48,703 bases of DNA from Ruminococcus sp. (GTDB lineage: Bacteria > Bacillota > Clostridia > Oscillospirales > Ruminococcaceae): contig JAEELF010000068.1 in assembly GCA_016288815.1 (NCBI GenBank), positions 1 through 48,703 of the forward strand, in the 5' to 3' direction. Below are positions 1-48,703 of this stretch, one piece after another. Positions within the stretch are counted from its first letter, which is position 1. Each line of letters starts with the position of its first letter. The notes below the pieces were generated by a model, which saw only the letters and a list, made by a program, of their open reading frames with translations, had not been told where the DNA came from and ran no database searches. A program made the translations under genes and the position numbers.

Positions 1-2
1 AC

Positions 3-212
3 GGCCTTTTAGATGCTTTGGACGCTTCGATGATTCTTCGGGCAAATGCTGACGCATTAGGTGCTTCTGAAGACGGTGTGCCTGTTTTCAGCGACGAGGT
101 CATGGCGGAGTTCGAGCTGTACGACGTTGACGGCAACGGGTGCATAGACGGCGTCGATGCTTCTTTTGTTCTCGCTTACAATGCCGGAACAATTGATAAA
201 ATGCCGCGTTGA
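3..212 (+). CDS. C-terminal dockerin of a truncated cellulosomal protein
   Basis: Only the 3' end of this gene is in the window; it is open from the first bases in frame 3 and stops with TGA at 212. The visible residues form most of a type I dockerin: a first repeat containing LDALDASMILR, then a second with the calcium-loop pattern DVDGNGCIDGVDASFVL. Each repeat is an EF-hand-like loop followed by a helix. Dockerins bind cohesins of a scaffoldin and so place enzymes in a cellulosome outside the cell. The catalytic part lies upstream of the window, so the activity is unknown. The link to the cellulosome is supported by the second dockerin protein at 11882-14251. Confidence 0.8.
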   Translation, partial: GLLDALDASMILRANADALGASEDGVPVFSDEVMAEFELYDVDGNGCIDGVDASFVLAYNAGTIDKMPR

Positions 213-250
213 CAGCAAATACTCAGACATTAAACCATAACACTTCTGAG

Positions 251-269
251 AGGGCGCTTTATGCGCCCT
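251..269 (+). terminator. Hairpin after the dockerin gene
   Basis: AGGGCGC at 251-257 pairs with GCGCCCT at 263-269 around a 5-base loop. It follows the dockerin stop codon and precedes recG. The T-tract is weak (TTGATTTATT), so termination may be partial. Confidence 0.5.
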
Positions 270-301
270 TGATTTATTGAATGAAGCCGAAAGGAGCTCC
301 G

Positions 302-2335
302 ATGGCAACACTTTTCAGCGAGATAGAATACCTCAGGGGCGTGGGAAAGGCTCGCGGGGAAAAATACCGCAAGCTCGGCATAAACTCGCCCTATGAGCTC
401 ATTTACCATATCCCCCGCGCCTACCTCGACTTCCGTGCGCACGTCCCCGTGCAGCAGGCGGTGCTCAACGAGTATAACGTCCTCAAGCTGACGGTATACC
501 GAAAAATGCCCCCGCAGCGTATCCGCGGAGGTCTCGTGATATGCAAGGCTGCCGCCACCGACGGCATCGACGATATCCTCATTGTCGTGTACAACAACGT
601 CTACGGCTTTCAGGCGCTCAAGGAGGGCGGGACGTACTATATGTACGGCAAGGTGACGGGAAATTTCCTGCGCCGCGAGATAAGCTCGCCCGTGTACATA
701 GGCGCAGAGGAGCGCGTGCTGATACAGCCGATATACCGCCTTACGCAGGGACTTTCTGTGAACATGATACGCACGAATATGCGCCAGGCGCTGAACATGA
801 TGAAGGCAGAGCCCTTCGAGACGCTCCCGCAGGAGATCATGCAACGCTACGACCTCCCGCCGCTCATGTGGGCGCTCGAGAATATCCATTTCCCCGCGGA
901 CGAGCAGTCCTCGGAGGCTGCGCGGAGGAGGCTCTCCTTCGACGAGCTGCTGAAGCTCCAGCTCGGAATGTCCCTCATGCGCACCCGCACCCGCGCTCAC
1001 ACCGCGATGAAAATGGACAGCGGCGTGGACATCGGAGACTTCACGGGATCGCTGCCGTTCGAGCTGACCGGCGACCAGAGCCGTGCGGTGACGGAGATAC
1101 TTGCCGACCTCTGCAGGGACGTCCCGATGAACAGGCTCTTACAGGGCGATGTCGGCAGCGGAAAGACCGCAGTCGCGGCGGCGGCGTGCTATTTTGCGGC
1201 AAAGAACGGGGCGCAGTCCGCGCTCATGGCTCCGACGGAGATACTCGCCACCCAGCACTTCCGCACGCTGACCGGCTTCCTCGAACCGCTCGGGATAAGG
1301 GTCGCGCTGCTGACGGGCTCGCTGACCGCAAAGAAAAAGGCTGAGCTGCGCGAAAAAATAGCCTGCGGCGAGATAGATGTCGTCGTAGGCACACACGCGA
1401 TAATCCAGAAGGACGTGGAGTACAAGTCGCTCGCGCTCGTCATTACGGACGAGCAGCACCGTTTCGGCGTGGCGCAGAGGGCTGCGCTCGCGGAAAAGGG
1501 CGGCTCCCCGCACAGGCTTGTCATGTCCGCGACGCCGATACCCCGCACCCTCGCGCTGATAATCTACGGCGACCTCGATATCTCCGCGATAACTGAGCTC
1601 CCCAACGGACGCAAGCCCATCAAGACCTACGCCGTCACCGGCAAGCTCCGCACAAGGGCGTTCAACCACGTCCGTATGCGGCTCGACGAGGGTAGACAGG
1701 CTTATGTGGTCTGCCCGATGATAGAGGACAGCGATTCCGACCTCTTCGCGGTCAAGACCTATGCGGAAAACGCCGCCAAGGGCGACCTCCGCGGCTACCG
1801 CACGGCGCTCCTGCACGGACGTATGCGTGCCGCCGAAAAGGACAGGGTCATGCAGCAGTTCCGTGCGGGCGAGATACAGGTGCTCATCTGCACGACGGTC
1901 GTGGAGGTCGGGGTGGATGTCCCGAACGCAGCGGTAATGGTCATCGAGAACGCCGAGCGCTTCGGACTTTCGCAGCTCCACCAGCTCCGCGGACGTGTCG
2001 GGCGCGGAGAGTACGACAGCACCTGCATACTCATCACCGACAACACCTCCGAGGAGTGCGTGAAGCGCATGAAGATAATGTCCTCGACCGCGGACGGCTT
2101 CAAGATATCGGAGGAGGATCTGAAAATGCGCGGTCCGGGAGATTTCTTCGGCAACGCCCAGCACGGTCTCCCGCCGCTGAAAATAGCCGATATCGCGTGC
2201 AGCATGGAGCTGATGAACAAGGCTCAGACCTGCGCAAAGGAGCTCCTTGAGAGCGACCCCGCCCTTGAACGTCCGGAGCACCGCGCCCTGAAAATGGACG
2301 TTCTGCGCCTGTTCAGCAAGGAGATCATCGGCTGA
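302..2335 (+). CDS. recG: ATP-dependent DNA helicase RecG
   Basis: This 677-residue protein has the length and motif order of RecG, the helicase that remodels stalled forks and branched recombination intermediates. An N-terminal wedge/OB region comes first, with the HhH-like start LRGVGKARGEKY. The helicase core follows with Walker A GDVGSGKTA, the DEQH box ITDEQHRFG, motif III SATPIPRT, and C-terminal motifs TTVVEVGVDVPNA and QLRGRVGRG. The start at 302 is preferred over the in-frame ATG at 281 because AAGGAG lies 5 bases before it. A nucleoside-phosphorylase-like gene follows 17 bases later and is probably co-transcribed. All core motifs look intact. Confidence 0.97.
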   Translation: MATLFSEIEYLRGVGKARGEKYRKLGINSPYELIYHIPRAYLDFRAHVPVQQAVLNEYNVLKLTVYRKMPPQRIRGGLVICKAAATDGIDDILIVVYNNVYGFQALKEGGTYYMYGKVTGNFLRREISSPVYIGAEERVLIQPIYRLTQGLSVNMIRTNMRQALNMMKAEPFETLPQEIMQRYDLPPLMWALENIHFPADEQSSEAARRRLSFDELLKLQLGMSLMRTRTRAHTAMKMDSGVDIGDFTGSLPFELTGDQSRAVTEILADLCRDVPMNRLLQGDVGSGKTAVAAAACYFAAKNGAQSALMAPTEILATQHFRTLTGFLEPLGIRVALLTGSLTAKKKAELREKIACGEIDVVVGTHAIIQKDVEYKSLALVITDEQHRFGVAQRAALAEKGGSPHRLVMSATPIPRTLALIIYGDLDISAITELPNGRKPIKTYAVTGKLRTRAFNHVRMRLDEGRQAYVVCPMIEDSDSDLFAVKTYAENAAKGDLRGYRTALLHGRMRAAEKDRVMQQFRAGEIQVLICTTVVEVGVDVPNAAVMVIENAERFGLSQLHQLRGRVGRGEYDSTCILITDNTSEECVKRMKIMSSTADGFKISEEDLKMRGPGDFFGNAQHGLPPLKIADIACSMELMNKAQTCAKELLESDPALERPEHRALKMDVLRLFSKEIIG

Positions 2336-2352
2336 CGCATAAGGAGAAGAAA

Positions 2353-3120
2353 ATGAGCATACAAAGAAACGATATCCCGATACTCGAATACGATACCGAC
2401 CCGCTCGCGCTGTTCACGCCGGACAGCGAGCACAAGGGACTGCGTCTGCCGGAGAGGGCGGTGTTCGCGTTCCTCGGGGAGGCTGTTGATAAATACGCGG
2501 AGCGGCACGGTGCGAAGGTCGCCGACCGCTTCATCACGATAGCGAAGGACTACCCGATCTATGTGCTCGAGGTGAACGGGCAGCAGATATGTCTCGCGGA
2601 GGCTCCTGTCGGGGCTCCCGGGGCGGCTATGATTCTGGACTGCCTGATAGCCTGCGGCGTGCGGAAGATCATCAGCGGGGGATCGTGCGGGGTGCTCGCG
2701 GACATGGAGGAAAATGAGTTCCTCGTGCCGCGCAGGGCGCTCCGTGACGAGGGTACGTCCTACCACTACCTCCCGCCCTCGCGCTATGTTGACGTCCCCG
2801 CGGAAGCCAGCGAGGCGGTGGAGAAGGCTCTCTCGGCGCGCGGTCTGCACTGGTCTGAGGTGACGACGTGGTCAACGGACGGCTATTTCCGCGAGACGAG
2901 GGAGATGGTCGCGCACCGGAAAAGCGAGGGCTGCGCGACGGTCGAGATGGAATGCGCCGCACTTGCTGCCTGTGCACAGTTCCGGGGAGCGGTCTGGGGC
3001 GAATTGCTTTTCACTGCTGATACGCTCGCCGACGCAGAGCACTACGACGCGCGCGGCTTTGGACGTGATTCCGTGGACCTCGCCCTCGAGCTCTGCATCG
3101 AGGCTGTACTGAATATGTGA
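2353..3120 (+). CDS. Nucleoside phosphorylase family protein (uridine phosphorylase-like)
   Basis: The 255-residue protein resembles the PNP/UDP phosphorylase family, which cleaves nucleosides with phosphate to a base and ribose 1-phosphate in purine or pyrimidine salvage. Family features visible are the core GAPGAAMILDCLIACGVRKII followed by GGSCGVL, and the C-terminal ribose-binding signature VEMECAAL. The stretch EGTSYHYLPPS is also typical of uridine/purine phosphorylases. AAGGAG stands just upstream of the ATG. The gene sits directly behind recG and ends at a strong bidirectional terminator. Substrate cannot be assigned from sequence alone; uridine phosphorylase is the closest impression. 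Confidence 0.85.
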   Translation: MSIQRNDIPILEYDTDPLALFTPDSEHKGLRLPERAVFAFLGEAVDKYAERHGAKVADRFITIAKDYPIYVLEVNGQQICLAEAPVGAPGAAMILDCLIACGVRKIISGGSCGVLADMEENEFLVPRRALRDEGTSYHYLPPSRYVDVPAEASEAVEKALSARGLHWSEVTTWSTDGYFRETREMVAHRKSEGCATVEMECAALAACAQFRGAVWGELLFTADTLADAEHYDARGFGRDSVDLALELCIEAVLNM

Positions 3121-3153
3121 AAAACGGAGAGTGTTTCATGCACTCTCCGTTTT
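3121..3153. terminator. Bidirectional terminator between convergent genes
   Basis: A perfect 13-bp stem, AAAACGGAGAGTG at 3121-3133 and its complement at 3141-3153, closes a 7-base loop. A/T runs on both sides suit termination in both directions: the recG pair from the left and the ECF operon from the right. Confidence 0.85.
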
Positions 3154-3839
3154 TATACTCCGTATTTCACCCGCAGACGGTCGAGCTTCTCACCGAAGGG
3201 GTCTGCCATGAGCGCGAGGAAGACGACGTTCGACACGACATACGCGGTCGTGTGCGGTATCGCGGCGATTATCGCGGACTTATACAGCTGCGGGTCGAAA
3301 CCGCCGCCGTACCACATGACCGTCCAGATGTCCATGGTCATGGAGTAGAATATCCCCGAAACCACGCCGTATACCAGCAGCAGGACACGGCTGCGGCGGA
3401 GCGGGTCAGCGAGCAGTCCTGCGAACAGTCCGATGAGTCCCCACGCGAGCATCTGGAAGGGCGTCCACGGTCCCTGTCCGAAGTAGAAATTCGAGATCAG
3501 CGCGGTCATCGCTCCCACGAGGAAGCCCGACTCGCCGCCGAGGTATATCGCGGTCATTATCGTCACCGCCGCGACCGGCTTCAGCACGGGAATGAACCTC
3601 CCCACTACGGCGAGCGCGGTCATCACGGACACTATCACGAGCCGGCGGCTGCCGGTCTTTTGGCGTTCAAAGCCTGTCAGGAACAGCACTACAGACAGTC
3701 CCGCCACCGCCAGTGACACGAATGCGTGGCGCTTTTCGCTGAAAACTGCCGCACCGAGCAGTACCACCGCTGGTATCAGCAGGAACGGTATCACGCACCG
3801 GAGCACGTCCCGCGCTGTCTTGCTTCGTATCACGATCAT
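3153..3839 (-). CDS. ECF transporter substrate-binding S component, predicted corrinoid-specific
   Basis: A 228-residue integral membrane protein with about six hydrophobic segments, the size and layout of an S component of an energy-coupling factor transporter. The segment SVMTALAVVGRFIP has the small-residue pattern that S components use to contact EcfT. It is the last gene of the riboswitch operon; its ATG overlaps the stop of the fused ATPase gene (ATGA) and GGAGG precedes it. Known S-component families bind vitamins or metals. The cobalamin riboswitch and the two neighbouring transcobalamin-like proteins make a corrinoid the likely substrate, comparable to CbrT. That substrate is inferred from context, not from binding residues. 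Confidence 0.8.
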   Translation of the reverse strand: MIVIRSKTARDVLRCVIPFLLIPAVVLLGAAVFSEKRHAFVSLAVAGLSVVLFLTGFERQKTGSRRLVIVSVMTALAVVGRFIPVLKPVAAVTIMTAIYLGGESGFLVGAMTALISNFYFGQGPWTPFQMLAWGLIGLFAGLLADPLRRSRVLLLVYGVVSGIFYSMTMDIWTVMWYGGGFDPQLYKSAIIAAIPHTTAYVVSNVVFLALMADPFGEKLDRLRVKYGV

Positions 3840-5476
3840 CGCGCGTCCTCCCTTTCACCGTTCAGGCGGCAGAGCTCCGCGAGCGACGCCACGTCGGGGA
3901 CGTTCTCATAGTACCCGCGGGACATTCTCCCGGCAGCAGTGGTGTAGAAGTTGTTGCCGCCGAAAAATTCGTCCGGAGTCCCCACAGACACCGATGTACC
4001 GAGGAAAAACATCGCGCAGCGGTCGGCGCACTGTGCAGCGAGCTCGACGTCGTGCGTGACCGCGACTATCGTCATGCCGGAGTTCCGCAGCTTCCGCAGG
4101 AGCGAGATAAAGCGCAGCTTTGCGTGTGAATCGAGCCCCTTCGTCGGCTCGTCCATGAGGAGGAGCTTCGGCTTTGCTGCGAGCACCTTCGCCAGTCCGA
4201 CGAGCTGCTGCTCGCCGCCGGAGAGGTCGTATGGGTGCTTGTCGAGGAGTTGGGAGATGTCGAACGGTATATCAGGCAGCTCCGCGCCGTGCTCGGACAG
4301 CTCTTCGCGGACGGTCGGGCGCAGGAACATCGTGCGTACGTCCTGCGGCATGAGCGCGAGGCACTCGCGGTAGAGAGACTGGTTTTTGTACTCGCGCAGG
4401 CGTCTGCCGAAAATGCGTATCGTGCCGGAATACGGGCGGATTATCCCCGAAACTGCGGACAGCGCCGTGGTCTTGCCGGAGCCGTTCCCGCCGAGTATGC
4501 AGAATATCTCGCCTGTCCGGACGGTCAGCGTGAGCCCGCGCAGGATATCGGGGGAGTGCTTGTCGTAGCGGAAGAAGACGTCCTCCAGCTCGAGTGCGGG
4601 AGGTGCGGGAGCGGGTGTTTCTTTGCGCGGCAGGGACTTTATCTTCCTGCGGAAGTGCTGCTCGATGAAGTTTCGTCCCTCGCGGACGGTCAGGGGACAG
4701 TCCTCACCCGTGAAGCCGAGGGAGGTGTACAGCTGGGCAGCCGCCGGCATAGCGCACATGAGCTCGGGACGGCTGCGGAGCTGCGATATGACGCTTCGCG
4801 GCTCGCCGTCGAAGATGAGACGTCCCTCTTCGAGCACCATGAGACGGTCGGAAATGGGGATAAGCTCGCCGAGGCGGTGCTCCGCGATGATGACGGTCAG
4901 CGAGAGCTCGGTGTTGAGCTTTTTCAGCGCGTTTATGAACTCCGCGGCGGCTATCGGGTCGAGCTGCGCGGTGGGCTCGTCGAGGATAAGCAGGTCGGGC
5001 TGCATGGCCATGACCGACGCGAGGTTGAGTATCTGCTTCTGACCGCCGGAGAGCTCCGCGACGTCGCGGTCGTACCAGTCGGATATGCCGAGCCAGCTCG
5101 CGGTCTCGGCGGTGCGCAGGGCGATGGTCTGCTGCGGGAGAGCAAGGTTCTCCAGCCCGAATGCGAGCTCGTGCCAGACCTTGTCGGTGACGATCTGTTG
5201 CTCGGGGTCCTGCATGACGAAGCCGATCCGCGAGGCGGAGTCCCTGTCGCTTAGCCCGGGGAGGGGAGTGCCGGAGAATAACAGCGTGCCGGACTGCTCC
5301 CCGAGCGGGGAGAGCTCGCGCTTCAGCAGACGCAGGAGGGTGGATTTTCCGCTGCCGGTCGCGCCGCAGACTGTCACGAGCTCGCCGCGCCGCACGCTGA
5401 AGCTGACGTCCGACACCGCAGGAGCGTTAGTCTGCGGGTAGGTGAAGCTCAGCTCCTTGACTGCAAGTATTTCCAT
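3836..5476 (-). CDS. ECF transporter ATPase, two ABC domains fused
   Basis: The 546-residue protein carries two complete ABC ATPase domains in one chain, equivalent to EcfA1 plus EcfA2. The first has Walker A GATGSGKST (residues 38-46), signature LSGGQKQ and Walker B LLILDEPTAQLD. The second has GGNGSGKTT, LSGGEQQ and LLLMDEPTKGLD. Both look active. The ATG at 5476 is chosen because GGCGGAGG lies upstream and the protein starts directly with the ABC fold (MEILAVKELSFTY); longer readings run into the ecfT gene. It overlaps ecfT by 28 bases and the S gene by 4. The pair hydrolyses ATP in the cytoplasm to power S-component toppling. Confidence 0.93.
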   Translation of the reverse strand: MEILAVKELSFTYPQTNAPAVSDVSFSVRRGELVTVCGATGSGKSTLLRLLKRELSPLGEQSGTLLFSGTPLPGLSDRDSASRIGFVMQDPEQQIVTDKVWHELAFGLENLALPQQTIALRTAETASWLGISDWYDRDVAELSGGQKQILNLASVMAMQPDLLILDEPTAQLDPIAAAEFINALKKLNTELSLTVIIAEHRLGELIPISDRLMVLEEGRLIFDGEPRSVISQLRSRPELMCAMPAAAQLYTSLGFTGEDCPLTVREGRNFIEQHFRRKIKSLPRKETPAPAPPALELEDVFFRYDKHSPDILRGLTLTVRTGEIFCILGGNGSGKTTALSAVSGIIRPYSGTIRIFGRRLREYKNQSLYRECLALMPQDVRTMFLRPTVREELSEHGAELPDIPFDISQLLDKHPYDLSGGEQQLVGLAKVLAAKPKLLLMDEPTKGLDSHAKLRFISLLRKLRNSGMTIVAVTHDVELAAQCADRCAMFFLGTSVSVGTPDEFFGGNNFYTTAAGRMSRGYYENVPDVASLAELCRLNGEREDAR

Positions 5477-6327
5477 TTTATCGCCTCCGCCGCCTCGAAA
5501 GCCGACGGCAGGAACGCCAGCACGAAGCATGAAATGTGGCACAGCACGGTCAGTGTGCCGGAGCTGTGCAGTGTGAATTCGGGGTAAAAATCTGTGTGCA
5601 GTGCGCCGAGCGCTATGCCGGTGCATATCACTGCTAGCAGCGCAAGGCTGACCGCGATCAGCGCCGCGTCTGCACGTCTTATGCGGTATCTGCGGAAGCT
5701 CGTCCTCCGGCAGACGCCGTAGCCGCGCGCCGCCATGCTGTCCGCAGTGGTTATCCCGCTCTCGAGCGACCAAGTCATCATTATCGAGAAAACGCGCAGC
5801 CCGCCGCGGATACTGTCGATGATATTGTCGTCCTTGTATAGACCGAGCGCACGCTGGGTCTGCTGGGTCTGCCTCCAGCGCCTGCGGAAGAGCCGTACAT
5901 AGCGCAGCGTCATGGAGAGCACCAGCGCGAGCTTCGGCGAGAGCGCCCCGAAAACGTACAGCAGGCGGTCGCTCGTCATTATCTGGGAGAAGGTCATGAA
6001 CCAGTACAGCACAGCGGTTATCACCGTCGCGGAGGTCAGCCCGAATATCAGCGATTCGAGCGTGATCGGATCATCGTTGAACACGAACAGGACTGTCTTG
6101 CCGTTGTGCGTGATGACCGGGTTCACCAGCGCCATTACGACGAACAGCCCCGCGCTCCACAGGTGCGTACGGAGCTTTCCGCCGCGGCTGCGGACGACGT
6201 ACAGCGTTACCGCGCCGAGCAGCGAAATTACAGCGTTCACAGGCTCCATGCAGAACATCGCCGAGCCGGCTGCCGCGAAGAAGTACACTGTCAGTGCTAT
6301 TGGGTCGAAGTCGGAGAAGCTCCGCAT
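5449..6327 (-). CDS. ecfT: ECF transporter transmembrane component EcfT
   Basis: A 292-residue membrane protein of the EcfT/CbiQ family. Hydrophobic N- and C-terminal segments flank a basic cytoplasmic stretch (RYVRLFRRRWRQTQQTQRALG). The diagnostic coupling motif AARGYG follows; it docks on the ABC ATPases. EcfT links the ATPases to the S component. It starts 9 bases after the stop of the transcobalamin-like gene and overlaps the fused ATPase gene, so the three transporter parts are translated together from the riboswitch-controlled transcript. A dedicated T gene next to its own A and S genes marks this as a group I-type ECF system rather than a shared module. Confidence 0.93.
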   Translation of the reverse strand: MRSFSDFDPIALTVYFFAAAGSAMFCMEPVNAVISLLGAVTLYVVRSRGGKLRTHLWSAGLFVVMALVNPVITHNGKTVLFVFNDDPITLESLIFGLTSATVITAVLYWFMTFSQIMTSDRLLYVFGALSPKLALVLSMTLRYVRLFRRRWRQTQQTQRALGLYKDDNIIDSIRGGLRVFSIMMTWSLESGITTADSMAARGYGVCRRTSFRRYRIRRADAALIAVSLALLAVICTGIALGALHTDFYPEFTLHSSGTLTVLCHISCFVLAFLPSAFEAAEAIKWKYLQSRS

Positions 6328-6336
6328 GGTGTCACC

Positions 6337-8163
6337 TCATTTCAGATCATTTCCGATGTTGGTCGAGTACAGCCATTCCACGAAGTCGCCGTCGGAGAGC
6401 TCATACGCTCCCGCGCCGACGGAGGGCGTGTCACTGTTCACACGGTACATCCAGCCCGATAATTCGCCGAAATCGTACTCATAGAGATAGTTTATCCCCG
6501 CGACGTAGACCATGTCCCCGGAGCCTTTCGTGTCGAGCTGGATACTGTACGTCCGGGCAGCCTGCGTGAGGATATCGTATGCGGTCTCGCCGTCGGCGAT
6601 GTCGAACTTGGTGACGTCGAGTATCACGCCGGACTCCGGGATATACCGGTGGTCGGCACGCTCCGCGACGGTGTCGCAGCGAATGGTCATGGTTATGGTG
6701 CCCGAGGCGTTTTCCTTGGCGGCAGGCGGGGTGTAGTAGTCCTCGGCGGTGCGGAAGTCCGTGAGCTGCACGAACGCCACGCACGCTCCAGCCGCTATCG
6801 CAAGGGCGATGAAGTTCTTGGGGTGTCGCTTGCCAATGATGAGCAGGAGCAGCGCCGCGACTCCTGCAGTGCCGATAATTATGAGCGTCACGGGAGTTTT
6901 GTACCCGCCCGATGAGGTCGCTGCTGCCGCCGCAGCCCGGACTGTTGTGACCGCCGATGTCTCCGCAGCCGTTGTGGTCGCTGTAGTTAGAGAGACTATC
7001 TCCGCGGGCTCGGATATGAGCGCCGCGACCGTAGTCACTGACACCGCAGAGGACGTTTCAGCGGGGGCTGTTCCTGTCTGCTGCACGGAGGTCACTGCCG
7101 CGGACTGCGCGGGTGCTGTTCCATCTGCGGGAGTGGTCTGGACGGAGACGGGCTCGGTCTGCTGCGGCTCGGTGACGTCGGGGACCTCTGGCACGGAGGG
7201 TGTTTCCGGGAGCACGCGGCGGTCGAGGACGTAAAACGGCGTCATGCCGTTCTGCTGGCGCATATACGCGATGAGCGAGTAGAACACCTGCGAGGTCGCG
7301 TTGTGGTTGTAGTCGCCGGAGACCGTGTGTGAGAAACTGCCGTCGTCGCGGCGGTAGCGCGCAAGTCCGGACAGCAGGGTATTGTCGCCCTTGATGAAGC
7401 GGGAGTCGGTCATGGGGTCGATGCCGAGAGAGGCGAGCGCCACGATGACCTGTGCGGTGCTCTCGGGGTTGTCAGTGCCGTAGCTGGAGAAGTCTCCGGT
7501 GTCGAGCTGCCGCGAGGAGAGCATATCAAGTGCGCGGTCAACTGCGTCCGCGACTGAGCTGTTCTGCCCGTAATACGGCGCGAGGGACTGCACGACCATT
7601 GCTGTGACGTCGATGTCCCCGACAGTCCCCCAGAGCGCCCAGCCGCCGTCGGAGAACTGCTGCGAGAGGAGGTAGTCCACCGTCTCCTGCGCCGTGACCG
7701 CGCCAGTGTAGCCGTTGCTGAGGATATGCAGACCGTACACCCAGCTCATTATGCCCTGCGCGCCGACCGAATCCGTCAGCGAGCCCGCGATGTAGCTGTC
7801 CGTGGAGCCGCACGCAGCGAGCGCGAGCGCATACTTCTGCCTGGAGGTCGCCGAGGGGACGTTATTGTTCGCAAGGTAGGTCTCGAGCGAGCTCTCGTAG
7901 GAGGAGAAGTCGTACCAGCCGCCGCTCTGGCTAAGCGCGATGATGTAGAACTCCGAGGTCAGCCCGGCGTTGGCGGCGAGGTCGCCGCTGATCCAGTCCT
8001 GCACCGACCCGGAGCCGGTCTCTGCGAGCTTATAGCTGATAATACCGTCGATGAAGCTCTGCGCCTCACCGACGGTATCTGCGTGTGATATGAGTGGCTT
8101 CGCGCCGAGGCACGTCACCGCTGATATTAGGGCTATAAGCGCGGCAATCGGCTTAGTCCTCAT
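6337..8163 (-). CDS. Intrinsic-factor/transcobalamin-like membrane protein (alpha-barrel plus DUF4430 domain)
   Basis: A 608-residue predicted surface protein. Residues 1-28 form a signal peptide. Residues about 30-313 contain repeats of the prenyltransferase/terpenoid-cyclase alpha-barrel type, such as QQFSDGGWALWG and RRDDGSFSHT. A Thr/Ser/Pro-rich linker (318-422) leads to two hydrophobic helices (423-443 and 451-467) separated by the short basic turn GKRHPKN. Residues about 488-600 match DUF4430, the beta domain of transcobalamin and intrinsic factor, with ELSGWMYRVN and DGDFVEWLYS. An alpha6/alpha6 barrel plus this beta domain is the plan of mammalian B12 carriers. Riboswitch and ECF context support corrinoid capture and hand-over. 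Its ATG lies 11 bases inside the upstream gene. Binding itself is unproven. Confidence 0.85.
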   Translation of the reverse strand: MRTKPIAALIALISAVTCLGAKPLISHADTVGEAQSFIDGIISYKLAETGSGSVQDWISGDLAANAGLTSEFYIIALSQSGGWYDFSSYESSLETYLANNNVPSATSRQKYALALAACGSTDSYIAGSLTDSVGAQGIMSWVYGLHILSNGYTGAVTAQETVDYLLSQQFSDGGWALWGTVGDIDVTAMVVQSLAPYYGQNSSVADAVDRALDMLSSRQLDTGDFSSYGTDNPESTAQVIVALASLGIDPMTDSRFIKGDNTLLSGLARYRRDDGSFSHTVSGDYNHNATSQVFYSLIAYMRQQNGMTPFYVLDRRVLPETPSVPEVPDVTEPQQTEPVSVQTTPADGTAPAQSAAVTSVQQTGTAPAETSSAVSVTTVAALISEPAEIVSLTTATTTAAETSAVTTVRAAAAAATSSGGYKTPVTLIIIGTAGVAALLLLIIGKRHPKNFIALAIAAGACVAFVQLTDFRTAEDYYTPPAAKENASGTITMTIRCDTVAERADHRYIPESGVILDVTKFDIADGETAYDILTQAARTYSIQLDTKGSGDMVYVAGINYLYEYDFGELSGWMYRVNSDTPSVGAGAYELSDGDFVEWLYSTNIGNDLK

Positions 8164-9055
8164 TCTTCTTTCTTGCTAAAACGAGAGCAGCGATGCCTGC
8201 GAATGCTGCGATCCCGACTGCGGGGACGCTGTCGCCGGTCTTAGGAGAGGAAGTGCCTGTGGTAGTTGCTGCTGCGGTAGTCGTTGCAGCTGTTGTTGTG
8301 GTAGTTGCAGCGGAGGATGTAGTTGTGGAAGTCTCAGCAGTTGTAGATGTAGAGGTTGTCTCACCTGCGACCTCAGCCTTGAGTGCCGGGGGCACGAGTG
8401 TCATAGAATCAGACTTTGCGCTGATAACGTGGCTTCCGGCTGTGAGCGGGAGGCTGACCTTGCCGTCTGCGTCGGTCTTGTACTCTGTCGCTTCGCCGTC
8501 TACAGTGATGATTGCTCCCTCAACTGCGAGAGTAAGGGGGTTCCAGTTTTCGTCGAAGCCTGCTGCGGAAAGCGTGAGCTCAACTGTATCGCCGTCGTTG
8601 GCTGTGAGTGAGTTCTCGTTGAACCAGCAGTACTTGTCCGACCAGCCGGTGAGGTCTGTGTATACGAAAGCGTTGATGTAGTCGCCGTCCTTGACAGTGT
8701 CAGCGAGGGACATAGCGGAAGCGTTGTTTACATAGTAGCCGTAGCTGCCGCCGTTCTCAGAGCCCCAGAGCTTTGTCATGCCGAGACCGTACTGGCTCAC
8801 CGAGCTGCCGTAGCCGGCTGCGGAGCCGCCCTCAAAGCACTTGTCGTGTGCGATGATAAGTGCGTCGTTGATAGTGAGTGCGCCGTCGGAGTCAGCGTCA
8901 GTCACCTCGACCTCCTCCTGGACTACAGCGAGCTTGCCCTCTGCGTCGGCGATAGTCACATTGACCTTGAGTGCGTCGTCAGCGCTTACCGGAAGAGCTC
9001 CCATTGCTGCGAAAGCGAGAACTGCCGCTGCGGATACAGTGATGATTTTTTTCAT
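8153..9055 (-). CDS. Wall-anchored DUF4430-like surface protein
   Basis: A 300-residue secreted protein. It has a clear signal peptide (MKKIITVSAAAVLAFAAMG, cleavage near ALPVSA-DD). The middle part contains GYYVNNASAMSLADTVKDGD followed by YINAFVY, which resembles the DUF4430/transcobalamin beta domain. An Ig-like stretch (about 140-215) and a long Thr/Ala-rich spacer come next. The C terminus SPKTGDS, a hydrophobic helix and ARKKNED form an LPXTG-like sortase signal with S for L. GAGGT lies 8 bases before the ATG. It overlaps the gene before it by 4 bases and the transcobalamin-like gene by 11. The likely role is to catch or pass on corrinoids at the wall; a purely structural role is also possible. 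Confidence 0.82.
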   Translation of the reverse strand: MKKIITVSAAAVLAFAAMGALPVSADDALKVNVTIADAEGKLAVVQEEVEVTDADSDGALTINDALIIAHDKCFEGGSAAGYGSSVSQYGLGMTKLWGSENGGSYGYYVNNASAMSLADTVKDGDYINAFVYTDLTGWSDKYCWFNENSLTANDGDTVELTLSAAGFDENWNPLTLAVEGAIITVDGEATEYKTDADGKVSLPLTAGSHVISAKSDSMTLVPPALKAEVAGETTSTSTTAETSTTTSSAATTTTTAATTTAAATTTGTSSPKTGDSVPAVGIAAFAGIAALVLARKKNED

Positions 9056-9342
9056 ACTTCTTTACCTCTTTCTTCGGTTTTATTCCGGAATTCTTTCCGC
9101 TTCTGCTTCTGCGCCGCACGCTTTTCAGCGCGCTTGGCGGCGCGATCATCAGATCTCGGCGGCTTGATGCCTGCTGCTTCGAGGGCTCGTCCCCACGGAC
9201 CGAAGAAGGCTTTGATCGCCATTACCTCGCGGCCTGTGAAGTCGGCACGCCTGGGGTAGCGGGCTTCACCTGCACTTTTCAGCTCCTCCTGCTTTTTTAC
9301 GAGCAGAGCTGAACAATCCTCTGCTGTCAGCTTTTTCTCCAT
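9052..9342 (-). CDS. Small protein with homing-endonuclease-associated-repeat-like motif
   Basis: A basic protein of about 96 residues and the first gene of the riboswitch operon. The motif YPRRADF ... AIKAFFGPWGRALEAAGIK matches the pattern of homing endonuclease associated repeats (HEAR), short helical DNA-contacting modules. The C-terminal third is Lys/Arg-rich and probably disordered. GGAGGT stands upstream; with normal spacing it serves the ATG at 9342 or 9345 better than the GTG at 9354. The stop overlaps the ATG of the wall-anchored gene. No catalytic nuclease residues are visible. It may be a small regulator, but its role in a transport operon is unknown. Confidence 0.75.
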   Translation of the reverse strand: MEKKLTAEDCSALLVKKQEELKSAGEARYPRRADFTGREVMAIKAFFGPWGRALEAAGIKPPRSDDRAAKRAEKRAAQKQKRKEFRNKTEERGKEV

Positions 9343-9442
9343 CATGACCTCCACGATACTGATGTACCCATTAAATCTTGAAGTTCAGACGCAGACAAAA
9401 ATGTAATTTGTCAAGGCGCAAAAGTGAAGGAATAATTTCGTA

Positions 9443-9458
9443 TTGCAAACTTTTGCAA
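9443..9458. promoter_or_regulatory. Palindrome in the operon leader, possible operator
   Basis: TTGCAAA and its exact complement TTTGCAA are separated by CT. The site lies between the riboswitch terminator and the first gene. The stretch 9343-9516 is otherwise non-coding and also holds a direct repeat TTTGTCAAG at about 9405 and 9476. A protein-binding site or small RNA hairpin is possible. Confidence 0.4.
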
Positions 9459-9516
9459 CGCAGATAAATATCATTTTTGTCAAGTATCAGATCCAAGATA
9501 TAGTTGGTACATCAAT

Positions 9517-9550
9517 AAAAAACGCCTCTCCGGGTACGACCGGAAAGGCG
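9517..9550 (-). terminator. Riboswitch-controlled intrinsic terminator
   Basis: On the minus strand CGCCTTTCCGG (9550-9540) pairs with CCGGAGAGGCG (9533-9523) with one G-U pair and a 6-base loop, followed directly by six T (9522-9517). It sits downstream of the aptamer and 175 bases before the first gene, so it can stop transcription of the whole operon. Confidence 0.88.
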
Positions 9551-9596
9551 CAGCTATCCCATAGGCATGGACTGTCCATGTGTCGCTGCGTCCTCC
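9542..9596 (-). promoter_or_regulatory. Predicted antiterminator of the expression platform
   Basis: On the minus strand GGAGGACGCAGC (9596-9585) can pair with GCTGCGCCTTTCC (9554-9542): six Watson-Crick pairs, one mismatch, then five further pairs including two G-U. The 3' arm takes most of the 5' arm of the terminator at 9517-9550, so the two folds exclude each other. The hairpin CATGGA/TCCATG (9566-9580) would lie in the loop. Confidence 0.6.
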
Positions 9597-9599
9597 ATA

Positions 9600-9720
9600 T
9601 CCGAGGGCACTCGGCTCTTCGCTGTATCCGGTGAGTATCCCGACTTACTGGCTCACGCCAGATCACGGTAGTGATGGCTGCGACGGCTTTGCACCGAACT
9701 TCCCTCACTCGGACTGCGGT
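9600..9720 (-). promoter_or_regulatory. Cobalamin-type riboswitch aptamer
   Basis: Reading the minus strand, the order of conserved boxes follows the cobalamin riboswitch: GAGGGAAGTTCGGTGCAAAG, then CCGTCGCAGCC, then CACTACCGTGA (consensus near CGCTACTGTGA). A hairpin CTGGC/GCCAG follows, then the B12-box-like AAGTCGGGATACTCACC. The box departs from consensus mainly in the last bases, where it still pairs with GTGAG upstream of the first box, so helix P3 is kept. A further hairpin CCGAG/CTCGG (9614-9601) follows. Binding of adenosyl- or other cobalamin should switch the downstream terminator. Type assignment rests on eye-read motifs. Confidence 0.85.
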
Positions 9721-9737
9721 AATTATTCCTGTTGTAC

Positions 9738-9766
9738 ATTATATCACGTTGTTTGGGGCGTGTCAA
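9738..9766 (-). promoter_or_regulatory. Consensus sigma-A promoter of the riboswitch operon
   Basis: TTGACA (9766-9761) and TATAAT (9743-9738) on the minus strand are separated by exactly 17 bases. Transcription would start near 9731, just before the aptamer. The -35 box overlaps the stop codon of the metallophosphoesterase gene. Confidence 0.9.
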
Positions 9767-10863
9767 GCGTTTCCTGCGATGTCCACCACCACGAATTCCG
9801 ACTGCGTGCCGGTCTTGAAGGGTATCGCCCAGCCGGAAATACCGGACGTTACGATGAAGGTCGTCCTGCCGCGCACCTCGCTGCCCTTAAAGCGGTCGTT
9901 CTGACCGGTCAGGACGCCTATCTGTCCCGCCGGGAAAAGCGGTCCGCCGTGGGTGTGTCCGGAGAGCACGAGGTCGGCTCCCGCAGCCGCTTCAGCGTCG
10001 TAGTCGTTGGGCTGGTGGTCGAGGACTATCGTGTACCGCGAGCTGTCGATACCTTCCATGAGGGCGGAGATCTCCGCGCGGTCCTCGGTGTAGCCGTCCT
10101 GCCTGCCGATAATGCAGAACCGATCCCCGATGAGCTGCACCTCGTCCTCGAGGATAGTGACCCCGTTCCTCTCGAGCTCCGAGCGGAGCTCGTCCGCGGT
10201 GAAATCGCGGCTGTCGAAGTAGCCCTTGTCGTGGTTGCCGTAGACGAAGTACACCCCGTATGTCGTGTCGAGCCTGCCGAGCGCTGCACACGCAGCTGTC
10301 ATGTCCGCGCGGGAGCTGTCGTCGTCAACGTAATCCCCGACGATGACCAGAATATCGGGGTCTGTATCCTGTATCCGGTCTATCTGCTCCGCGAAGTCTT
10401 CACCGTCGAGCGTGATGCCGAGATGGACGTCGGCGATAACGGCGATACGCAGGCTCTCACCCGCGGACAGCTTGTCCGAGCGGAGGGCATAGTCCGTCTC
10501 CCGGACGCTGTGGGCGAGCTGCCAGCCGACAGCGAGATACACAGCCGTGAATAGTATCGCGCACACGCCCTCGATGTTGCTTGAGCGAGGCTTTTTCGCA
10601 AGCTTGAACATGGCAAATCCGATGAGGTCCGCGAGCATCCAGAACACCATAAGGTGCAGCACAACGACGATGACCGTGTACCAGTTTATCACCGCGAAGC
10701 CCGCGAGCGCCGCAACGGGGAGCACTGACGCTCCCCATGCGAGGAGCTTGTGCTTTTCGCCGAGCCGTCTGATGAAGCTGAAGCTGTGGAAGCCAGCGAT
10801 GAGGTAGATCACGCCGCCCGCAGCGAGCAGCATGAGCGTGAGAAAAAGTATTATCCAGAACAT
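9763..10863 (-). CDS. Membrane-anchored metallophosphoesterase
   Basis: A 366-residue protein with about four to five N-terminal transmembrane segments (residues 1-130) and a C-terminal calcineurin-like phosphoesterase domain. The metal-binding motifs are in order: DVHLG, GDYVDD, GNHD, DHQP and GHTHGG. All ligands for a two-metal centre are present. This arrangement resembles YkuE/YaeI-type membrane phosphoesterases, some of which act on lipid or nucleotide-linked phosphates; the substrate here is unknown. The ATG at 10863 follows GGAGGAACT, and a longer open reading into the AraC gene is not used. It lies 13 bases after the AraC gene and is probably co-transcribed with it. Confidence 0.9.
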   Translation of the reverse strand: MFWIILFLTLMLLAAGGVIYLIAGFHSFSFIRRLGEKHKLLAWGASVLPVAALAGFAVINWYTVIVVVLHLMVFWMLADLIGFAMFKLAKKPRSSNIEGVCAILFTAVYLAVGWQLAHSVRETDYALRSDKLSAGESLRIAVIADVHLGITLDGEDFAEQIDRIQDTDPDILVIVGDYVDDDSSRADMTAACAALGRLDTTYGVYFVYGNHDKGYFDSRDFTADELRSELERNGVTILEDEVQLIGDRFCIIGRQDGYTEDRAEISALMEGIDSSRYTIVLDHQPNDYDAEAAAGADLVLSGHTHGGPLFPAGQIGVLTGQNDRFKGSEVRGRTTFIVTSGISGWAIPFKTGTQSEFVVVDIAGNA

Positions 10864-10876
10864 AGTTCCTCCTGTG

Positions 10877-11755
10877 TCATTTGGGAAGGGCGAATGAGCT
10901 CCGGCGGTATTCGGTCGGAGTGAGCCCGGTCTGCTGCCTGAAAATGCGGCTGAAGTAATTCTGGTCGCCGAAGCCGCAGTTCCATGATATCTCCCCGACG
11001 GACGTAGTCGTCGTGCGCAGCAGGAGCTGTGCCTTTTCGAGGCGGAGCTCGGTGATGTAGCTGTTGGGAGTGGTCGAGAAAGCCGAGTGGAAGAGCCTGC
11101 TGAACTGCCGCTCGGAGTAGCCTGACATCTGCGCCAGATCAGCGACGGAGATGTCATCGCAGAAGTTGCGCTCGATGTAGGCTGTGGCGGCGGCGAGCTT
11201 CATGATGTCCGAGTGACCGCTGTCCGCTGAGGACTGATACAGCCGCGAGAGCTCCGCGATGAGCCGCACGAACATCGCGTAAACGACGGTCTGCCAGCCC
11301 TCCTGACGGGCGTTGAATTCCTTTATCATGACGTCGATGTCGCTGCGCACCGAGAGGTATCGGTCGTGCTCGAGGCGCAGGCGGCTCGTGAACTTCATCT
11401 GGCTCGCGTACTGCGGCTCGAGGACGAAAAGTGCCTGAAATCCGGCAGTTTTGCGGATATCGTAGATATCCCGCAGCATGATCTCCGGCTTGAACATGAT
11501 GTTGCAGATACGGAAGTCTTTCGCGCCGATGTAGCCGTGGGCGGTGTTGCTGTCGATGACGAAGACGTCGCCCTCGGAGATGAGGTAGCGCTCCTCGCCG
11601 ACGATATGCTCGGCGCTCCCGGCGAGGACGATGACGAGCTCGAAGAAGTCCGCGTGGGTGTGCATATGGCATTCTTTTTCGTGGAAACCGTAATGTATGT
11701 AGAAAGGGAAGTCCTCGCTCTCGGTGAATATCCGGAGCGGAAGCGCTAACGTCAT
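10877..11755 (-). CDS. AraC-family transcriptional regulator
   Basis: A 292-residue regulator. The N-terminal part is a cupin-like sensor domain (HMHTHADFFELVIVLAG, then ISEGDVFVIDSNTAHGY), as in sugar-responsive AraC proteins. The C-terminal ~100 residues hold the two helix-turn-helix motifs: ISVADLAQMSGYSERQFSRL and the signature VGEISWNCGFGDQNYFSRIF. GGAGGTGAG precedes the ATG. It is divergent from the secreted GH43-dockerin gene and upstream of the metallophosphoesterase. A role in switching on the glycosidase in response to a plant-sugar ligand is likely from position but not shown. Confidence 0.93.
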   Translation of the reverse strand: MTLALPLRIFTESEDFPFYIHYGFHEKECHMHTHADFFELVIVLAGSAEHIVGEERYLISEGDVFVIDSNTAHGYIGAKDFRICNIMFKPEIMLRDIYDIRKTAGFQALFVLEPQYASQMKFTSRLRLEHDRYLSVRSDIDVMIKEFNARQEGWQTVVYAMFVRLIAELSRLYQSSADSGHSDIMKLAAATAYIERNFCDDISVADLAQMSGYSERQFSRLFHSAFSTTPNSYITELRLEKAQLLLRTTTTSVGEISWNCGFGDQNYFSRIFRQQTGLTPTEYRRSSFALPK

Positions 11756-11810
11756 AGTCTCACCTCCATGTCCTAAAAATGCTAAAGATTGTCCTGATAC
11801 TTACTACAAA

Positions 11811-11825
11811 ACAGCGATACGCTGT
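11811..11825. promoter_or_regulatory. Inverted repeat in the AraC/GH43 divergent region
   Basis: ACAGCG-ATA-CGCTGT, a 6-3-6 inverted repeat, lies at the predicted transcription start of the AraC gene and about 60 bases before the GH43 gene. It could be an operator. Confidence 0.45.
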
Positions 11826-11834
11826 GCTAAGATA

Positions 11835-11863
11835 ATTATAACATACGACCGTTAAAATTTCAA
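11835..11863 (-). promoter_or_regulatory. Promoter of the AraC-metallophosphoesterase genes
   Basis: TTGAAA (11863-11858) and TATAAT (11840-11835) on the minus strand with 17 bases between them. No comparably good -35/-10 pair was found for the GH43 gene on the plus strand, which would fit activator-dependent expression. Confidence 0.7.
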
Positions 11864-11881
11864 TAACAGGAGGAAATGTTT

Positions 11882-14251
11882 ATGAAGGAATTTCACAGGC
11901 GCGCCGCTGCGGCTCTAATTTCCGCGGCAATGTGTGTGTCAGCGGCAGCTTCGGCAGCACCGGTATCAGCAGAGAACGCTCCCGCAGTCATAAGTGCGGA
12001 TGCGATCGAAACGATGGGAGGGATAACTATCAGCGCCGATAAGATAAGTGCTAACAATTACAAGAACACGAAGTTCAACAGCCCTATTTCGTCCGAATTC
12101 TACTGTGCGGACCCGACCGCAGTGGAGTACAACGGCAGGCTGTACCTCTACGGCACGAACGACCACGAGCAGTTCCTGAAGGCGGGTCCCGACAAGGACA
12201 ACACCTATGAGCAGATAAAGTCGCTGCTCGTTTTCTCGACCGATGACATGGTGAACTGGGTATACCACGGCGAGATAAACGTGGGCGAGGTCGCACCGTG
12301 GATAACGAATTCATGGGCGCCGTCGATATGCTCCCGCGTTGAGGACGATGGCCTCACGCATTTCTACCTCTACTTCTCGAATAACGGTATGGGCACGGGC
12401 GTCATCACCTCGACAGACCCAGTCACAGGCTGGACCGACCCTCTCGGCAAGCCGCTTATATCAACGTCTACTCCCGGACTCAAGGATTGTCCCAACCCGT
12501 TCGACCCCGGCGTCGTCATCGACGACAACGGCGTGGGCTGGCTGTCGTTCGGTGCAGGAAAGGCTTCCGGCGGCACGGACTATATGCCCGGCTCGGCACG
12601 CATAGTCCGGCTCGGCGAGGACATGGTCTCATTCGCGAGCGACTTTGCCGTGATACCCGCTCCCTATAACTTCGAGGCGAGCGAGCTGAACTACATCAAC
12701 GGCACCTACGTCTACACCTACTGCTCCGACTGGAACGACCACAGCGAGAAGTGGGAGTACGAATGCCCCGTCCCGACCGGCTGCTCTATGGTGTACATGA
12801 CCACCAAGACACCGCTCGACCCCGACAGCTGGGAGATGAGGGGAGAGTGCTTCAAGAACCCTGGAATGTCGGGCTTCGATTACTCCAACAATCACACTCA
12901 TTTGCATAAATTCGGCGGGAAGTGGTATATGTTCTACCACACTCTCTCGCTGAAAAACGGCATGGGGATAACCGGCTCGTACAGGAGTATGTGCGTGGAC
13001 GAGATAGAGGTTGACGAATCCACTGTCACTATCACTCCCGGCGGTGGCACGAAAAGGGGCGTCAGCAACCTCGTGAGCGTTGACCCGTTCACGGTGAATC
13101 CCGCCGCGCAGGTCAACAACACTGCTGACACGACCTACGATCTCACTGACCCCTACGCCCCGACTGTCATCAGCAGCGCGGACGGCGCGTGGGTGAGCGT
13201 AAAGGGCGTGGAGTTCACCGCCGATGAGGGCGGCGCTGAGCAGGCTCCCGCGGAGAGGGAGCTTACCGTGATCGACACGATCCGCTACGACATCACAGTC
13301 ACCTCCGTGACCGGCGATACCACGGTCTCGATGAATCCCTCAGACAGTTCCGGCGACGACAAGGTCGGCTCTGCGGAGATATCCGGCACGGGCAAATACG
13401 CCGTTACCTGCGATATCGGCGGAGCGTCCGGCATGATGAACATGGGCTATTTCACGGTCGATAACGACGTGAAGATAACCTTCATCGTCGATTCTGTCGT
13501 AGTCAATGGAGCGTACACCTTTGACCTTGAATCCGAGCTGACCAACACCCGCGAGTGGGCGGACGGTCTGAAGAATATCTGGAACGGCTTCTCCGACGGC
13601 GATACCGTTTACGATTCCGACTATGCGGCGTTCGTTTACAGCAAGTCCGCAGACGCTATCCAGCTGTTCGCGGAGCCTGTCCCGGAAGGCAATACCACCG
13701 GGAATGCCCCTTTGCTCAACAAGGACATTGCGTTCACTGCAAACGTCAAGGGCAAGGGCAGGGTCGAGGTGCGACTTGACAGCCCGACGGGCGATGTTCT
13801 TTCTGCGGTGGACTTCGACACAGACGCCCTCACGGACGTTTACAGCAGCGACGTTGCGGCAGTCGGCGGCACGCACGACCTCTACTTCATCTTCTCCGAC
13901 AAAGACATCGAGCTCGCTTCGTGGGGATTCGCTGAGGAGCCCGGCGGTGCAGTAACAGCGACTACCTCCGCAGCTGTCTCTGAGACCATCACGACCACGA
14001 CCGCTCCGGCAAGCACAGACGGGCAGTCCGGGAAGTACATCGCCGGCGACGCGAACGAGGACGGCTACGTGAATATGGCTGACGCGGTCGCGATAATGCG
14101 ATCGCAGGCAGACCCCGACGAGTTCGCGCTCACCGTTCAGGGCAGGAAAAATGCCGATGTCATCGGCGGCGGGGACGGAGTTTCCAACAACGACGCGCTC
14201 GCTGTCCAGCAGTTTGAGGCGGGCTTGGTGACAGAGCTCCCTGTGAAATAA
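11882..14251 (+). CDS. Secreted GH43-family glycosidase with dockerin
   Basis: A 789-residue cellulosomal enzyme. A signal peptide (about 1-30) is followed by a five-bladed GH43 domain (about 65-385). The expected catalytic residues are visible: the base Asp77 in YCADP, the pKa-modulating Asp208 in FDPGV, and the acid Glu265 in NFEASEL. GH43 enzymes are mostly arabinofuranosidases and xylosidases acting on hemicellulose. A beta-rich, carbohydrate-binding-like region (about 430-690) and a Thr-rich linker follow. The C-terminal dockerin has GDANEDGYVNMADAV and GGGDGVSNNDALAV as its two repeats. The ATG at 11882 is favoured over 11876 because AGGAGG is 8 bases away. The gene is divergent from the AraC regulator. 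Confidence 0.9.
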   Translation: MKEFHRRAAAALISAAMCVSAAASAAPVSAENAPAVISADAIETMGGITISADKISANNYKNTKFNSPISSEFYCADPTAVEYNGRLYLYGTNDHEQFLKAGPDKDNTYEQIKSLLVFSTDDMVNWVYHGEINVGEVAPWITNSWAPSICSRVEDDGLTHFYLYFSNNGMGTGVITSTDPVTGWTDPLGKPLISTSTPGLKDCPNPFDPGVVIDDNGVGWLSFGAGKASGGTDYMPGSARIVRLGEDMVSFASDFAVIPAPYNFEASELNYINGTYVYTYCSDWNDHSEKWEYECPVPTGCSMVYMTTKTPLDPDSWEMRGECFKNPGMSGFDYSNNHTHLHKFGGKWYMFYHTLSLKNGMGITGSYRSMCVDEIEVDESTVTITPGGGTKRGVSNLVSVDPFTVNPAAQVNNTADTTYDLTDPYAPTVISSADGAWVSVKGVEFTADEGGAEQAPAERELTVIDTIRYDITVTSVTGDTTVSMNPSDSSGDDKVGSAEISGTGKYAVTCDIGGASGMMNMGYFTVDNDVKITFIVDSVVVNGAYTFDLESELTNTREWADGLKNIWNGFSDGDTVYDSDYAAFVYSKSADAIQLFAEPVPEGNTTGNAPLLNKDIAFTANVKGKGRVEVRLDSPTGDVLSAVDFDTDALTDVYSSDVAAVGGTHDLYFIFSDKDIELASWGFAEEPGGAVTATTSAAVSETITTTTAPASTDGQSGKYIAGDANEDGYVNMADAVAIMRSQADPDEFALTVQGRKNADVIGGGDGVSNNDALAVQQFEAGLVTELPVK

Positions 14252-14258
14252 ACAATAA

Positions 14259-14294
14259 AGCGGCGTTTACCGTGAGTAAGCGCCGCTCTTTTTT
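14259..14294 (+). terminator. Terminator after the GH43 gene
   Basis: AGCGGCGTTTAC (14259-14270) pairs with GTAAGCGCCGCT (14276-14287) with one G-U pair, followed by a long T run. Confidence 0.88.
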
Positions 14295-15118
14295 TATTCT
14301 GTTTTGTCCCTGTCACGCAGCTCCCAGAACGCCACTGCGCTCGCGGCGGCGACGTTCAGCGAGTCCACGCCGGCAGCCATGGGAATGATAACGGTGTGGT
14401 CGCAGGCGGAGATAGTCTCCGGGAGCAGACCCTCGCCCTCGGTCCCGAGCACGACCGCGAGCCGCTCTGCTTTTTTCAAGCGCTCGTCGCCGATGCTGAG
14501 GGCGTCCTCCCGCAGAGCCATTGCCGCACTCACGAAGCCGTGCGAGCGGAGCATATCCAAGCCCTGCACGGCGGTGCCGATGTACGTCCACGGTACCTGA
14601 AAAACAGTCCCCATGCTGACCCTCGCGGCACGGCGGTACAGCGGGTCGCTGCACGCTTCGGTGAGCAGCACAGCTTCTATGCCGAGCGCCGCCGCCGACC
14701 GGAATATCGCCCCGACGTTGGTCGGGTTCACTACGTTTTCGAGGACTGCGACACGGCTCACGCCTTGTATCAGCTTCTCCGCGGACGGCAGAGTACGGCG
14801 TCTCATCGCGCACTGTGCTCCCCGAGCAAGATTGAATCCGGTAATCTGCTTCAGCAGGGAATTCTCCCCGGCGTACACCGGTATGTCCCCGCACATTGAG
14901 ATCACCTGTGCCGCCTCTCCGTCTATGTGGGACTTGTCCACGAGGAGGGCGTGGGGAAAGTATCCGGCAGAGAGCGCGCGCTCGATGACGCGGGGACTTT
15001 CCGCGATGAACAGCCCCTCATCCGGCTCAAACCAGTGGCGGAGCTGCGGCTCGGAGAGTCCGGAGAATATCTCCAGTCCCGGCTCGCCGAGATCTGTGAT
15101 GTACGTTATGTTTGCCAT
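14294..15118 (-). CDS. TrmH/SpoU-family RNA 2'-O-methyltransferase
   Basis: A 274-residue protein of the SPOUT class, which transfers a methyl group from S-adenosylmethionine to a ribose 2'-OH in rRNA or tRNA. An N-terminal RNA-binding part comes first. The knotted catalytic domain has motif 1 NPTNVGAIFRSAAALG, motif 2 VLGTEGEGL and motif 3 IPMAAGVDSLNVAAASAV. The start at 15118 (MANITYITD) follows GAGGT; the longer reading to 15160 has no good ribosome site. The gene is monocistronic between terminators and converges on the GH43 gene. The target nucleotide cannot be told from the sequence. Confidence 0.92.
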   Translation of the reverse strand: MANITYITDLGEPGLEIFSGLSEPQLRHWFEPDEGLFIAESPRVIERALSAGYFPHALLVDKSHIDGEAAQVISMCGDIPVYAGENSLLKQITGFNLARGAQCAMRRRTLPSAEKLIQGVSRVAVLENVVNPTNVGAIFRSAAALGIEAVLLTEACSDPLYRRAARVSMGTVFQVPWTYIGTAVQGLDMLRSHGFVSAAMALREDALSIGDERLKKAERLAVVLGTEGEGLLPETISACDHTVIIPMAAGVDSLNVAAASAVAFWELRDRDKTE

Positions 15119-15169
15119 AGTATTACCTCTGTAAAAGTGACAGCTGGGCAGCTTCCTCAAATAAGCTCA

Positions 15170-15199
15170 CAGGGAACGCCCCTCGGGGAGCGTTCCCTG
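15170..15199. terminator. Hairpin between the EAL gene and the SpoU gene
   Basis: CAGGGAACGC (15170-15179) pairs with GCGTTCCCTG (15190-15199), with further CCC/GGG pairing inside. Short T runs exist on both sides. It follows the EAL gene on the minus strand. Confidence 0.65.
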
Positions 15200-15210
15200 T
15201 TCGTTTTGTA

Positions 15211-17145
15211 TCAGCCCGCTCCGGCTTCGGGCTCCTCCGCCTTAGAGAGGAAATCCCTGAGCTGCTCGATGGGGATAGGCTTTGAGTACTTGTAACCCTG
15301 CAGGTATTTCGCGTTCATATTCATGCAGTTCTGCTCGTCGTCGGCATTCTCGACGCCCTCGAACAGCACCGCGTATTTCAGGTTGTTGAACATATTCGCG
15401 AAGGTGTTGACCATGTACTTCGACGATTCGCTCTTGTTCGACTCTATCAGCATGGAGCGGTCGAACTTGATGATGTCGAAGGGTATCTCCATGATACGCT
15501 CGAAGTTCGAGTAGCCCGTGCCGAAGTCGTCGAGGTAGAATTTGATACCGAGCTTCTGGAGCTCGAGCACCTTTTCCTTCATGATATTGAAGTCCGCGTC
15601 GCTGCGGCTCTCGGTTATCTCGACTGCTATCTTGTCATAGGGTATGCCGTTGCGGTCGATTATCTTCTGGACCTCGCTGCAGAACTCCTTGTAGCGTATG
15701 TCGATCTCGGAGAAGTTGACCGAGATGCGCCGCAGCTCGTAGCCCTCCTCGATAAAATCTCGGACAGCGGCGCAGGTCTTGTTGAGTATCACAAGACTAA
15801 GGCTGTGGATGAGGTTGTACTTCTCAGCGAGCGGTATGAACTGATCGGGGAAGACCATTCCGGTCTGCTCGAGTTTGAGCCTCATCAAAGCCTCTGCGGT
15901 ATCGTATCTGCCCTTCTTTATGTTGAATACCGGCTGGCAGTAAACGAGCACGCGCTCGTCGGCGAGGTCTTTTTTCTGGACGATGTCCTCAAGCTGTCTG
16001 AGGATATAGCTGCTGTTGTAGAAGCGTTCGATGTCATCGTCGCTGACAAAATGCTCCTGGTTGAATTCCATCCTGCTCTCGATGTAATCGAGCAGGTTGA
16101 CGTAGTCCTGCGTATTCGAGATCTTATCCGATGTTTCGAGAATAATGATCTTGTAGTCGTGGCGGAATTTGTTGTAGCTCTTTCTGAAGTCGTCAAGCAT
16201 ATGGCTGACGGTGTCCGAGAGATCAGCCTTCTTGCCTGCACGCAGGGCGAGAAGCATCCTGCCGTTCGGGAAACTGTAGAGGACGCCGCGCTTGACGTTG
16301 GTGCGGAAGAACTGATAGAATTCGTATTTCAGCTCCTTTGACGAGCGTATGAGCTCATCGAAATTATTGATAGAGCAGAGCATGATCGTCATCTTGGAAT
16401 GGCTGTTCAGGCACTCTTCAAGTTCTTCTGCAAAGAACCTTTCACCGACCGCGCCGGTGTCAACATCGAACGGGTTTGAGTGGAACATATAGACCATGCC
16501 GATGATAGGCACGAAGTACGCGAAGGTGGTGTAGGAGCTGCTTCCGTGCTTCCATTGCAGCACGACCATCATTATCGAGATGAGATTGAGTCCGATAAGG
16601 CTTGCGAAGACCTGCTTGATGAGCCTGTGACGGTACTTTATTATCATCACGAGGATAGAGCCTATTATCATGAAGTAAGAGAACAGGTAAGTCGTTATGC
16701 CTCTGTGGGTGGTACCGTCATCGCGGAAATAGAAGCCGAACTTGAATACGATACCGAGTATCTCCACTATCACGGTCGCGACAGCGAGACAGAACATCGC
16801 CCGCATATATTTCCGCTGCTTTCTCTGCGGGATCCACAGGGGCTCGAATATGTACAGAGCGTACATCAGCAGCACGAAGGTCAGCAGGATATAGTGTATC
16901 TCCCTGAGACAGTACGCGAGCTGGATATTCGGGTGCGGCTTTGCAACGACGGCGCGGTACAGCATCTTGACGATCGCTGCAGCGAAGACCTCTGCGAGAA
17001 TGCAAAGCATTATCTTTATGCCGGCGTTCTTGCGGAAATAGCTCTGCATGAGCAGTATCCCCATGAGCATTACCATTGCCATTACGACTACATCGCCGAC
17101 GTTTGAGTATGACGCCAGACCGTTAGTTTCAAAGAACCCCATCAT
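15211..17145 (-). CDS. Membrane-bound EAL-domain c-di-GMP phosphodiesterase
   Basis: A 644-residue protein. About seven to eight transmembrane helices (residues 1-235) precede a poorly conserved GGDEF-like region, then a C-terminal EAL domain (about 405-640). The EAL active site looks complete: EALMRL, SVNFSE, EITES, DDFGTGYSN, IKFDRSM and FEGVEN, which supply the metal and catalytic ligands for hydrolysis of cyclic di-GMP to pGpG. The GGDEF-like part has no recognisable GGDEF signature and is probably not a cyclase. The start at 17145 follows AGGCGGTGAG. A consensus promoter lies about 190 bases upstream. It probably lowers c-di-GMP in response to a membrane signal; adhesion is a possible target. 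Confidence 0.92.
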   Translation of the reverse strand: MMGFFETNGLASYSNVGDVVVMAMVMLMGILLMQSYFRKNAGIKIMLCILAEVFAAAIVKMLYRAVVAKPHPNIQLAYCLREIHYILLTFVLLMYALYIFEPLWIPQRKQRKYMRAMFCLAVATVIVEILGIVFKFGFYFRDDGTTHRGITTYLFSYFMIIGSILVMIIKYRHRLIKQVFASLIGLNLISIMMVVLQWKHGSSSYTTFAYFVPIIGMVYMFHSNPFDVDTGAVGERFFAEELEECLNSHSKMTIMLCSINNFDELIRSSKELKYEFYQFFRTNVKRGVLYSFPNGRMLLALRAGKKADLSDTVSHMLDDFRKSYNKFRHDYKIIILETSDKISNTQDYVNLLDYIESRMEFNQEHFVSDDDIERFYNSSYILRQLEDIVQKKDLADERVLVYCQPVFNIKKGRYDTAEALMRLKLEQTGMVFPDQFIPLAEKYNLIHSLSLVILNKTCAAVRDFIEEGYELRRISVNFSEIDIRYKEFCSEVQKIIDRNGIPYDKIAVEITESRSDADFNIMKEKVLELQKLGIKFYLDDFGTGYSNFERIMEIPFDIIKFDRSMLIESNKSESSKYMVNTFANMFNNLKYAVLFEGVENADDEQNCMNMNAKYLQGYKYSKPIPIEQLRDFLSKAEEPEAGAG

Positions 17146-17213
17146 CTCACCGCCTTTCATGAAGAATAAGGGCTCATCAGTATTTCACATATTTGTTCCT
17201 GCCGGTGCGCTTT

Positions 17214-17242
17214 GCTGCGCAGAGTGCTTTATCTTGCGCAGC
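17214..17242 (-). other. Hairpin in the 5' leader of the EAL gene
   Basis: GCTGCGCA at 17214-17221 and its exact complement at 17235-17242 form an 8-bp stem with a 13-base loop inside the ~190-base leader. No known c-di-GMP aptamer motif was recognised around it. Confidence 0.5.
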
Positions 17243-17344
17243 CCGCAGAGCAGGGCTGATCCATTATTATAATCTAACTGGGATCGTTTCATGGTATAGT
17301 CTTCAGTTTGGGTGTGATGCCGCCGTATCGGTCATATATAAGAT

Positions 17345-17373
17345 ATTATATCACTATTCACCAAAATAGTCAA
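17345..17373 (-). promoter_or_regulatory. Promoter of the EAL gene
   Basis: TTGACT (17373-17368) and TATAAT (17350-17345) on the minus strand, spaced 17 bases. Start expected near 17338, leaving a long leader. Confidence 0.82.
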
Positions 17374-17418
17374 CTGCTTATGCGAAATTTAGTTGAAAAT
17401 ACAACAATCGTAGAATCC

Positions 17419-17447
17419 TTGACAAATAATCCTGTTTGTAATATCAT
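17419..17447 (+). promoter_or_regulatory. Promoter of the C39-like gene
   Basis: TTGACA (17419-17424), 17-base spacer, TATCAT (17442-17447). It lies about 37 bases before the ATG at 17484. Confidence 0.72.
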
Positions 17448-17483
17448 TATGATAACGATATCTTCCGCTGAAAGGACGAAGAC

Positions 17484-17849
17484 ATGGACATCTCTTACAT
17501 ACATGAGCCGACCGATCTCCAGTGCGGACAGGCTGTGATAGCTATGGTCGCAGGATTGACAGTCGGGGAGGTAGTCTCCCTCCTCGGGAACGACCGCGAG
17601 ACCGACCTCCGCGAGATGAGGCTCGCGCTCGGACACTACGGCTTCACGCTCTCGCCGCAGCGCATACCCGTCTCCGACCGTTCCGAACTGCCCCCGCTCG
17701 CTCTGCTGAGCCTTGAGACCCCGCGCTGCTGGCACTGGTCGCTGTACTGCTCCGGCACCTTCTATGACCCCGAACACGGTGTCATGGACGATTTCCCAGC
17801 CTCTCGCCGGCGTTTTTACTGGGAGATAACTCCCGCTCACCCTGAGTGA
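17484..17849 (+). CDS. Small peptidase C39-like (papain-fold) protein
   Basis: A 121-residue cytoplasmic protein with no signal peptide. It has the layout of a minimal C39-like cysteine peptidase: a Cys in the N-terminal helix context DLQCGQAVIAMVAG and a His-Asp pair in HWSLYCSGTFYDPEHG. C39 peptidases often remove double-glycine leaders when fused to ABC exporters, but this is a stand-alone domain without transporter neighbours. AAAGGA precedes the ATG. It may be a peptidase or a binding-only relative; its substrate is not evident. The pta promoter begins right after it. Confidence 0.75.
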   Translation: MDISYIHEPTDLQCGQAVIAMVAGLTVGEVVSLLGNDRETDLREMRLALGHYGFTLSPQRIPVSDRSELPPLALLSLETPRCWHWSLYCSGTFYDPEHGVMDDFPASRRRFYWEITPAHPE

Positions 17850-17868
17850 AAAGTTCCGCGCGGGGGTA

Positions 17869-17897
17869 TTGAAAAACTGAAAAAAGTGTGCTATACT
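17869..17897 (+). promoter_or_regulatory. Promoter of pta
   Basis: TTGAAA (17869-17874), 17-base spacer, TATACT (17892-17897), followed 35 bases later by the pta ATG. Confidence 0.8.
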
Positions 17898-17931
17898 ATA
17901 CATATACTATTTTTATCGGAGGTAAAACGAT

Positions 17932-18948
17932 ATGGGAATGTTTGACAAGCTCATCGCCAATCTTCAGGCGAGCAAGAAGACTATAGTATTTACAGAGGGC
18001 AGCGACGCAAGGATACTCTCCGCAGCTGACCGCCTTCTTTCCGAGGGGCTCATGGGAGTTATCCTCTGCGGAAACGTTGACGAGGTCAAGGCTGCTGCGG
18101 CTGCCGGCGGCTTCAAGATCGACGGCGCAGAGATCCTCGACCCCGCTACATACCCCGAGATGGACACTCTCGTTGCACAGATGGTAGAGCTCCGCAAGGG
18201 CAAGATGACTGAGGAGGAGTGCCGCGAACTGCTCAAGAAGTCCAACTACTTCGGCACTATGCTCGTTAAGGCTGGCAAGGCTGATTCTCTCCTCGGCGGA
18301 GCTACATACTCCACCGCAGACACAGTACGTCCCGCTCTTCAGATAATCAAGACCAAGAAGGGCTCCAACCTTGTAAGCTCGTCCTTTATCCTCTTCCGCG
18401 AGAAGGACGGCAAGGAGGAGAAGATAGCTATGGGCGACTGCGCTATCAATCTCGCTTACACTGACAGACTCGACAAGGACGGCAATGTTGTCCTCACTGC
18501 TGCACGCCAGCTCGCTGAGGTAGCTGTTGAGACTGCAAGAACAGCTGATTTCTTCGGTATCGACCCGAAGGTAGCTGTGCTCAGCTTCTCCACATACGGC
18601 TCCGGCAAGGGCGGCACAGTACAGCTCAGCCACGACGCTGTTATCGAGGCTCGTCAGCTTGACCCGAACCTCGTCATCGACGGCGAGTTCCAGTTCGACG
18701 CTGCTGTATCCGCAGAGGTAGCAAAGACCAAGTGCCCGGATTCCAAGGTAGCAGGACAGGCTAACACATTCATCTTCCCGCTCATCGAGGCAGGAAACAT
18801 CGGCTACAAGATCGCTCAGAGACTCGGCGGATTCGAGGCTTACGGTCCGATACTCCAGGGCCTGAACGCTCCTATCAACGACCTCTCCAGAGGCTGCACC
18901 GCTGATGAGGTCTACAAGATGGCTATCATCACAGCAGGCATGGCTTGA
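17932..18948 (+). CDS. pta: Phosphate acetyltransferase
   Basis: A 338-residue single-domain Pta, the short form common in Firmicutes. It converts acetyl-CoA and phosphate to acetyl phosphate and CoA; acetate kinase then yields ATP, a main energy route in fermenters. Family features include FTEGSDARIL near the N terminus, LLGGATYSTADTVRPAL, VLSFSTYGSGKGG and the C-terminal NDLSRGC. GGAGGT precedes the ATG. It has its own promoter and a strong terminator, so it is transcribed alone. Codon use is clearly more restricted than in its neighbours, as expected for a highly expressed enzyme. No ackA is present in the window. Confidence 0.96.
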   Translation: MGMFDKLIANLQASKKTIVFTEGSDARILSAADRLLSEGLMGVILCGNVDEVKAAAAAGGFKIDGAEILDPATYPEMDTLVAQMVELRKGKMTEEECRELLKKSNYFGTMLVKAGKADSLLGGATYSTADTVRPALQIIKTKKGSNLVSSSFILFREKDGKEEKIAMGDCAINLAYTDRLDKDGNVVLTAARQLAEVAVETARTADFFGIDPKVAVLSFSTYGSGKGGTVQLSHDAVIEARQLDPNLVIDGEFQFDAAVSAEVAKTKCPDSKVAGQANTFIFPLIEAGNIGYKIAQRLGGFEAYGPILQGLNAPINDLSRGCTADEVYKMAIITAGMA

Positions 18949-18977
18949 TGACTGATTTCACTCTTTAACATAACGGC

Positions 18978-19015
18978 AAAAGGCGAGGAAGGGGAGTCCC
19001 TTTCCCGCCTTTTTT
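18978..19015 (+). terminator. Terminator after pta
   Basis: AAAGGCG-a-GGAAGGG pairs with CCCTTTCC-c-GCCTTT around a short loop, followed by a T run. Confidence 0.85.
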
Positions 19016-19058
19016 CATGGCATATGGTGCGGAAAAAGTGATATTTCTATCAAACCTC

Positions 19059-19088
19059 TTTACAAACCGCATGAAATGGTGGTATAAT
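19059..19088 (+). promoter_or_regulatory. Promoter of the COG0523 gene pair
   Basis: TTTACA (19059-19064), 18-base spacer, TATAAT (19083-19088). Confidence 0.75.
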
Positions 19089-19120
19089 ATATGTATATCT
19101 ATAAAAAAGGAAGCGTATCT

Positions 19121-20275
19121 ATGACAAAGATAACCATATTCTCCGGCTTTTTGGGCGCCGGAAAGACCACACTCATCAAGAAGCTCATCGCTGAGGGCTA
19201 CAAGGGCGAGAAACTCGTCCTCATCGAGAACGAGTTCGGCGATATCGGCATAGACGGAGGATTTTTACAGGACGCAGGCGTCGAGATAACTGAGATGAAC
19301 TCCGGCTGTATCTGCTGCAGTCTCGTCGGAGACTTCGGCAAGGCGCTGGAAAAGGTCCTCGCAGACTTTGCTCCCGACCGTATCCTCATCGAGCCCTCCG
19401 GTGTCGGAAAGCTCAGCGACGTTATCCGCGCTGTCCAGAATATTGACGCCCACGACGTGCAGCTCGACGGCTTCACGACTGTAGTTGACGCAAAGAAGTG
19501 CAAGATGTACCACAAGAACTTCGGCGAGTTCTTCAATAATCAGATAACCTATGCAAGCTGCATAATCCTCAGCCATACACAGGGTCTCTCGGAGGAGAAG
19601 ATAAGCGAGGTCATCGCGCTCCTGCGCGAGCTTAATCCCATTGCCCCTGTAGTTACGACCGAGTGGGAGCAGCTTACCGGTCAGCAGCTCGTTGAAGCTA
19701 TGACCCAGAAGAATACTCTCGATGACGAGCTGAAGTCACTCCTCGAGGAGGCAGAGCACGAGCATCATCACCACCACCATGACGATGATGACGAAGACGA
19801 GCATGAGCATCATCATCACCACGATCACGACGAAGACGAGCATGAACATCACCATCACGATGATGAGCATGAACACCACCACCACGATCATGACGATGAC
19901 GAGCACGAACACCACCATGACCACGGTCCGGATTGCACCTGCGGCTGTCACGACCATGACCACGACCACGAACATCATCACCACCACCATGCGGACGAGG
20001 TGTTCACGAGCTGGGGCGTCGAGACTCCCGCAAGCTACTCCGCGGACGAGATCACTGCTGCTCTGAACGCTCTTTCCGACGATGCTAAGTTCGGCACAGT
20101 GCTCCGTGCAAAGGGCATAGTTCCCGGCAAGGACGGTCAGTGGATACACTTCGACTACGTTCCCGGCGTACCGGATGTCCGCACAGGCAGTGCTTCTACT
20201 ATCGGAAGACTCTGCGTTATAGGCTCGAAGATAAATGAAGCTGCGCTCGCTGAGCTCTTCCGCACAGCTGAATAA
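19121..20275 (+). CDS. COG0523-family GTPase with a large His/Asp-rich metal-binding region
   Basis: A 384-residue G3E-class GTPase (CobW/ZNG1/YjiA type). It has Walker A GFLGAGKTT (residues 9-17), the metal-binding CxCC motif in SGCICCSL (62-66), and a switch region ending LIEPSGVGK. Residues about 212-290 consist almost only of His, Asp and Glu, interrupted by DCTCGCH, and should bind many transition-metal ions. The C-terminal CobW domain follows. These proteins deliver Zn, Co or Ni to target enzymes or buffer metal. The ATG at 19121 is chosen because AAAGGAAG precedes it and the P-loop then falls near the N terminus. The next gene, 13 bases on, is a second protein of the same superfamily. 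The metal is unknown. Confidence 0.9.
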   Translation: MTKITIFSGFLGAGKTTLIKKLIAEGYKGEKLVLIENEFGDIGIDGGFLQDAGVEITEMNSGCICCSLVGDFGKALEKVLADFAPDRILIEPSGVGKLSDVIRAVQNIDAHDVQLDGFTTVVDAKKCKMYHKNFGEFFNNQITYASCIILSHTQGLSEEKISEVIALLRELNPIAPVVTTEWEQLTGQQLVEAMTQKNTLDDELKSLLEEAEHEHHHHHHDDDDEDEHEHHHHHDHDEDEHEHHHHDDEHEHHHHDHDDDEHEHHHDHGPDCTCGCHDHDHDHEHHHHHHADEVFTSWGVETPASYSADEITAALNALSDDAKFGTVLRAKGIVPGKDGQWIHFDYVPGVPDVRTGSASTIGRLCVIGSKINEAALAELFRTAE

Positions 20276-20288
20276 GGGGGTAGGGGAT

Positions 20289-21242
20289 ATGCCCGCAAAT
20301 AAAGAAGTTCCGGTATATCTGTTCCTTGGCTTCCTCGAAGCCGGAAAGACCAAGTTCATACAGGAGACCCTCATGGACAAACGCTTCAACAGCGGCGAGC
20401 GCACGCTCGTGCTGGTCTGCGAGGAGGGCATAGAGGAGTATGACCCGTCCGGTTATCCCTCGAAGAACGTGGAGTTCCGCACTATCGAGGACATGAGTGA
20501 TCTGAACGAGGCGAATCTGCAAAGGCTCGTTGATGAGACCCGCGCGGAGAGAGTCGTCGTGGAATACAACGGAATGTGGCTGATAAAGGAGCTCTTCAAC
20601 GCAATGCCGGACGGCTGGGCGATATATCAGGTCATGTTCTTCGCGGACGCTTCGACCTTCCTCAACTACAACGCGAATATGCGCAGCCTTGTCGTTGATA
20701 AGCTGAATATGTGCGAACTGGTCGTGTTCAACCGTGCAGACCGCGGAATGGATGCAATGGAGTACCACAAGATAGTACGCGGCGTCAGCAGACGTGCGGA
20801 GATAGCGTATGAGTACAAGGACGGCGGTATCGCCTACGACGACATCGAGGATCCGCTCCCGTTCGACATCGAGAAGGACGAGATAGTCATCGAGGACCGT
20901 GATTTCGCGCTGTTCTACCGTGACATCATGGAAGAACCGGCCAAATACGACGGCAAGACGGTGACCTTCAAGGGGCTTGCTGCTCGCAACCCGAAGTTCC
21001 CGCCGGAGGTCTTCGCTATGGGACGCAACGTCATGACTTGCTGCGTGGAGGACATACAGTTCTGTTGGTTTGTGACGGAGTCTGATGATCCGTCGAAGCG
21101 ACGTGAGCGTGGCTGGAGCATCATGAAGGCGAAGATAAGCGTTCAGAAGCATAAGTTCTACCGCGGTAAGGGTCCTGTCCTGCACGTGATAGAGATAACG
21201 GATTCCGCACCCCCGGAGAAGGAAGTCGCGACGTTTTATTGA
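20289..21242 (+). CDS. COG0523-like GTPase fused to a DUF1980-like domain
   Basis: A 317-residue protein. The N-terminal half is P-loop and G3E-like, with VYLFLGFLEAGKTKFI near residue 10, but the CxCC metal motif of COG0523 is missing. The C-terminal ~90 residues (GKTVTFKGLAARNPKF, then FAMGRNVMTCCVEDIQFCW) resemble the C-terminal DUF1980 domain of TIGR03943 proteins, which are normally partners of a permease and contain a Cys pair. I start at 20289; the longer reading overlaps the previous gene. It is co-transcribed with the His-rich GTPase and ends at a strong terminator. A shared metal-handling function is inferred from the pairing. No permease partner lies nearby. Confidence 0.82.
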   Translation: MPANKEVPVYLFLGFLEAGKTKFIQETLMDKRFNSGERTLVLVCEEGIEEYDPSGYPSKNVEFRTIEDMSDLNEANLQRLVDETRAERVVVEYNGMWLIKELFNAMPDGWAIYQVMFFADASTFLNYNANMRSLVVDKLNMCELVVFNRADRGMDAMEYHKIVRGVSRRAEIAYEYKDGGIAYDDIEDPLPFDIEKDEIVIEDRDFALFYRDIMEEPAKYDGKTVTFKGLAARNPKFPPEVFAMGRNVMTCCVEDIQFCWFVTESDDPSKRRERGWSIMKAKISVQKHKFYRGKGPVLHVIEITDSAPPEKEVATFY

Positions 21243-21246
21243 TGAG

Positions 21247-21281
21247 AACGACCGCAGGGCTGTATGCCCTGCGGTCGTTTT
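21247..21281 (+). terminator. Terminator after the COG0523 pair
   Basis: A perfect 14-bp stem, AACGACCGCAGGGC (21247-21260) with its complement (21266-21279), and a 5-base loop. Only a short T run follows. Confidence 0.85.
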
Positions 21282-21289
21282 GCGTTCAT

Positions 21290-21529
21290 ACGTTTGTTAG
21301 CAAGTGGATTTGCCGTGCAAAGTGTACCCTACGGAATACTGAACAATGGAGTTGATAAGTGCTGGAAGCACCTTTCTGATGTGAGAGCGTCTGAGTGTAA
21401 TAGAATTACGGAGAAGAGGGTAGGGGCGTTTATTACTGGGGATGTCGGTGCCCGAAGAAATCTGCTTCTTATGACCGAGAAACAAGTCTCGGAATAATCA
21501 CAAAATGCTCCTAAATATTCATAACGCCC
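21290..21529. other. Non-coding stretch before the polysaccharide locus
   Basis: No convincing gene is seen. A small hairpin CCGAGA/TCTCGG lies at 21475-21492. Base composition turns AT-rich across this stretch, so it may mark the edge of the acquired locus. Confidence 0.5.
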
Positions 21530-21558
21530 TTGCTTTTTCAGTGGATATCGTTTATAAT
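21530..21558 (+). promoter_or_regulatory. Promoter of the plus-strand polysaccharide genes
   Basis: TTGCTT (21530-21535), 17-base spacer, TATAAT (21553-21558). It precedes the truncated flippase and the genes behind it. Confidence 0.7.
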
Positions 21559-21613
21559 AGTGGGTAGAGATTTTTGTTGGAACAGCTATGGGTAAAGGAG
21601 GCTAAAGGTAAGC

Positions 21614-21868
21614 ATGAGAGTAAATAACCGAGGAAATCTGTTTATCATTAACATGATTGCCGCTGGCCTGTCCATGGTGATAGGCTATGGGATAAGCTTC
21701 TTTTTTACTCCGTACCTTGTTCGTGCCGCCGGAGCGGAGGCTTACGGTTATGTTGGATCAGACAACAATATGGTGAATTATGCTTCTGTGATAACGATTG
21801 CGTTGGATTACGTTGCGGGATGTTTTTATTATTTCATTGGTTATGGCCCTATACTATTGGATGTATAA
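21614..21868 (+). pseudogene. N-terminal fragment of an oligosaccharide flippase
   Basis: An 84-codon reading frame with AAAGGAGG just upstream. Its first ~65 residues (INMIAAGLSMVIGYGISFFF, then TPYLVRAAGAEAYGYVG and NYASVITIAL) match the start of a Wzx-type polysaccharide flippase of about 500 residues. The intact flippase at 24233-25771 has the same segments (FYITPFITKNLGSDAYGFLK and NYATVFSIAL). After about residue 66 the similarity ends and the frame closes. The rest of the gene is missing, so it is most likely the stump of an older flippase cut by replacement of the locus. 21869-21968 is a non-coding scar. Confidence 0.75.
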
Positions 21869-21968
21869 AACCATTTTTGCAGGTTATACGGGAGTAAAAC
21901 CACATACTCTTTCCTAGATCTGGCAGAGTCCGTTTAGATAAGGCGTTGAAAAAGAAGGCGTAAAACAA

Positions 21969-23078
21969 ATGAAAAGAATTTTGATTAGAAACGATTTGTT
22001 ATTAGGAGGTGGCGTAGAAAATGTGTTGTTTAATTTGGTGACCTATCTCCAAAAGAAAGATTATAACATAACAGTAATGGTGGATAAAGGCAATAGATCA
22101 GAGTTTTATAAGATGTTTAATAATAGGACACATTTTATCAGGACACATTGCTTTGTGGGTTATAGGAAGTTTTCTATAAAACGGTTTATAGATAAAGTCT
22201 ATTCCAGAATGATTTTGTACACCATTTGGGGATTCCATAAATATGATGTTGCTATAGCATTAAAAGAGGGACCTGTAACAATTGAGATATCGAATGTAAA
22301 AGCAAAAAAGAAAATTGCGTGGATACACACTGATTATAACTGCTTCCACTGGACGAAATCTTGCTTTCACACCAACGAAGAAGAACTCACTTGTTTAAAA
22401 AAATATGATAGGGTGATTTGCGTATCAAAAGCAGCTAAGCGGAGTGTGATATCTGAGATAGGAGATCCGGGGAATCTGTGCGTGAGGTATAATCCTCTAA
22501 ACGATGAATTGATAAGAAATAAAGCGAATAACGAAATCGTGAACAGATCAGCAGATACATTGTTTGTTACAGTCGGAAGGTTAGATAAACACAAACAATA
22601 TGATTTGTTGATAGACGTTGTAAATGAACTAAATAAAAAGTTTAAGTTTGAATTATGGGTAATTGGTGAGGGAGACCAAAGAGAGACGCTCGAATCAAAG
22701 ATAAGTGAATTCAAACTAAAAAATGTTAAAGTTTTAGGGAGATTGGATAATCCTTATCCTTACATGAAAGCAGCAGATTGTTTTATTTGCTCGTCAATAT
22801 CTGAAAGCTTTGGATTATCTATCCAGGAATCATTAGTTTTGGGTGTGCCTGTTATTGCGGCAGATTGTGAGGCAGTAAAAGAACTTGTTGATCCAAGATA
22901 TGGAATAATAACCGCTAATTCATTTGAGGGCTTGAAAAGCGGGATAGAGAGCGTTTTGACTTCGCCCGAATTACTGTTAAAAATGAAAAGAGAGTTAAAA
23001 GATGCATTTCAAGCGAGAGAAGTGTATCTTTCAAGATTAAAAGCTATAAGTGCGGTATGGGAGAATGAATATGAGTAA
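21969..23078 (+). CDS. Glycosyltransferase family 4 (GT-B fold)
   Basis: A 369-residue glycosyltransferase. The start NDLLLGGGVENVLFNLVTYL is the acceptor-side glycine-rich loop of GT4 enzymes. The C-terminal nucleotide-sugar domain has VTVGRLDKHKQYDLLIDVV, VIGEGDQRETLE and the signature SISESFGLSIQESLVLGVPV with the retaining-type E-x7-E. It adds one sugar to a lipid-linked surface polysaccharide repeat at the inner membrane face. Base composition is strongly AT-rich compared with the flanks, a sign of horizontal transfer. Its stop overlaps the start of the pyruvyl transferase gene by 8 bases. The sugar is not predictable. Confidence 0.9.
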   Translation: MKRILIRNDLLLGGGVENVLFNLVTYLQKKDYNITVMVDKGNRSEFYKMFNNRTHFIRTHCFVGYRKFSIKRFIDKVYSRMILYTIWGFHKYDVAIALKEGPVTIEISNVKAKKKIAWIHTDYNCFHWTKSCFHTNEEELTCLKKYDRVICVSKAAKRSVISEIGDPGNLCVRYNPLNDELIRNKANNEIVNRSADTLFVTVGRLDKHKQYDLLIDVVNELNKKFKFELWVIGEGDQRETLESKISEFKLKNVKVLGRLDNPYPYMKAADCFICSSISESFGLSIQESLVLGVPVIAADCEAVKELVDPRYGIITANSFEGLKSGIESVLTSPELLLKMKRELKDAFQAREVYLSRLKAISAVWENEYE

Positions 23079-24204
23079 TGATCTAAAAATAGCTACAATG
23101 ACTTTTCATATGGCTCATAATTATGGGGCCATGTTGCAGGCGTATGCTTTAGTAAAAGCAATCAATGATTTGGGATACGATTGTGAGGTTTTAGATTATA
23201 GATTTCCATATATAGATCAATGGGAAGGTGTTCATACTCGGAATGAAATAACAAAAAAAGAAGGGCGATTAAAAGGTAATCTCAAGTATATATACCGTCA
23301 CATAAAAGGCTATTATCGAAACATTAGCAGAAAAAGAATAAAATTTGATTGCTTTATGCGAAATGAAATGCGCTTATCAAAAAAAGTCTATTTTGATCGA
23401 AATGAATTAGTAAACGTACGATATGATGCTGTTATTTTCGGTAGCGATCAAATATGGAATCCGGATCTGACAAATGGGTTTGCCGTTGAATATTTTGGAA
23501 AATACGCAGGGGATGCCAAACGGATAGCTTATGGTGCAAGTTGTGGTACGGATTCGTTCAAAGAGGAATGGCGAGAGACTATTGAACCCTTATTGAAAAG
23601 TTTTACTGCAATTGGTGTTAGAGAATCTGGTCTTGCCCAATATATAGAATCGCATTATGGTCTGGCAGCTGAAACCGTTTTAGATCCGGTTTTTCTTCTT
23701 GATAAGCAGAGGTGGGATAGTATAGCTGAAAAAGCGGAAATAGATATTAGTGAACCATACTTGCTCGTCTATGCATTTCAAACAAGTAATGATATATATG
23801 ATTTGGCTAGAAAGATTGCAAAAGAAAGGAAACTAAATCTAATTAGTATTACATACCAAAAAATGGATAATCAGAACGATATTGTTCAATTGATCGATTG
23901 TGGCCCGTTGGATTTTGTGTCTTTGATAAAAAATGCAGAGTATGTATGTACCACGTCTTTCCATGGAATGGCTTTTTCTATAATTTATGAAAAGAATTTT
24001 TATTGTATTGGACATCCTAAATACAGTTCCAGAAATAAAGACTTGTTAGAATTGATAGGATTACAGGATAGATTATTAAGTAGTTATGATGAATCAATGA
24101 GATTATCTGATTGTAATTATAAAAATGCACGGTTAGTTCTTTCTGAAATGATCAAAAGCTCAAAAGAATTCATTTTGAGTAATTTAGAAAATATGTGTTC
24201 CTGA
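23071..24204 (+). CDS. Polysaccharide pyruvyl transferase family protein
   Basis: A 377-residue protein of the polysaccharide pyruvyl transferase family, which adds pyruvate ketals to sugars of exopolysaccharides from phosphoenolpyruvate. Family marks are the N-terminal HNYGAMLQAYAL, the loop VIFGSDQIWNPDLT, and the C-terminal CTTSFHGMAFSIIY. The ATG at 23071 overlaps the GT4 stop and follows GGGAGAATGA. Such genes often stand next to F420-hydrogenase-beta-like proteins in polysaccharide loci, as here. AT-rich like its neighbours. The modification would give the polysaccharide negative charge. Confidence 0.9.
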   Translation: MSNDLKIATMTFHMAHNYGAMLQAYALVKAINDLGYDCEVLDYRFPYIDQWEGVHTRNEITKKEGRLKGNLKYIYRHIKGYYRNISRKRIKFDCFMRNEMRLSKKVYFDRNELVNVRYDAVIFGSDQIWNPDLTNGFAVEYFGKYAGDAKRIAYGASCGTDSFKEEWRETIEPLLKSFTAIGVRESGLAQYIESHYGLAAETVLDPVFLLDKQRWDSIAEKAEIDISEPYLLVYAFQTSNDIYDLARKIAKERKLNLISITYQKMDNQNDIVQLIDCGPLDFVSLIKNAEYVCTTSFHGMAFSIIYEKNFYCIGHPKYSSRNKDLLELIGLQDRLLSSYDESMRLSDCNYKNARLVLSEMIKSSKEFILSNLENMCS

Positions 24205-24232
24205 TATTATGAACGCATTAAGGGAGGATAAA

Positions 24233-25771
24233 ATGAGTTCTAAAGCAGAATTTAGCAAAAGAAGAATAATGATAAATATGATATATAGTGTAATCGCCTT
24301 TTTGCTGAATTTGTTCATTAGTTTTTATATTACGCCCTTTATTACTAAAAATCTTGGTTCAGATGCATACGGCTTTCTTAAAATGTCAAATGACTTCGCC
24401 AATTACGCAACAGTTTTTAGTATTGCTTTGAATTCCATGTCCAGCCGATTCATCATGTTAGAGCGTGAAAGAGGTAATATAGATAAAGCCAATAAGTATT
24501 TTTCTGCTGTGACAGTATCAAATATTGTATTATCGGTTATTTTGTTAATTCCTTCCTTGTTGATTGTGCTTTTTTTGGATTCTATCGTTAATATTCCTGT
24601 ACAAATGGTGTATGAGGTAAAGATTACATTTGCGTTAACATTTATTACTTTTATTATCAATCTCTTTTTTTCAACATATGGAAATTGTTATTTTTTGTCT
24701 AATCATTTAGACAAAAACAATATCCGAAATGTTGAATCAAATATTATCAAAATCATTTGTATTATAGGATTGTACTATGTTTTTAGTCCGAGTATAATTT
24801 TTATGGCGATAGGCACTTTTATTGCAACTGTTTACATTGTTATATGCAATTTTTATTATCATAAAAAGTTAACACCTGATTTAAAAATATACCATAATTC
24901 ATTCGATACAGCATTATTTCGGGAGATACTATCTTCTGGTATTTGGAATAGTATTACGAGATTAAGTCAGATCTTTTCGTCTGGCCTTGACCTATTGATT
25001 GCAAATCTGCTGATTGGCTCCACTGAGATGGGGTATTTATCCGTTGCTAAAACAATTCCTAATATTACGGCAACTTTTAACGCGACAATCTCAAGTGTTT
25101 TCAGTCCGAATATGATGAAGTTGTATGCTGATGGAAACAATAATGAACTGATTGCAACTACAAAATCGGCAATGAAAATAATGTGCGTATTCTGTTGTAT
25201 CCCTTCGGCAATTCTTATCGTAATAGGAGAGCAATTCTTTTCTCTATGGGTTCCTGAACAGCCTTCAAGAGTAATAAATATCCTGTCTGTATTAACAATT
25301 ACTAACAGTTGTATTACAGGGCCATTGCAACCTATTTATCAAATTTTTACTATAACAAATCACGTTAAGTCCAGCTCGATTGCGTTGATAACATATGGTG
25401 TGTGGAGTATCTCAACAACATACATATGCATAAAAGTCACATCTTTGGGAGTGTATGCAATAGCTGGCGTAAGTTTAGTCGGATCAGTGTTGATTGCTCT
25501 ACTATTCCATGCTCCCTTTGCAGCTAAATATATTGGCATGCCGTGGCATTGTTTCTTTCCCGAATTGATAAAAAGTGTTGTTTCTCTTTTTATTGTATGT
25601 GTTGCTGGATTTGGAGTGAAAAGTCTTTTTTCTGATGTTAGCTGGTTTATTTGGTTTGCACAGGCAGCAATTATTACTGTTTTGGGAGTTTCCTTGAACT
25701 TTGTTTTAGTGTTAAATAAGGCAGAAAAAAAGTGGGTAATTGACAGGGCTCTAAAACGTGTAAAAAGGTAG
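24233..25771 (+). CDS. Oligosaccharide flippase (Wzx-like)
   Basis: A 512-residue membrane protein with about 12-14 hydrophobic segments, the size of MOP-superfamily flippases that move lipid-linked repeats across the membrane. The N terminus NLFISFYITPFITKNLGSDA and the ANYATVFSIALNSMSSRFI segment are typical of capsule/EPS flippases of Firmicutes. GGGAGGATAAA lies before the ATG at 24233. It replaces the truncated flippase at 21614. The gene is strongly AT-rich. No Wzy-like polymerase was recognised beside it. Confidence 0.92.
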   Translation: MSSKAEFSKRRIMINMIYSVIAFLLNLFISFYITPFITKNLGSDAYGFLKMSNDFANYATVFSIALNSMSSRFIMLERERGNIDKANKYFSAVTVSNIVLSVILLIPSLLIVLFLDSIVNIPVQMVYEVKITFALTFITFIINLFFSTYGNCYFLSNHLDKNNIRNVESNIIKIICIIGLYYVFSPSIIFMAIGTFIATVYIVICNFYYHKKLTPDLKIYHNSFDTALFREILSSGIWNSITRLSQIFSSGLDLLIANLLIGSTEMGYLSVAKTIPNITATFNATISSVFSPNMMKLYADGNNNELIATTKSAMKIMCVFCCIPSAILIVIGEQFFSLWVPEQPSRVINILSVLTITNSCITGPLQPIYQIFTITNHVKSSSIALITYGVWSISTTYICIKVTSLGVYAIAGVSLVGSVLIALLFHAPFAAKYIGMPWHCFFPELIKSVVSLFIVCVAGFGVKSLFSDVSWFIWFAQAAIITVLGVSLNFVLVLNKAEKKWVIDRALKRVKR

Positions 25772-25784
25772 GAGATGGCTAAAA

Positions 25785-26930
25785 GTGGTTCAGAGTGTAT
25801 TTACAAAAAAAGAAAAGTGCTGTGGATGTTCTGCTTGTTTTTCTGCCTGTTCGCGCAATGCAATTTCAATGGTTAGTGATTCAGAAGGCTTTTGTTATCC
25901 TGAAATTAATAGAAATCGTTGTATATCATGTGGTTTATGCGTGAAAGTCTGCCCATTTGGAGAGGTTCCTAAAACAGAAATCAAGCAATCCATATATGCT
26001 TGTAAGAATAAAACGCTAAATGAAAGACTAAATAGTAGCAGCGGGGGGGTCTTTTCAAAACTGTGTAAATATATGGAAAAAGAACATGGAGTGATTTACG
26101 GTGCAGCTTTTGATGACTTGTTTGCCGTTAAGCATATGCGAAGTGAAGATGCGGAGGAATGGAGAAAGTTCTGTGTATCTAAGTATGTTCAAAGCGATAT
26201 GAACGATTGCTTTCGTAAAGCAAGGAGTGATCTTCAAGCGGGAAAGAAAATCCTGTTTTCCGGTGCGCCTTGCCAAATTGCGGGACTTCTGAAATTGATT
26301 ACTGATGAAGAGCGGGTAAATTTGTATACATGTGATATTGTTTGCCACGGAGTTCCAAGTCCGCTTATGTGGAAGGAGTATTTGACAAAAACTTTTAAAG
26401 GAGAAATCGGGGCAATATCTTTTAGAGATAAATCCGGTGTTGGATGGCATAATAGTACGCTGACTATCCTTGATCGTAATGGTGAAATAAGAATAAAAGA
26501 AGCCCAAAACGAAGGCTTGTTTTTTAAATTGTATTTTAACCATTTAGTCATCAGGCCATCTTGTCACATCTGTCCGTTCTCCAATTATGAGCGTGTCGGG
26601 GACATAACATTGGGGGATTATTGGGGAATCGAAAAACATCATCCGGATTTTGATGATGATTTAGGCATATCGCTGGTAATGTGTAACACAGAAAAAGGAC
26701 ATGAATTGTTCTCGTTGATAAAGGATGATCTGGAATTCTTTCAAATGAACAGAGAAGAGTGCATTCAGCCAAATCTGCGTGAGCCTGCACGACCTTCTTC
26801 TAACCGAGATTTGTTTTGGAGAGCGTATGATAGGTATGGCTTTAGAAAAGCGTGTAAGATAGTGGGACTCATTCCCAAAACTACATATGAAAAAATATGG
26901 TTCAGAATCGTTCGTAAGATGTTTCTATAG
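25785..26930 (+). CDS. F420-hydrogenase-beta-like iron-sulfur protein of the polysaccharide locus
   Basis: A 381-residue protein. Residues about 10-65 form a two-[4Fe-4S] ferredoxin domain with CCGCSACFSAC and CISCGLCVKVCPFG. The rest is the coenzyme F420 hydrogenase/dehydrogenase beta domain, with SSSGGVFSKL, FSGAPCQIAGLL and CDIVCHGVPSP. Members in bacteria lacking F420 sit in polysaccharide loci next to pyruvyl transferases; a redox step on a sugar is suspected but undefined. The start is GTG at 25785 with AGGAG about 10 bases before it; no in-frame ATG fits better. Last gene of the plus-strand half. Confidence 0.87.
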   Translation: MVQSVFTKKEKCCGCSACFSACSRNAISMVSDSEGFCYPEINRNRCISCGLCVKVCPFGEVPKTEIKQSIYACKNKTLNERLNSSSGGVFSKLCKYMEKEHGVIYGAAFDDLFAVKHMRSEDAEEWRKFCVSKYVQSDMNDCFRKARSDLQAGKKILFSGAPCQIAGLLKLITDEERVNLYTCDIVCHGVPSPLMWKEYLTKTFKGEIGAISFRDKSGVGWHNSTLTILDRNGEIRIKEAQNEGLFFKLYFNHLVIRPSCHICPFSNYERVGDITLGDYWGIEKHHPDFDDDLGISLVMCNTEKGHELFSLIKDDLEFFQMNREECIQPNLREPARPSSNRDLFWRAYDRYGFRKACKIVGLIPKTTYEKIWFRIVRKMFL

Positions 26931-27243
26931 TTGGTTTGCTTTGGAATATGGAATAGTCAAAAAGGTATATCAAGAGGACTTTCAAATACTAGTATGATCA
27001 TGTGTCAAGCGTGATGAGTGCCAACCCAAGTGAACCCCTTAGTGTAACGGACGAGGGAGAGCCTTTATTGGTACGGTTAATCTTTGGGGTGATGTAGTCA
27101 CTAAGATGTATTAGAACATAACCGTTTTGTGATAATCTGTATGTTCTAATACCATGAAAAACACTCCGTTTTTAGTAAATAATGGATAATGTAATTTGTC
27201 AGGGCTCTTTGGGCAGCTGCCTTTTGGAATGGGTGAAAAATGC
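26931..27243. other. Non-coding junction between the two polysaccharide half-loci
   Basis: No gene is supported. The stretch lies between convergent gene sets and holds one clear structure, the inverted repeat at 27108-27152. It may be a remnant left by recombination. Confidence 0.5.
27108..27152. repeat. 13-bp inverted repeat, possible mobile-element remnant
   Basis: GTATTAGAACATA (27108-27120) and its exact complement (27140-27152) are separated by 19 bases. It has no T-tract typical of a terminator. Confidence 0.5.
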
Positions 27244-27279
27244 AGGCGGTTCCTTCAGTTTTATCCGAAGGAACCGCCT
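27244..27279. terminator. Bidirectional terminator at the end of both polysaccharide operons
   Basis: A perfect 13-bp stem, AGGCGGTTCCTTC (27244-27256) and its complement (27267-27279), around a 10-base loop. On the minus strand GCATTTTTC follows. Confidence 0.82.
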
Positions 27280-27283
27280 TGCC

Positions 27284-28270
27284 TTATTCTTTTGCCTTAA
27301 TTTTTCGTATGGGAAGCAGAAGTTCACGAGCCAAACAGTAAAACTGAGGATGATTAAGTTTGAGCTTTGTTTTGCGGCATCCGGTGTAGCGAAACGGGGA
27401 GAGACCCCTGGCAGCTTTTTTTATCTCAGGTATAGAAAGCTGCTTCTCAGACTTTTCAAGATTTGCAAACTTTAGCATCATTAAATTCGCATGACAGTCG
27501 GTCATGTAGAGCAGAGCTTTTCTTTCGTCAGCCCCCTTGGCGTGTTTTTTTATTTCATCTGTATATCCTACAATGCAGGCTGCAAGGCCGTTGACACTTC
27601 TGGAGGTATCCTTTTCTGACATCAGCGAGCCAGCACGAAGTCTTCTGACGTAGAGTGCTTCGTTTAAATAAGAGACTCTATCAGCCTTGATATAAGCGAT
27701 CGCAGAGAACAGTTCGTCTTCGTGCATGATACCCTTTAAGAATCTCAGTTTGTATTTTTCAATGAAATCTCTCCGGAATAGATGAAGCCATGCACAGGCG
27801 AAAAAATCTCCATTTTTTTTCTGGCTCAGGAGCAGCTTTGCACCGCTGCCGGTGCAGTACATTCTTTTCTTTACGAGGTCCTCAGTGTATTCCTTATCTT
27901 CAAAATCCTCATATATCGTTTCGGCGTTGAAGCAAACTATTTCAGCAGCCTCGTGCTCCAAATGCGACACAAGGTGTTCGATCGTTTCTGGCTTGATGGA
28001 ATCGTCGCTGTCAACGAAGTAAATGTATTCACCAACGGCAATGTCAAGTCCTGCGTTCCTCGCATCGGAGAGCCCGCCGTTCACCTTGTGTATGACCTTT
28101 ACCCTTTTGTCCGATGCGGCGTATTCATCACAGATCGAGCCGCAGTTGTCGGGCGAGCCGTCATCCACTAATATTATCTCAAGGTCAGTATATGTCTGCG
28201 CAAGGACGCTGTCGACACATTCGCGAAGATATTTTTCGACATTGTATATCGGTATTATGACTGAAACCAT
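27284..28270 (-). CDS. Glycosyltransferase family 2
   Basis: A 328-residue GT-A glycosyltransferase. It has the N-terminal VSVIIPIYNVEKYLRECVDS, the nucleotide-binding VDDGSPDN, the metal-binding DSDD (in YFVDSDDSI), and the acceptor/base region GIMHEDELFSAI with ED. It resembles EpsH/EpsJ-type transferases of exopolysaccharide clusters. AGGAAG precedes the ATG. It is the last gene of the minus-strand operon. The sugar is not predictable. Confidence 0.92.
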   Translation of the reverse strand: MVSVIIPIYNVEKYLRECVDSVLAQTYTDLEIILVDDGSPDNCGSICDEYAASDKRVKVIHKVNGGLSDARNAGLDIAVGEYIYFVDSDDSIKPETIEHLVSHLEHEAAEIVCFNAETIYEDFEDKEYTEDLVKKRMYCTGSGAKLLLSQKKNGDFFACAWLHLFRRDFIEKYKLRFLKGIMHEDELFSAIAYIKADRVSYLNEALYVRRLRAGSLMSEKDTSRSVNGLAACIVGYTDEIKKHAKGADERKALLYMTDCHANLMMLKFANLEKSEKQLSIPEIKKAARGLSPFRYTGCRKTKLKLNHPQFYCLARELLLPIRKIKAKE

Positions 28271-28285
28271 TTTTTATCTTCCTAA

Positions 28286-29263
28286 TTAACGTTTTAATAG
28301 TCTGTTTACTCTTTTTTTCAGGAGAACTAACCTTATAATAGCATTTCCGCTAAGGAAATAAGAGAGAATGTATTTGACTAGCATCCCTCTTTCGCGTATA
28401 CTCAGAAGCGGTCTTACTGTCTTGCGGTAACCGGAGTTGTTGCCGGAATAAAGGTGCCGTTCAGCGATATCGAGGGTGCTTTGGTTTTTCCTCCTTTTGC
28501 GTTGATCTTCAGTTAGCTTGGCAAGCTGAGCCGCATACTTCTCTTCGACCAGCTGTAATGCTGATATGTATGAGCTCGGCTCTTTGGACAGAAAGTTAGA
28601 ATTGAGATAATGGTAGTATACTATCAAAGGCTTTTTGATATATACAACCGCAGAAGCCATGCATATCCTGTATGCAAGGTCAACTTCGTGAAGCTCGGGG
28701 AGCGCGATGTCAAATCCGTCTATCTCTATCAGTCTGCTCTTGAACGCCATGATAGTGCTCGTTCTGCCGAGATAAGGCGTGACAAAGAATTCGTTCCTGC
28801 CTGTATTGAATTGATGGTGAAAATCTATTCTGTATTTTTTATCTTTAAAACAGTATGCATCTGTCCAATCTGAGGATACGGCGCTGATATGCGGGTACCG
28901 CTCAAAGAATTCGACTTGGACCGAGGTCTTATTTGGCAGCCATTCATCATCATCGTCGAGAAAAGCCACCAGATTACCCTTTGCAGCCTTGATCCCGACA
29001 TTACGGGCGTAGTTGACACCTTTTGTATCTTCAGGAGAGATCCTGATATATGATATCCAATCATATTTATCGGCCAGAGATTTCATATACTCTTGTGTAT
29101 GATCTGTTGATGCATCATCTACAACAATGAGGTCGATGTCTTCATAGGTCTGGTTGAAAACGCTTTTTATTGCTCTTGGAAGAAGGTCTATTCTGTTGTG
29201 CGTGGTTATTATCGCAGTAACGGAATGCTCAGTTCTTTCGCCAAGGGGACGATACAGATCCAT
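28286..29263 (-). CDS. Glycosyltransferase family 2
   Basis: A 325-residue GT-A enzyme. Visible motifs are VTAIITTHNRIDLLPRAI, IVVDDASTD, NYARNVGIKAAKG and the DxD-like LDDDDEWLP. The later LPELHEVDLAYRI matches the ED acceptor motif region. The C-terminal ~90 residues are basic and may associate with the membrane. It follows the GT4 gene by 23 bases and precedes the last GT2 gene by 15, with GGAG before its ATG. Part of repeat-unit assembly in the polysaccharide locus; donor and linkage unknown. Confidence 0.92.
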   Translation of the reverse strand: MDLYRPLGERTEHSVTAIITTHNRIDLLPRAIKSVFNQTYEDIDLIVVDDASTDHTQEYMKSLADKYDWISYIRISPEDTKGVNYARNVGIKAAKGNLVAFLDDDDEWLPNKTSVQVEFFERYPHISAVSSDWTDAYCFKDKKYRIDFHHQFNTGRNEFFVTPYLGRTSTIMAFKSRLIEIDGFDIALPELHEVDLAYRICMASAVVYIKKPLIVYYHYLNSNFLSKEPSSYISALQLVEEKYAAQLAKLTEDQRKRRKNQSTLDIAERHLYSGNNSGYRKTVRPLLSIRERGMLVKYILSYFLSGNAIIRLVLLKKRVNRLLKR

Positions 29264-29286
29264 TATTTACTCCTTAGGTCGTTTCA

Positions 29287-30360
29287 TTATTTTTCACTTA
29301 TATGTTCCATGAGTGCGTACAGCTTGCAGGCGGAACGCCTCCAGCTGTATTTGTTGAGAACTTCATAGTTGTCTTCGATCTTGCCGGACATGATCTTGTC
29401 TATGTTTATATCTTGGTAATCAAGCGGGTCAATATACCACACCGAATCACCATAGATCTCGGGGAGAGAAGTGGTATTTGATACGATACACCGGGCTCCG
29501 GTGCTCATCGCTTCAAGAGGAGGTATGCCGAATCCTTCATACAGAGAGGGCTGTAAAAACGCTTTGCAGTGAGTCATCAGAGCTTTTACCTGTTCATCGC
29601 TCAGATATCCGGCATAGATCAGATTATCAAGTTTTGTGTCGAGAGCGGTATCGCTTGTGCTTAAGCTGTTGGTGCCTGAAACGACAAATCTGTACTGCGG
29701 GTTCTGCTTTGCCGCTTCCACGATCCACTTAAAATTCTTATGATAAGATCTGCTGCCAAGTGCGAAAAAGTATTTTCCCTCCTCCAAGCCGTATTTCGCT
29801 ATCACGCTTTTATCTGGCTCGATTCTTTTGAAATGCTGCCAAGCACTCAGGATAACAACTATCTTATGGGGGCGAACATGGTACAGCCTTGCAATATCAT
29901 CCTTGGAATAATTGCTGCAGGTAACGACCGCTTTTGCTCTTTTAACATTCAGAAATGCCTTGAACATATAAAAAAGCCTTGTGAGCTTTTTAAAAACAGT
30001 GTTGGCATTTGGCTTGCAGCGTTCAATTATGCAGTCGTAAATTGCTACGATATCGCAATTCCGGAACGGAAGAGAAAGTGTGAGATCCATAGATAAAGCG
30101 TTCTTACTTTTTACATAATCGCTGAATCCGAACCAGTTCCACTTTTTTACAGCTTTTTTATCTGAGAAATCTATCGGTACTCGGCACACTTCAATATTCT
30201 TGAAAAAGAATTCTCTTTCCCCGTTACTTGGGATAACTACCTCTAATTCCCCTGGGTTGACAATACTATCCAACTCATGCATCAGCTCAAGCGCAGATCT
30301 GTGTATTCCGTATATCTCCTTATTGGTAAGCGAGATGCCATTTAGAATAAACTTCCTCAT
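29287..30360 (-). CDS. Glycosyltransferase family 4, tandem paralogue 2
   Basis: A 357-residue GT4-type enzyme. Its C-terminal half has KYFFALGSRSYHKNFKWIVE, YAGYLSDEQVKALMTHCKAF, and the signature SLYEGFGIPPLEAMSTGA with the E-x7-E. The same segments occur in the next gene upstream (30381-31427), so the two are tandem paralogues. The start at 30360 follows GGAGG. The gene is transcribed with the rest of the minus-strand polysaccharide operon. Mannosyl- or rhamnosyltransferase activity would be typical of this subgroup, but this is not determinable. Confidence 0.92.
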   Translation of the reverse strand: MRKFILNGISLTNKEIYGIHRSALELMHELDSIVNPGELEVVIPSNGEREFFFKNIEVCRVPIDFSDKKAVKKWNWFGFSDYVKSKNALSMDLTLSLPFRNCDIVAIYDCIIERCKPNANTVFKKLTRLFYMFKAFLNVKRAKAVVTCSNYSKDDIARLYHVRPHKIVVILSAWQHFKRIEPDKSVIAKYGLEEGKYFFALGSRSYHKNFKWIVEAAKQNPQYRFVVSGTNSLSTSDTALDTKLDNLIYAGYLSDEQVKALMTHCKAFLQPSLYEGFGIPPLEAMSTGARCIVSNTTSLPEIYGDSVWYIDPLDYQDINIDKIMSGKIEDNYEVLNKYSWRRSACKLYALMEHISEK

Positions 30361-30380
30361 AATTATCCTCCTGCATTGGT

Positions 30381-31427
30381 TCACAGCCTTTTAAGCAGAA
30401 TGAGCAATCGTTTTGCTGATGATCTCCAGCTGAAACTATCGAGCGCTCCCTTAGATGGGGACGTTGCTGCTTCCAGCAATGCTCCTAGGTCATACTCGTA
30501 CTTATACGGGTCGATATATACAGCTGAATCTCCAAGTATCTCTGGCATTGATGCGGAATTTGAGGAGATGACCTTTGCTCCCAGCGCCAGTGCCTCGAGC
30601 GGCGGTATCCCGAATCCCTCGAATGTTGACGGGAACAGGAATGCCTTGCAGTTTTTCATCAGCGACTTGACCTGTTCATCGGAGATGTACCCGACAAAAA
30701 CAAGGTTGTCAATGCCGCTGAGATCGAGCTTTTCACTTGAATTCTTGACACTTCCTCCGGCAATAACGAATATTTCTTTCGGATTCCTTTTTGCTTCTTC
30801 GACTATCCATTTGAAATTCTTGCGTTCTTCAAGACTTCCGAGTGCGAAAAAGTACTGTCCTTTTCTGATCTGTGGATATTCGCCAAACAGCGAGTCGTCA
30901 TCATCGACTCCGAGAATATGCTGCCACCCATTCCCTATGGTGGATATTCTTTTCTTTGGGACGTGATATATCTCGGATATCTGCCCTTTTGAAAACTCGC
31001 TGACTGTAATTATCGGCTTTCTGCTTCTTGCGATGACGAAGTAATTCAGTCTGTGCCACAAGCTGGAAATCCTGCCATAGATGTTTTTATACTCGTTGGT
31101 CAGGACCTTGTATCCAATGTCATGAACGACAGCGATCCCCGGGTGTATCAGCGGGGTGATATTGCAGAAGCCTACACTTACCGCGTTATGCTTTATCAGG
31201 TATGCGGGGAGCGATGTCTGCGTCCAGAGCAGACCCTTGACCCTGCCGTAATGCACGACTTTGATGTTCTCAAATTTTCCGCAGATGTTCACATATTCAG
31301 GGACAATGATCTCGAATTCGTTTCTCTTTATCATCTTATCGAGCGCTTTCAGTATCTCGTCGGCATACCGGTACTGACCTGTCATACGCTGTGCATAGAC
31401 CTGACCGTCAAAAACTATTTTTTTCAA
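30381..31427 (-). CDS. Glycosyltransferase family 4, tandem paralogue 1
   Basis: A 348-residue GT4-type enzyme beginning MKKIVFDGQVYAQRMTGQYR. The C-terminal half shows YFFALGSLEERKNFKWIVEE, VGYISDEQVKSLMKNCKAFL and STFEGFGIPPLEALALGA. These are nearly the same as in the following gene and indicate an old duplication. The start codon is TTG at 31427; GGAGGGAG lies 4 bases upstream and no ATG fits. The gap to the next gene is 20 bases. It adds a sugar to the lipid-linked repeat. Confidence 0.9.
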   Translation of the reverse strand: MKKIVFDGQVYAQRMTGQYRYADEILKALDKMIKRNEFEIIVPEYVNICGKFENIKVVHYGRVKGLLWTQTSLPAYLIKHNAVSVGFCNITPLIHPGIAVVHDIGYKVLTNEYKNIYGRISSLWHRLNYFVIARSRKPIITVSEFSKGQISEIYHVPKKRISTIGNGWQHILGVDDDDSLFGEYPQIRKGQYFFALGSLEERKNFKWIVEEAKRNPKEIFVIAGGSVKNSSEKLDLSGIDNLVFVGYISDEQVKSLMKNCKAFLFPSTFEGFGIPPLEALALGAKVISSNSASMPEILGDSAVYIDPYKYEYDLGALLEAATSPSKGALDSFSWRSSAKRLLILLKRL

Positions 31428-31441
31428 ATGATCTCCCTCCG

Positions 31442-32899
31442 CTATTTCAGCAGGAATTTCCAGATCTTGCTGAACGCCTTCAGACTGCGCCGCATATCAG
31501 ACGGGTCTTTTATCCCCATTGCAATGCGGTGCATGATATATTTCGGACGCATATAGTATTTCTTTCTTGCCTCGTCGCAGAAACGAACCAGTTCCTCACC
31601 GGTTATTTCAGGCAGTTCGAGCAGACAGTTTATCGTGCCGTCCTCCTTGACGTAGTCGGTGTATCCGCCTCGGATATAACCGTTCTCCTTTGCCCAGAAA
31701 TAAGCCTCTGTGCCCGGGAAAGGCAGCAGCGGATAGAACTGTGCAGTGTCGGTATCGAGCTCCAGTGCGAGACGAAGGGTCTCCTTCATGGTCTCCCTGG
31801 TCTCGCCCTTGTTGCCGACCATATAGCAGGCGTGGATCTGAAGTCCGGCTTCCTTTGCATTCTCGACGTATCTGTGTACCTGTTCAATCGTGGTTCCCTT
31901 ACGGATATTGTTGAGGATCTCCTGGCTTCCGCTCTCTATACCGGGGATAATGAGGTGACAGCCGGCTTTTTTCATTGCCTTCATCGTTTCAAGGTCGAGA
32001 TTGACCCTTGCGTTGCAGAGCCAGCGGAAACGCTTATGCAGCCCCTTTTCTGTCATGAGTCTGCATATCTCCAGCACCCTGTCGCGCTTCATAGTAAAGG
32101 TGTCGTCCTCGAATACGATCTCCTTAACGTCGGGGAACGTGCGTGCGATGTATTCAAGCTCAGCGACGACGTTCTCAGGACTTCTCATGCGGTACTGGTG
32201 TCCGTGCATGGTCTGAGGGTATACGCAGAAATTGCAGCGTGCCATGCAGCCGCGTCCGGTGAACATCTGTATCTCAGGGTACCTGCCCGCCGCGAAAAAG
32301 TAGTCCTTGTAGTTGAGGTGCCTGTGGACGAACTCAGACAGGAACGGTATCTCATCGAGCTCGGTTATGTACGGCATATCAGGATTTGAGGCGATACTGC
32401 CGTTTTTCCGATAAGTCAGTCCCTGGACGGAGAACGGATCTCCTCCGTCTCTCAGTGCGCGTGCGACGCCGCGGACGATATAGTCGTACTCATGGCGTGC
32501 TACTGCGTCTATGAGCTTGCTGTTATTGAGAGTCTCGTCAGGGAGAGCGGACGGGTGTGTCCCGACGAGCATGACGAATGCGTCGGGGTACATCTTTTTC
32601 AGCCGGTCCGCACAGACGGTATCGTTGACTATCGAGGGCGTGCTGGTGTTCACTACGAACAGCTTCGTGCCGCAGGCGTGCCCGGCGATATAGCTGTACT
32701 GCTGTTTATGGGTCATAGGATAAGCCGGAGCGTCAAGGAACTCGACCTCGAAGCCGTCCTTCTCGCAGACAGCTGCCGCATAGATCAGCCAGAGCGGATA
32801 ATACAGAGTTCCGCTGCGGGTGACTGTGGGGCTGCGGTTCTCACGTGAAAATTTACCGTATTTTGCTTTGAACGAAGGATTGAGGAAAAAAACTTTCAT
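31442..32899 (-). CDS. B12-binding-domain radical SAM enzyme
   Basis: A 485-residue protein. The N-terminal ~170 residues have the Rossmann-like layout of a cobalamin-binding domain (KVFFLNPSF, GFEVEFLDAPAY, FVMLVGTHPSALP), without the DxHxxG motif. The radical SAM core follows, with the cluster cysteines at 218, 222 and 225 (GCMARCNFC), the GGE-like PGIESGSQEI, and a C-terminal extension. Such enzymes carry out methyl transfer or rearrangement on unactivated carbons. It lies inside the glycosyltransferase operon, so the substrate is probably a sugar or lipid intermediate of the surface polysaccharide. This is an inference. The ribosome site is weak (AGAGAG). Confidence 0.87.
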   Translation of the reverse strand: MKVFFLNPSFKAKYGKFSRENRSPTVTRSGTLYYPLWLIYAAAVCEKDGFEVEFLDAPAYPMTHKQQYSYIAGHACGTKLFVVNTSTPSIVNDTVCADRLKKMYPDAFVMLVGTHPSALPDETLNNSKLIDAVARHEYDYIVRGVARALRDGGDPFSVQGLTYRKNGSIASNPDMPYITELDEIPFLSEFVHRHLNYKDYFFAAGRYPEIQMFTGRGCMARCNFCVYPQTMHGHQYRMRSPENVVAELEYIARTFPDVKEIVFEDDTFTMKRDRVLEICRLMTEKGLHKRFRWLCNARVNLDLETMKAMKKAGCHLIIPGIESGSQEILNNIRKGTTIEQVHRYVENAKEAGLQIHACYMVGNKGETRETMKETLRLALELDTDTAQFYPLLPFPGTEAYFWAKENGYIRGGYTDYVKEDGTINCLLELPEITGEELVRFCDEARKKYYMRPKYIMHRIAMGIKDPSDMRRSLKAFSKIWKFLLK

Positions 32900-32911
32900 A
32901 GCAGTTCTCTC

Positions 32912-33745
32912 TTATCTGGATTTGTTCCGCAGTTTCTTTGCCGAGAACAGATAGCGGTGTTTGATGAACATATGGGCGAGCCCTTTGATGTGCTCCCAGT
33001 TTATCCGGCTTATCAGCTTTTTCTTGCTGAGGCGCTGCCATTCGTGGATTATCCTTGCGTTCGGACAGAAAGCCACCTGCCAGCCGGCTTTCCATACGCG
33101 GATACAGTATTCCGCGTCCTCCGGGGCGTAGAAGATCTTCTCGTCGAGCAGACCTGCGCTGCTGAATACCTCGGGTCTGAGGAGCCAGCAGGCGCTCATA
33201 AGGTAGTCCACGGGATAACTTGTCATACCGGGGCGCGGAGGCTCCTGTACTTCGAGTGCCTCGCCCTTTTTCTGCACCGACTTTACCGGTACAGCTTTAT
33301 ACAGCTTTTCGAGCGCGGTCGGGAAGGCTCTCGCCGACATCTGGACGACTCCGCCGGATGTCACCAGCGTAGGACCTATCAAACCATACTCAGGGTGTTC
33401 CTGCATTTCTTTTGTTAGCCGCAGGAAGGCTTCGTCGCTGACTTCAGTGTCGCTGTCGAGGACACATATGTAGTCCGTGCCCTGCCCGAGGAGCTTTTTT
33501 ATGCCCTGATTCCGCGTGACGGTAGTTCCCAGATTTTCCCTGTGCCTTATCACGGAGAAAACGCCGGGATATTCCCTCACATACTTATCCAGTATCTCAG
33601 GGGTGCTGTCTGTGCTGCCGTTGTCAATGATGACGACAGCAGGGGAGAATTTTTTCAGCCCGGCAATGGAACCCAGGCAATTTCCGATGACCTTCCCGGA
33701 GTTCCACACGAGAATAACTATACCGAGCTTTATTTTATCGTCCAT
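32912..33745 (-). CDS. Glycosyltransferase family 2 (rhamnosyltransferase-like)
   Basis: A 277-residue GT-A enzyme with GIVILVWNSGKVIGNCLGSI, IIDNGSTDSTPEIL, NLGTTVTRNQGIKKLL and the metal site VLDSDTEV. The acceptor region FYAPEDAEYCIRVWKAGW includes the ED base motif. The pattern resembles rhamnosyl- and galactofuranosyltransferases of GT2. It is the second gene of the minus operon, 30 bases after the initiating sugar transferase, which fits an early step in repeat-unit assembly. Confidence 0.91.
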   Translation of the reverse strand: MDDKIKLGIVILVWNSGKVIGNCLGSIAGLKKFSPAVVIIDNGSTDSTPEILDKYVREYPGVFSVIRHRENLGTTVTRNQGIKKLLGQGTDYICVLDSDTEVSDEAFLRLTKEMQEHPEYGLIGPTLVTSGGVVQMSARAFPTALEKLYKAVPVKSVQKKGEALEVQEPPRPGMTSYPVDYLMSACWLLRPEVFSSAGLLDEKIFYAPEDAEYCIRVWKAGWQVAFCPNARIIHEWQRLSKKKLISRINWEHIKGLAHMFIKHRYLFSAKKLRNKSR

Positions 33746-33775
33746 GTCGAGAAGTTCCTCCTCCCCAGCAAGATA

Positions 33776-35200
33776 TCACTCCGCCCCGTCTTTTTTCAGG
33801 ACGGCGAAGAACGTTCTGAAAACGCACAGGATATCGAGGTACATCGAAAAATTCTTGATGTAGTAGTACTCGAGCTCAAGGCGTTCGCGGTATTCGATGT
33901 TGGAGCGGCCGTTGCAGCCCCACCAGCCCGTTATGCCGGGCTTGACTTTCTGATAGAGTTTGAGTCCGTCGTGTGCTTCGAGCTCGCCGTCAACGAGCGG
34001 GCGTGGTCCGACAAGACTCATGCTGCCGAGCAGCATATTCACGCACTGCGGGAGCTCATCGATAGAGCCCTTTCGGAGTACTCTCCCGACCTTTGTTATG
34101 CGGGGGTCGTTGGAGAGTTTCTGATTCTGCTCCCATTCGGTGCGGTATTTTTCGTCCTTGAGCAGCTCCGCGAGTATCTTGTCGGCATCGGGAGCCATAG
34201 TGCGGTACTTGAGTATGCGTATCGGCTTGCCGTTGAGTCCGACGCGCTTTTGCGTGTAGAATATCCCCGCAGTGTCGCCGGAGATCAGATATGCGAGCTT
34301 TATCACTATCGACAGCGGTATCAGCAGGCCGAGCCCCACGATACCGAAAATGATGTCGAGCAAACGCTTGATGACGAGGTAGAACAACTGGGCGGGTCTG
34401 AATGTGAATGCGCCAACGCTGACCGTCTTGTAGATACCAAGGTCGGCGATGAACTGATCCTCGGTCTGGAAGCCTACTATCGACTCCACGCTGATATGTA
34501 CGTTCACGGCGTTGTCAACGAGCTTGCGGTAGATCTCCGTGCTGATGCCCGAAGGCGGCATGGCTATCAGTACATCGGTGATATCGTTCTTCACGACGTA
34601 GTCCGCCGGGTCAGAGGAGATCACGCTGATACCGTTGAAGCTCTCCTCGCCGGAGCCGTCGGTGAAGAATATCCCCCTGATATCGTAGGGGTCGTAGTCT
34701 CCGGCGGAAACGCTCGCGAGCGCCTCGTCGATACACGATCTCTCCGAGATTATGAACAGCGGGACGTTCTTGGTGTTGTAAAGTCCTATCTTTCCCGAAA
34801 CGATGAGTTTTTTCCATATGTATTTCAGCAGCAGAGACAGCACGAAGTACGAACTGTACATCATAATGAATACAGCACGCGAGTAGTCCTCGCCTATCTT
34901 GAAGATATAGAGCACCAGCGCGACGGTAATCATATTGTACACAGTCAGCTGCAATGCCCGGACTATCTCCATGTAGTACGAGCGCTTGAGGATACCGCTG
35001 TAGGGGTCAGTGATGACCGCTATGACTATATTAAGGAGCGAGAACAGCAGGATAAGTCTCCGCCATTCCGGGCTGACTGCGAACGACCAGTCGCCGAACT
35101 TGATAACGTATGAAACGACGAATGTTATCAGCATGGACAGAAGATCGACCGTCATGAAGTCGAGGTGCTTCAGCCATGTATATTTACTTCTTGTATGCAT
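33776..35200 (-). CDS. Initiating undecaprenyl-phosphate sugar transferase
   Basis: A 474-residue polyprenyl-phosphate hexose-1-phosphate transferase of the WbaP/CpsE type. Four to five N-terminal transmembrane helices precede a central CoA-binding-like domain and a final membrane-reentrant helix. The catalytic domain has KRLLDIIFGIVGLGLLIPLS, ILKYRTMAPDAD, LRKGSIDELPQ, MSLVGPRPL and KPGITGWW. It starts each repeat by moving a sugar phosphate onto undecaprenyl phosphate. The ATG at 35200 follows AGGTG; the GTG at 35209 is less likely. It is the first gene of the minus operon, right behind a consensus promoter. Confidence 0.95.
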   Translation of the reverse strand: MHTRSKYTWLKHLDFMTVDLLSMLITFVVSYVIKFGDWSFAVSPEWRRLILLFSLLNIVIAVITDPYSGILKRSYYMEIVRALQLTVYNMITVALVLYIFKIGEDYSRAVFIMMYSSYFVLSLLLKYIWKKLIVSGKIGLYNTKNVPLFIISERSCIDEALASVSAGDYDPYDIRGIFFTDGSGEESFNGISVISSDPADYVVKNDITDVLIAMPPSGISTEIYRKLVDNAVNVHISVESIVGFQTEDQFIADLGIYKTVSVGAFTFRPAQLFYLVIKRLLDIIFGIVGLGLLIPLSIVIKLAYLISGDTAGIFYTQKRVGLNGKPIRILKYRTMAPDADKILAELLKDEKYRTEWEQNQKLSNDPRITKVGRVLRKGSIDELPQCVNMLLGSMSLVGPRPLVDGELEAHDGLKLYQKVKPGITGWWGCNGRSNIEYRERLELEYYYIKNFSMYLDILCVFRTFFAVLKKDGAE

Positions 35201-35278
35201 TGTATGCACCTGACTTTCTCAGGGACTTGTATATTCACCTGCCATAGCAGGGGAGTTTTCCGGACATACCTTATTTGT

Positions 35279-35307
35279 ATTATAGCAGATTATGTCACCA
35301 AAGTCAA
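35279..35307 (-). promoter_or_regulatory. Promoter of the minus-strand polysaccharide operon
   Basis: TTGACT (35307-35302), 17-base spacer, TATAAT (35284-35279) on the minus strand, about 80 bases before the sugar transferase ATG. Confidence 0.85.
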
Positions 35308-35357
35308 TCGGAAACAGGCTCACAGCGCCCAACTTTGAAATATTTTCTGGAAAGTAC

Positions 35358-35386
35358 TTGACAAACATATAACAGCCTGCTATAAT
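35358..35386 (+). promoter_or_regulatory. Consensus promoter of the SdpR/SdpI pair
   Basis: TTGACA (35358-35363), 17-base spacer, TATAAT (35381-35386). Confidence 0.88.
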
Positions 35387-35392
35387 ATATTT

Positions 35393-35415
35393 AGACGGAT
35401 ATCAAAATACCGTCT
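35393..35415 (+). promoter_or_regulatory. Candidate SdpR operator
   Basis: AGACGG and CCGTCT are separated by 11 bases just downstream of the -10 box. A second short palindrome ACTCGAGT follows near 35423. Autorepression by the ArsR-type protein through one of these is likely by analogy with SdpR. Confidence 0.5.
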
Positions 35416-35464
35416 TTATGTTACTCGAGTATTTAGATGAAATTCAAAATAAGGGGGTTGCGCC

Positions 35465-35743
35465 ATGAAAGACGTATGGAACGCAATGGCTGACCCGACG
35501 CGCCGCGAGATACTCTCAATGCTGCGAAAACACGACATGACTGCCGGAGAGATCTCCGACAGCTTCACGGTGTCCGGCGCTACGGTCTCACATCACCTGA
35601 AAACTCTTCGCGAGGCTGGTCTGATAATCGCTGAAAAGGACAAGCAGACCATAACCTACAGCCTCAATATGACGGTGTTTCAGGACTTTTTAAAGGGAGT
35701 CGCCGAGGCCTTCGGCGCGAAAGGAGAAGAAAATGAAAAATAA
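35465..35743 (+). CDS. ArsR-family repressor (SdpR-like)
   Basis: A 92-residue winged-helix repressor: MADPTRREILSMLRKHDMTA, recognition helix region SGATVSHHLKTLREAGL, and wing KDKQTITYSL. No metal-binding Cys cluster of the metal-sensing ArsR type is present. This and the linked SdpI-type gene point to SdpR, the repressor that B. subtilis couples to the immunity protein SdpI. GGGGG lies before the ATG. Its stop codon lies 11 bases inside the next gene, so the two are translationally coupled. The gene is probably autoregulated. Confidence 0.92.
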   Translation: MKDVWNAMADPTRREILSMLRKHDMTAGEISDSFTVSGATVSHHLKTLREAGLIIAEKDKQTITYSLNMTVFQDFLKGVAEAFGAKGEENEK

Positions 35744-36404
35744 AGTTTTACTCAGAACAGCAGTTATCATGCTCGCTGTAGGACTGATAAATGCGGCAGC
35801 GTCGCTGATTTTCGTGCTTGGTCTGCCGGAGACTGTCCCCACGCACTTCGACGCGAAATGGATATGCAATGACACCGGCAGCAGGTGGCTCGGAATGGGT
35901 ATCTCTGCGATACTGCTCATTTTAGTACCCGTGTTTTTACTCGTTGAGCGCAGCGGCAAAAACGCCGACAAGAATGGAAGAGCACTGTCTGTGACAATGC
36001 TCGCGGTCGAGGTCCTGCTCGTTGCCGTTAACTGGACTATGCTCTTTATAATGGACAGCGGCGCGAAGCCCGGCGACAAGATCAGCATTTCCTTCGGCTG
36101 GCTGTTTTCGGTCGGATTCGGCGCACTGTTCACGGTCATCGGCAACTACCTCCCGACAGTCCGCCAGAACCGCACCCTCGGGCTGCGTGTTCCGTGGACG
36201 CTCTCGAACGAGAACTGCTGGAACCTCTCCCACAGATTTGCGGGAAGGCTCATGGTGGTATCTGGGCTGCTGCTCATCGCTGCGGGTATCGTTATGAACA
36301 TAGCGGGTGCGGGAATGTGGCTGCACTATGTTGTGGGAATGACGGTGATATTCGCGGTAATGGCGGTGTCGCTGGGGTATTCGTATGCGAAAAGGAATGC
36401 ATGA
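35733..36404 (+). CDS. SdpI-family membrane protein (DUF1648 plus SdpI)
   Basis: A 223-residue protein with about six transmembrane segments. The N-terminal LPETVPTHFDAKW is the DUF1648 signature. The C-terminal half has NRTLGLRVPWTLSNENCWN and HRFAGRLMVVSG, typical of SdpI. In B. subtilis SdpI gives immunity to the SdpC cannibalism toxin and sequesters SdpR at the membrane. No sdpC-like toxin gene is present, so here it may protect against toxins of others or have another membrane role. AGGAGA precedes the ATG inside the repressor gene. Confidence 0.92.
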   Translation: MKNKVLLRTAVIMLAVGLINAAASLIFVLGLPETVPTHFDAKWICNDTGSRWLGMGISAILLILVPVFLLVERSGKNADKNGRALSVTMLAVEVLLVAVNWTMLFIMDSGAKPGDKISISFGWLFSVGFGALFTVIGNYLPTVRQNRTLGLRVPWTLSNENCWNLSHRFAGRLMVVSGLLLIAAGIVMNIAGAGMWLHYVVGMTVIFAVMAVSLGYSYAKRNA

Positions 36405-36440
36405 AAAACGGGTGTTTCGCTGTATGTCCGGCTGAAACAG

Positions 36441-36465
36441 AAAAGCTCCCCCTCGGGGGAGCTTT
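36441..36465. terminator. Bidirectional terminator between sdpI-like gene and argF
   Basis: AAAAGCTCCCC pairs with GGGGAGCTTTT around a tight CTCG-type loop, flanked by A and T runs. It serves both convergent transcripts. Confidence 0.85.
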
Positions 36466-36489
36466 TTATGTATGCATTGCGGAACGCGC

Positions 36490-37392
36490 TTACGCCATCA
36501 GCTTGACCATAACCGCCTTCTGAGCGTGGAGACGGTTCTCAGCCTCCTCGAAGATCTCGTTCGCGTGAGCCTCGAAGACCTTTTCGGTGATCTCCTCCTC
36601 ACGGTGTGCGGGCAGGCAGTGGAGCACTATAGCGTCGTCCTTTGCCTGAGCCATGAGCTCATCGTTTATCTGGTAGCCTGCGAATGCCTTGCGGCGCTTC
36701 TCAGCCTCGCCCTCCTGACCCATGGAAGCCCATACGTCGGTGAGCAGGACGTCCGCGTCCTTAGCCGCCTGCATGGGAGAATCGGTCATCTCGAAGCAGT
36801 CGTACTTGGAGGCAAAATCGAGTATCTCCTTCGGGGGCTGGTAGTCGTTCGGACAAGCGATAGACACCGCCATGCCGACCTTGAGTCCGCCCACGATGAG
36901 GGAGTTAGCCATGTTGTTTCCGTCGCCGATGAAGCACATCTTGAGACCGTCGAAGCTGCCCTTGAACTCACGGATAGTCATGAGGTCGGCGAGCACCTGA
37001 CAGGGGTGGCAGAAGTCTGTCAGACCGTTGATTATCGGGATATTACCGTAGTTTGCGAGGTCCTCTACCTCCTTCTGCTCGAAGGTGCGGATCATGATAC
37101 CGTCGAGGTAGCGCGAGAGAACGCGGGCAGTATCCTGAACGGGCTCGCCGCGGCCTATCTGGAGGTCGTTGGACGAGAGGAACAGCGGGTAGCCGCCGAG
37201 CTGGTACATACCGGTCTCAAACGAAACGCGGGTACGAGTGGAAGCCTTCTGGAAGATCATGCCGAGGGTCTTGCCCTGGAGGTGCGGGTGGGGTATACCG
37301 TGCTTGAGCTCGTATTTGAGCTGGTCAGCAAGGTTGAGTATCTCGATTATCTCTTCTGTGCTCAGGTCGAGCATTTTAAGCAAGTGTTTCAT
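36490..37392 (-). CDS. argF: Ornithine carbamoyltransferase
   Basis: A 300-residue enzyme that joins ornithine and carbamoyl phosphate to citrulline in arginine synthesis. Carbamoyl-phosphate motif STRTR, the HPCQ motif (FCHPCQVLAD), and the C-terminal HCLPAHR are all present, and length fits anabolic OTCases. AAGGAT precedes the ATG. It is the last of the arg genes on the minus strand. A terminator-like hairpin at 37414-37446 separates it from the LURP-like gene, so its expression may be set partly by read-through. Confidence 0.96.
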   Translation of the reverse strand: MKHLLKMLDLSTEEIIEILNLADQLKYELKHGIPHPHLQGKTLGMIFQKASTRTRVSFETGMYQLGGYPLFLSSNDLQIGRGEPVQDTARVLSRYLDGIMIRTFEQKEVEDLANYGNIPIINGLTDFCHPCQVLADLMTIREFKGSFDGLKMCFIGDGNNMANSLIVGGLKVGMAVSIACPNDYQPPKEILDFASKYDCFEMTDSPMQAAKDADVLLTDVWASMGQEGEAEKRRKAFAGYQINDELMAQAKDDAIVLHCLPAHREEEITEKVFEAHANEIFEEAENRLHAQKAVMVKLMA

Positions 37393-37413
37393 GTTTTTTA
37401 TCCTTTCTACCTT

Positions 37414-37446
37414 AAAAAATCGTAGGAACGCCGCTGACGGCGTCCC
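37414..37446 (-). terminator. Terminator-like hairpin before argF
   Basis: On the minus strand GGACGCCG and CGGCGTTCC form a stem with one G-U pair and a TCAG loop. T6 follows after 5 bases. The gap before the T-run suggests leaky termination. Confidence 0.6.
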
Positions 37447-37469
37447 CGGAATACGTCGTTATTTGTATC

Positions 37470-37937
37470 TCAGCGCTTGTTCATCTCACCGAACGCCTTG
37501 TCAGCCGCGACTGCAAAAAGCGGGATATAGTCGTCGAAAGCCTTGTCGTCTATCTCCATGTCGTAGTGGAGCTCGCCCTGCATGGTCGTGAGAGTCTTCA
37601 TGTGACCGATGTGCTCGGTCCCGAGGTACATCTCGAACTCCTTGCGGTCCTTGCTGACGAGGGAGTAGCTCATGGAGTCATTCTCAGCTATTATCGTCGG
37701 GTCAAGGAACATGGATTTGCAGTAGACCTTCATGTAGATCGCTCCGTTATGGAGAATATCGAATGTAGGCTTGCGCGCATCGCCAGTCACCGCGAACGAG
37801 TAGAGCTGGTACTCGCTCGAATCGAGCAGCAGATACAGTCCGCCGCCGAAGGCTTTCTTCTTAATGACATAGAGCGTTCGCTGTTTTTTATCCTGAACTG
37901 TATATTTATTGCCTTTTGGGACTATCAACAGTTCCAT
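37470..37937 (-). CDS. LURP-one/tubby-like fold protein
   Basis: A 155-residue cytoplasmic protein without signal peptide. The pattern of short beta strands (YTVQDKKQRTLYVIKKKAF, then LYLLLDSSEYQLYSFAV) with one C-terminal helix resembles the LURP-one-related/tubby C-terminal fold, a beta-barrel around a helix. Members may bind lipids or act as scaffolds; no enzymatic residues are visible. The ATG at 37937 has GGAGG 7 bases away and starts 2 bases after the argD stop, so it is co-translated with argD. Its role in an arginine operon is unknown. Confidence 0.7.
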   Translation of the reverse strand: MELLIVPKGNKYTVQDKKQRTLYVIKKKAFGGGLYLLLDSSEYQLYSFAVTGDARKPTFDILHNGAIYMKVYCKSMFLDPTIIAENDSMSYSLVSKDRKEFEMYLGTEHIGHMKTLTTMQGELHYDMEIDDKAFDDYIPLFAVAADKAFGEMNKR

Positions 37938-37939
37938 GC

Positions 37940-39118
37940 TCATTCCTCCAGTATCTCAAACAGTATTCTAAGTCCGTCGTTTATTTCGTCAAGTGTGATA
38001 GTGAGCGGCGGGAGGAGCCTTACCTTTTCCTTAGCCGTCAGCACGAGGAGTCCCTTCTCGAAAGCCTCCCGCGAGACGTCAGCCGCCTTTTTGGTTTTGA
38101 GTTCTATGCCTATCATCAGTCCGAGACCGCTCACGGAGGCTACCTCCGGGCATTTCATGAGCTCAGACCTGAAATATGCTGCCTTTTTTTCTACGTCTTC
38201 GAGGAAGCCCGCGCTCTTCATTCTGTCGAGCACTGCCAGACCGCCGGCACACGCTATCGGGTTGCCGCCGAAGGTCGAGCCGTGAGTTCCTGCCGTGAGG
38301 ACCTCAGCGCACTTCTCTCCCGCGAGGCACACGCCTATCGGAAGTCCGCCCGCGATACCCTTTGCGAGAGTTGTTATGTCAGCCTTTTTGCCGAAATGCT
38401 CGCCCGCGAGGAACTTGCCCGTCCTGCCGGCGCCGGTCTGTACCTCGTCCGCTATGACGAGCACGTCGCGCTCGGCGCAGAGGTCATAGATGGCGTCAAC
38501 GAAGTCCTGCTGGAGCGCATTGACTCCGCCCTCGCCCTGTATGTACTCTATCATCACCGCGCAGACCGTATCGTCGAGCTTTGCTTTGAGGTCGGCGATG
38601 TCGTTTGCAGTGACGTTGATAAAGCCCTCAACGAAGGGGAAGAAGTAGTTGTGGAAGACGTCCTGACCGGTAGCGGAGAGGGTAGCTATCGTCCTGCCGT
38701 GGAACGAATTCACGAGCGTGATGATGTTGTGCCTGCCCTTGCCGTACTTATCGAAGCTGTACTTCCTTGCTATCTTTATGGCGCACTCATTCGCCTCAGC
38801 GCCGCTGTTGCCGAAGAACACCGACTTATAGCCGGTAATGCCGCAGAGCTGCGAAGCGAACTCAGCCTGCACCTCGGTGTAGTAGTAGTTGCTGTTGTGC
38901 TGGAGCGTGCGCACCTGAGCGCATACCGCGTCAGCCCATTTTTCGTCGCAGTAGCCGAGGGAGTTGGTGCCTATGCCGCTGCCGAAGTCGATGTATTCCT
39001 TGCCGTTCTCGTCAACGCAGCGCCTGCCTGCGCCCTGCTTCATAGCGAGCGGGAAGCGCTTGTAGGAATGCATGACGTGGCTGTCGAATTTTTCGATAGT
39101 TTTTTCGTTGCTGTTCAT
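37940..39118 (-). CDS. argD: Acetylornithine aminotransferase
   Basis: A 392-residue PLP enzyme that transaminates N-acetylglutamate semialdehyde with glutamate to N-acetylornithine. The class III aminotransferase landmarks are present: FFGNSGAEANECAIK, NSFHGRT, IADEVQTGAGRTG, and the PLP lysine in TTLAKGIAGGLPIG. HGSTFGGNP follows. GGAGGT precedes the ATG. It has its own promoter about 55 bases upstream (39171-39200) and is followed by the LURP-like gene. Length is normal for the family. Confidence 0.96.
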   Translation of the reverse strand: MNSNEKTIEKFDSHVMHSYKRFPLAMKQGAGRRCVDENGKEYIDFGSGIGTNSLGYCDEKWADAVCAQVRTLQHNSNYYYTEVQAEFASQLCGITGYKSVFFGNSGAEANECAIKIARKYSFDKYGKGRHNIITLVNSFHGRTIATLSATGQDVFHNYFFPFVEGFINVTANDIADLKAKLDDTVCAVMIEYIQGEGGVNALQQDFVDAIYDLCAERDVLVIADEVQTGAGRTGKFLAGEHFGKKADITTLAKGIAGGLPIGVCLAGEKCAEVLTAGTHGSTFGGNPIACAGGLAVLDRMKSAGFLEDVEKKAAYFRSELMKCPEVASVSGLGLMIGIELKTKKAADVSREAFEKGLLVLTAKEKVRLLPPLTITLDEINDGLRILFEILEE

Positions 39119-39170
39119 GGTGATTACCTCCGTGATACACGGCAGCTCCCGGCAGCGGTGCTACATAATA

Positions 39171-39200
39171 ATTATAACGCCGATGGGGTATGAAAATCAA
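39171..39200 (-). promoter_or_regulatory. Promoter upstream of argD
   Basis: TTGATT (39200-39195), 18-base spacer, TATAAT (39176-39171) on the minus strand. The A/T-rich flanks could hold ArgR sites, but no clear ARG-box pair was recognised. Confidence 0.65.
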
Positions 39201-39280
39201 CAGGTGAGCGCCGGTTCTGAGTAAATTTTTTATATACAAGCTAAATGTTTGTACTATATATGTGCGAAAATGCATTCGAA

Positions 39281-39301
39281 TTTTGTGCAGCCTGCACAAA
39301 A
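39281..39301. terminator. Hairpin after argB
   Basis: TTTTGTGCA and TGCACAAAA flank a 3-base loop. It follows argB on the minus strand and can act as a weak terminator before the argD promoter. Confidence 0.55.
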
Positions 39302-39348
39302 ACAGCTATCGCACGGTATGCGGGGGACAGGCGTACTGTGGCTGCCGC

Positions 39349-40215
39349 TCAGATAAACTGCGTGCCGATGCCCTCGTTGGAGAGTATCTCGATGAGTATC
39401 GAGTGCGGCACTCTGCCGTCGATGATGACGGTCTTGTGTACGCCTCGTCTGACAGCCTCCACGCAGCAGTCGATCTTGGGTATCATTCCGCCGGAGATTA
39501 TGCCCTGTCTCTTCAGGAAGGGCACCTCGCTGACGTTGACAGCCGGTATCAGCGTGGACGGGTCGTCCTTGTCGCGGAGAAGTCCCGCGATGTCGGTCAT
39601 GAGGATAAGGTTCTCGGCGCCGAGCTCTGCCGCGATACGCGCCGCAGCGGTGTCCGCGTTGATGTTGTAGGTATTGCCGTTCTCGTCGGTCGCAACGGTC
39701 GCGATAACGGGGATATTGCCGTTCGCGAGGGCGTCCGTGATAGGCTTTGTGTTGACCTTCGTTATCTCGCCGACCCAGCCCAGATCCTGACCGTCCTCGG
39801 TGGTCTTCTTCTCAGCCATGAGCATCTCGCCGTCTATACCGCAGAGACCAACAGCGCTGCCCTTGTGCTGTGCGAGGAGCTGAACGAGCTCCTTGTTTAC
39901 CTTGCCTGAGAGCACCATCTTCACGACGTCAACTGTAGCGTCGTCGGTGTAGCGCAGACCGTTGACGAAGCGGCTCTCGATGTTCAGCTTCTTGAGCATA
40001 TCGCTTATCTCGGGACCGCCGCCGTGTACGAGCACGACCTTCACTCCGACCAGAGACAGCAGGACGATATCGGTCATAACAGCGTCCTTGAGCTCCTTGT
40101 TGGTCATGGCGTTGCCGCCGTACTTGATGACGAGTATCTTGTTGTTGTACTTCTGTATGTAGGGCAGGGCGTCGATGAGCACCTGCGACTTGTCGCTGTT
40201 TGAGATGTTTTTCAT
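39349..40215 (-). CDS. argB: Acetylglutamate kinase
   Basis: A 288-residue amino acid kinase family enzyme phosphorylating N-acetylglutamate. Key features are KYGGNAM, the glycine-rich VLVHGGGPEISDML, SRFVNGLRYT, and the nucleotide region LILMTDIAGLL followed by GGMIPKIDCCVEAV. The RFVNGLRYT element is common in arginine-inhibited and linear-pathway kinases. GGAG lies before the ATG. Its start overlaps the end of the PH-like gene by 4 bases, so the two are coupled. It stands upstream of argD in the pathway operon. Confidence 0.96.
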   Translation of the reverse strand: MKNISNSDKSQVLIDALPYIQKYNNKILVIKYGGNAMTNKELKDAVMTDIVLLSLVGVKVVLVHGGGPEISDMLKKLNIESRFVNGLRYTDDATVDVVKMVLSGKVNKELVQLLAQHKGSAVGLCGIDGEMLMAEKKTTEDGQDLGWVGEITKVNTKPITDALANGNIPVIATVATDENGNTYNINADTAAARIAAELGAENLILMTDIAGLLRDKDDPSTLIPAVNVSEVPFLKRQGIISGGMIPKIDCCVEAVRRGVHKTVIIDGRVPHSILIEILSNEGIGTQFI

Positions 40216-40958
40216 TTCCGTACTCCTTGATTTCTGTATTGAGAATGTATCGCGTCCTTCAATATCCTGCTGACACCTGCGGGATCCTTCACTCCGAAGA
40301 TACCGTCAGACGTCAGACCGCGCTGATTCGCAGTCTGTCCCATAGTCTGCTTCATGAAGGTAACGTACCCAATGTTGCGTGCGCTGCTCTTGAAGGTGAT
40401 GTTGCTTATGCCGCTGAGCGGTATCGACCTGAACCTTCCGTTATCGAGTATCATCAGCCTGCTCGTCGTAATGGCGTAGCTGCGGCTGCGGACGTTGCTG
40501 CCCTTTATCAGGAATGCGCCGATCACTATCATGAATATGCCGAAAAGCGGGACGATAAGGAGCGGTAATCCCGCGGCTATCATCATTACGCCCGCGCCCT
40601 TTGCACAGCCTGCGCCGGATTCCTCGCTGGTGAGGTTGGGCTCGGGCTTCGCGCACCATATTATCTGCTCGTTCGGCTGGAGCTTCCGTGCGAACTGATC
40701 CTCGAGCCGGTTCTGTGCGTCGTAGCTGCGCTGCTCGGAGTTGTAGTCCTCATAGGTCTGCTCGTGGTCGTGCCTGCATTCCTCGCGGTACTCCCTGTGG
40801 GTCTCACGCACGTCATAATTGTCGTATGACTGCTCGTGACTGTGGGCGCATTCGCGGCGCGATTCTTTTGTCGGGCGGACGTAATCATCGTCGTACTTGG
40901 CGTTTATCCGCTCGTTGTATTCGTCGTAATCCTCTTCTCTGTACCTTCTGAACAGCAC
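40212..40958 (-). CDS. Hypothetical membrane protein with bacterial PH-like domain
   Basis: A 248-residue protein. The N-terminal ~90 residues are very rich in Asp, Glu, Arg, Tyr and His and lack obvious structure (REEDYDEYNERINAKYDDDY). Two hydrophobic helices (about 120-155) follow, then a bacterial PH-like (bPH2) segment with SRSYAITTSRLMILDNGRFR and IPLSGISNITF. The start is GTG at 40958 with GGGAG upstream. It is locked between argJ (16 bases away) and argB (4-base overlap). The name is inferred from the fold-like pattern; function and the link to arginine are unknown. Confidence 0.75.
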   Translation of the reverse strand: MLFRRYREEDYDEYNERINAKYDDDYVRPTKESRRECAHSHEQSYDNYDVRETHREYREECRHDHEQTYEDYNSEQRSYDAQNRLEDQFARKLQPNEQIIWCAKPEPNLTSEESGAGCAKGAGVMMIAAGLPLLIVPLFGIFMIVIGAFLIKGSNVRSRSYAITTSRLMILDNGRFRSIPLSGISNITFKSSARNIGYVTFMKQTMGQTANQRGLTSDGIFGVKDPAGVSRILKDAIHSQYRNQGVRK

Positions 40959-40973
40959 GCAGTCATCACTCCC

Positions 40974-42227
40974 TTACGAGCGGTAATCGCCGTTTATCTT
41001 GACGTAATCATAGGTGAGGTCGCAGCCCCATGCAACGGCGTTTCCTGCGCCCTCACCGAGCCTGATATCGACCAGTATCTCCTCCTCGGAGAGCACCTTC
41101 TTTGCTTCCTCCTCGGAGAACTTCTCGACGCAGCCCCTGCGTCCGAGAGCGATCCTGCCGCCCTTTGACGCGATGTCGAAGTCCACCTTGCTGATGTCCA
41201 CATCAGCATCGGCGTAGCCGATCGCGCAGTAGATACGTCCTGCGTTGGCGTCCTCGCCGAAGATCATCGACTTGAACAGGCTCGAGGTGATGACGGACTT
41301 TGCAACGATCTCAGCGGTGAGTTCGTCCTTTGCGCCGGAAACCGCGCACTCGACCAGCTTTGTAGCGCCCTCGCCGTCGCGCGCCATCATGCGTGCGAGG
41401 TTGAGCATTATCGCGTAGAGAGCGTTCTCAAACGCCTCGAAATCCTCGTTCTCCTTTGTGACGGGAGTATTCTCCGCAAGACCGGAAGCCATGACGCAGA
41501 CCATGTCGTTCGTGGAGGTATCTCCGTCAACGCTCACGCGGTTGAGAGTGACCTTCACTACGTCGCTGAGTGCTCTCTGGAGGAGCTCTGCGGAGATCGC
41601 AGCGTCGGTTGTGAGGAAGGTGAGGGTTGTAGCCATGTTGGGGTGTATCATGCCGCTTCCCTTGAGCATACCGCCGAGGGTGCAGGTCTTGCCGCCGAGG
41701 GTGAACTTTACTGCTATCTCCTTGGGCATGGTATCGGTGGTCATTATCGCCTGAACTGCGCGCGGGTTGCCGTCGTAGGTCAGACCCTCCGCGAGCGCCG
41801 GCATACCGGCAGCTATAGGCTCGATGGGGAGCACCTGACCGATCACTCCGGTCGAAGCGACGATGACGTCGTCCGCTGAGATACCGAGCGCCTGAGCGGT
41901 CAGCTCGCACATCTTGTTTGCCTTCTCGACACCGTCGGGGTTGCAGGTGTTTGCGTTCACGGAGTTCACGATGACCGCACGCGCCGTGCCGTTTCTGAGG
42001 TGCTCCTTGGTGACGAGTATCGGGGCGCCCTTGACCTTGTTCGTGGTGTAGACAGCGGCGGCAGTGCATTCGCAGTCAGCCGCGATCATAGCGAGGTCGT
42101 TCTTGCCCTTAGCCGGGAGCGCGCCCTCGTGAGTGAGACCGCACTGCACGCCGTTCGCGCGGAATCCCTTGGCAGCACACACTCCGCCGTCGGTGAATTC
42201 TATCCCGTTGAATTTTTTCAGTTCCAT
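40974..42227 (-). CDS. argJ: Glutamate N-acetyltransferase / ornithine acetyltransferase
   Basis: A 417-residue ArgJ. It recycles the acetyl group from N-acetylornithine to glutamate, and some members also use acetyl-CoA. The autocleavage site is visible in KGSGMIHPNMAT-TLTF: cleavage is expected between Ala199 and the nucleophile Thr200, giving alpha and beta chains. Other landmarks are ASTGVIGQVLP and DGDTSTNDMV. AAGGAG precedes the ATG. It lies between the GNAT gene and the PH-like gene. Presence of ArgJ means the cyclic pathway operates. Confidence 0.97.
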   Translation of the reverse strand: MELKKFNGIEFTDGGVCAAKGFRANGVQCGLTHEGALPAKGKNDLAMIAADCECTAAAVYTTNKVKGAPILVTKEHLRNGTARAVIVNSVNANTCNPDGVEKANKMCELTAQALGISADDVIVASTGVIGQVLPIEPIAAGMPALAEGLTYDGNPRAVQAIMTTDTMPKEIAVKFTLGGKTCTLGGMLKGSGMIHPNMATTLTFLTTDAAISAELLQRALSDVVKVTLNRVSVDGDTSTNDMVCVMASGLAENTPVTKENEDFEAFENALYAIMLNLARMMARDGEGATKLVECAVSGAKDELTAEIVAKSVITSSLFKSMIFGEDANAGRIYCAIGYADADVDISKVDFDIASKGGRIALGRRGCVEKFSEEEAKKVLSEEEILVDIRLGEGAGNAVAWGCDLTYDYVKINGDYRS

Positions 42228-42239
42228 ATCATTACTCCT

Positions 42240-42680
42240 TTATGTATCTATCCTGACAAGCTCACGCAGAGCTAAATTACGGTAATTGAGGTCGTCCCGC
42301 ACGGTGAAGCCCTGTTTTTCCCAGAAGGCATTTCCCGTGTCGTTGTACTTGAACACAAGCAGCGCGACCTTGCTGATATGCTCAGCTCTGAGAGCGTCAA
42401 GGCAGGCGGCGACGAGCTTTGTGCCGAGCCCCTGGTGCCTGTACTGCTCCGCGACCGCCATATGGTGGATGAAACCGCGTCTGCCGTCATTTCCGCCGAG
42501 AATGACGCCGGCTATCGTGCCGTTGTCGTCCGCGACGAAAACAGTTGTGGGGTTCCTCCGCAGGAAGCGTTCTATGCCCTCGCGTGAGTCGTCAACGTCG
42601 TTGAATCCCATGTTCCTGCACGACATCCACATCGCGTAGATCTTGTCGTAGTCGTCGATAGTCATCAGGCGGATATCCAT
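42240..42680 (-). CDS. GNAT-family N-acetyltransferase
   Basis: A 146-residue acetyltransferase with the acetyl-CoA binding motif QYRHQGLGTKLVAACLDAL and the C-terminal NDTGNAFWEKQGF. It resembles YpeA-like GNAT proteins. GGAGGAAGG precedes the ATG. It sits between argC and argJ, where it could prime the pathway by making N-acetylglutamate from acetyl-CoA, as short ArgA-like proteins do, if ArgJ is monofunctional. That is a guess from position; other acyl acceptors are equally possible. Confidence 0.85.
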   Translation of the reverse strand: MDIRLMTIDDYDKIYAMWMSCRNMGFNDVDDSREGIERFLRRNPTTVFVADDNGTIAGVILGGNDGRRGFIHHMAVAEQYRHQGLGTKLVAACLDALRAEHISKVALLVFKYNDTGNAFWEKQGFTVRDDLNYRNLALRELVRIDT

Positions 42681-42699
42681 AGCGGCCTTCCTCCTTATC

Positions 42700-43647
42700 T
42701 CAGATGAGCCCGGTAGTCTCGTCTATGCCGAGCATGATGTTCAGGCACTGAACAGCCGCTCCGGAAGCACCTTTTCCGAGATTGTCGAGGCGTGAGCAGA
42801 GGAGTATCTGCTCGTCGTTGCCGAAAACGAATATCTGCATCTTGTTCTGTCCGCTGAGCGTGTTCGACGCAAGGAAGAACGACTTCTGCTCATCGAGTGT
42901 CATCTTCGGCATGACCTCAACGAGCTTTGCGCCCTCGTAGTGTCTGCCGTACATCTCCTGCACTGCCTCCGCTGTTACCTTCTTCGCGAGCATTCTTGTC
43001 TGTATCGGGACGCTCACCACCATGCCGCTGAAATAGTCGCAGACCATGGGGTTGAACATCGGCTTGTAGGTCAGCCCCGACACAGTCTGCATTTCCGGCA
43101 GGTGCTTGTGCTGCTGGGAGAGCGCATACTGTCTCGGGCTGTTGAACTCGAACGGCTTATCGTCGCCCTCGTAGACCGCGATCGCTTTCTTGCCGGCACC
43201 GCTGTAGCCGGAGGTCGCATATGCGAACACCGGGAAATCCGCGGGGATAATGCCGTTCTTCACGAGCGGGTAGACTATCGAAGCGAAGCCGCTCGCGTAG
43301 CAGCCGGGAACAGCCACCCTGTTCGAGGTGCGTATCTTTTCTCTGTGCTCTGGCGAGAGCTCCGGGAAGCCGTAAGCCCACGCGGGATTAGTTCTGTGCG
43401 CTGTGGAAGCGTCGATTATGCGTACATGGTCGTTGTTCACGAACGACACAGCCTCGCGGGAGGCGTCGTCCGGCAGACACAGGAACGTGAAGTCCGAGCC
43501 GTTTATCATCTTGGCGCGCTCCTCGGGGTCCTTGCGCTTGTCCTCGGCTATCTTCACTATCTCGACGTCGCTCCGTCCCTCGAAGCGCTCCAGTATTTTC
43601 AGACCGGTCGTGCCCTCCTGACCGTCTATATATATTTTTGCTGACAT
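42700..43647 (-). CDS. argC: N-acetyl-gamma-glutamyl-phosphate reductase, short type
   Basis: A 315-residue NADPH-dependent reductase forming N-acetylglutamate semialdehyde. The length and the sequence IYIDGQEGTTGLKILERF mark the shorter (type 2) ArgC. The catalytic cysteine is in VPGCYASGF; STAHRTNPAWAYGFPEL and the substrate region YATSGYSGAGKKAI are typical. GGAG precedes the ATG at 43647. It begins the argC-GNAT-argJ-bPH-argB set after a repeat-rich gap. No sharp promoter was seen in that gap. Confidence 0.95.
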   Translation of the reverse strand: MSAKIYIDGQEGTTGLKILERFEGRSDVEIVKIAEDKRKDPEERAKMINGSDFTFLCLPDDASREAVSFVNNDHVRIIDASTAHRTNPAWAYGFPELSPEHREKIRTSNRVAVPGCYASGFASIVYPLVKNGIIPADFPVFAYATSGYSGAGKKAIAVYEGDDKPFEFNSPRQYALSQQHKHLPEMQTVSGLTYKPMFNPMVCDYFSGMVVSVPIQTRMLAKKVTAEAVQEMYGRHYEGAKLVEVMPKMTLDEQKSFFLASNTLSGQNKMQIFVFGNDEQILLCSRLDNLGKGASGAAVQCLNIMLGIDETTGLI

Positions 43648-43692
43648 AATTATACTCCTTTGCCTTAACTTGGTCTATTGACGAGGTATTTC

Positions 43693-43809
43693 AGGGAACG
43701 CCCTCTCTTGCAGGGCGTTTCCTCCCATAAAACAGTCCACCGGACTGTTTTATGATCCACCCTTTGCGGTGACTCCCTACAGTGTAGGGAGATGTCAGCA
43801 AAGCTGACA
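43693..43809. repeat. Cluster of four consecutive palindromes
   Basis: Four hairpins follow one another: AGGGAACGCCCT with AGGGCGTTTCCT (43693-43723), CATAAAACAGTCC with its complement (43726-43754), CTCCCTACA with TGTAGGGAG (43773-43791), and TGTCAGC with GCTGACA (43793-43809). Such stacked imperfect palindromes are typical of dispersed repeats in gut Firmicutes. They lie between argH and argC. Confidence 0.7.
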
Positions 43810-43933
43810 GAGGGTCACGGACCCGGTTAGGGGCGCTTCCTCAATGCGGGGCGCTGCCCTGCACCTGCAAGGGACTGTCTGCCCCTTGACCCTGACCAAA
43901 GGGTTGTGGACCATTTGGAATCCCTTTGTTGAT
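43810..43933. repeat. Repeat-like stretch with short direct repeats
   Basis: GGGGCGC occurs twice (near 43827 and 43849), followed by the CCCTGCA/TGCAAGGG near-palindrome and a GACC/CCAAAGGG-rich part. No gene is supported. It continues the palindromic cluster and is probably part of the same dispersed repeat. Confidence 0.45.
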
Positions 43934-44185
43934 CTAACGCTTCTTTTTCTTCGCGGTCTTTCGCTGATATTTCGCCCGCTTGGGGTCCTCGAGGTCGCTC
44001 TCGTCCTCCTTGAACGAATGCCACACGCTGATGACAAGCGTTGCTGTTACTATCGCCGCGAACCAGAAAATGTGCGCCTTGACGTTGAATGCGAGCCACA
44101 GTCCCATCACGACTTCTCCCGCGACCCACGTCACACCCATGAGCAGCGTCAGACCGAGTATGAATGTAAAGTCCTTCTTTTTCAT
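43934..44185 (-). CDS. Small two-helix membrane protein
   Basis: An 83-residue protein with two hydrophobic helices (FTFILGLTLLMGVTWVAGEV, then AHIFWFAAIVTATLVISVW) and a charged tail ending in TAKKKKR. Both ends are probably cytoplasmic. Its ATG overlaps the argH stop (ATGA), so it is translated by coupling with argH. No family is recognised and no function is suggested beyond a membrane location. Confidence 0.75.
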   Translation of the reverse strand: MKKKDFTFILGLTLLMGVTWVAGEVVMGLWLAFNVKAHIFWFAAIVTATLVISVWHSFKEDESDLEDPKRAKYQRKTAKKKKR

Positions 44186-45567
44186 GCCTGTGCGTTCAGC
44201 TTCTCCTCAGCGAGAGCTATCTGCTTAGCCACCTCGTCCGGCGACGGACCGCCGTAGCTGCGGCGCTCACGCACGCAGGTGTCGAGGCTTATCGCTTCGT
44301 ATACGTCCTCGGTGAAGAGCTCCGTCATCTTCTGATAGTCAGCGAGCGGCAGAGTCTCGAGCGTTACGCCCTTTTCGATGCACTGTGCAACGAGCGTGCC
44401 CGTTATCTTGTAAGCGTCGCGGAAGGGCATACCCTTCTTCACAAGGTAATCCGCGCAATCCGTGGCATTGATGAAGCCGCGTGCAGCAGCATTTCTCATA
44501 TTGTCCTTGAGGACGCGCATGGTCTTCAACATGGGGGTGAAGGTCTTGACGCAGAGCTTTACGTTGTCAACAGCGTCGAAGATAGCTTCCTTGTCCTCCT
44601 GCATATCCTTGTTGTACGCGAGCGGAAGACCCTTCATCATGGTGAGCAGGGTAACGAGGTCGCCGTTCACGCGCCCCGTCTTGCCGCGTATCAGCTCGGT
44701 GACGTCGGGGTTCTTCTTCTGGGGCATTATCGACGAGCCCGTAGCGAATGCGTCGTCGAGCTCCACGAACTTGAACTCCCACGAGCACCAGAGTATGATC
44801 TCCTCGGAGAAGCGCGAGAGGTGCGTCATCAGCAGCGACAGCGCACAGCACAGCTCCACGCAGTAATCGCGGTCGGAGACGCCGTCAAGGCTGTTCGGCA
44901 TGGGTGAATCGAAGCCGAGCAGCTCGGCAGTCTGGAACCTGTCCGTGCTGTAGGTCGTACCCGCAAGAGCGCCGCAGCCGAGCGGGCAGACGTTCATGCG
45001 CTTTGCCGCGTCGGAGAGTCTTTCGAGGTCGCGCAGGAGCATCCAGACATACGCCATGAGGTGATGTGCGAAGGTTATCGGCTGTGCACGCTGGAGGTGC
45101 GTATAGCCGGGCATGATGGTCTCCGTGTGCTGCTTTGACATTTCTATCAGAGCGCCGATGAGCTCGCGCACCATATCGGAAATGGTCTTTATCTCGTCGC
45201 GGAGGTAAAGTCTCAGGTCAACCGCGACCTGATCGTTTCGCGAGCGGGAGGTGTGCAGTCTCTTTCCGACGTCGCCGAGGCGCTTGGTGAGCTCTGCCTC
45301 GATGAACATATGGATATCCTCAGCAGTCGGGTCGAGCTCGAGCTTGCCGGAATCGAGGTCTGCGAGTATCTCCTTGAGTCCCTTTATCAGCGTCTCGCTG
45401 TCGGACTTCGTGATTATGCCGCAGTCGCCGAGCATGGTCGCGTGGGCTATGCTGCCCTGTATATCGTGGCGGTACATACGTCCGTCAAAGGCAATGGAAG
45501 AATTGAAGGCATTCACGGTCTCATCGACCTGCTTCGAGAATCTTCCCGCCCACATTACGTTTGCCAT
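44182..45567 (-). CDS. argH: Argininosuccinate lyase
   Basis: A 461-residue enzyme of the fumarase/aspartase superfamily that splits argininosuccinate to arginine and fumarate, the last pathway step. The signature GSSIMPQKKNPD is intact. MWAGRFSKQVDETVNAFNSS at the start, HTSRSRNDQVAVDLRLY and GYTHLQRAQPITF are all typical. AAGGAG precedes the ATG. It lies 17 bases after a small Cys-containing gene and overlaps the following small membrane protein gene. Confidence 0.97.
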   Translation of the reverse strand: MANVMWAGRFSKQVDETVNAFNSSIAFDGRMYRHDIQGSIAHATMLGDCGIITKSDSETLIKGLKEILADLDSGKLELDPTAEDIHMFIEAELTKRLGDVGKRLHTSRSRNDQVAVDLRLYLRDEIKTISDMVRELIGALIEMSKQHTETIMPGYTHLQRAQPITFAHHLMAYVWMLLRDLERLSDAAKRMNVCPLGCGALAGTTYSTDRFQTAELLGFDSPMPNSLDGVSDRDYCVELCCALSLLMTHLSRFSEEIILWCSWEFKFVELDDAFATGSSIMPQKKNPDVTELIRGKTGRVNGDLVTLLTMMKGLPLAYNKDMQEDKEAIFDAVDNVKLCVKTFTPMLKTMRVLKDNMRNAAARGFINATDCADYLVKKGMPFRDAYKITGTLVAQCIEKGVTLETLPLADYQKMTELFTEDVYEAISLDTCVRERRSYGGPSPDEVAKQIALAEEKLNAQA

Positions 45568-45584
45568 ATCTTTACTCCTTGTGA

Positions 45585-45770
45585 TTATTTTTTGCGCTTA
45601 TTTGCGCCTGCAAAGTACTTTTTCAGAGCCTCGCTCCCGCATATCGCACTGTAGCACGACCCCCGGCAGAGGTCTGCGATGTCCTTGGGAGAGAGGTCAG
45701 TGACGCGGTTTTTCGGCAGGGGGACGTCTATCTCGCCCGTGCCGTATGCAGTGACCTCTTTTAAAGCCAT
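45585..45770 (-). CDS. Small hypothetical protein upstream of argH
   Basis: A 61-residue frame, MALKEVTAYGTGEIDVPLPK at the start and a three-Cys segment LCRGSCYSAICGSE near residue 40, ending in basic residues. The ribosome site is weak. Its tight placement (17 bases before argH) and protein-like composition favour a real gene, but no family is recognised. Confidence 0.5.
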   Translation of the reverse strand: MALKEVTAYGTGEIDVPLPKNRVTDLSPKDIADLCRGSCYSAICGSEALKKYFAGANKRKK

Positions 45771-45809
45771 TTATTCTGCCGCTCACTAATATATCGCCCG
45801 TGAAACACC

Positions 45810-47222
45810 TCAGTTGCTCTTGACGAAGTCCGCGATGTCGTCCATTACAGTCTCGTCGAAGTCGCCGTTCTTGTCGTCGAAGAAGTGTCCCAGACCCTCA
45901 TACAGCTTGAACGTGCAGTTCGGGTTGTCGCTGAGCTTTTCCTGCCATACGGGATAGTCCCTGTCGGGGTAGACCTGAATATCAGCGTCGCCCTGTAAGA
46001 ACAGCATGGGGATAGTCAGCCTGTCGGCGATATCTGCGGGCTCTATAGCTTGGAGAGACTCAAAGTACGGGATACCGAAGAATACGGATGTCACCTGATA
46101 GAGACTGGGGTTATCGGTCTCCTTGATGATGTGTTCGTCGCGCAGGGTCTCCGTCTGGTCTATGAGAGTCTCCATGTAATCGCGCAGAGGACCCTCGCCG
46201 AGCGTTTCGAGCTGAACGTTGAGCTGCTCGAGCCATACGTCTATCAGGTGGCGGGGAGTTCCCGCGAGGGAGATCGCAGCCTTGACTTTGCTGTTGCGCT
46301 CTGCGATAGACGGCATGAGCGAGCCGCCGAGACTGTGCCCGAGCACATAGATACCACTGATCTCGCCGCTGTCCGCATAGGTCTGCGCGAGCGCTATCGC
46401 CGCGTCAACGTCGTCGAGGTATTCGTCGTCAACGGTAACATCTTCGGTCGCCATTTCGGGGAACTGGTAGAAGCGCTTGTTGAATCTGAGGGTCGCGACG
46501 CCTCTCTCTGCAAGTCCGTGCGCGAGCGCATCGAACACGCCCACCTCGTTCATATCGCACTGCCCCGAGCCCCAGATGAGGAGCAGCAGAGGAGGAGCTT
46601 CCGCGTTCTTGGGCATACAGAGCATACCGTCGAGGCCGTACTCGCCGACTTTTACCGCAGTCTCGGCGTAGTCGCCGGTCTCCTCGGGGAGTATCTCCTC
46701 CGGCTCGTCGGAGTCGGGCTCGTGGACAAGCAGACCAATGATCGCACCTTCTCCCGCGAATTCTATATCCATGACAAGTTCTTCATTCTCGAATTTCAGT
46801 GTGGTGGAGGTGGAAGACATAGTCCCGTCGATCTCCTCGGTCGTTCCGAGCATCTCGACGAATTTTCCGGATTGCATCTGTGTCTGCACCCAGAACATTT
46901 TTATGTCGTTTTCAGATATCTGAGCCTTGACGTCTAACGAGAGGGCTTCGTACAGCGGGGAAGCGTTTCCGGCAGCAAGCTCGGAGATGAGCTCTCTTGC
47001 CGTTGCGGAACAACCGGTGTACCCGACCGGCTCTGCGGCGGGTGCGGTCGTTTCCTCAGCAGCAGTCGTGTCCTCGGCAGAACTCGTATCCTCTGCCTCT
47101 GTGGTCTCAGACTGAGCGGCAGAGGTCTCCGCTGCGGACTCGGAGCCCGGTGTATCCTTGGCTCTGCAGCTTGTGAAGAGCGTCAGTGCAGCAGCTGCCG
47201 CGAGTATCTTTTTCCAGTTCAT
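45810..47222 (-). CDS. Lipoprotein alpha/beta-hydrolase
   Basis: A 470-residue exported lipoprotein. The lipobox LFTSC places the modified Cys at 19. An Ala/Thr/Glu-rich spacer (20-65), a DUF3887-like region (about 70-165) and an alpha/beta-hydrolase domain follow. The nucleophile elbow GHSLGGS, an acid in FLQGDADIQV and the His in YEGLGHFFDD form a plausible triad. It probably hydrolyses an ester or peptide at the outer membrane face; the substrate is unknown. GAGGGT precedes the ATG. It stands between the DUF3592-like gene and the small gene before argH. Confidence 0.88.
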   Translation of the reverse strand: MNWKKILAAAAALTLFTSCRAKDTPGSESAAETSAAQSETTEAEDTSSAEDTTAAEETTAPAAEPVGYTGCSATARELISELAAGNASPLYEALSLDVKAQISENDIKMFWVQTQMQSGKFVEMLGTTEEIDGTMSSTSTTLKFENEELVMDIEFAGEGAIIGLLVHEPDSDEPEEILPEETGDYAETAVKVGEYGLDGMLCMPKNAEAPPLLLLIWGSGQCDMNEVGVFDALAHGLAERGVATLRFNKRFYQFPEMATEDVTVDDEYLDDVDAAIALAQTYADSGEISGIYVLGHSLGGSLMPSIAERNSKVKAAISLAGTPRHLIDVWLEQLNVQLETLGEGPLRDYMETLIDQTETLRDEHIIKETDNPSLYQVTSVFFGIPYFESLQAIEPADIADRLTIPMLFLQGDADIQVYPDRDYPVWQEKLSDNPNCTFKLYEGLGHFFDDKNGDFDETVMDDIADFVKSN

Positions 47223-47253
47223 GTCAATTACCCTCTGTATTGATAAAATCGCA

Positions 47254-47280
47254 ACAGGCAGGAGTGCTTCCCCTGCCTGT
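47254..47280 (-). terminator. Hairpin between the DUF3592-like gene and the lipoprotein gene
   Basis: ACAGGCAGG (47254-47262) pairs with CCTGCCTGT (47272-47280) around a 9-base loop. On the minus strand a T-rich stretch (TTGCGATTTTAT) follows. Confidence 0.7.
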
Positions 47281-47309
47281 GATATATTGCGTAATGCCGT
47301 TTTGCGGCG

Positions 47310-47774
47310 TCAGAGCTCCGATATGAACGTCAGGAACACGAATGCGCCGGCGATGAGCAGCACGAGATACCAGCAGATATCCCACTTGATACCGTTCTTC
47401 GCGGACTTTTCCTCGCTCCCGTCTGCGAGCACAGCTCTTCCGGAGTTGAGACTGTCGTAGAGTATCTTCACTGTGTCGCCCTTTTTCAGGTCGCTGGCGA
47501 CGTCTATGAGCGCCGCTTCCTTGGTGAAGCTGATACCGTCAGCCTTGTAGCTGAGCATGATCGTACCAAGGTTCTGCGACATACCCGCGGGTGCGCCCCT
47601 GAGTGTGGATATCTGGTGCTTTGTCTGCTCGTCGACAGTTGCGTCGATCTCGACGGGCTCGCCCTCGAAGGACTTGACGCTGCTCTTTCGCAGGTTGATG
47701 ATGTTGAGTATCAGATCGAAGGTTATGCCGCCGAAGAATATGACGACAAACACCCAGAATAGTATCTTTATCAT
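47310..47774 (-). CDS. DUF3592-like membrane protein
   Basis: A 154-residue protein with one helix at each end (ILFWVFVVIFFGGITFDLIL and ICWYLVLLIAGAFVFLTFI) and a central beta-rich domain containing KKGDTVKILYDSLNSGRAVL. That layout matches DUF3592, a widespread family of unknown function. Its ATG shares a base with the argG stop codon (TAATG), so it is co-translated with argG. No enzymatic residues are visible. Confidence 0.72.
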   Translation of the reverse strand: MIKILFWVFVVIFFGGITFDLILNIINLRKSSVKSFEGEPVEIDATVDEQTKHQISTLRGAPAGMSQNLGTIMLSYKADGISFTKEAALIDVASDLKKGDTVKILYDSLNSGRAVLADGSEEKSAKNGIKWDICWYLVLLIAGAFVFLTFISEL

Positions 47775-48703
47775 TACTTGTTGTTTCTCTTCTGGTCGAG
47801 CTTAGCCTTGACCTTGATCGGGAGTCCGAAGAGGTTGATGAAGCCGGCTGCGTCAGCCTGGTTGTATACTTCGTCCTCGTCGAAGGTAGCAACTTCCTCG
47901 TCGTAGAGAGTGTAGGGAGAAGTTACGCCTGCATTGATGATGTTGCCCTTGTAGAGCTTGAGCTTAACATCGCCCGTTACGCGCTCCTGAGTCTTCTCAA
48001 CGAAAGCGCTGAGAGCCTCGCGGAGGGGAGTGTACCACTGACCGTTGTAAACGATGTCAGCGAACTTTATGCCGAGGTACTGCTTGATGCGTGCAGTCTC
48101 CTTGTCAACAGTGATAGTCTCGAGAACTTCGTGTGCATGGTAGAGGATAGCACCGCCGGGAGTCTCGTAAACGCCTCTGGACTTCATGCCCACGAGACGG
48201 TTCTCAACGAGGTCAGCAAGACCGATACCGTTCTCGCCGCCGAGCTTGTTGAGTGCGGATACCATTTCAACGCCGTTGAGCTCCTTGCCGTCGAGCTTGG
48301 TGGGCTTGCCCTTCTCGAAGTGGAGGGTGATATATGTAGGCTTGTCGGGAGCGTCTATCGGGGAAACGCCCATCTCGAGGAAGCCGGGCTTCTCGTACTG
48401 GGGCTCGTTAGCGGGGTCCTCAAGGTCGAGACCCTCGTGCGAGAGGTGCCAGATGTTCTTGTCCTTGGAGTAGTTTGTCTCACGGCTTATCTTGAGGGGG
48501 ATATTGTGCGCCTCAGCGTAGTCGATCTCCTCGTCGCGGGACTTGATGGTCCATTCTCTCCACGGAGCGATGATAGTCATATCGGGAGCGAAAGCCTTTA
48601 TAGCGAGCTCGAAGCGTACCTGATCGTTGCCCTTGCCGGTGCAGCCGTGGCCGATAGCGTCAGCGCCCTCAGCGAGAGCGATCTCAGCGATTCTCTTTGC
48701 GAT
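47774..48703 (-). CDS. argG: Argininosuccinate synthase, C-terminal part
   Basis: The frame runs off the right edge; 309 codons of the 3' end are seen, of about 400 in the family. ArgG joins citrulline and aspartate with ATP. Visible landmarks are [27 protein letters not shown], the LSHEG region, and [20 protein letters not shown] with TPGG. No defect is seen. It is the first arg gene of the cluster that the window shows; the DUF3592-like gene overlaps its stop by one base. Confidence 0.96.

Follow-up and report, generated by a model that had tools for sequence, protein, structure and literature searches.

A riboswitch-controlled operon encoding an intrinsic-factor-like surface protein and an ECF transporter as a probable corrinoid uptake system

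Six open reading frames in the window (the whole 48.7-kb stretch of DNA that was analysed) encode an ECF transporter together with two exported proteins behind a riboswitch, which raises the question of what this operon imports and what its surface proteins contribute. The evidence points to a corrinoid (vitamin B12-type) uptake operon that is shut off by a cobalamin riboswitch, a reading to which we assign a probability of roughly 0.8. Corrinoid is very probably what the operon transports, and the corrinoid-capture interpretation reached earlier by a sequence-only reading of this DNA is well supported.

All six genes lie on the minus strand, as do all features described below, and form one operon behind a promoter, a riboswitch and a terminator. 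From the first gene to the last, the ORF coordinates at the five junctions give overlaps of 4 and 11 nt, a gap of 9 nt, and overlaps of 28 and 4 nt. The promoter (9738..9766) is of the sigma-70 type, TTGACA-17-TATAAT with a TG before the -10 element, and agrees with the consensus at 12 of 12 positions; three promoter-like sites were found in 7.7 kb against 1.6 expected, and this was the sole perfect one. The first gene (9052..9342) encodes a small protein of 96 aa from its ATG that resembles a homing-endonuclease-associated repeat (PF18780, E 2.3e-4; 21.9 bits, under the cut-off of 26), and a search at E ≤ 0.001 gives 440 proteins, that of the window among them. Its start is likely the ATG at 9342, which has an RBS-like GGAGG upstream, rather than the GTG at 9354. 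This gene is an inconstant member of the operon, present in 6 of 80 related loci (tblastn).

The cobalamin-type riboswitch aptamer (9597..9732) was identified from a sub-gathering Rfam match and a covariance model of our own. At gathering thresholds, the window contains no match to any Rfam family; under relaxed settings, the AdoCbl family RF01482 matches with 30.6 bits, where gathering requires 50 (local E 0.002). In the whole genome, the RF01482 match (E 0.00103) is the only one at E ≤ 1, and RF00174 has no match at E ≤ 0.001. Our covariance model, built from the switches of 16 relatives with the window sequence excluded, matched the window at 9613-9720 with 52.3 bits (E 7.8e-14) and found no second match in the 48.7 kb up to E 10. 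As a model built without the window sequence matches it, the riboswitch call was kept despite the sub-gathering Rfam scores. In an alignment of 32 sequences fitted to the model, the paired share of cells is 96.5%, and two-sided changes occur in 11 of 18 aptamer pairs, with none of 500 shuffles as high. The window switch shares its conserved core and covarying stems with switches of relatives that do reach the gathering score of RF00174 or RF01689, and that our model matches as well. The expression platform consists of an intrinsic terminator-like hairpin of 12 pairs, 8 of them G-C, followed by a T run (9522..9551), and the leader from 9732 to 9516 folds with a z-score of -2.35, 5 of 200 shuffles being equally stable. 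The tightly packed six-gene operon, the consensus promoter and the cobalamin-type riboswitch with its terminator, each of which had been claimed in the sequence-only reading, were all borne out.

The gene set recurs behind B12 riboswitches. Our covariance model was run on both strands of the 80 related loci (1.17 Mb) and yielded 60 matches at E ≤ 1, one per locus, every one of them sense and upstream of the operon; 44 of the 60 lie outside the 16 seed sequences, and the median distance from switch to wall-protein gene is 135 nt. With four further loci identified through Rfam (L080, L059, L070 and L075), a cobalamin switch precedes the operon in 64 of the 76 loci that have 250 nt or more of upstream sequence, and in 64 of the 69 related operons that have both a wall-protein gene and enough upstream sequence; the other 12 of the 76 loci show no switch by Rfam or by our model. 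When 30 of the loci were scanned against the whole of Rfam at gathering thresholds, no other sense riboswitch family was found ahead of the operon. Locus L003 has one FMN switch, on the strand opposite to the operon. Genome-wide Rfam matches had been assigned to loci by coordinates alone, where chance coincidence is possible; nine loci assigned in this way were confirmed on their own sequence, and an 86.6-bit row assigned to L003 was dropped, as it was absent from the L003 sequence itself. Regular-expression motif searches, which found the core in 45 of the 76 loci, served as a guide only and were superseded by the covariance model.

Gene order bears on how closely the surface proteins and the transporter work together. 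By tblastn, most of the 80 loci retain the sequence of genes from wall protein through toroid protein, T and A-A to S; a few, L059 and L080 among them, carry insertions, and the S gene was found in 77 of the 80. In five loci (L032, L034, L038, L043 and L049), the toroid gene directly adjoins the S gene and the T and A-A genes are absent from the fetched stretch; since the toroid gene stays beside the S gene without T and A-A, the toroid protein appears to be tied to the S component. Both the conserved order and these five loci argue against the most resilient of the alternative explanations, namely that the surface proteins hoard corrinoid or deny it to competitors while the ECF transporter imports free corrinoid alone. 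In its favor, ECF-CbrT of Lactobacillus delbrueckii moves cobalamin in liposomes without such partners (PMC5997447), and we consider this explanation unlikely, though a real contender.

The complete ECF transporter claimed from the sequence is confirmed by family matches above their cut-offs. It comprises a T component of the CbiQ family (5449..6327; PF02361, 25.8 bits, cut-off 25), a fused double ATPase, A-A (3836..5476; two PF00005 stretches and TIGR04520 with 326.4 bits, cut-off 315), and a CbrT-like S component of 228 aa (3153..3839; PF12822, 36.1 bits, cut-off 30.7). The best solved relative of the S component is CbrT (6fnp chain A), at E 1.8e-7 as a single sequence and E 4.1e-12 as a profile, for which the next match has an E of 0.033; only residues 63-226 align with the 182-aa CbrT chain. 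This kinship speaks against a cargo other than a complete corrinoid (cobalt, heme, cobinamide or a lower-ligand base, for example) with control still exerted by B12, as does the absence of CbiM from the six Pfam rows that the S component gave. In favor of such a cargo, some transporters assigned to cobalt likewise stand behind B12 riboswitches (PMC2667541), cobinamide is a further substrate of CbrT (PMC5997447), and a heme ECF transporter has been reported (PMC7299338). The genome of this organism gave no CbiD match, so cobalt for de novo synthesis is an unlikely cargo, and the two exported proteins have transcobalamin-type predicted folds. Such a different cargo is thus quite improbable, while cobinamide may be a co-substrate of the transporter. 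In the same genome, a MetH-like protein is present, no match was found to the MetE family or to the two adenosyltransferase families searched, and BtuC-type FecCD was found below the cut-off only, the weak match scoring 23.7 bits (L085).

One of the two exported proteins is a membrane-tethered, intrinsic-factor-like protein of 608 aa (6337..8163), delineated by profile search and a predicted model. Its alpha/alpha toroid (residues 27-304, 7252..8085), modeled mostly at pLDDT above 90 and matching transcobalamin, intrinsic factor and terpene cyclases, is followed by a linker rich in Ser, Thr, Pro and Ala (residues 305-421, 6901..7251; low pLDDT at 323-326 and 328-418) that is weakly conserved and variable in length, being shorter in some relatives. 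Next come a membrane helix hairpin with a short basic loop (residues 422-467, 6763..6900; model helices 422-443 and 448-467) and a DUF4430, or transcobalamin C-terminal-like, beta-grasp domain (residues 488-602, 6358..6702). The membrane protein with an alpha-barrel and a DUF4430 domain that had been claimed is therefore present, with the two membrane helices lying between the domains. Exactly two hydrophobic segments past residue 280 are found in 40 of 40 aligned relatives, all 40 of which also match PF14478 at E ≤ 10 (best 8.8e-19); the window protein itself scores 51.2 bits against a cut-off of 23.8.

When the predicted model was searched against the PDB with Foldseek, transcobalamin occupied ranks 1-7 and intrinsic factor rank 8, with alignments across both domains, and haptocorrin followed at rank 20; these carrier rows reach E values down to 1.1e-6 at 9-12% identity. 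As modeled, the barrel with its beta domain does match B12 carriers in structure, and the predicted order, toroid then beta domain, is that of the mammalian carriers. At the sequence level, DUF4430 was recovered and a transcobalamin or intrinsic-factor match was not: a PDB search with the profile of 40 relatives gave, at E ≤ 1, cyclases plus a handful of unrelated chains and no B12 carrier, and no eukaryotic cobalamin-binding family stands among the window protein's eight Pfam rows (E ≤ 10, filters permitting). Squalene-hopene cyclase families are nearest in sequence, and the toroid fold scores tie with cyclases and come close to sugar epimerases, but a different role for the toroid protein at the surface, as a terpene-cyclase-like enzyme or a glycan-related, sugar-active protein riding in a B12 operon, is very improbable, given that Foldseek ranks 1-8 span both domains of the carriers and that the toroid and DUF4430 protein recurs with the riboswitch and the CbrT-like S gene. 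A terpene cyclase identity was rejected on gene context and the two-domain fold match; terpene cyclases would also be unexpected on the outer cell face.

The wall-anchored surface protein (8153..9055) has a signal peptide, a beta-grasp domain, an Ig-like domain, a Thr-rich stalk and a sorting signal, SPKTGD, for which the LPXTG model scores 15.3 bits, just under its cut-off of 15.9. For its predicted transcobalamin-beta-like domain (residues 28-139, 8639..8974), nine of the ten top VIA rows obtained with the model are transcobalamin, and the tenth is 3u7z from Ruminococcus gnavus. The predicted fold alone thus suggests a transcobalamin-type beta-grasp domain. PF14478 does not match this protein at E ≤ 1 and is absent from the 25 most frequent of the 43 families for 33 wall-protein relatives at E ≤ 0.1; profile comparison with DUF4430 found no link, and the wall-protein family has no match among PDB sequences. 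Of the wall-anchored, DUF4430-like protein that had been claimed, the anchor and, by prediction, the beta fold stood, and the DUF4430 sequence match did not.

Taking these features as a corrinoid uptake operon, the toroid protein probably binds corrinoid, and direct transfer from it to the S component is somewhat favored. At low intracellular corrinoid, transcription would read through the terminator, and the cell would export both the membrane-tethered intrinsic-factor-like protein and the wall-anchored protein with its beta domain. Held on a leash of some 100 residues, the toroid would then close over a corrinoid together with the DUF4430 domain near the membrane, in a manner much like that of the two halves of transcobalamin. 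The corrinoid would next pass to the CbrT-like S component directly beneath, whereupon the T and A-A subunits would power import, with MetH as the main use of the imported corrinoid. We infer the ligand binding, the closing of the halves, the hand-over and the order of these events. More tentatively, the protein could be a split, membrane-tethered relative of intrinsic factor, in which a leashed toroid closes on a hairpin-fixed beta domain, so that one complex both captures the corrinoid and passes it to an S component of the CbrT type. In this tentative proposal, with MetH as the sole methionine route seen and no adenosyltransferase of the two families searched, the short riboswitch would read non-adenosylated corrinoid.

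The core idea is not new, since Burroughs et al. in 2007 (PMC1796856) predicted that Gram-positive surface proteins combining a toroid with a beta-grasp domain scavenge B12, encoded with CbiO/CbiQ and often with a second such surface protein, and proposed that the B12 carriers of animals come from Gram-positive bacteria. The SLBB (DUF4430) proteins described there share with this operon a signal peptide and a toroid joined to a beta-grasp domain like the C-terminal one of transcobalamin, as well as a CbiO-like ATPase, a CbiQ-like membrane protein and, in many cases, a second extracellular paralogue; unlike them, the wall protein of this operon gives no DUF4430 match by sequence. The riboswitch, a word absent from the main text of that paper, the CbrT link and the membrane hairpin between the halves appear to go beyond that text. 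A search of open-licence papers turned up no experimental study of a bacterial surface protein of the transcobalamin type, which is weak evidence of absence, and B12 uptake systems in numerous gut genomes have been called an open problem (PMC6593275). This locus joins a riboswitch, a CbrT-type S component and B12-carrier folds in one operon, a pattern repeated across many Ruminococcus-type relatives, and makes the 2007 proposal, including the Gram-positive origin of animal B12 carriers, directly testable. If true, the split intrinsic factor relative would be a present-day representative of the ancestor that the 2007 work proposed for animal B12 carriers, and would give Gram-positive bacteria their own version of B12 capture at the surface; the locus may hint at competition for B12 among gut Firmicutes, Bacteroides and host carriers.

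Compared with known systems, the switch has the core and position of the cobalamin riboswitches RF00174, RF01482 and RF01689, although the window copy falls below the gathering score of every family. CbrT of Lactobacillus delbrueckii is the S component of a proven cobalamin transporter (6fnp, PMC5997447); ECF-CbrT has a homologous S component with ATPase and T components, whereas the operon here has a dedicated T component and a fused A-A, and its S component is 228 aa long. Mammalian transcobalamin, intrinsic factor and haptocorrin have the toroid and beta-grasp folds predicted for the toroid protein, in the same order, but they are secreted, while the toroid protein is membrane-tethered, with about 180 residues, including two membrane helices, separating its halves. 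Finally, BtuG of gut Bacteroides is a beta-propeller lipoprotein at an outer-membrane receptor (PMC6977713), and no kinship with this operon is implied; the likeness to BtuG/BtuB (PMC6143338; PMC6977713) is that B12 would be captured at the surface before transport.

Between 9766 and 3153, read on the minus strand, the arrangement proposed by the sequence-only reading is borne out: six tightly packed genes follow a promoter, a riboswitch and a terminator. A perfect sigma-70-type promoter (9766-9738) precedes the leader riboswitch (9732-9597) and a terminator-like hairpin (9551-9522), after which come genes for a small protein (9342-9052), a wall-anchored protein (9055-8153), a 608-residue membrane protein (8163-6337), the ECF T component (6327-5449), a fused double ATPase (5476-3836) and the ECF S component (3839-3153). 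Domain scans back the identities of the membrane protein and the transporter genes, with DUF4430 in the membrane protein at 51.2 bits (cut-off 23.8), two ABC stretches in the fused ATPase, CbiQ in the T component barely above its cut-off (25.8 versus 25 bits), and the S component above cut-off for three ECF S-type families. Past the terminator and ahead of the first gene lies a pair of 27-nt direct repeats (9389-9415 and 9458-9484; 78% identical, 69 nt apart), each carrying TTGACA on the minus strand, which are possibly an operator or a second promoter region. The small protein (9052-9342, minus strand) is basic, with a homing-endonuclease-associated repeat match under cut-off; its family is broad (440 proteins, including this one), and just 6 of 80 related loci (L053, L055, L058, L060, L072 and L073) have the gene in the interval from riboswitch to operon.

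The leader had been read as a cobalamin-type riboswitch, and this assignment is supported by a covariance model built without the window, although Rfam matches stay below gathering thresholds. The Rfam scan of the window gave no match of any family at those thresholds; under relaxed settings, cobalamin family RF01482 scored 30.6 bits (gathering score 50), its sole match at E<=1 in the 2.33 Mb, 95.21% complete genome, in which RF00174 had none at E<=0.001. The model, whose 16 seeds are upstream sequences from related loci, gave one window match (52.3 bits, E 7.8e-14) and no second up to E 10; as seed positions were chosen via Rfam hits and motifs partly seen in the window, this test is not fully blind. 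In a 32-sequence alignment fitted to the model, and thus favouring the structure, 96.5% of cells are paired and two-sided changes occur in 11 of 18 pairs, compared with a shuffle mean of 5.7 (0 of 500 shuffles as high) and 3 to 6 pairs in slid versions.

Recurrence of B12 riboswitches before homologous gene sets was confirmed in 64 of 76 related loci having at least 250 nt upstream (64 of all 80; L024, L031, L050 and L051 are shorter). Searching both strands of the 80 loci (1.17 Mb), the model yielded 60 matches at E<=1 (16 seeds, 44 non-seeds), one per locus, every one sense and upstream of the operon; Rfam added L080, L059, L070 and L075. The weakest matches (E up to 0.96, L074) overlap RF00174 positions where checked (L030, L054, L055, L058, L074 and L079). 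The riboswitch lies a median of 135 nt from the wall-protein gene (range 27 to 1243; within 250 nt in 49 of 60). That gene is present in 71 of 80 loci, and 64 of 69 such loci have the switch, leaving out the short L031 and L050. No switch was found at 12 of the 76 loci, seven of them also without a wall-protein gene (L028, L032, L034, L038, L043, L044 and L049), the others being L014, L035, L036, L040 and L071. Since the relatives' switches reach gathering level as RF00174 or RF01689, several cobalamin subclasses serve the same operon. RF01689 was detected at E<=0.05 in 21 of 40 genomes and above cut-off in 15, with 14 of these 15 matches located at this operon by coordinates; RF00174 was detected at E<=0.05, at this operon or elsewhere, in 27/35 and 26/29 genomes of two sets. 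Judged by coordinates, the related loci's genomes also have 19 strong RF00174 matches (at least 85 bits) that do not lie within the operon stretches retrieved. In L003, an FMN riboswitch (6683-6799, minus strand, 116.2 bits) is situated upstream of the operon, on the strand opposite to it.

An open frame of 803 residues in the window's own genome codes for a MetH-like protein, of which a 622-residue piece scores 407.7 bits against a partly covered TIGR02082 profile, under the family cut-off of 1010.85. At E<=0.001 the genome gave no match to the MetE family PF01717, CbiD, NrdJ, or PduO- or CobA-type adenosyltransferase, and FecCD matched only as one sub-cut-off piece (23.7 versus 26.5 bits); at 95.21% completeness, these absences are provisional. 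In B. subtilis lacking btuR, the btuF switch no longer responds to methyl-, hydroxo- and cyanocobalamin (PMC9600662), and therefore a switch in an adenosyltransferase-free genome may read another corrinoid form. Within the window, a radical SAM protein (31442-32899, minus strand) that has a B12-binding domain and sits amid glycosyltransferase-like genes is likely a second corrinoid user. A plus-strand P-loop protein (19091-20275) with a long His/Asp/Glu-rich repeat stretch resembles CobW/G3E metal chaperones by eye, and a second P-loop-like protein follows (20235-21242).

In the most likely course, scarce corrinoid would let transcription read past the terminator, and the wall protein and the tethered, intrinsic-factor-like toroid protein would be exported. 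The leashed toroid and the membrane-near DUF4430 domain would shut over the corrinoid, which would go to the S component for ATP-driven import; binding, closure and hand-over are putative steps. At five loci (L032, L034, L038, L043 and L049) the toroid gene directly adjoins the S gene while T and A-A are absent from the fetched stretch, which argues for a toroid-S partnership. These stretches also hold neither a wall protein nor a recognised riboswitch, and L038 has a dockerin protein among its divergent genes.

The idea that surface proteins bind corrinoids and pass them to the S component is thus supported, yet it is not new, having a precedent in Burroughs et al. 2007 (PMC1796856), who predicted that Gram-positive surface proteins made of a toroid and a beta-grasp domain, encoded alongside CbiO/CbiQ, scavenge B12. 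The word "riboswitch" is absent from the main text of that paper, and the portions covered here contain neither a CbrT-type S component nor the membrane hairpin. Among solved structures, the best match is CbrT of Lactobacillus delbrueckii (6fnp), matched by the S component at E 1.8e-7 in a single-sequence search (next match E 2.2) and at 4.1e-12 with a 26-sequence profile (runner-up 0.033). ECF-CbrT has been demonstrated to import cobalamin and cobinamide (PMC5997447); compared with CbrT, the S component of the window is longer, the match spanning residues 63-226 of its 228.
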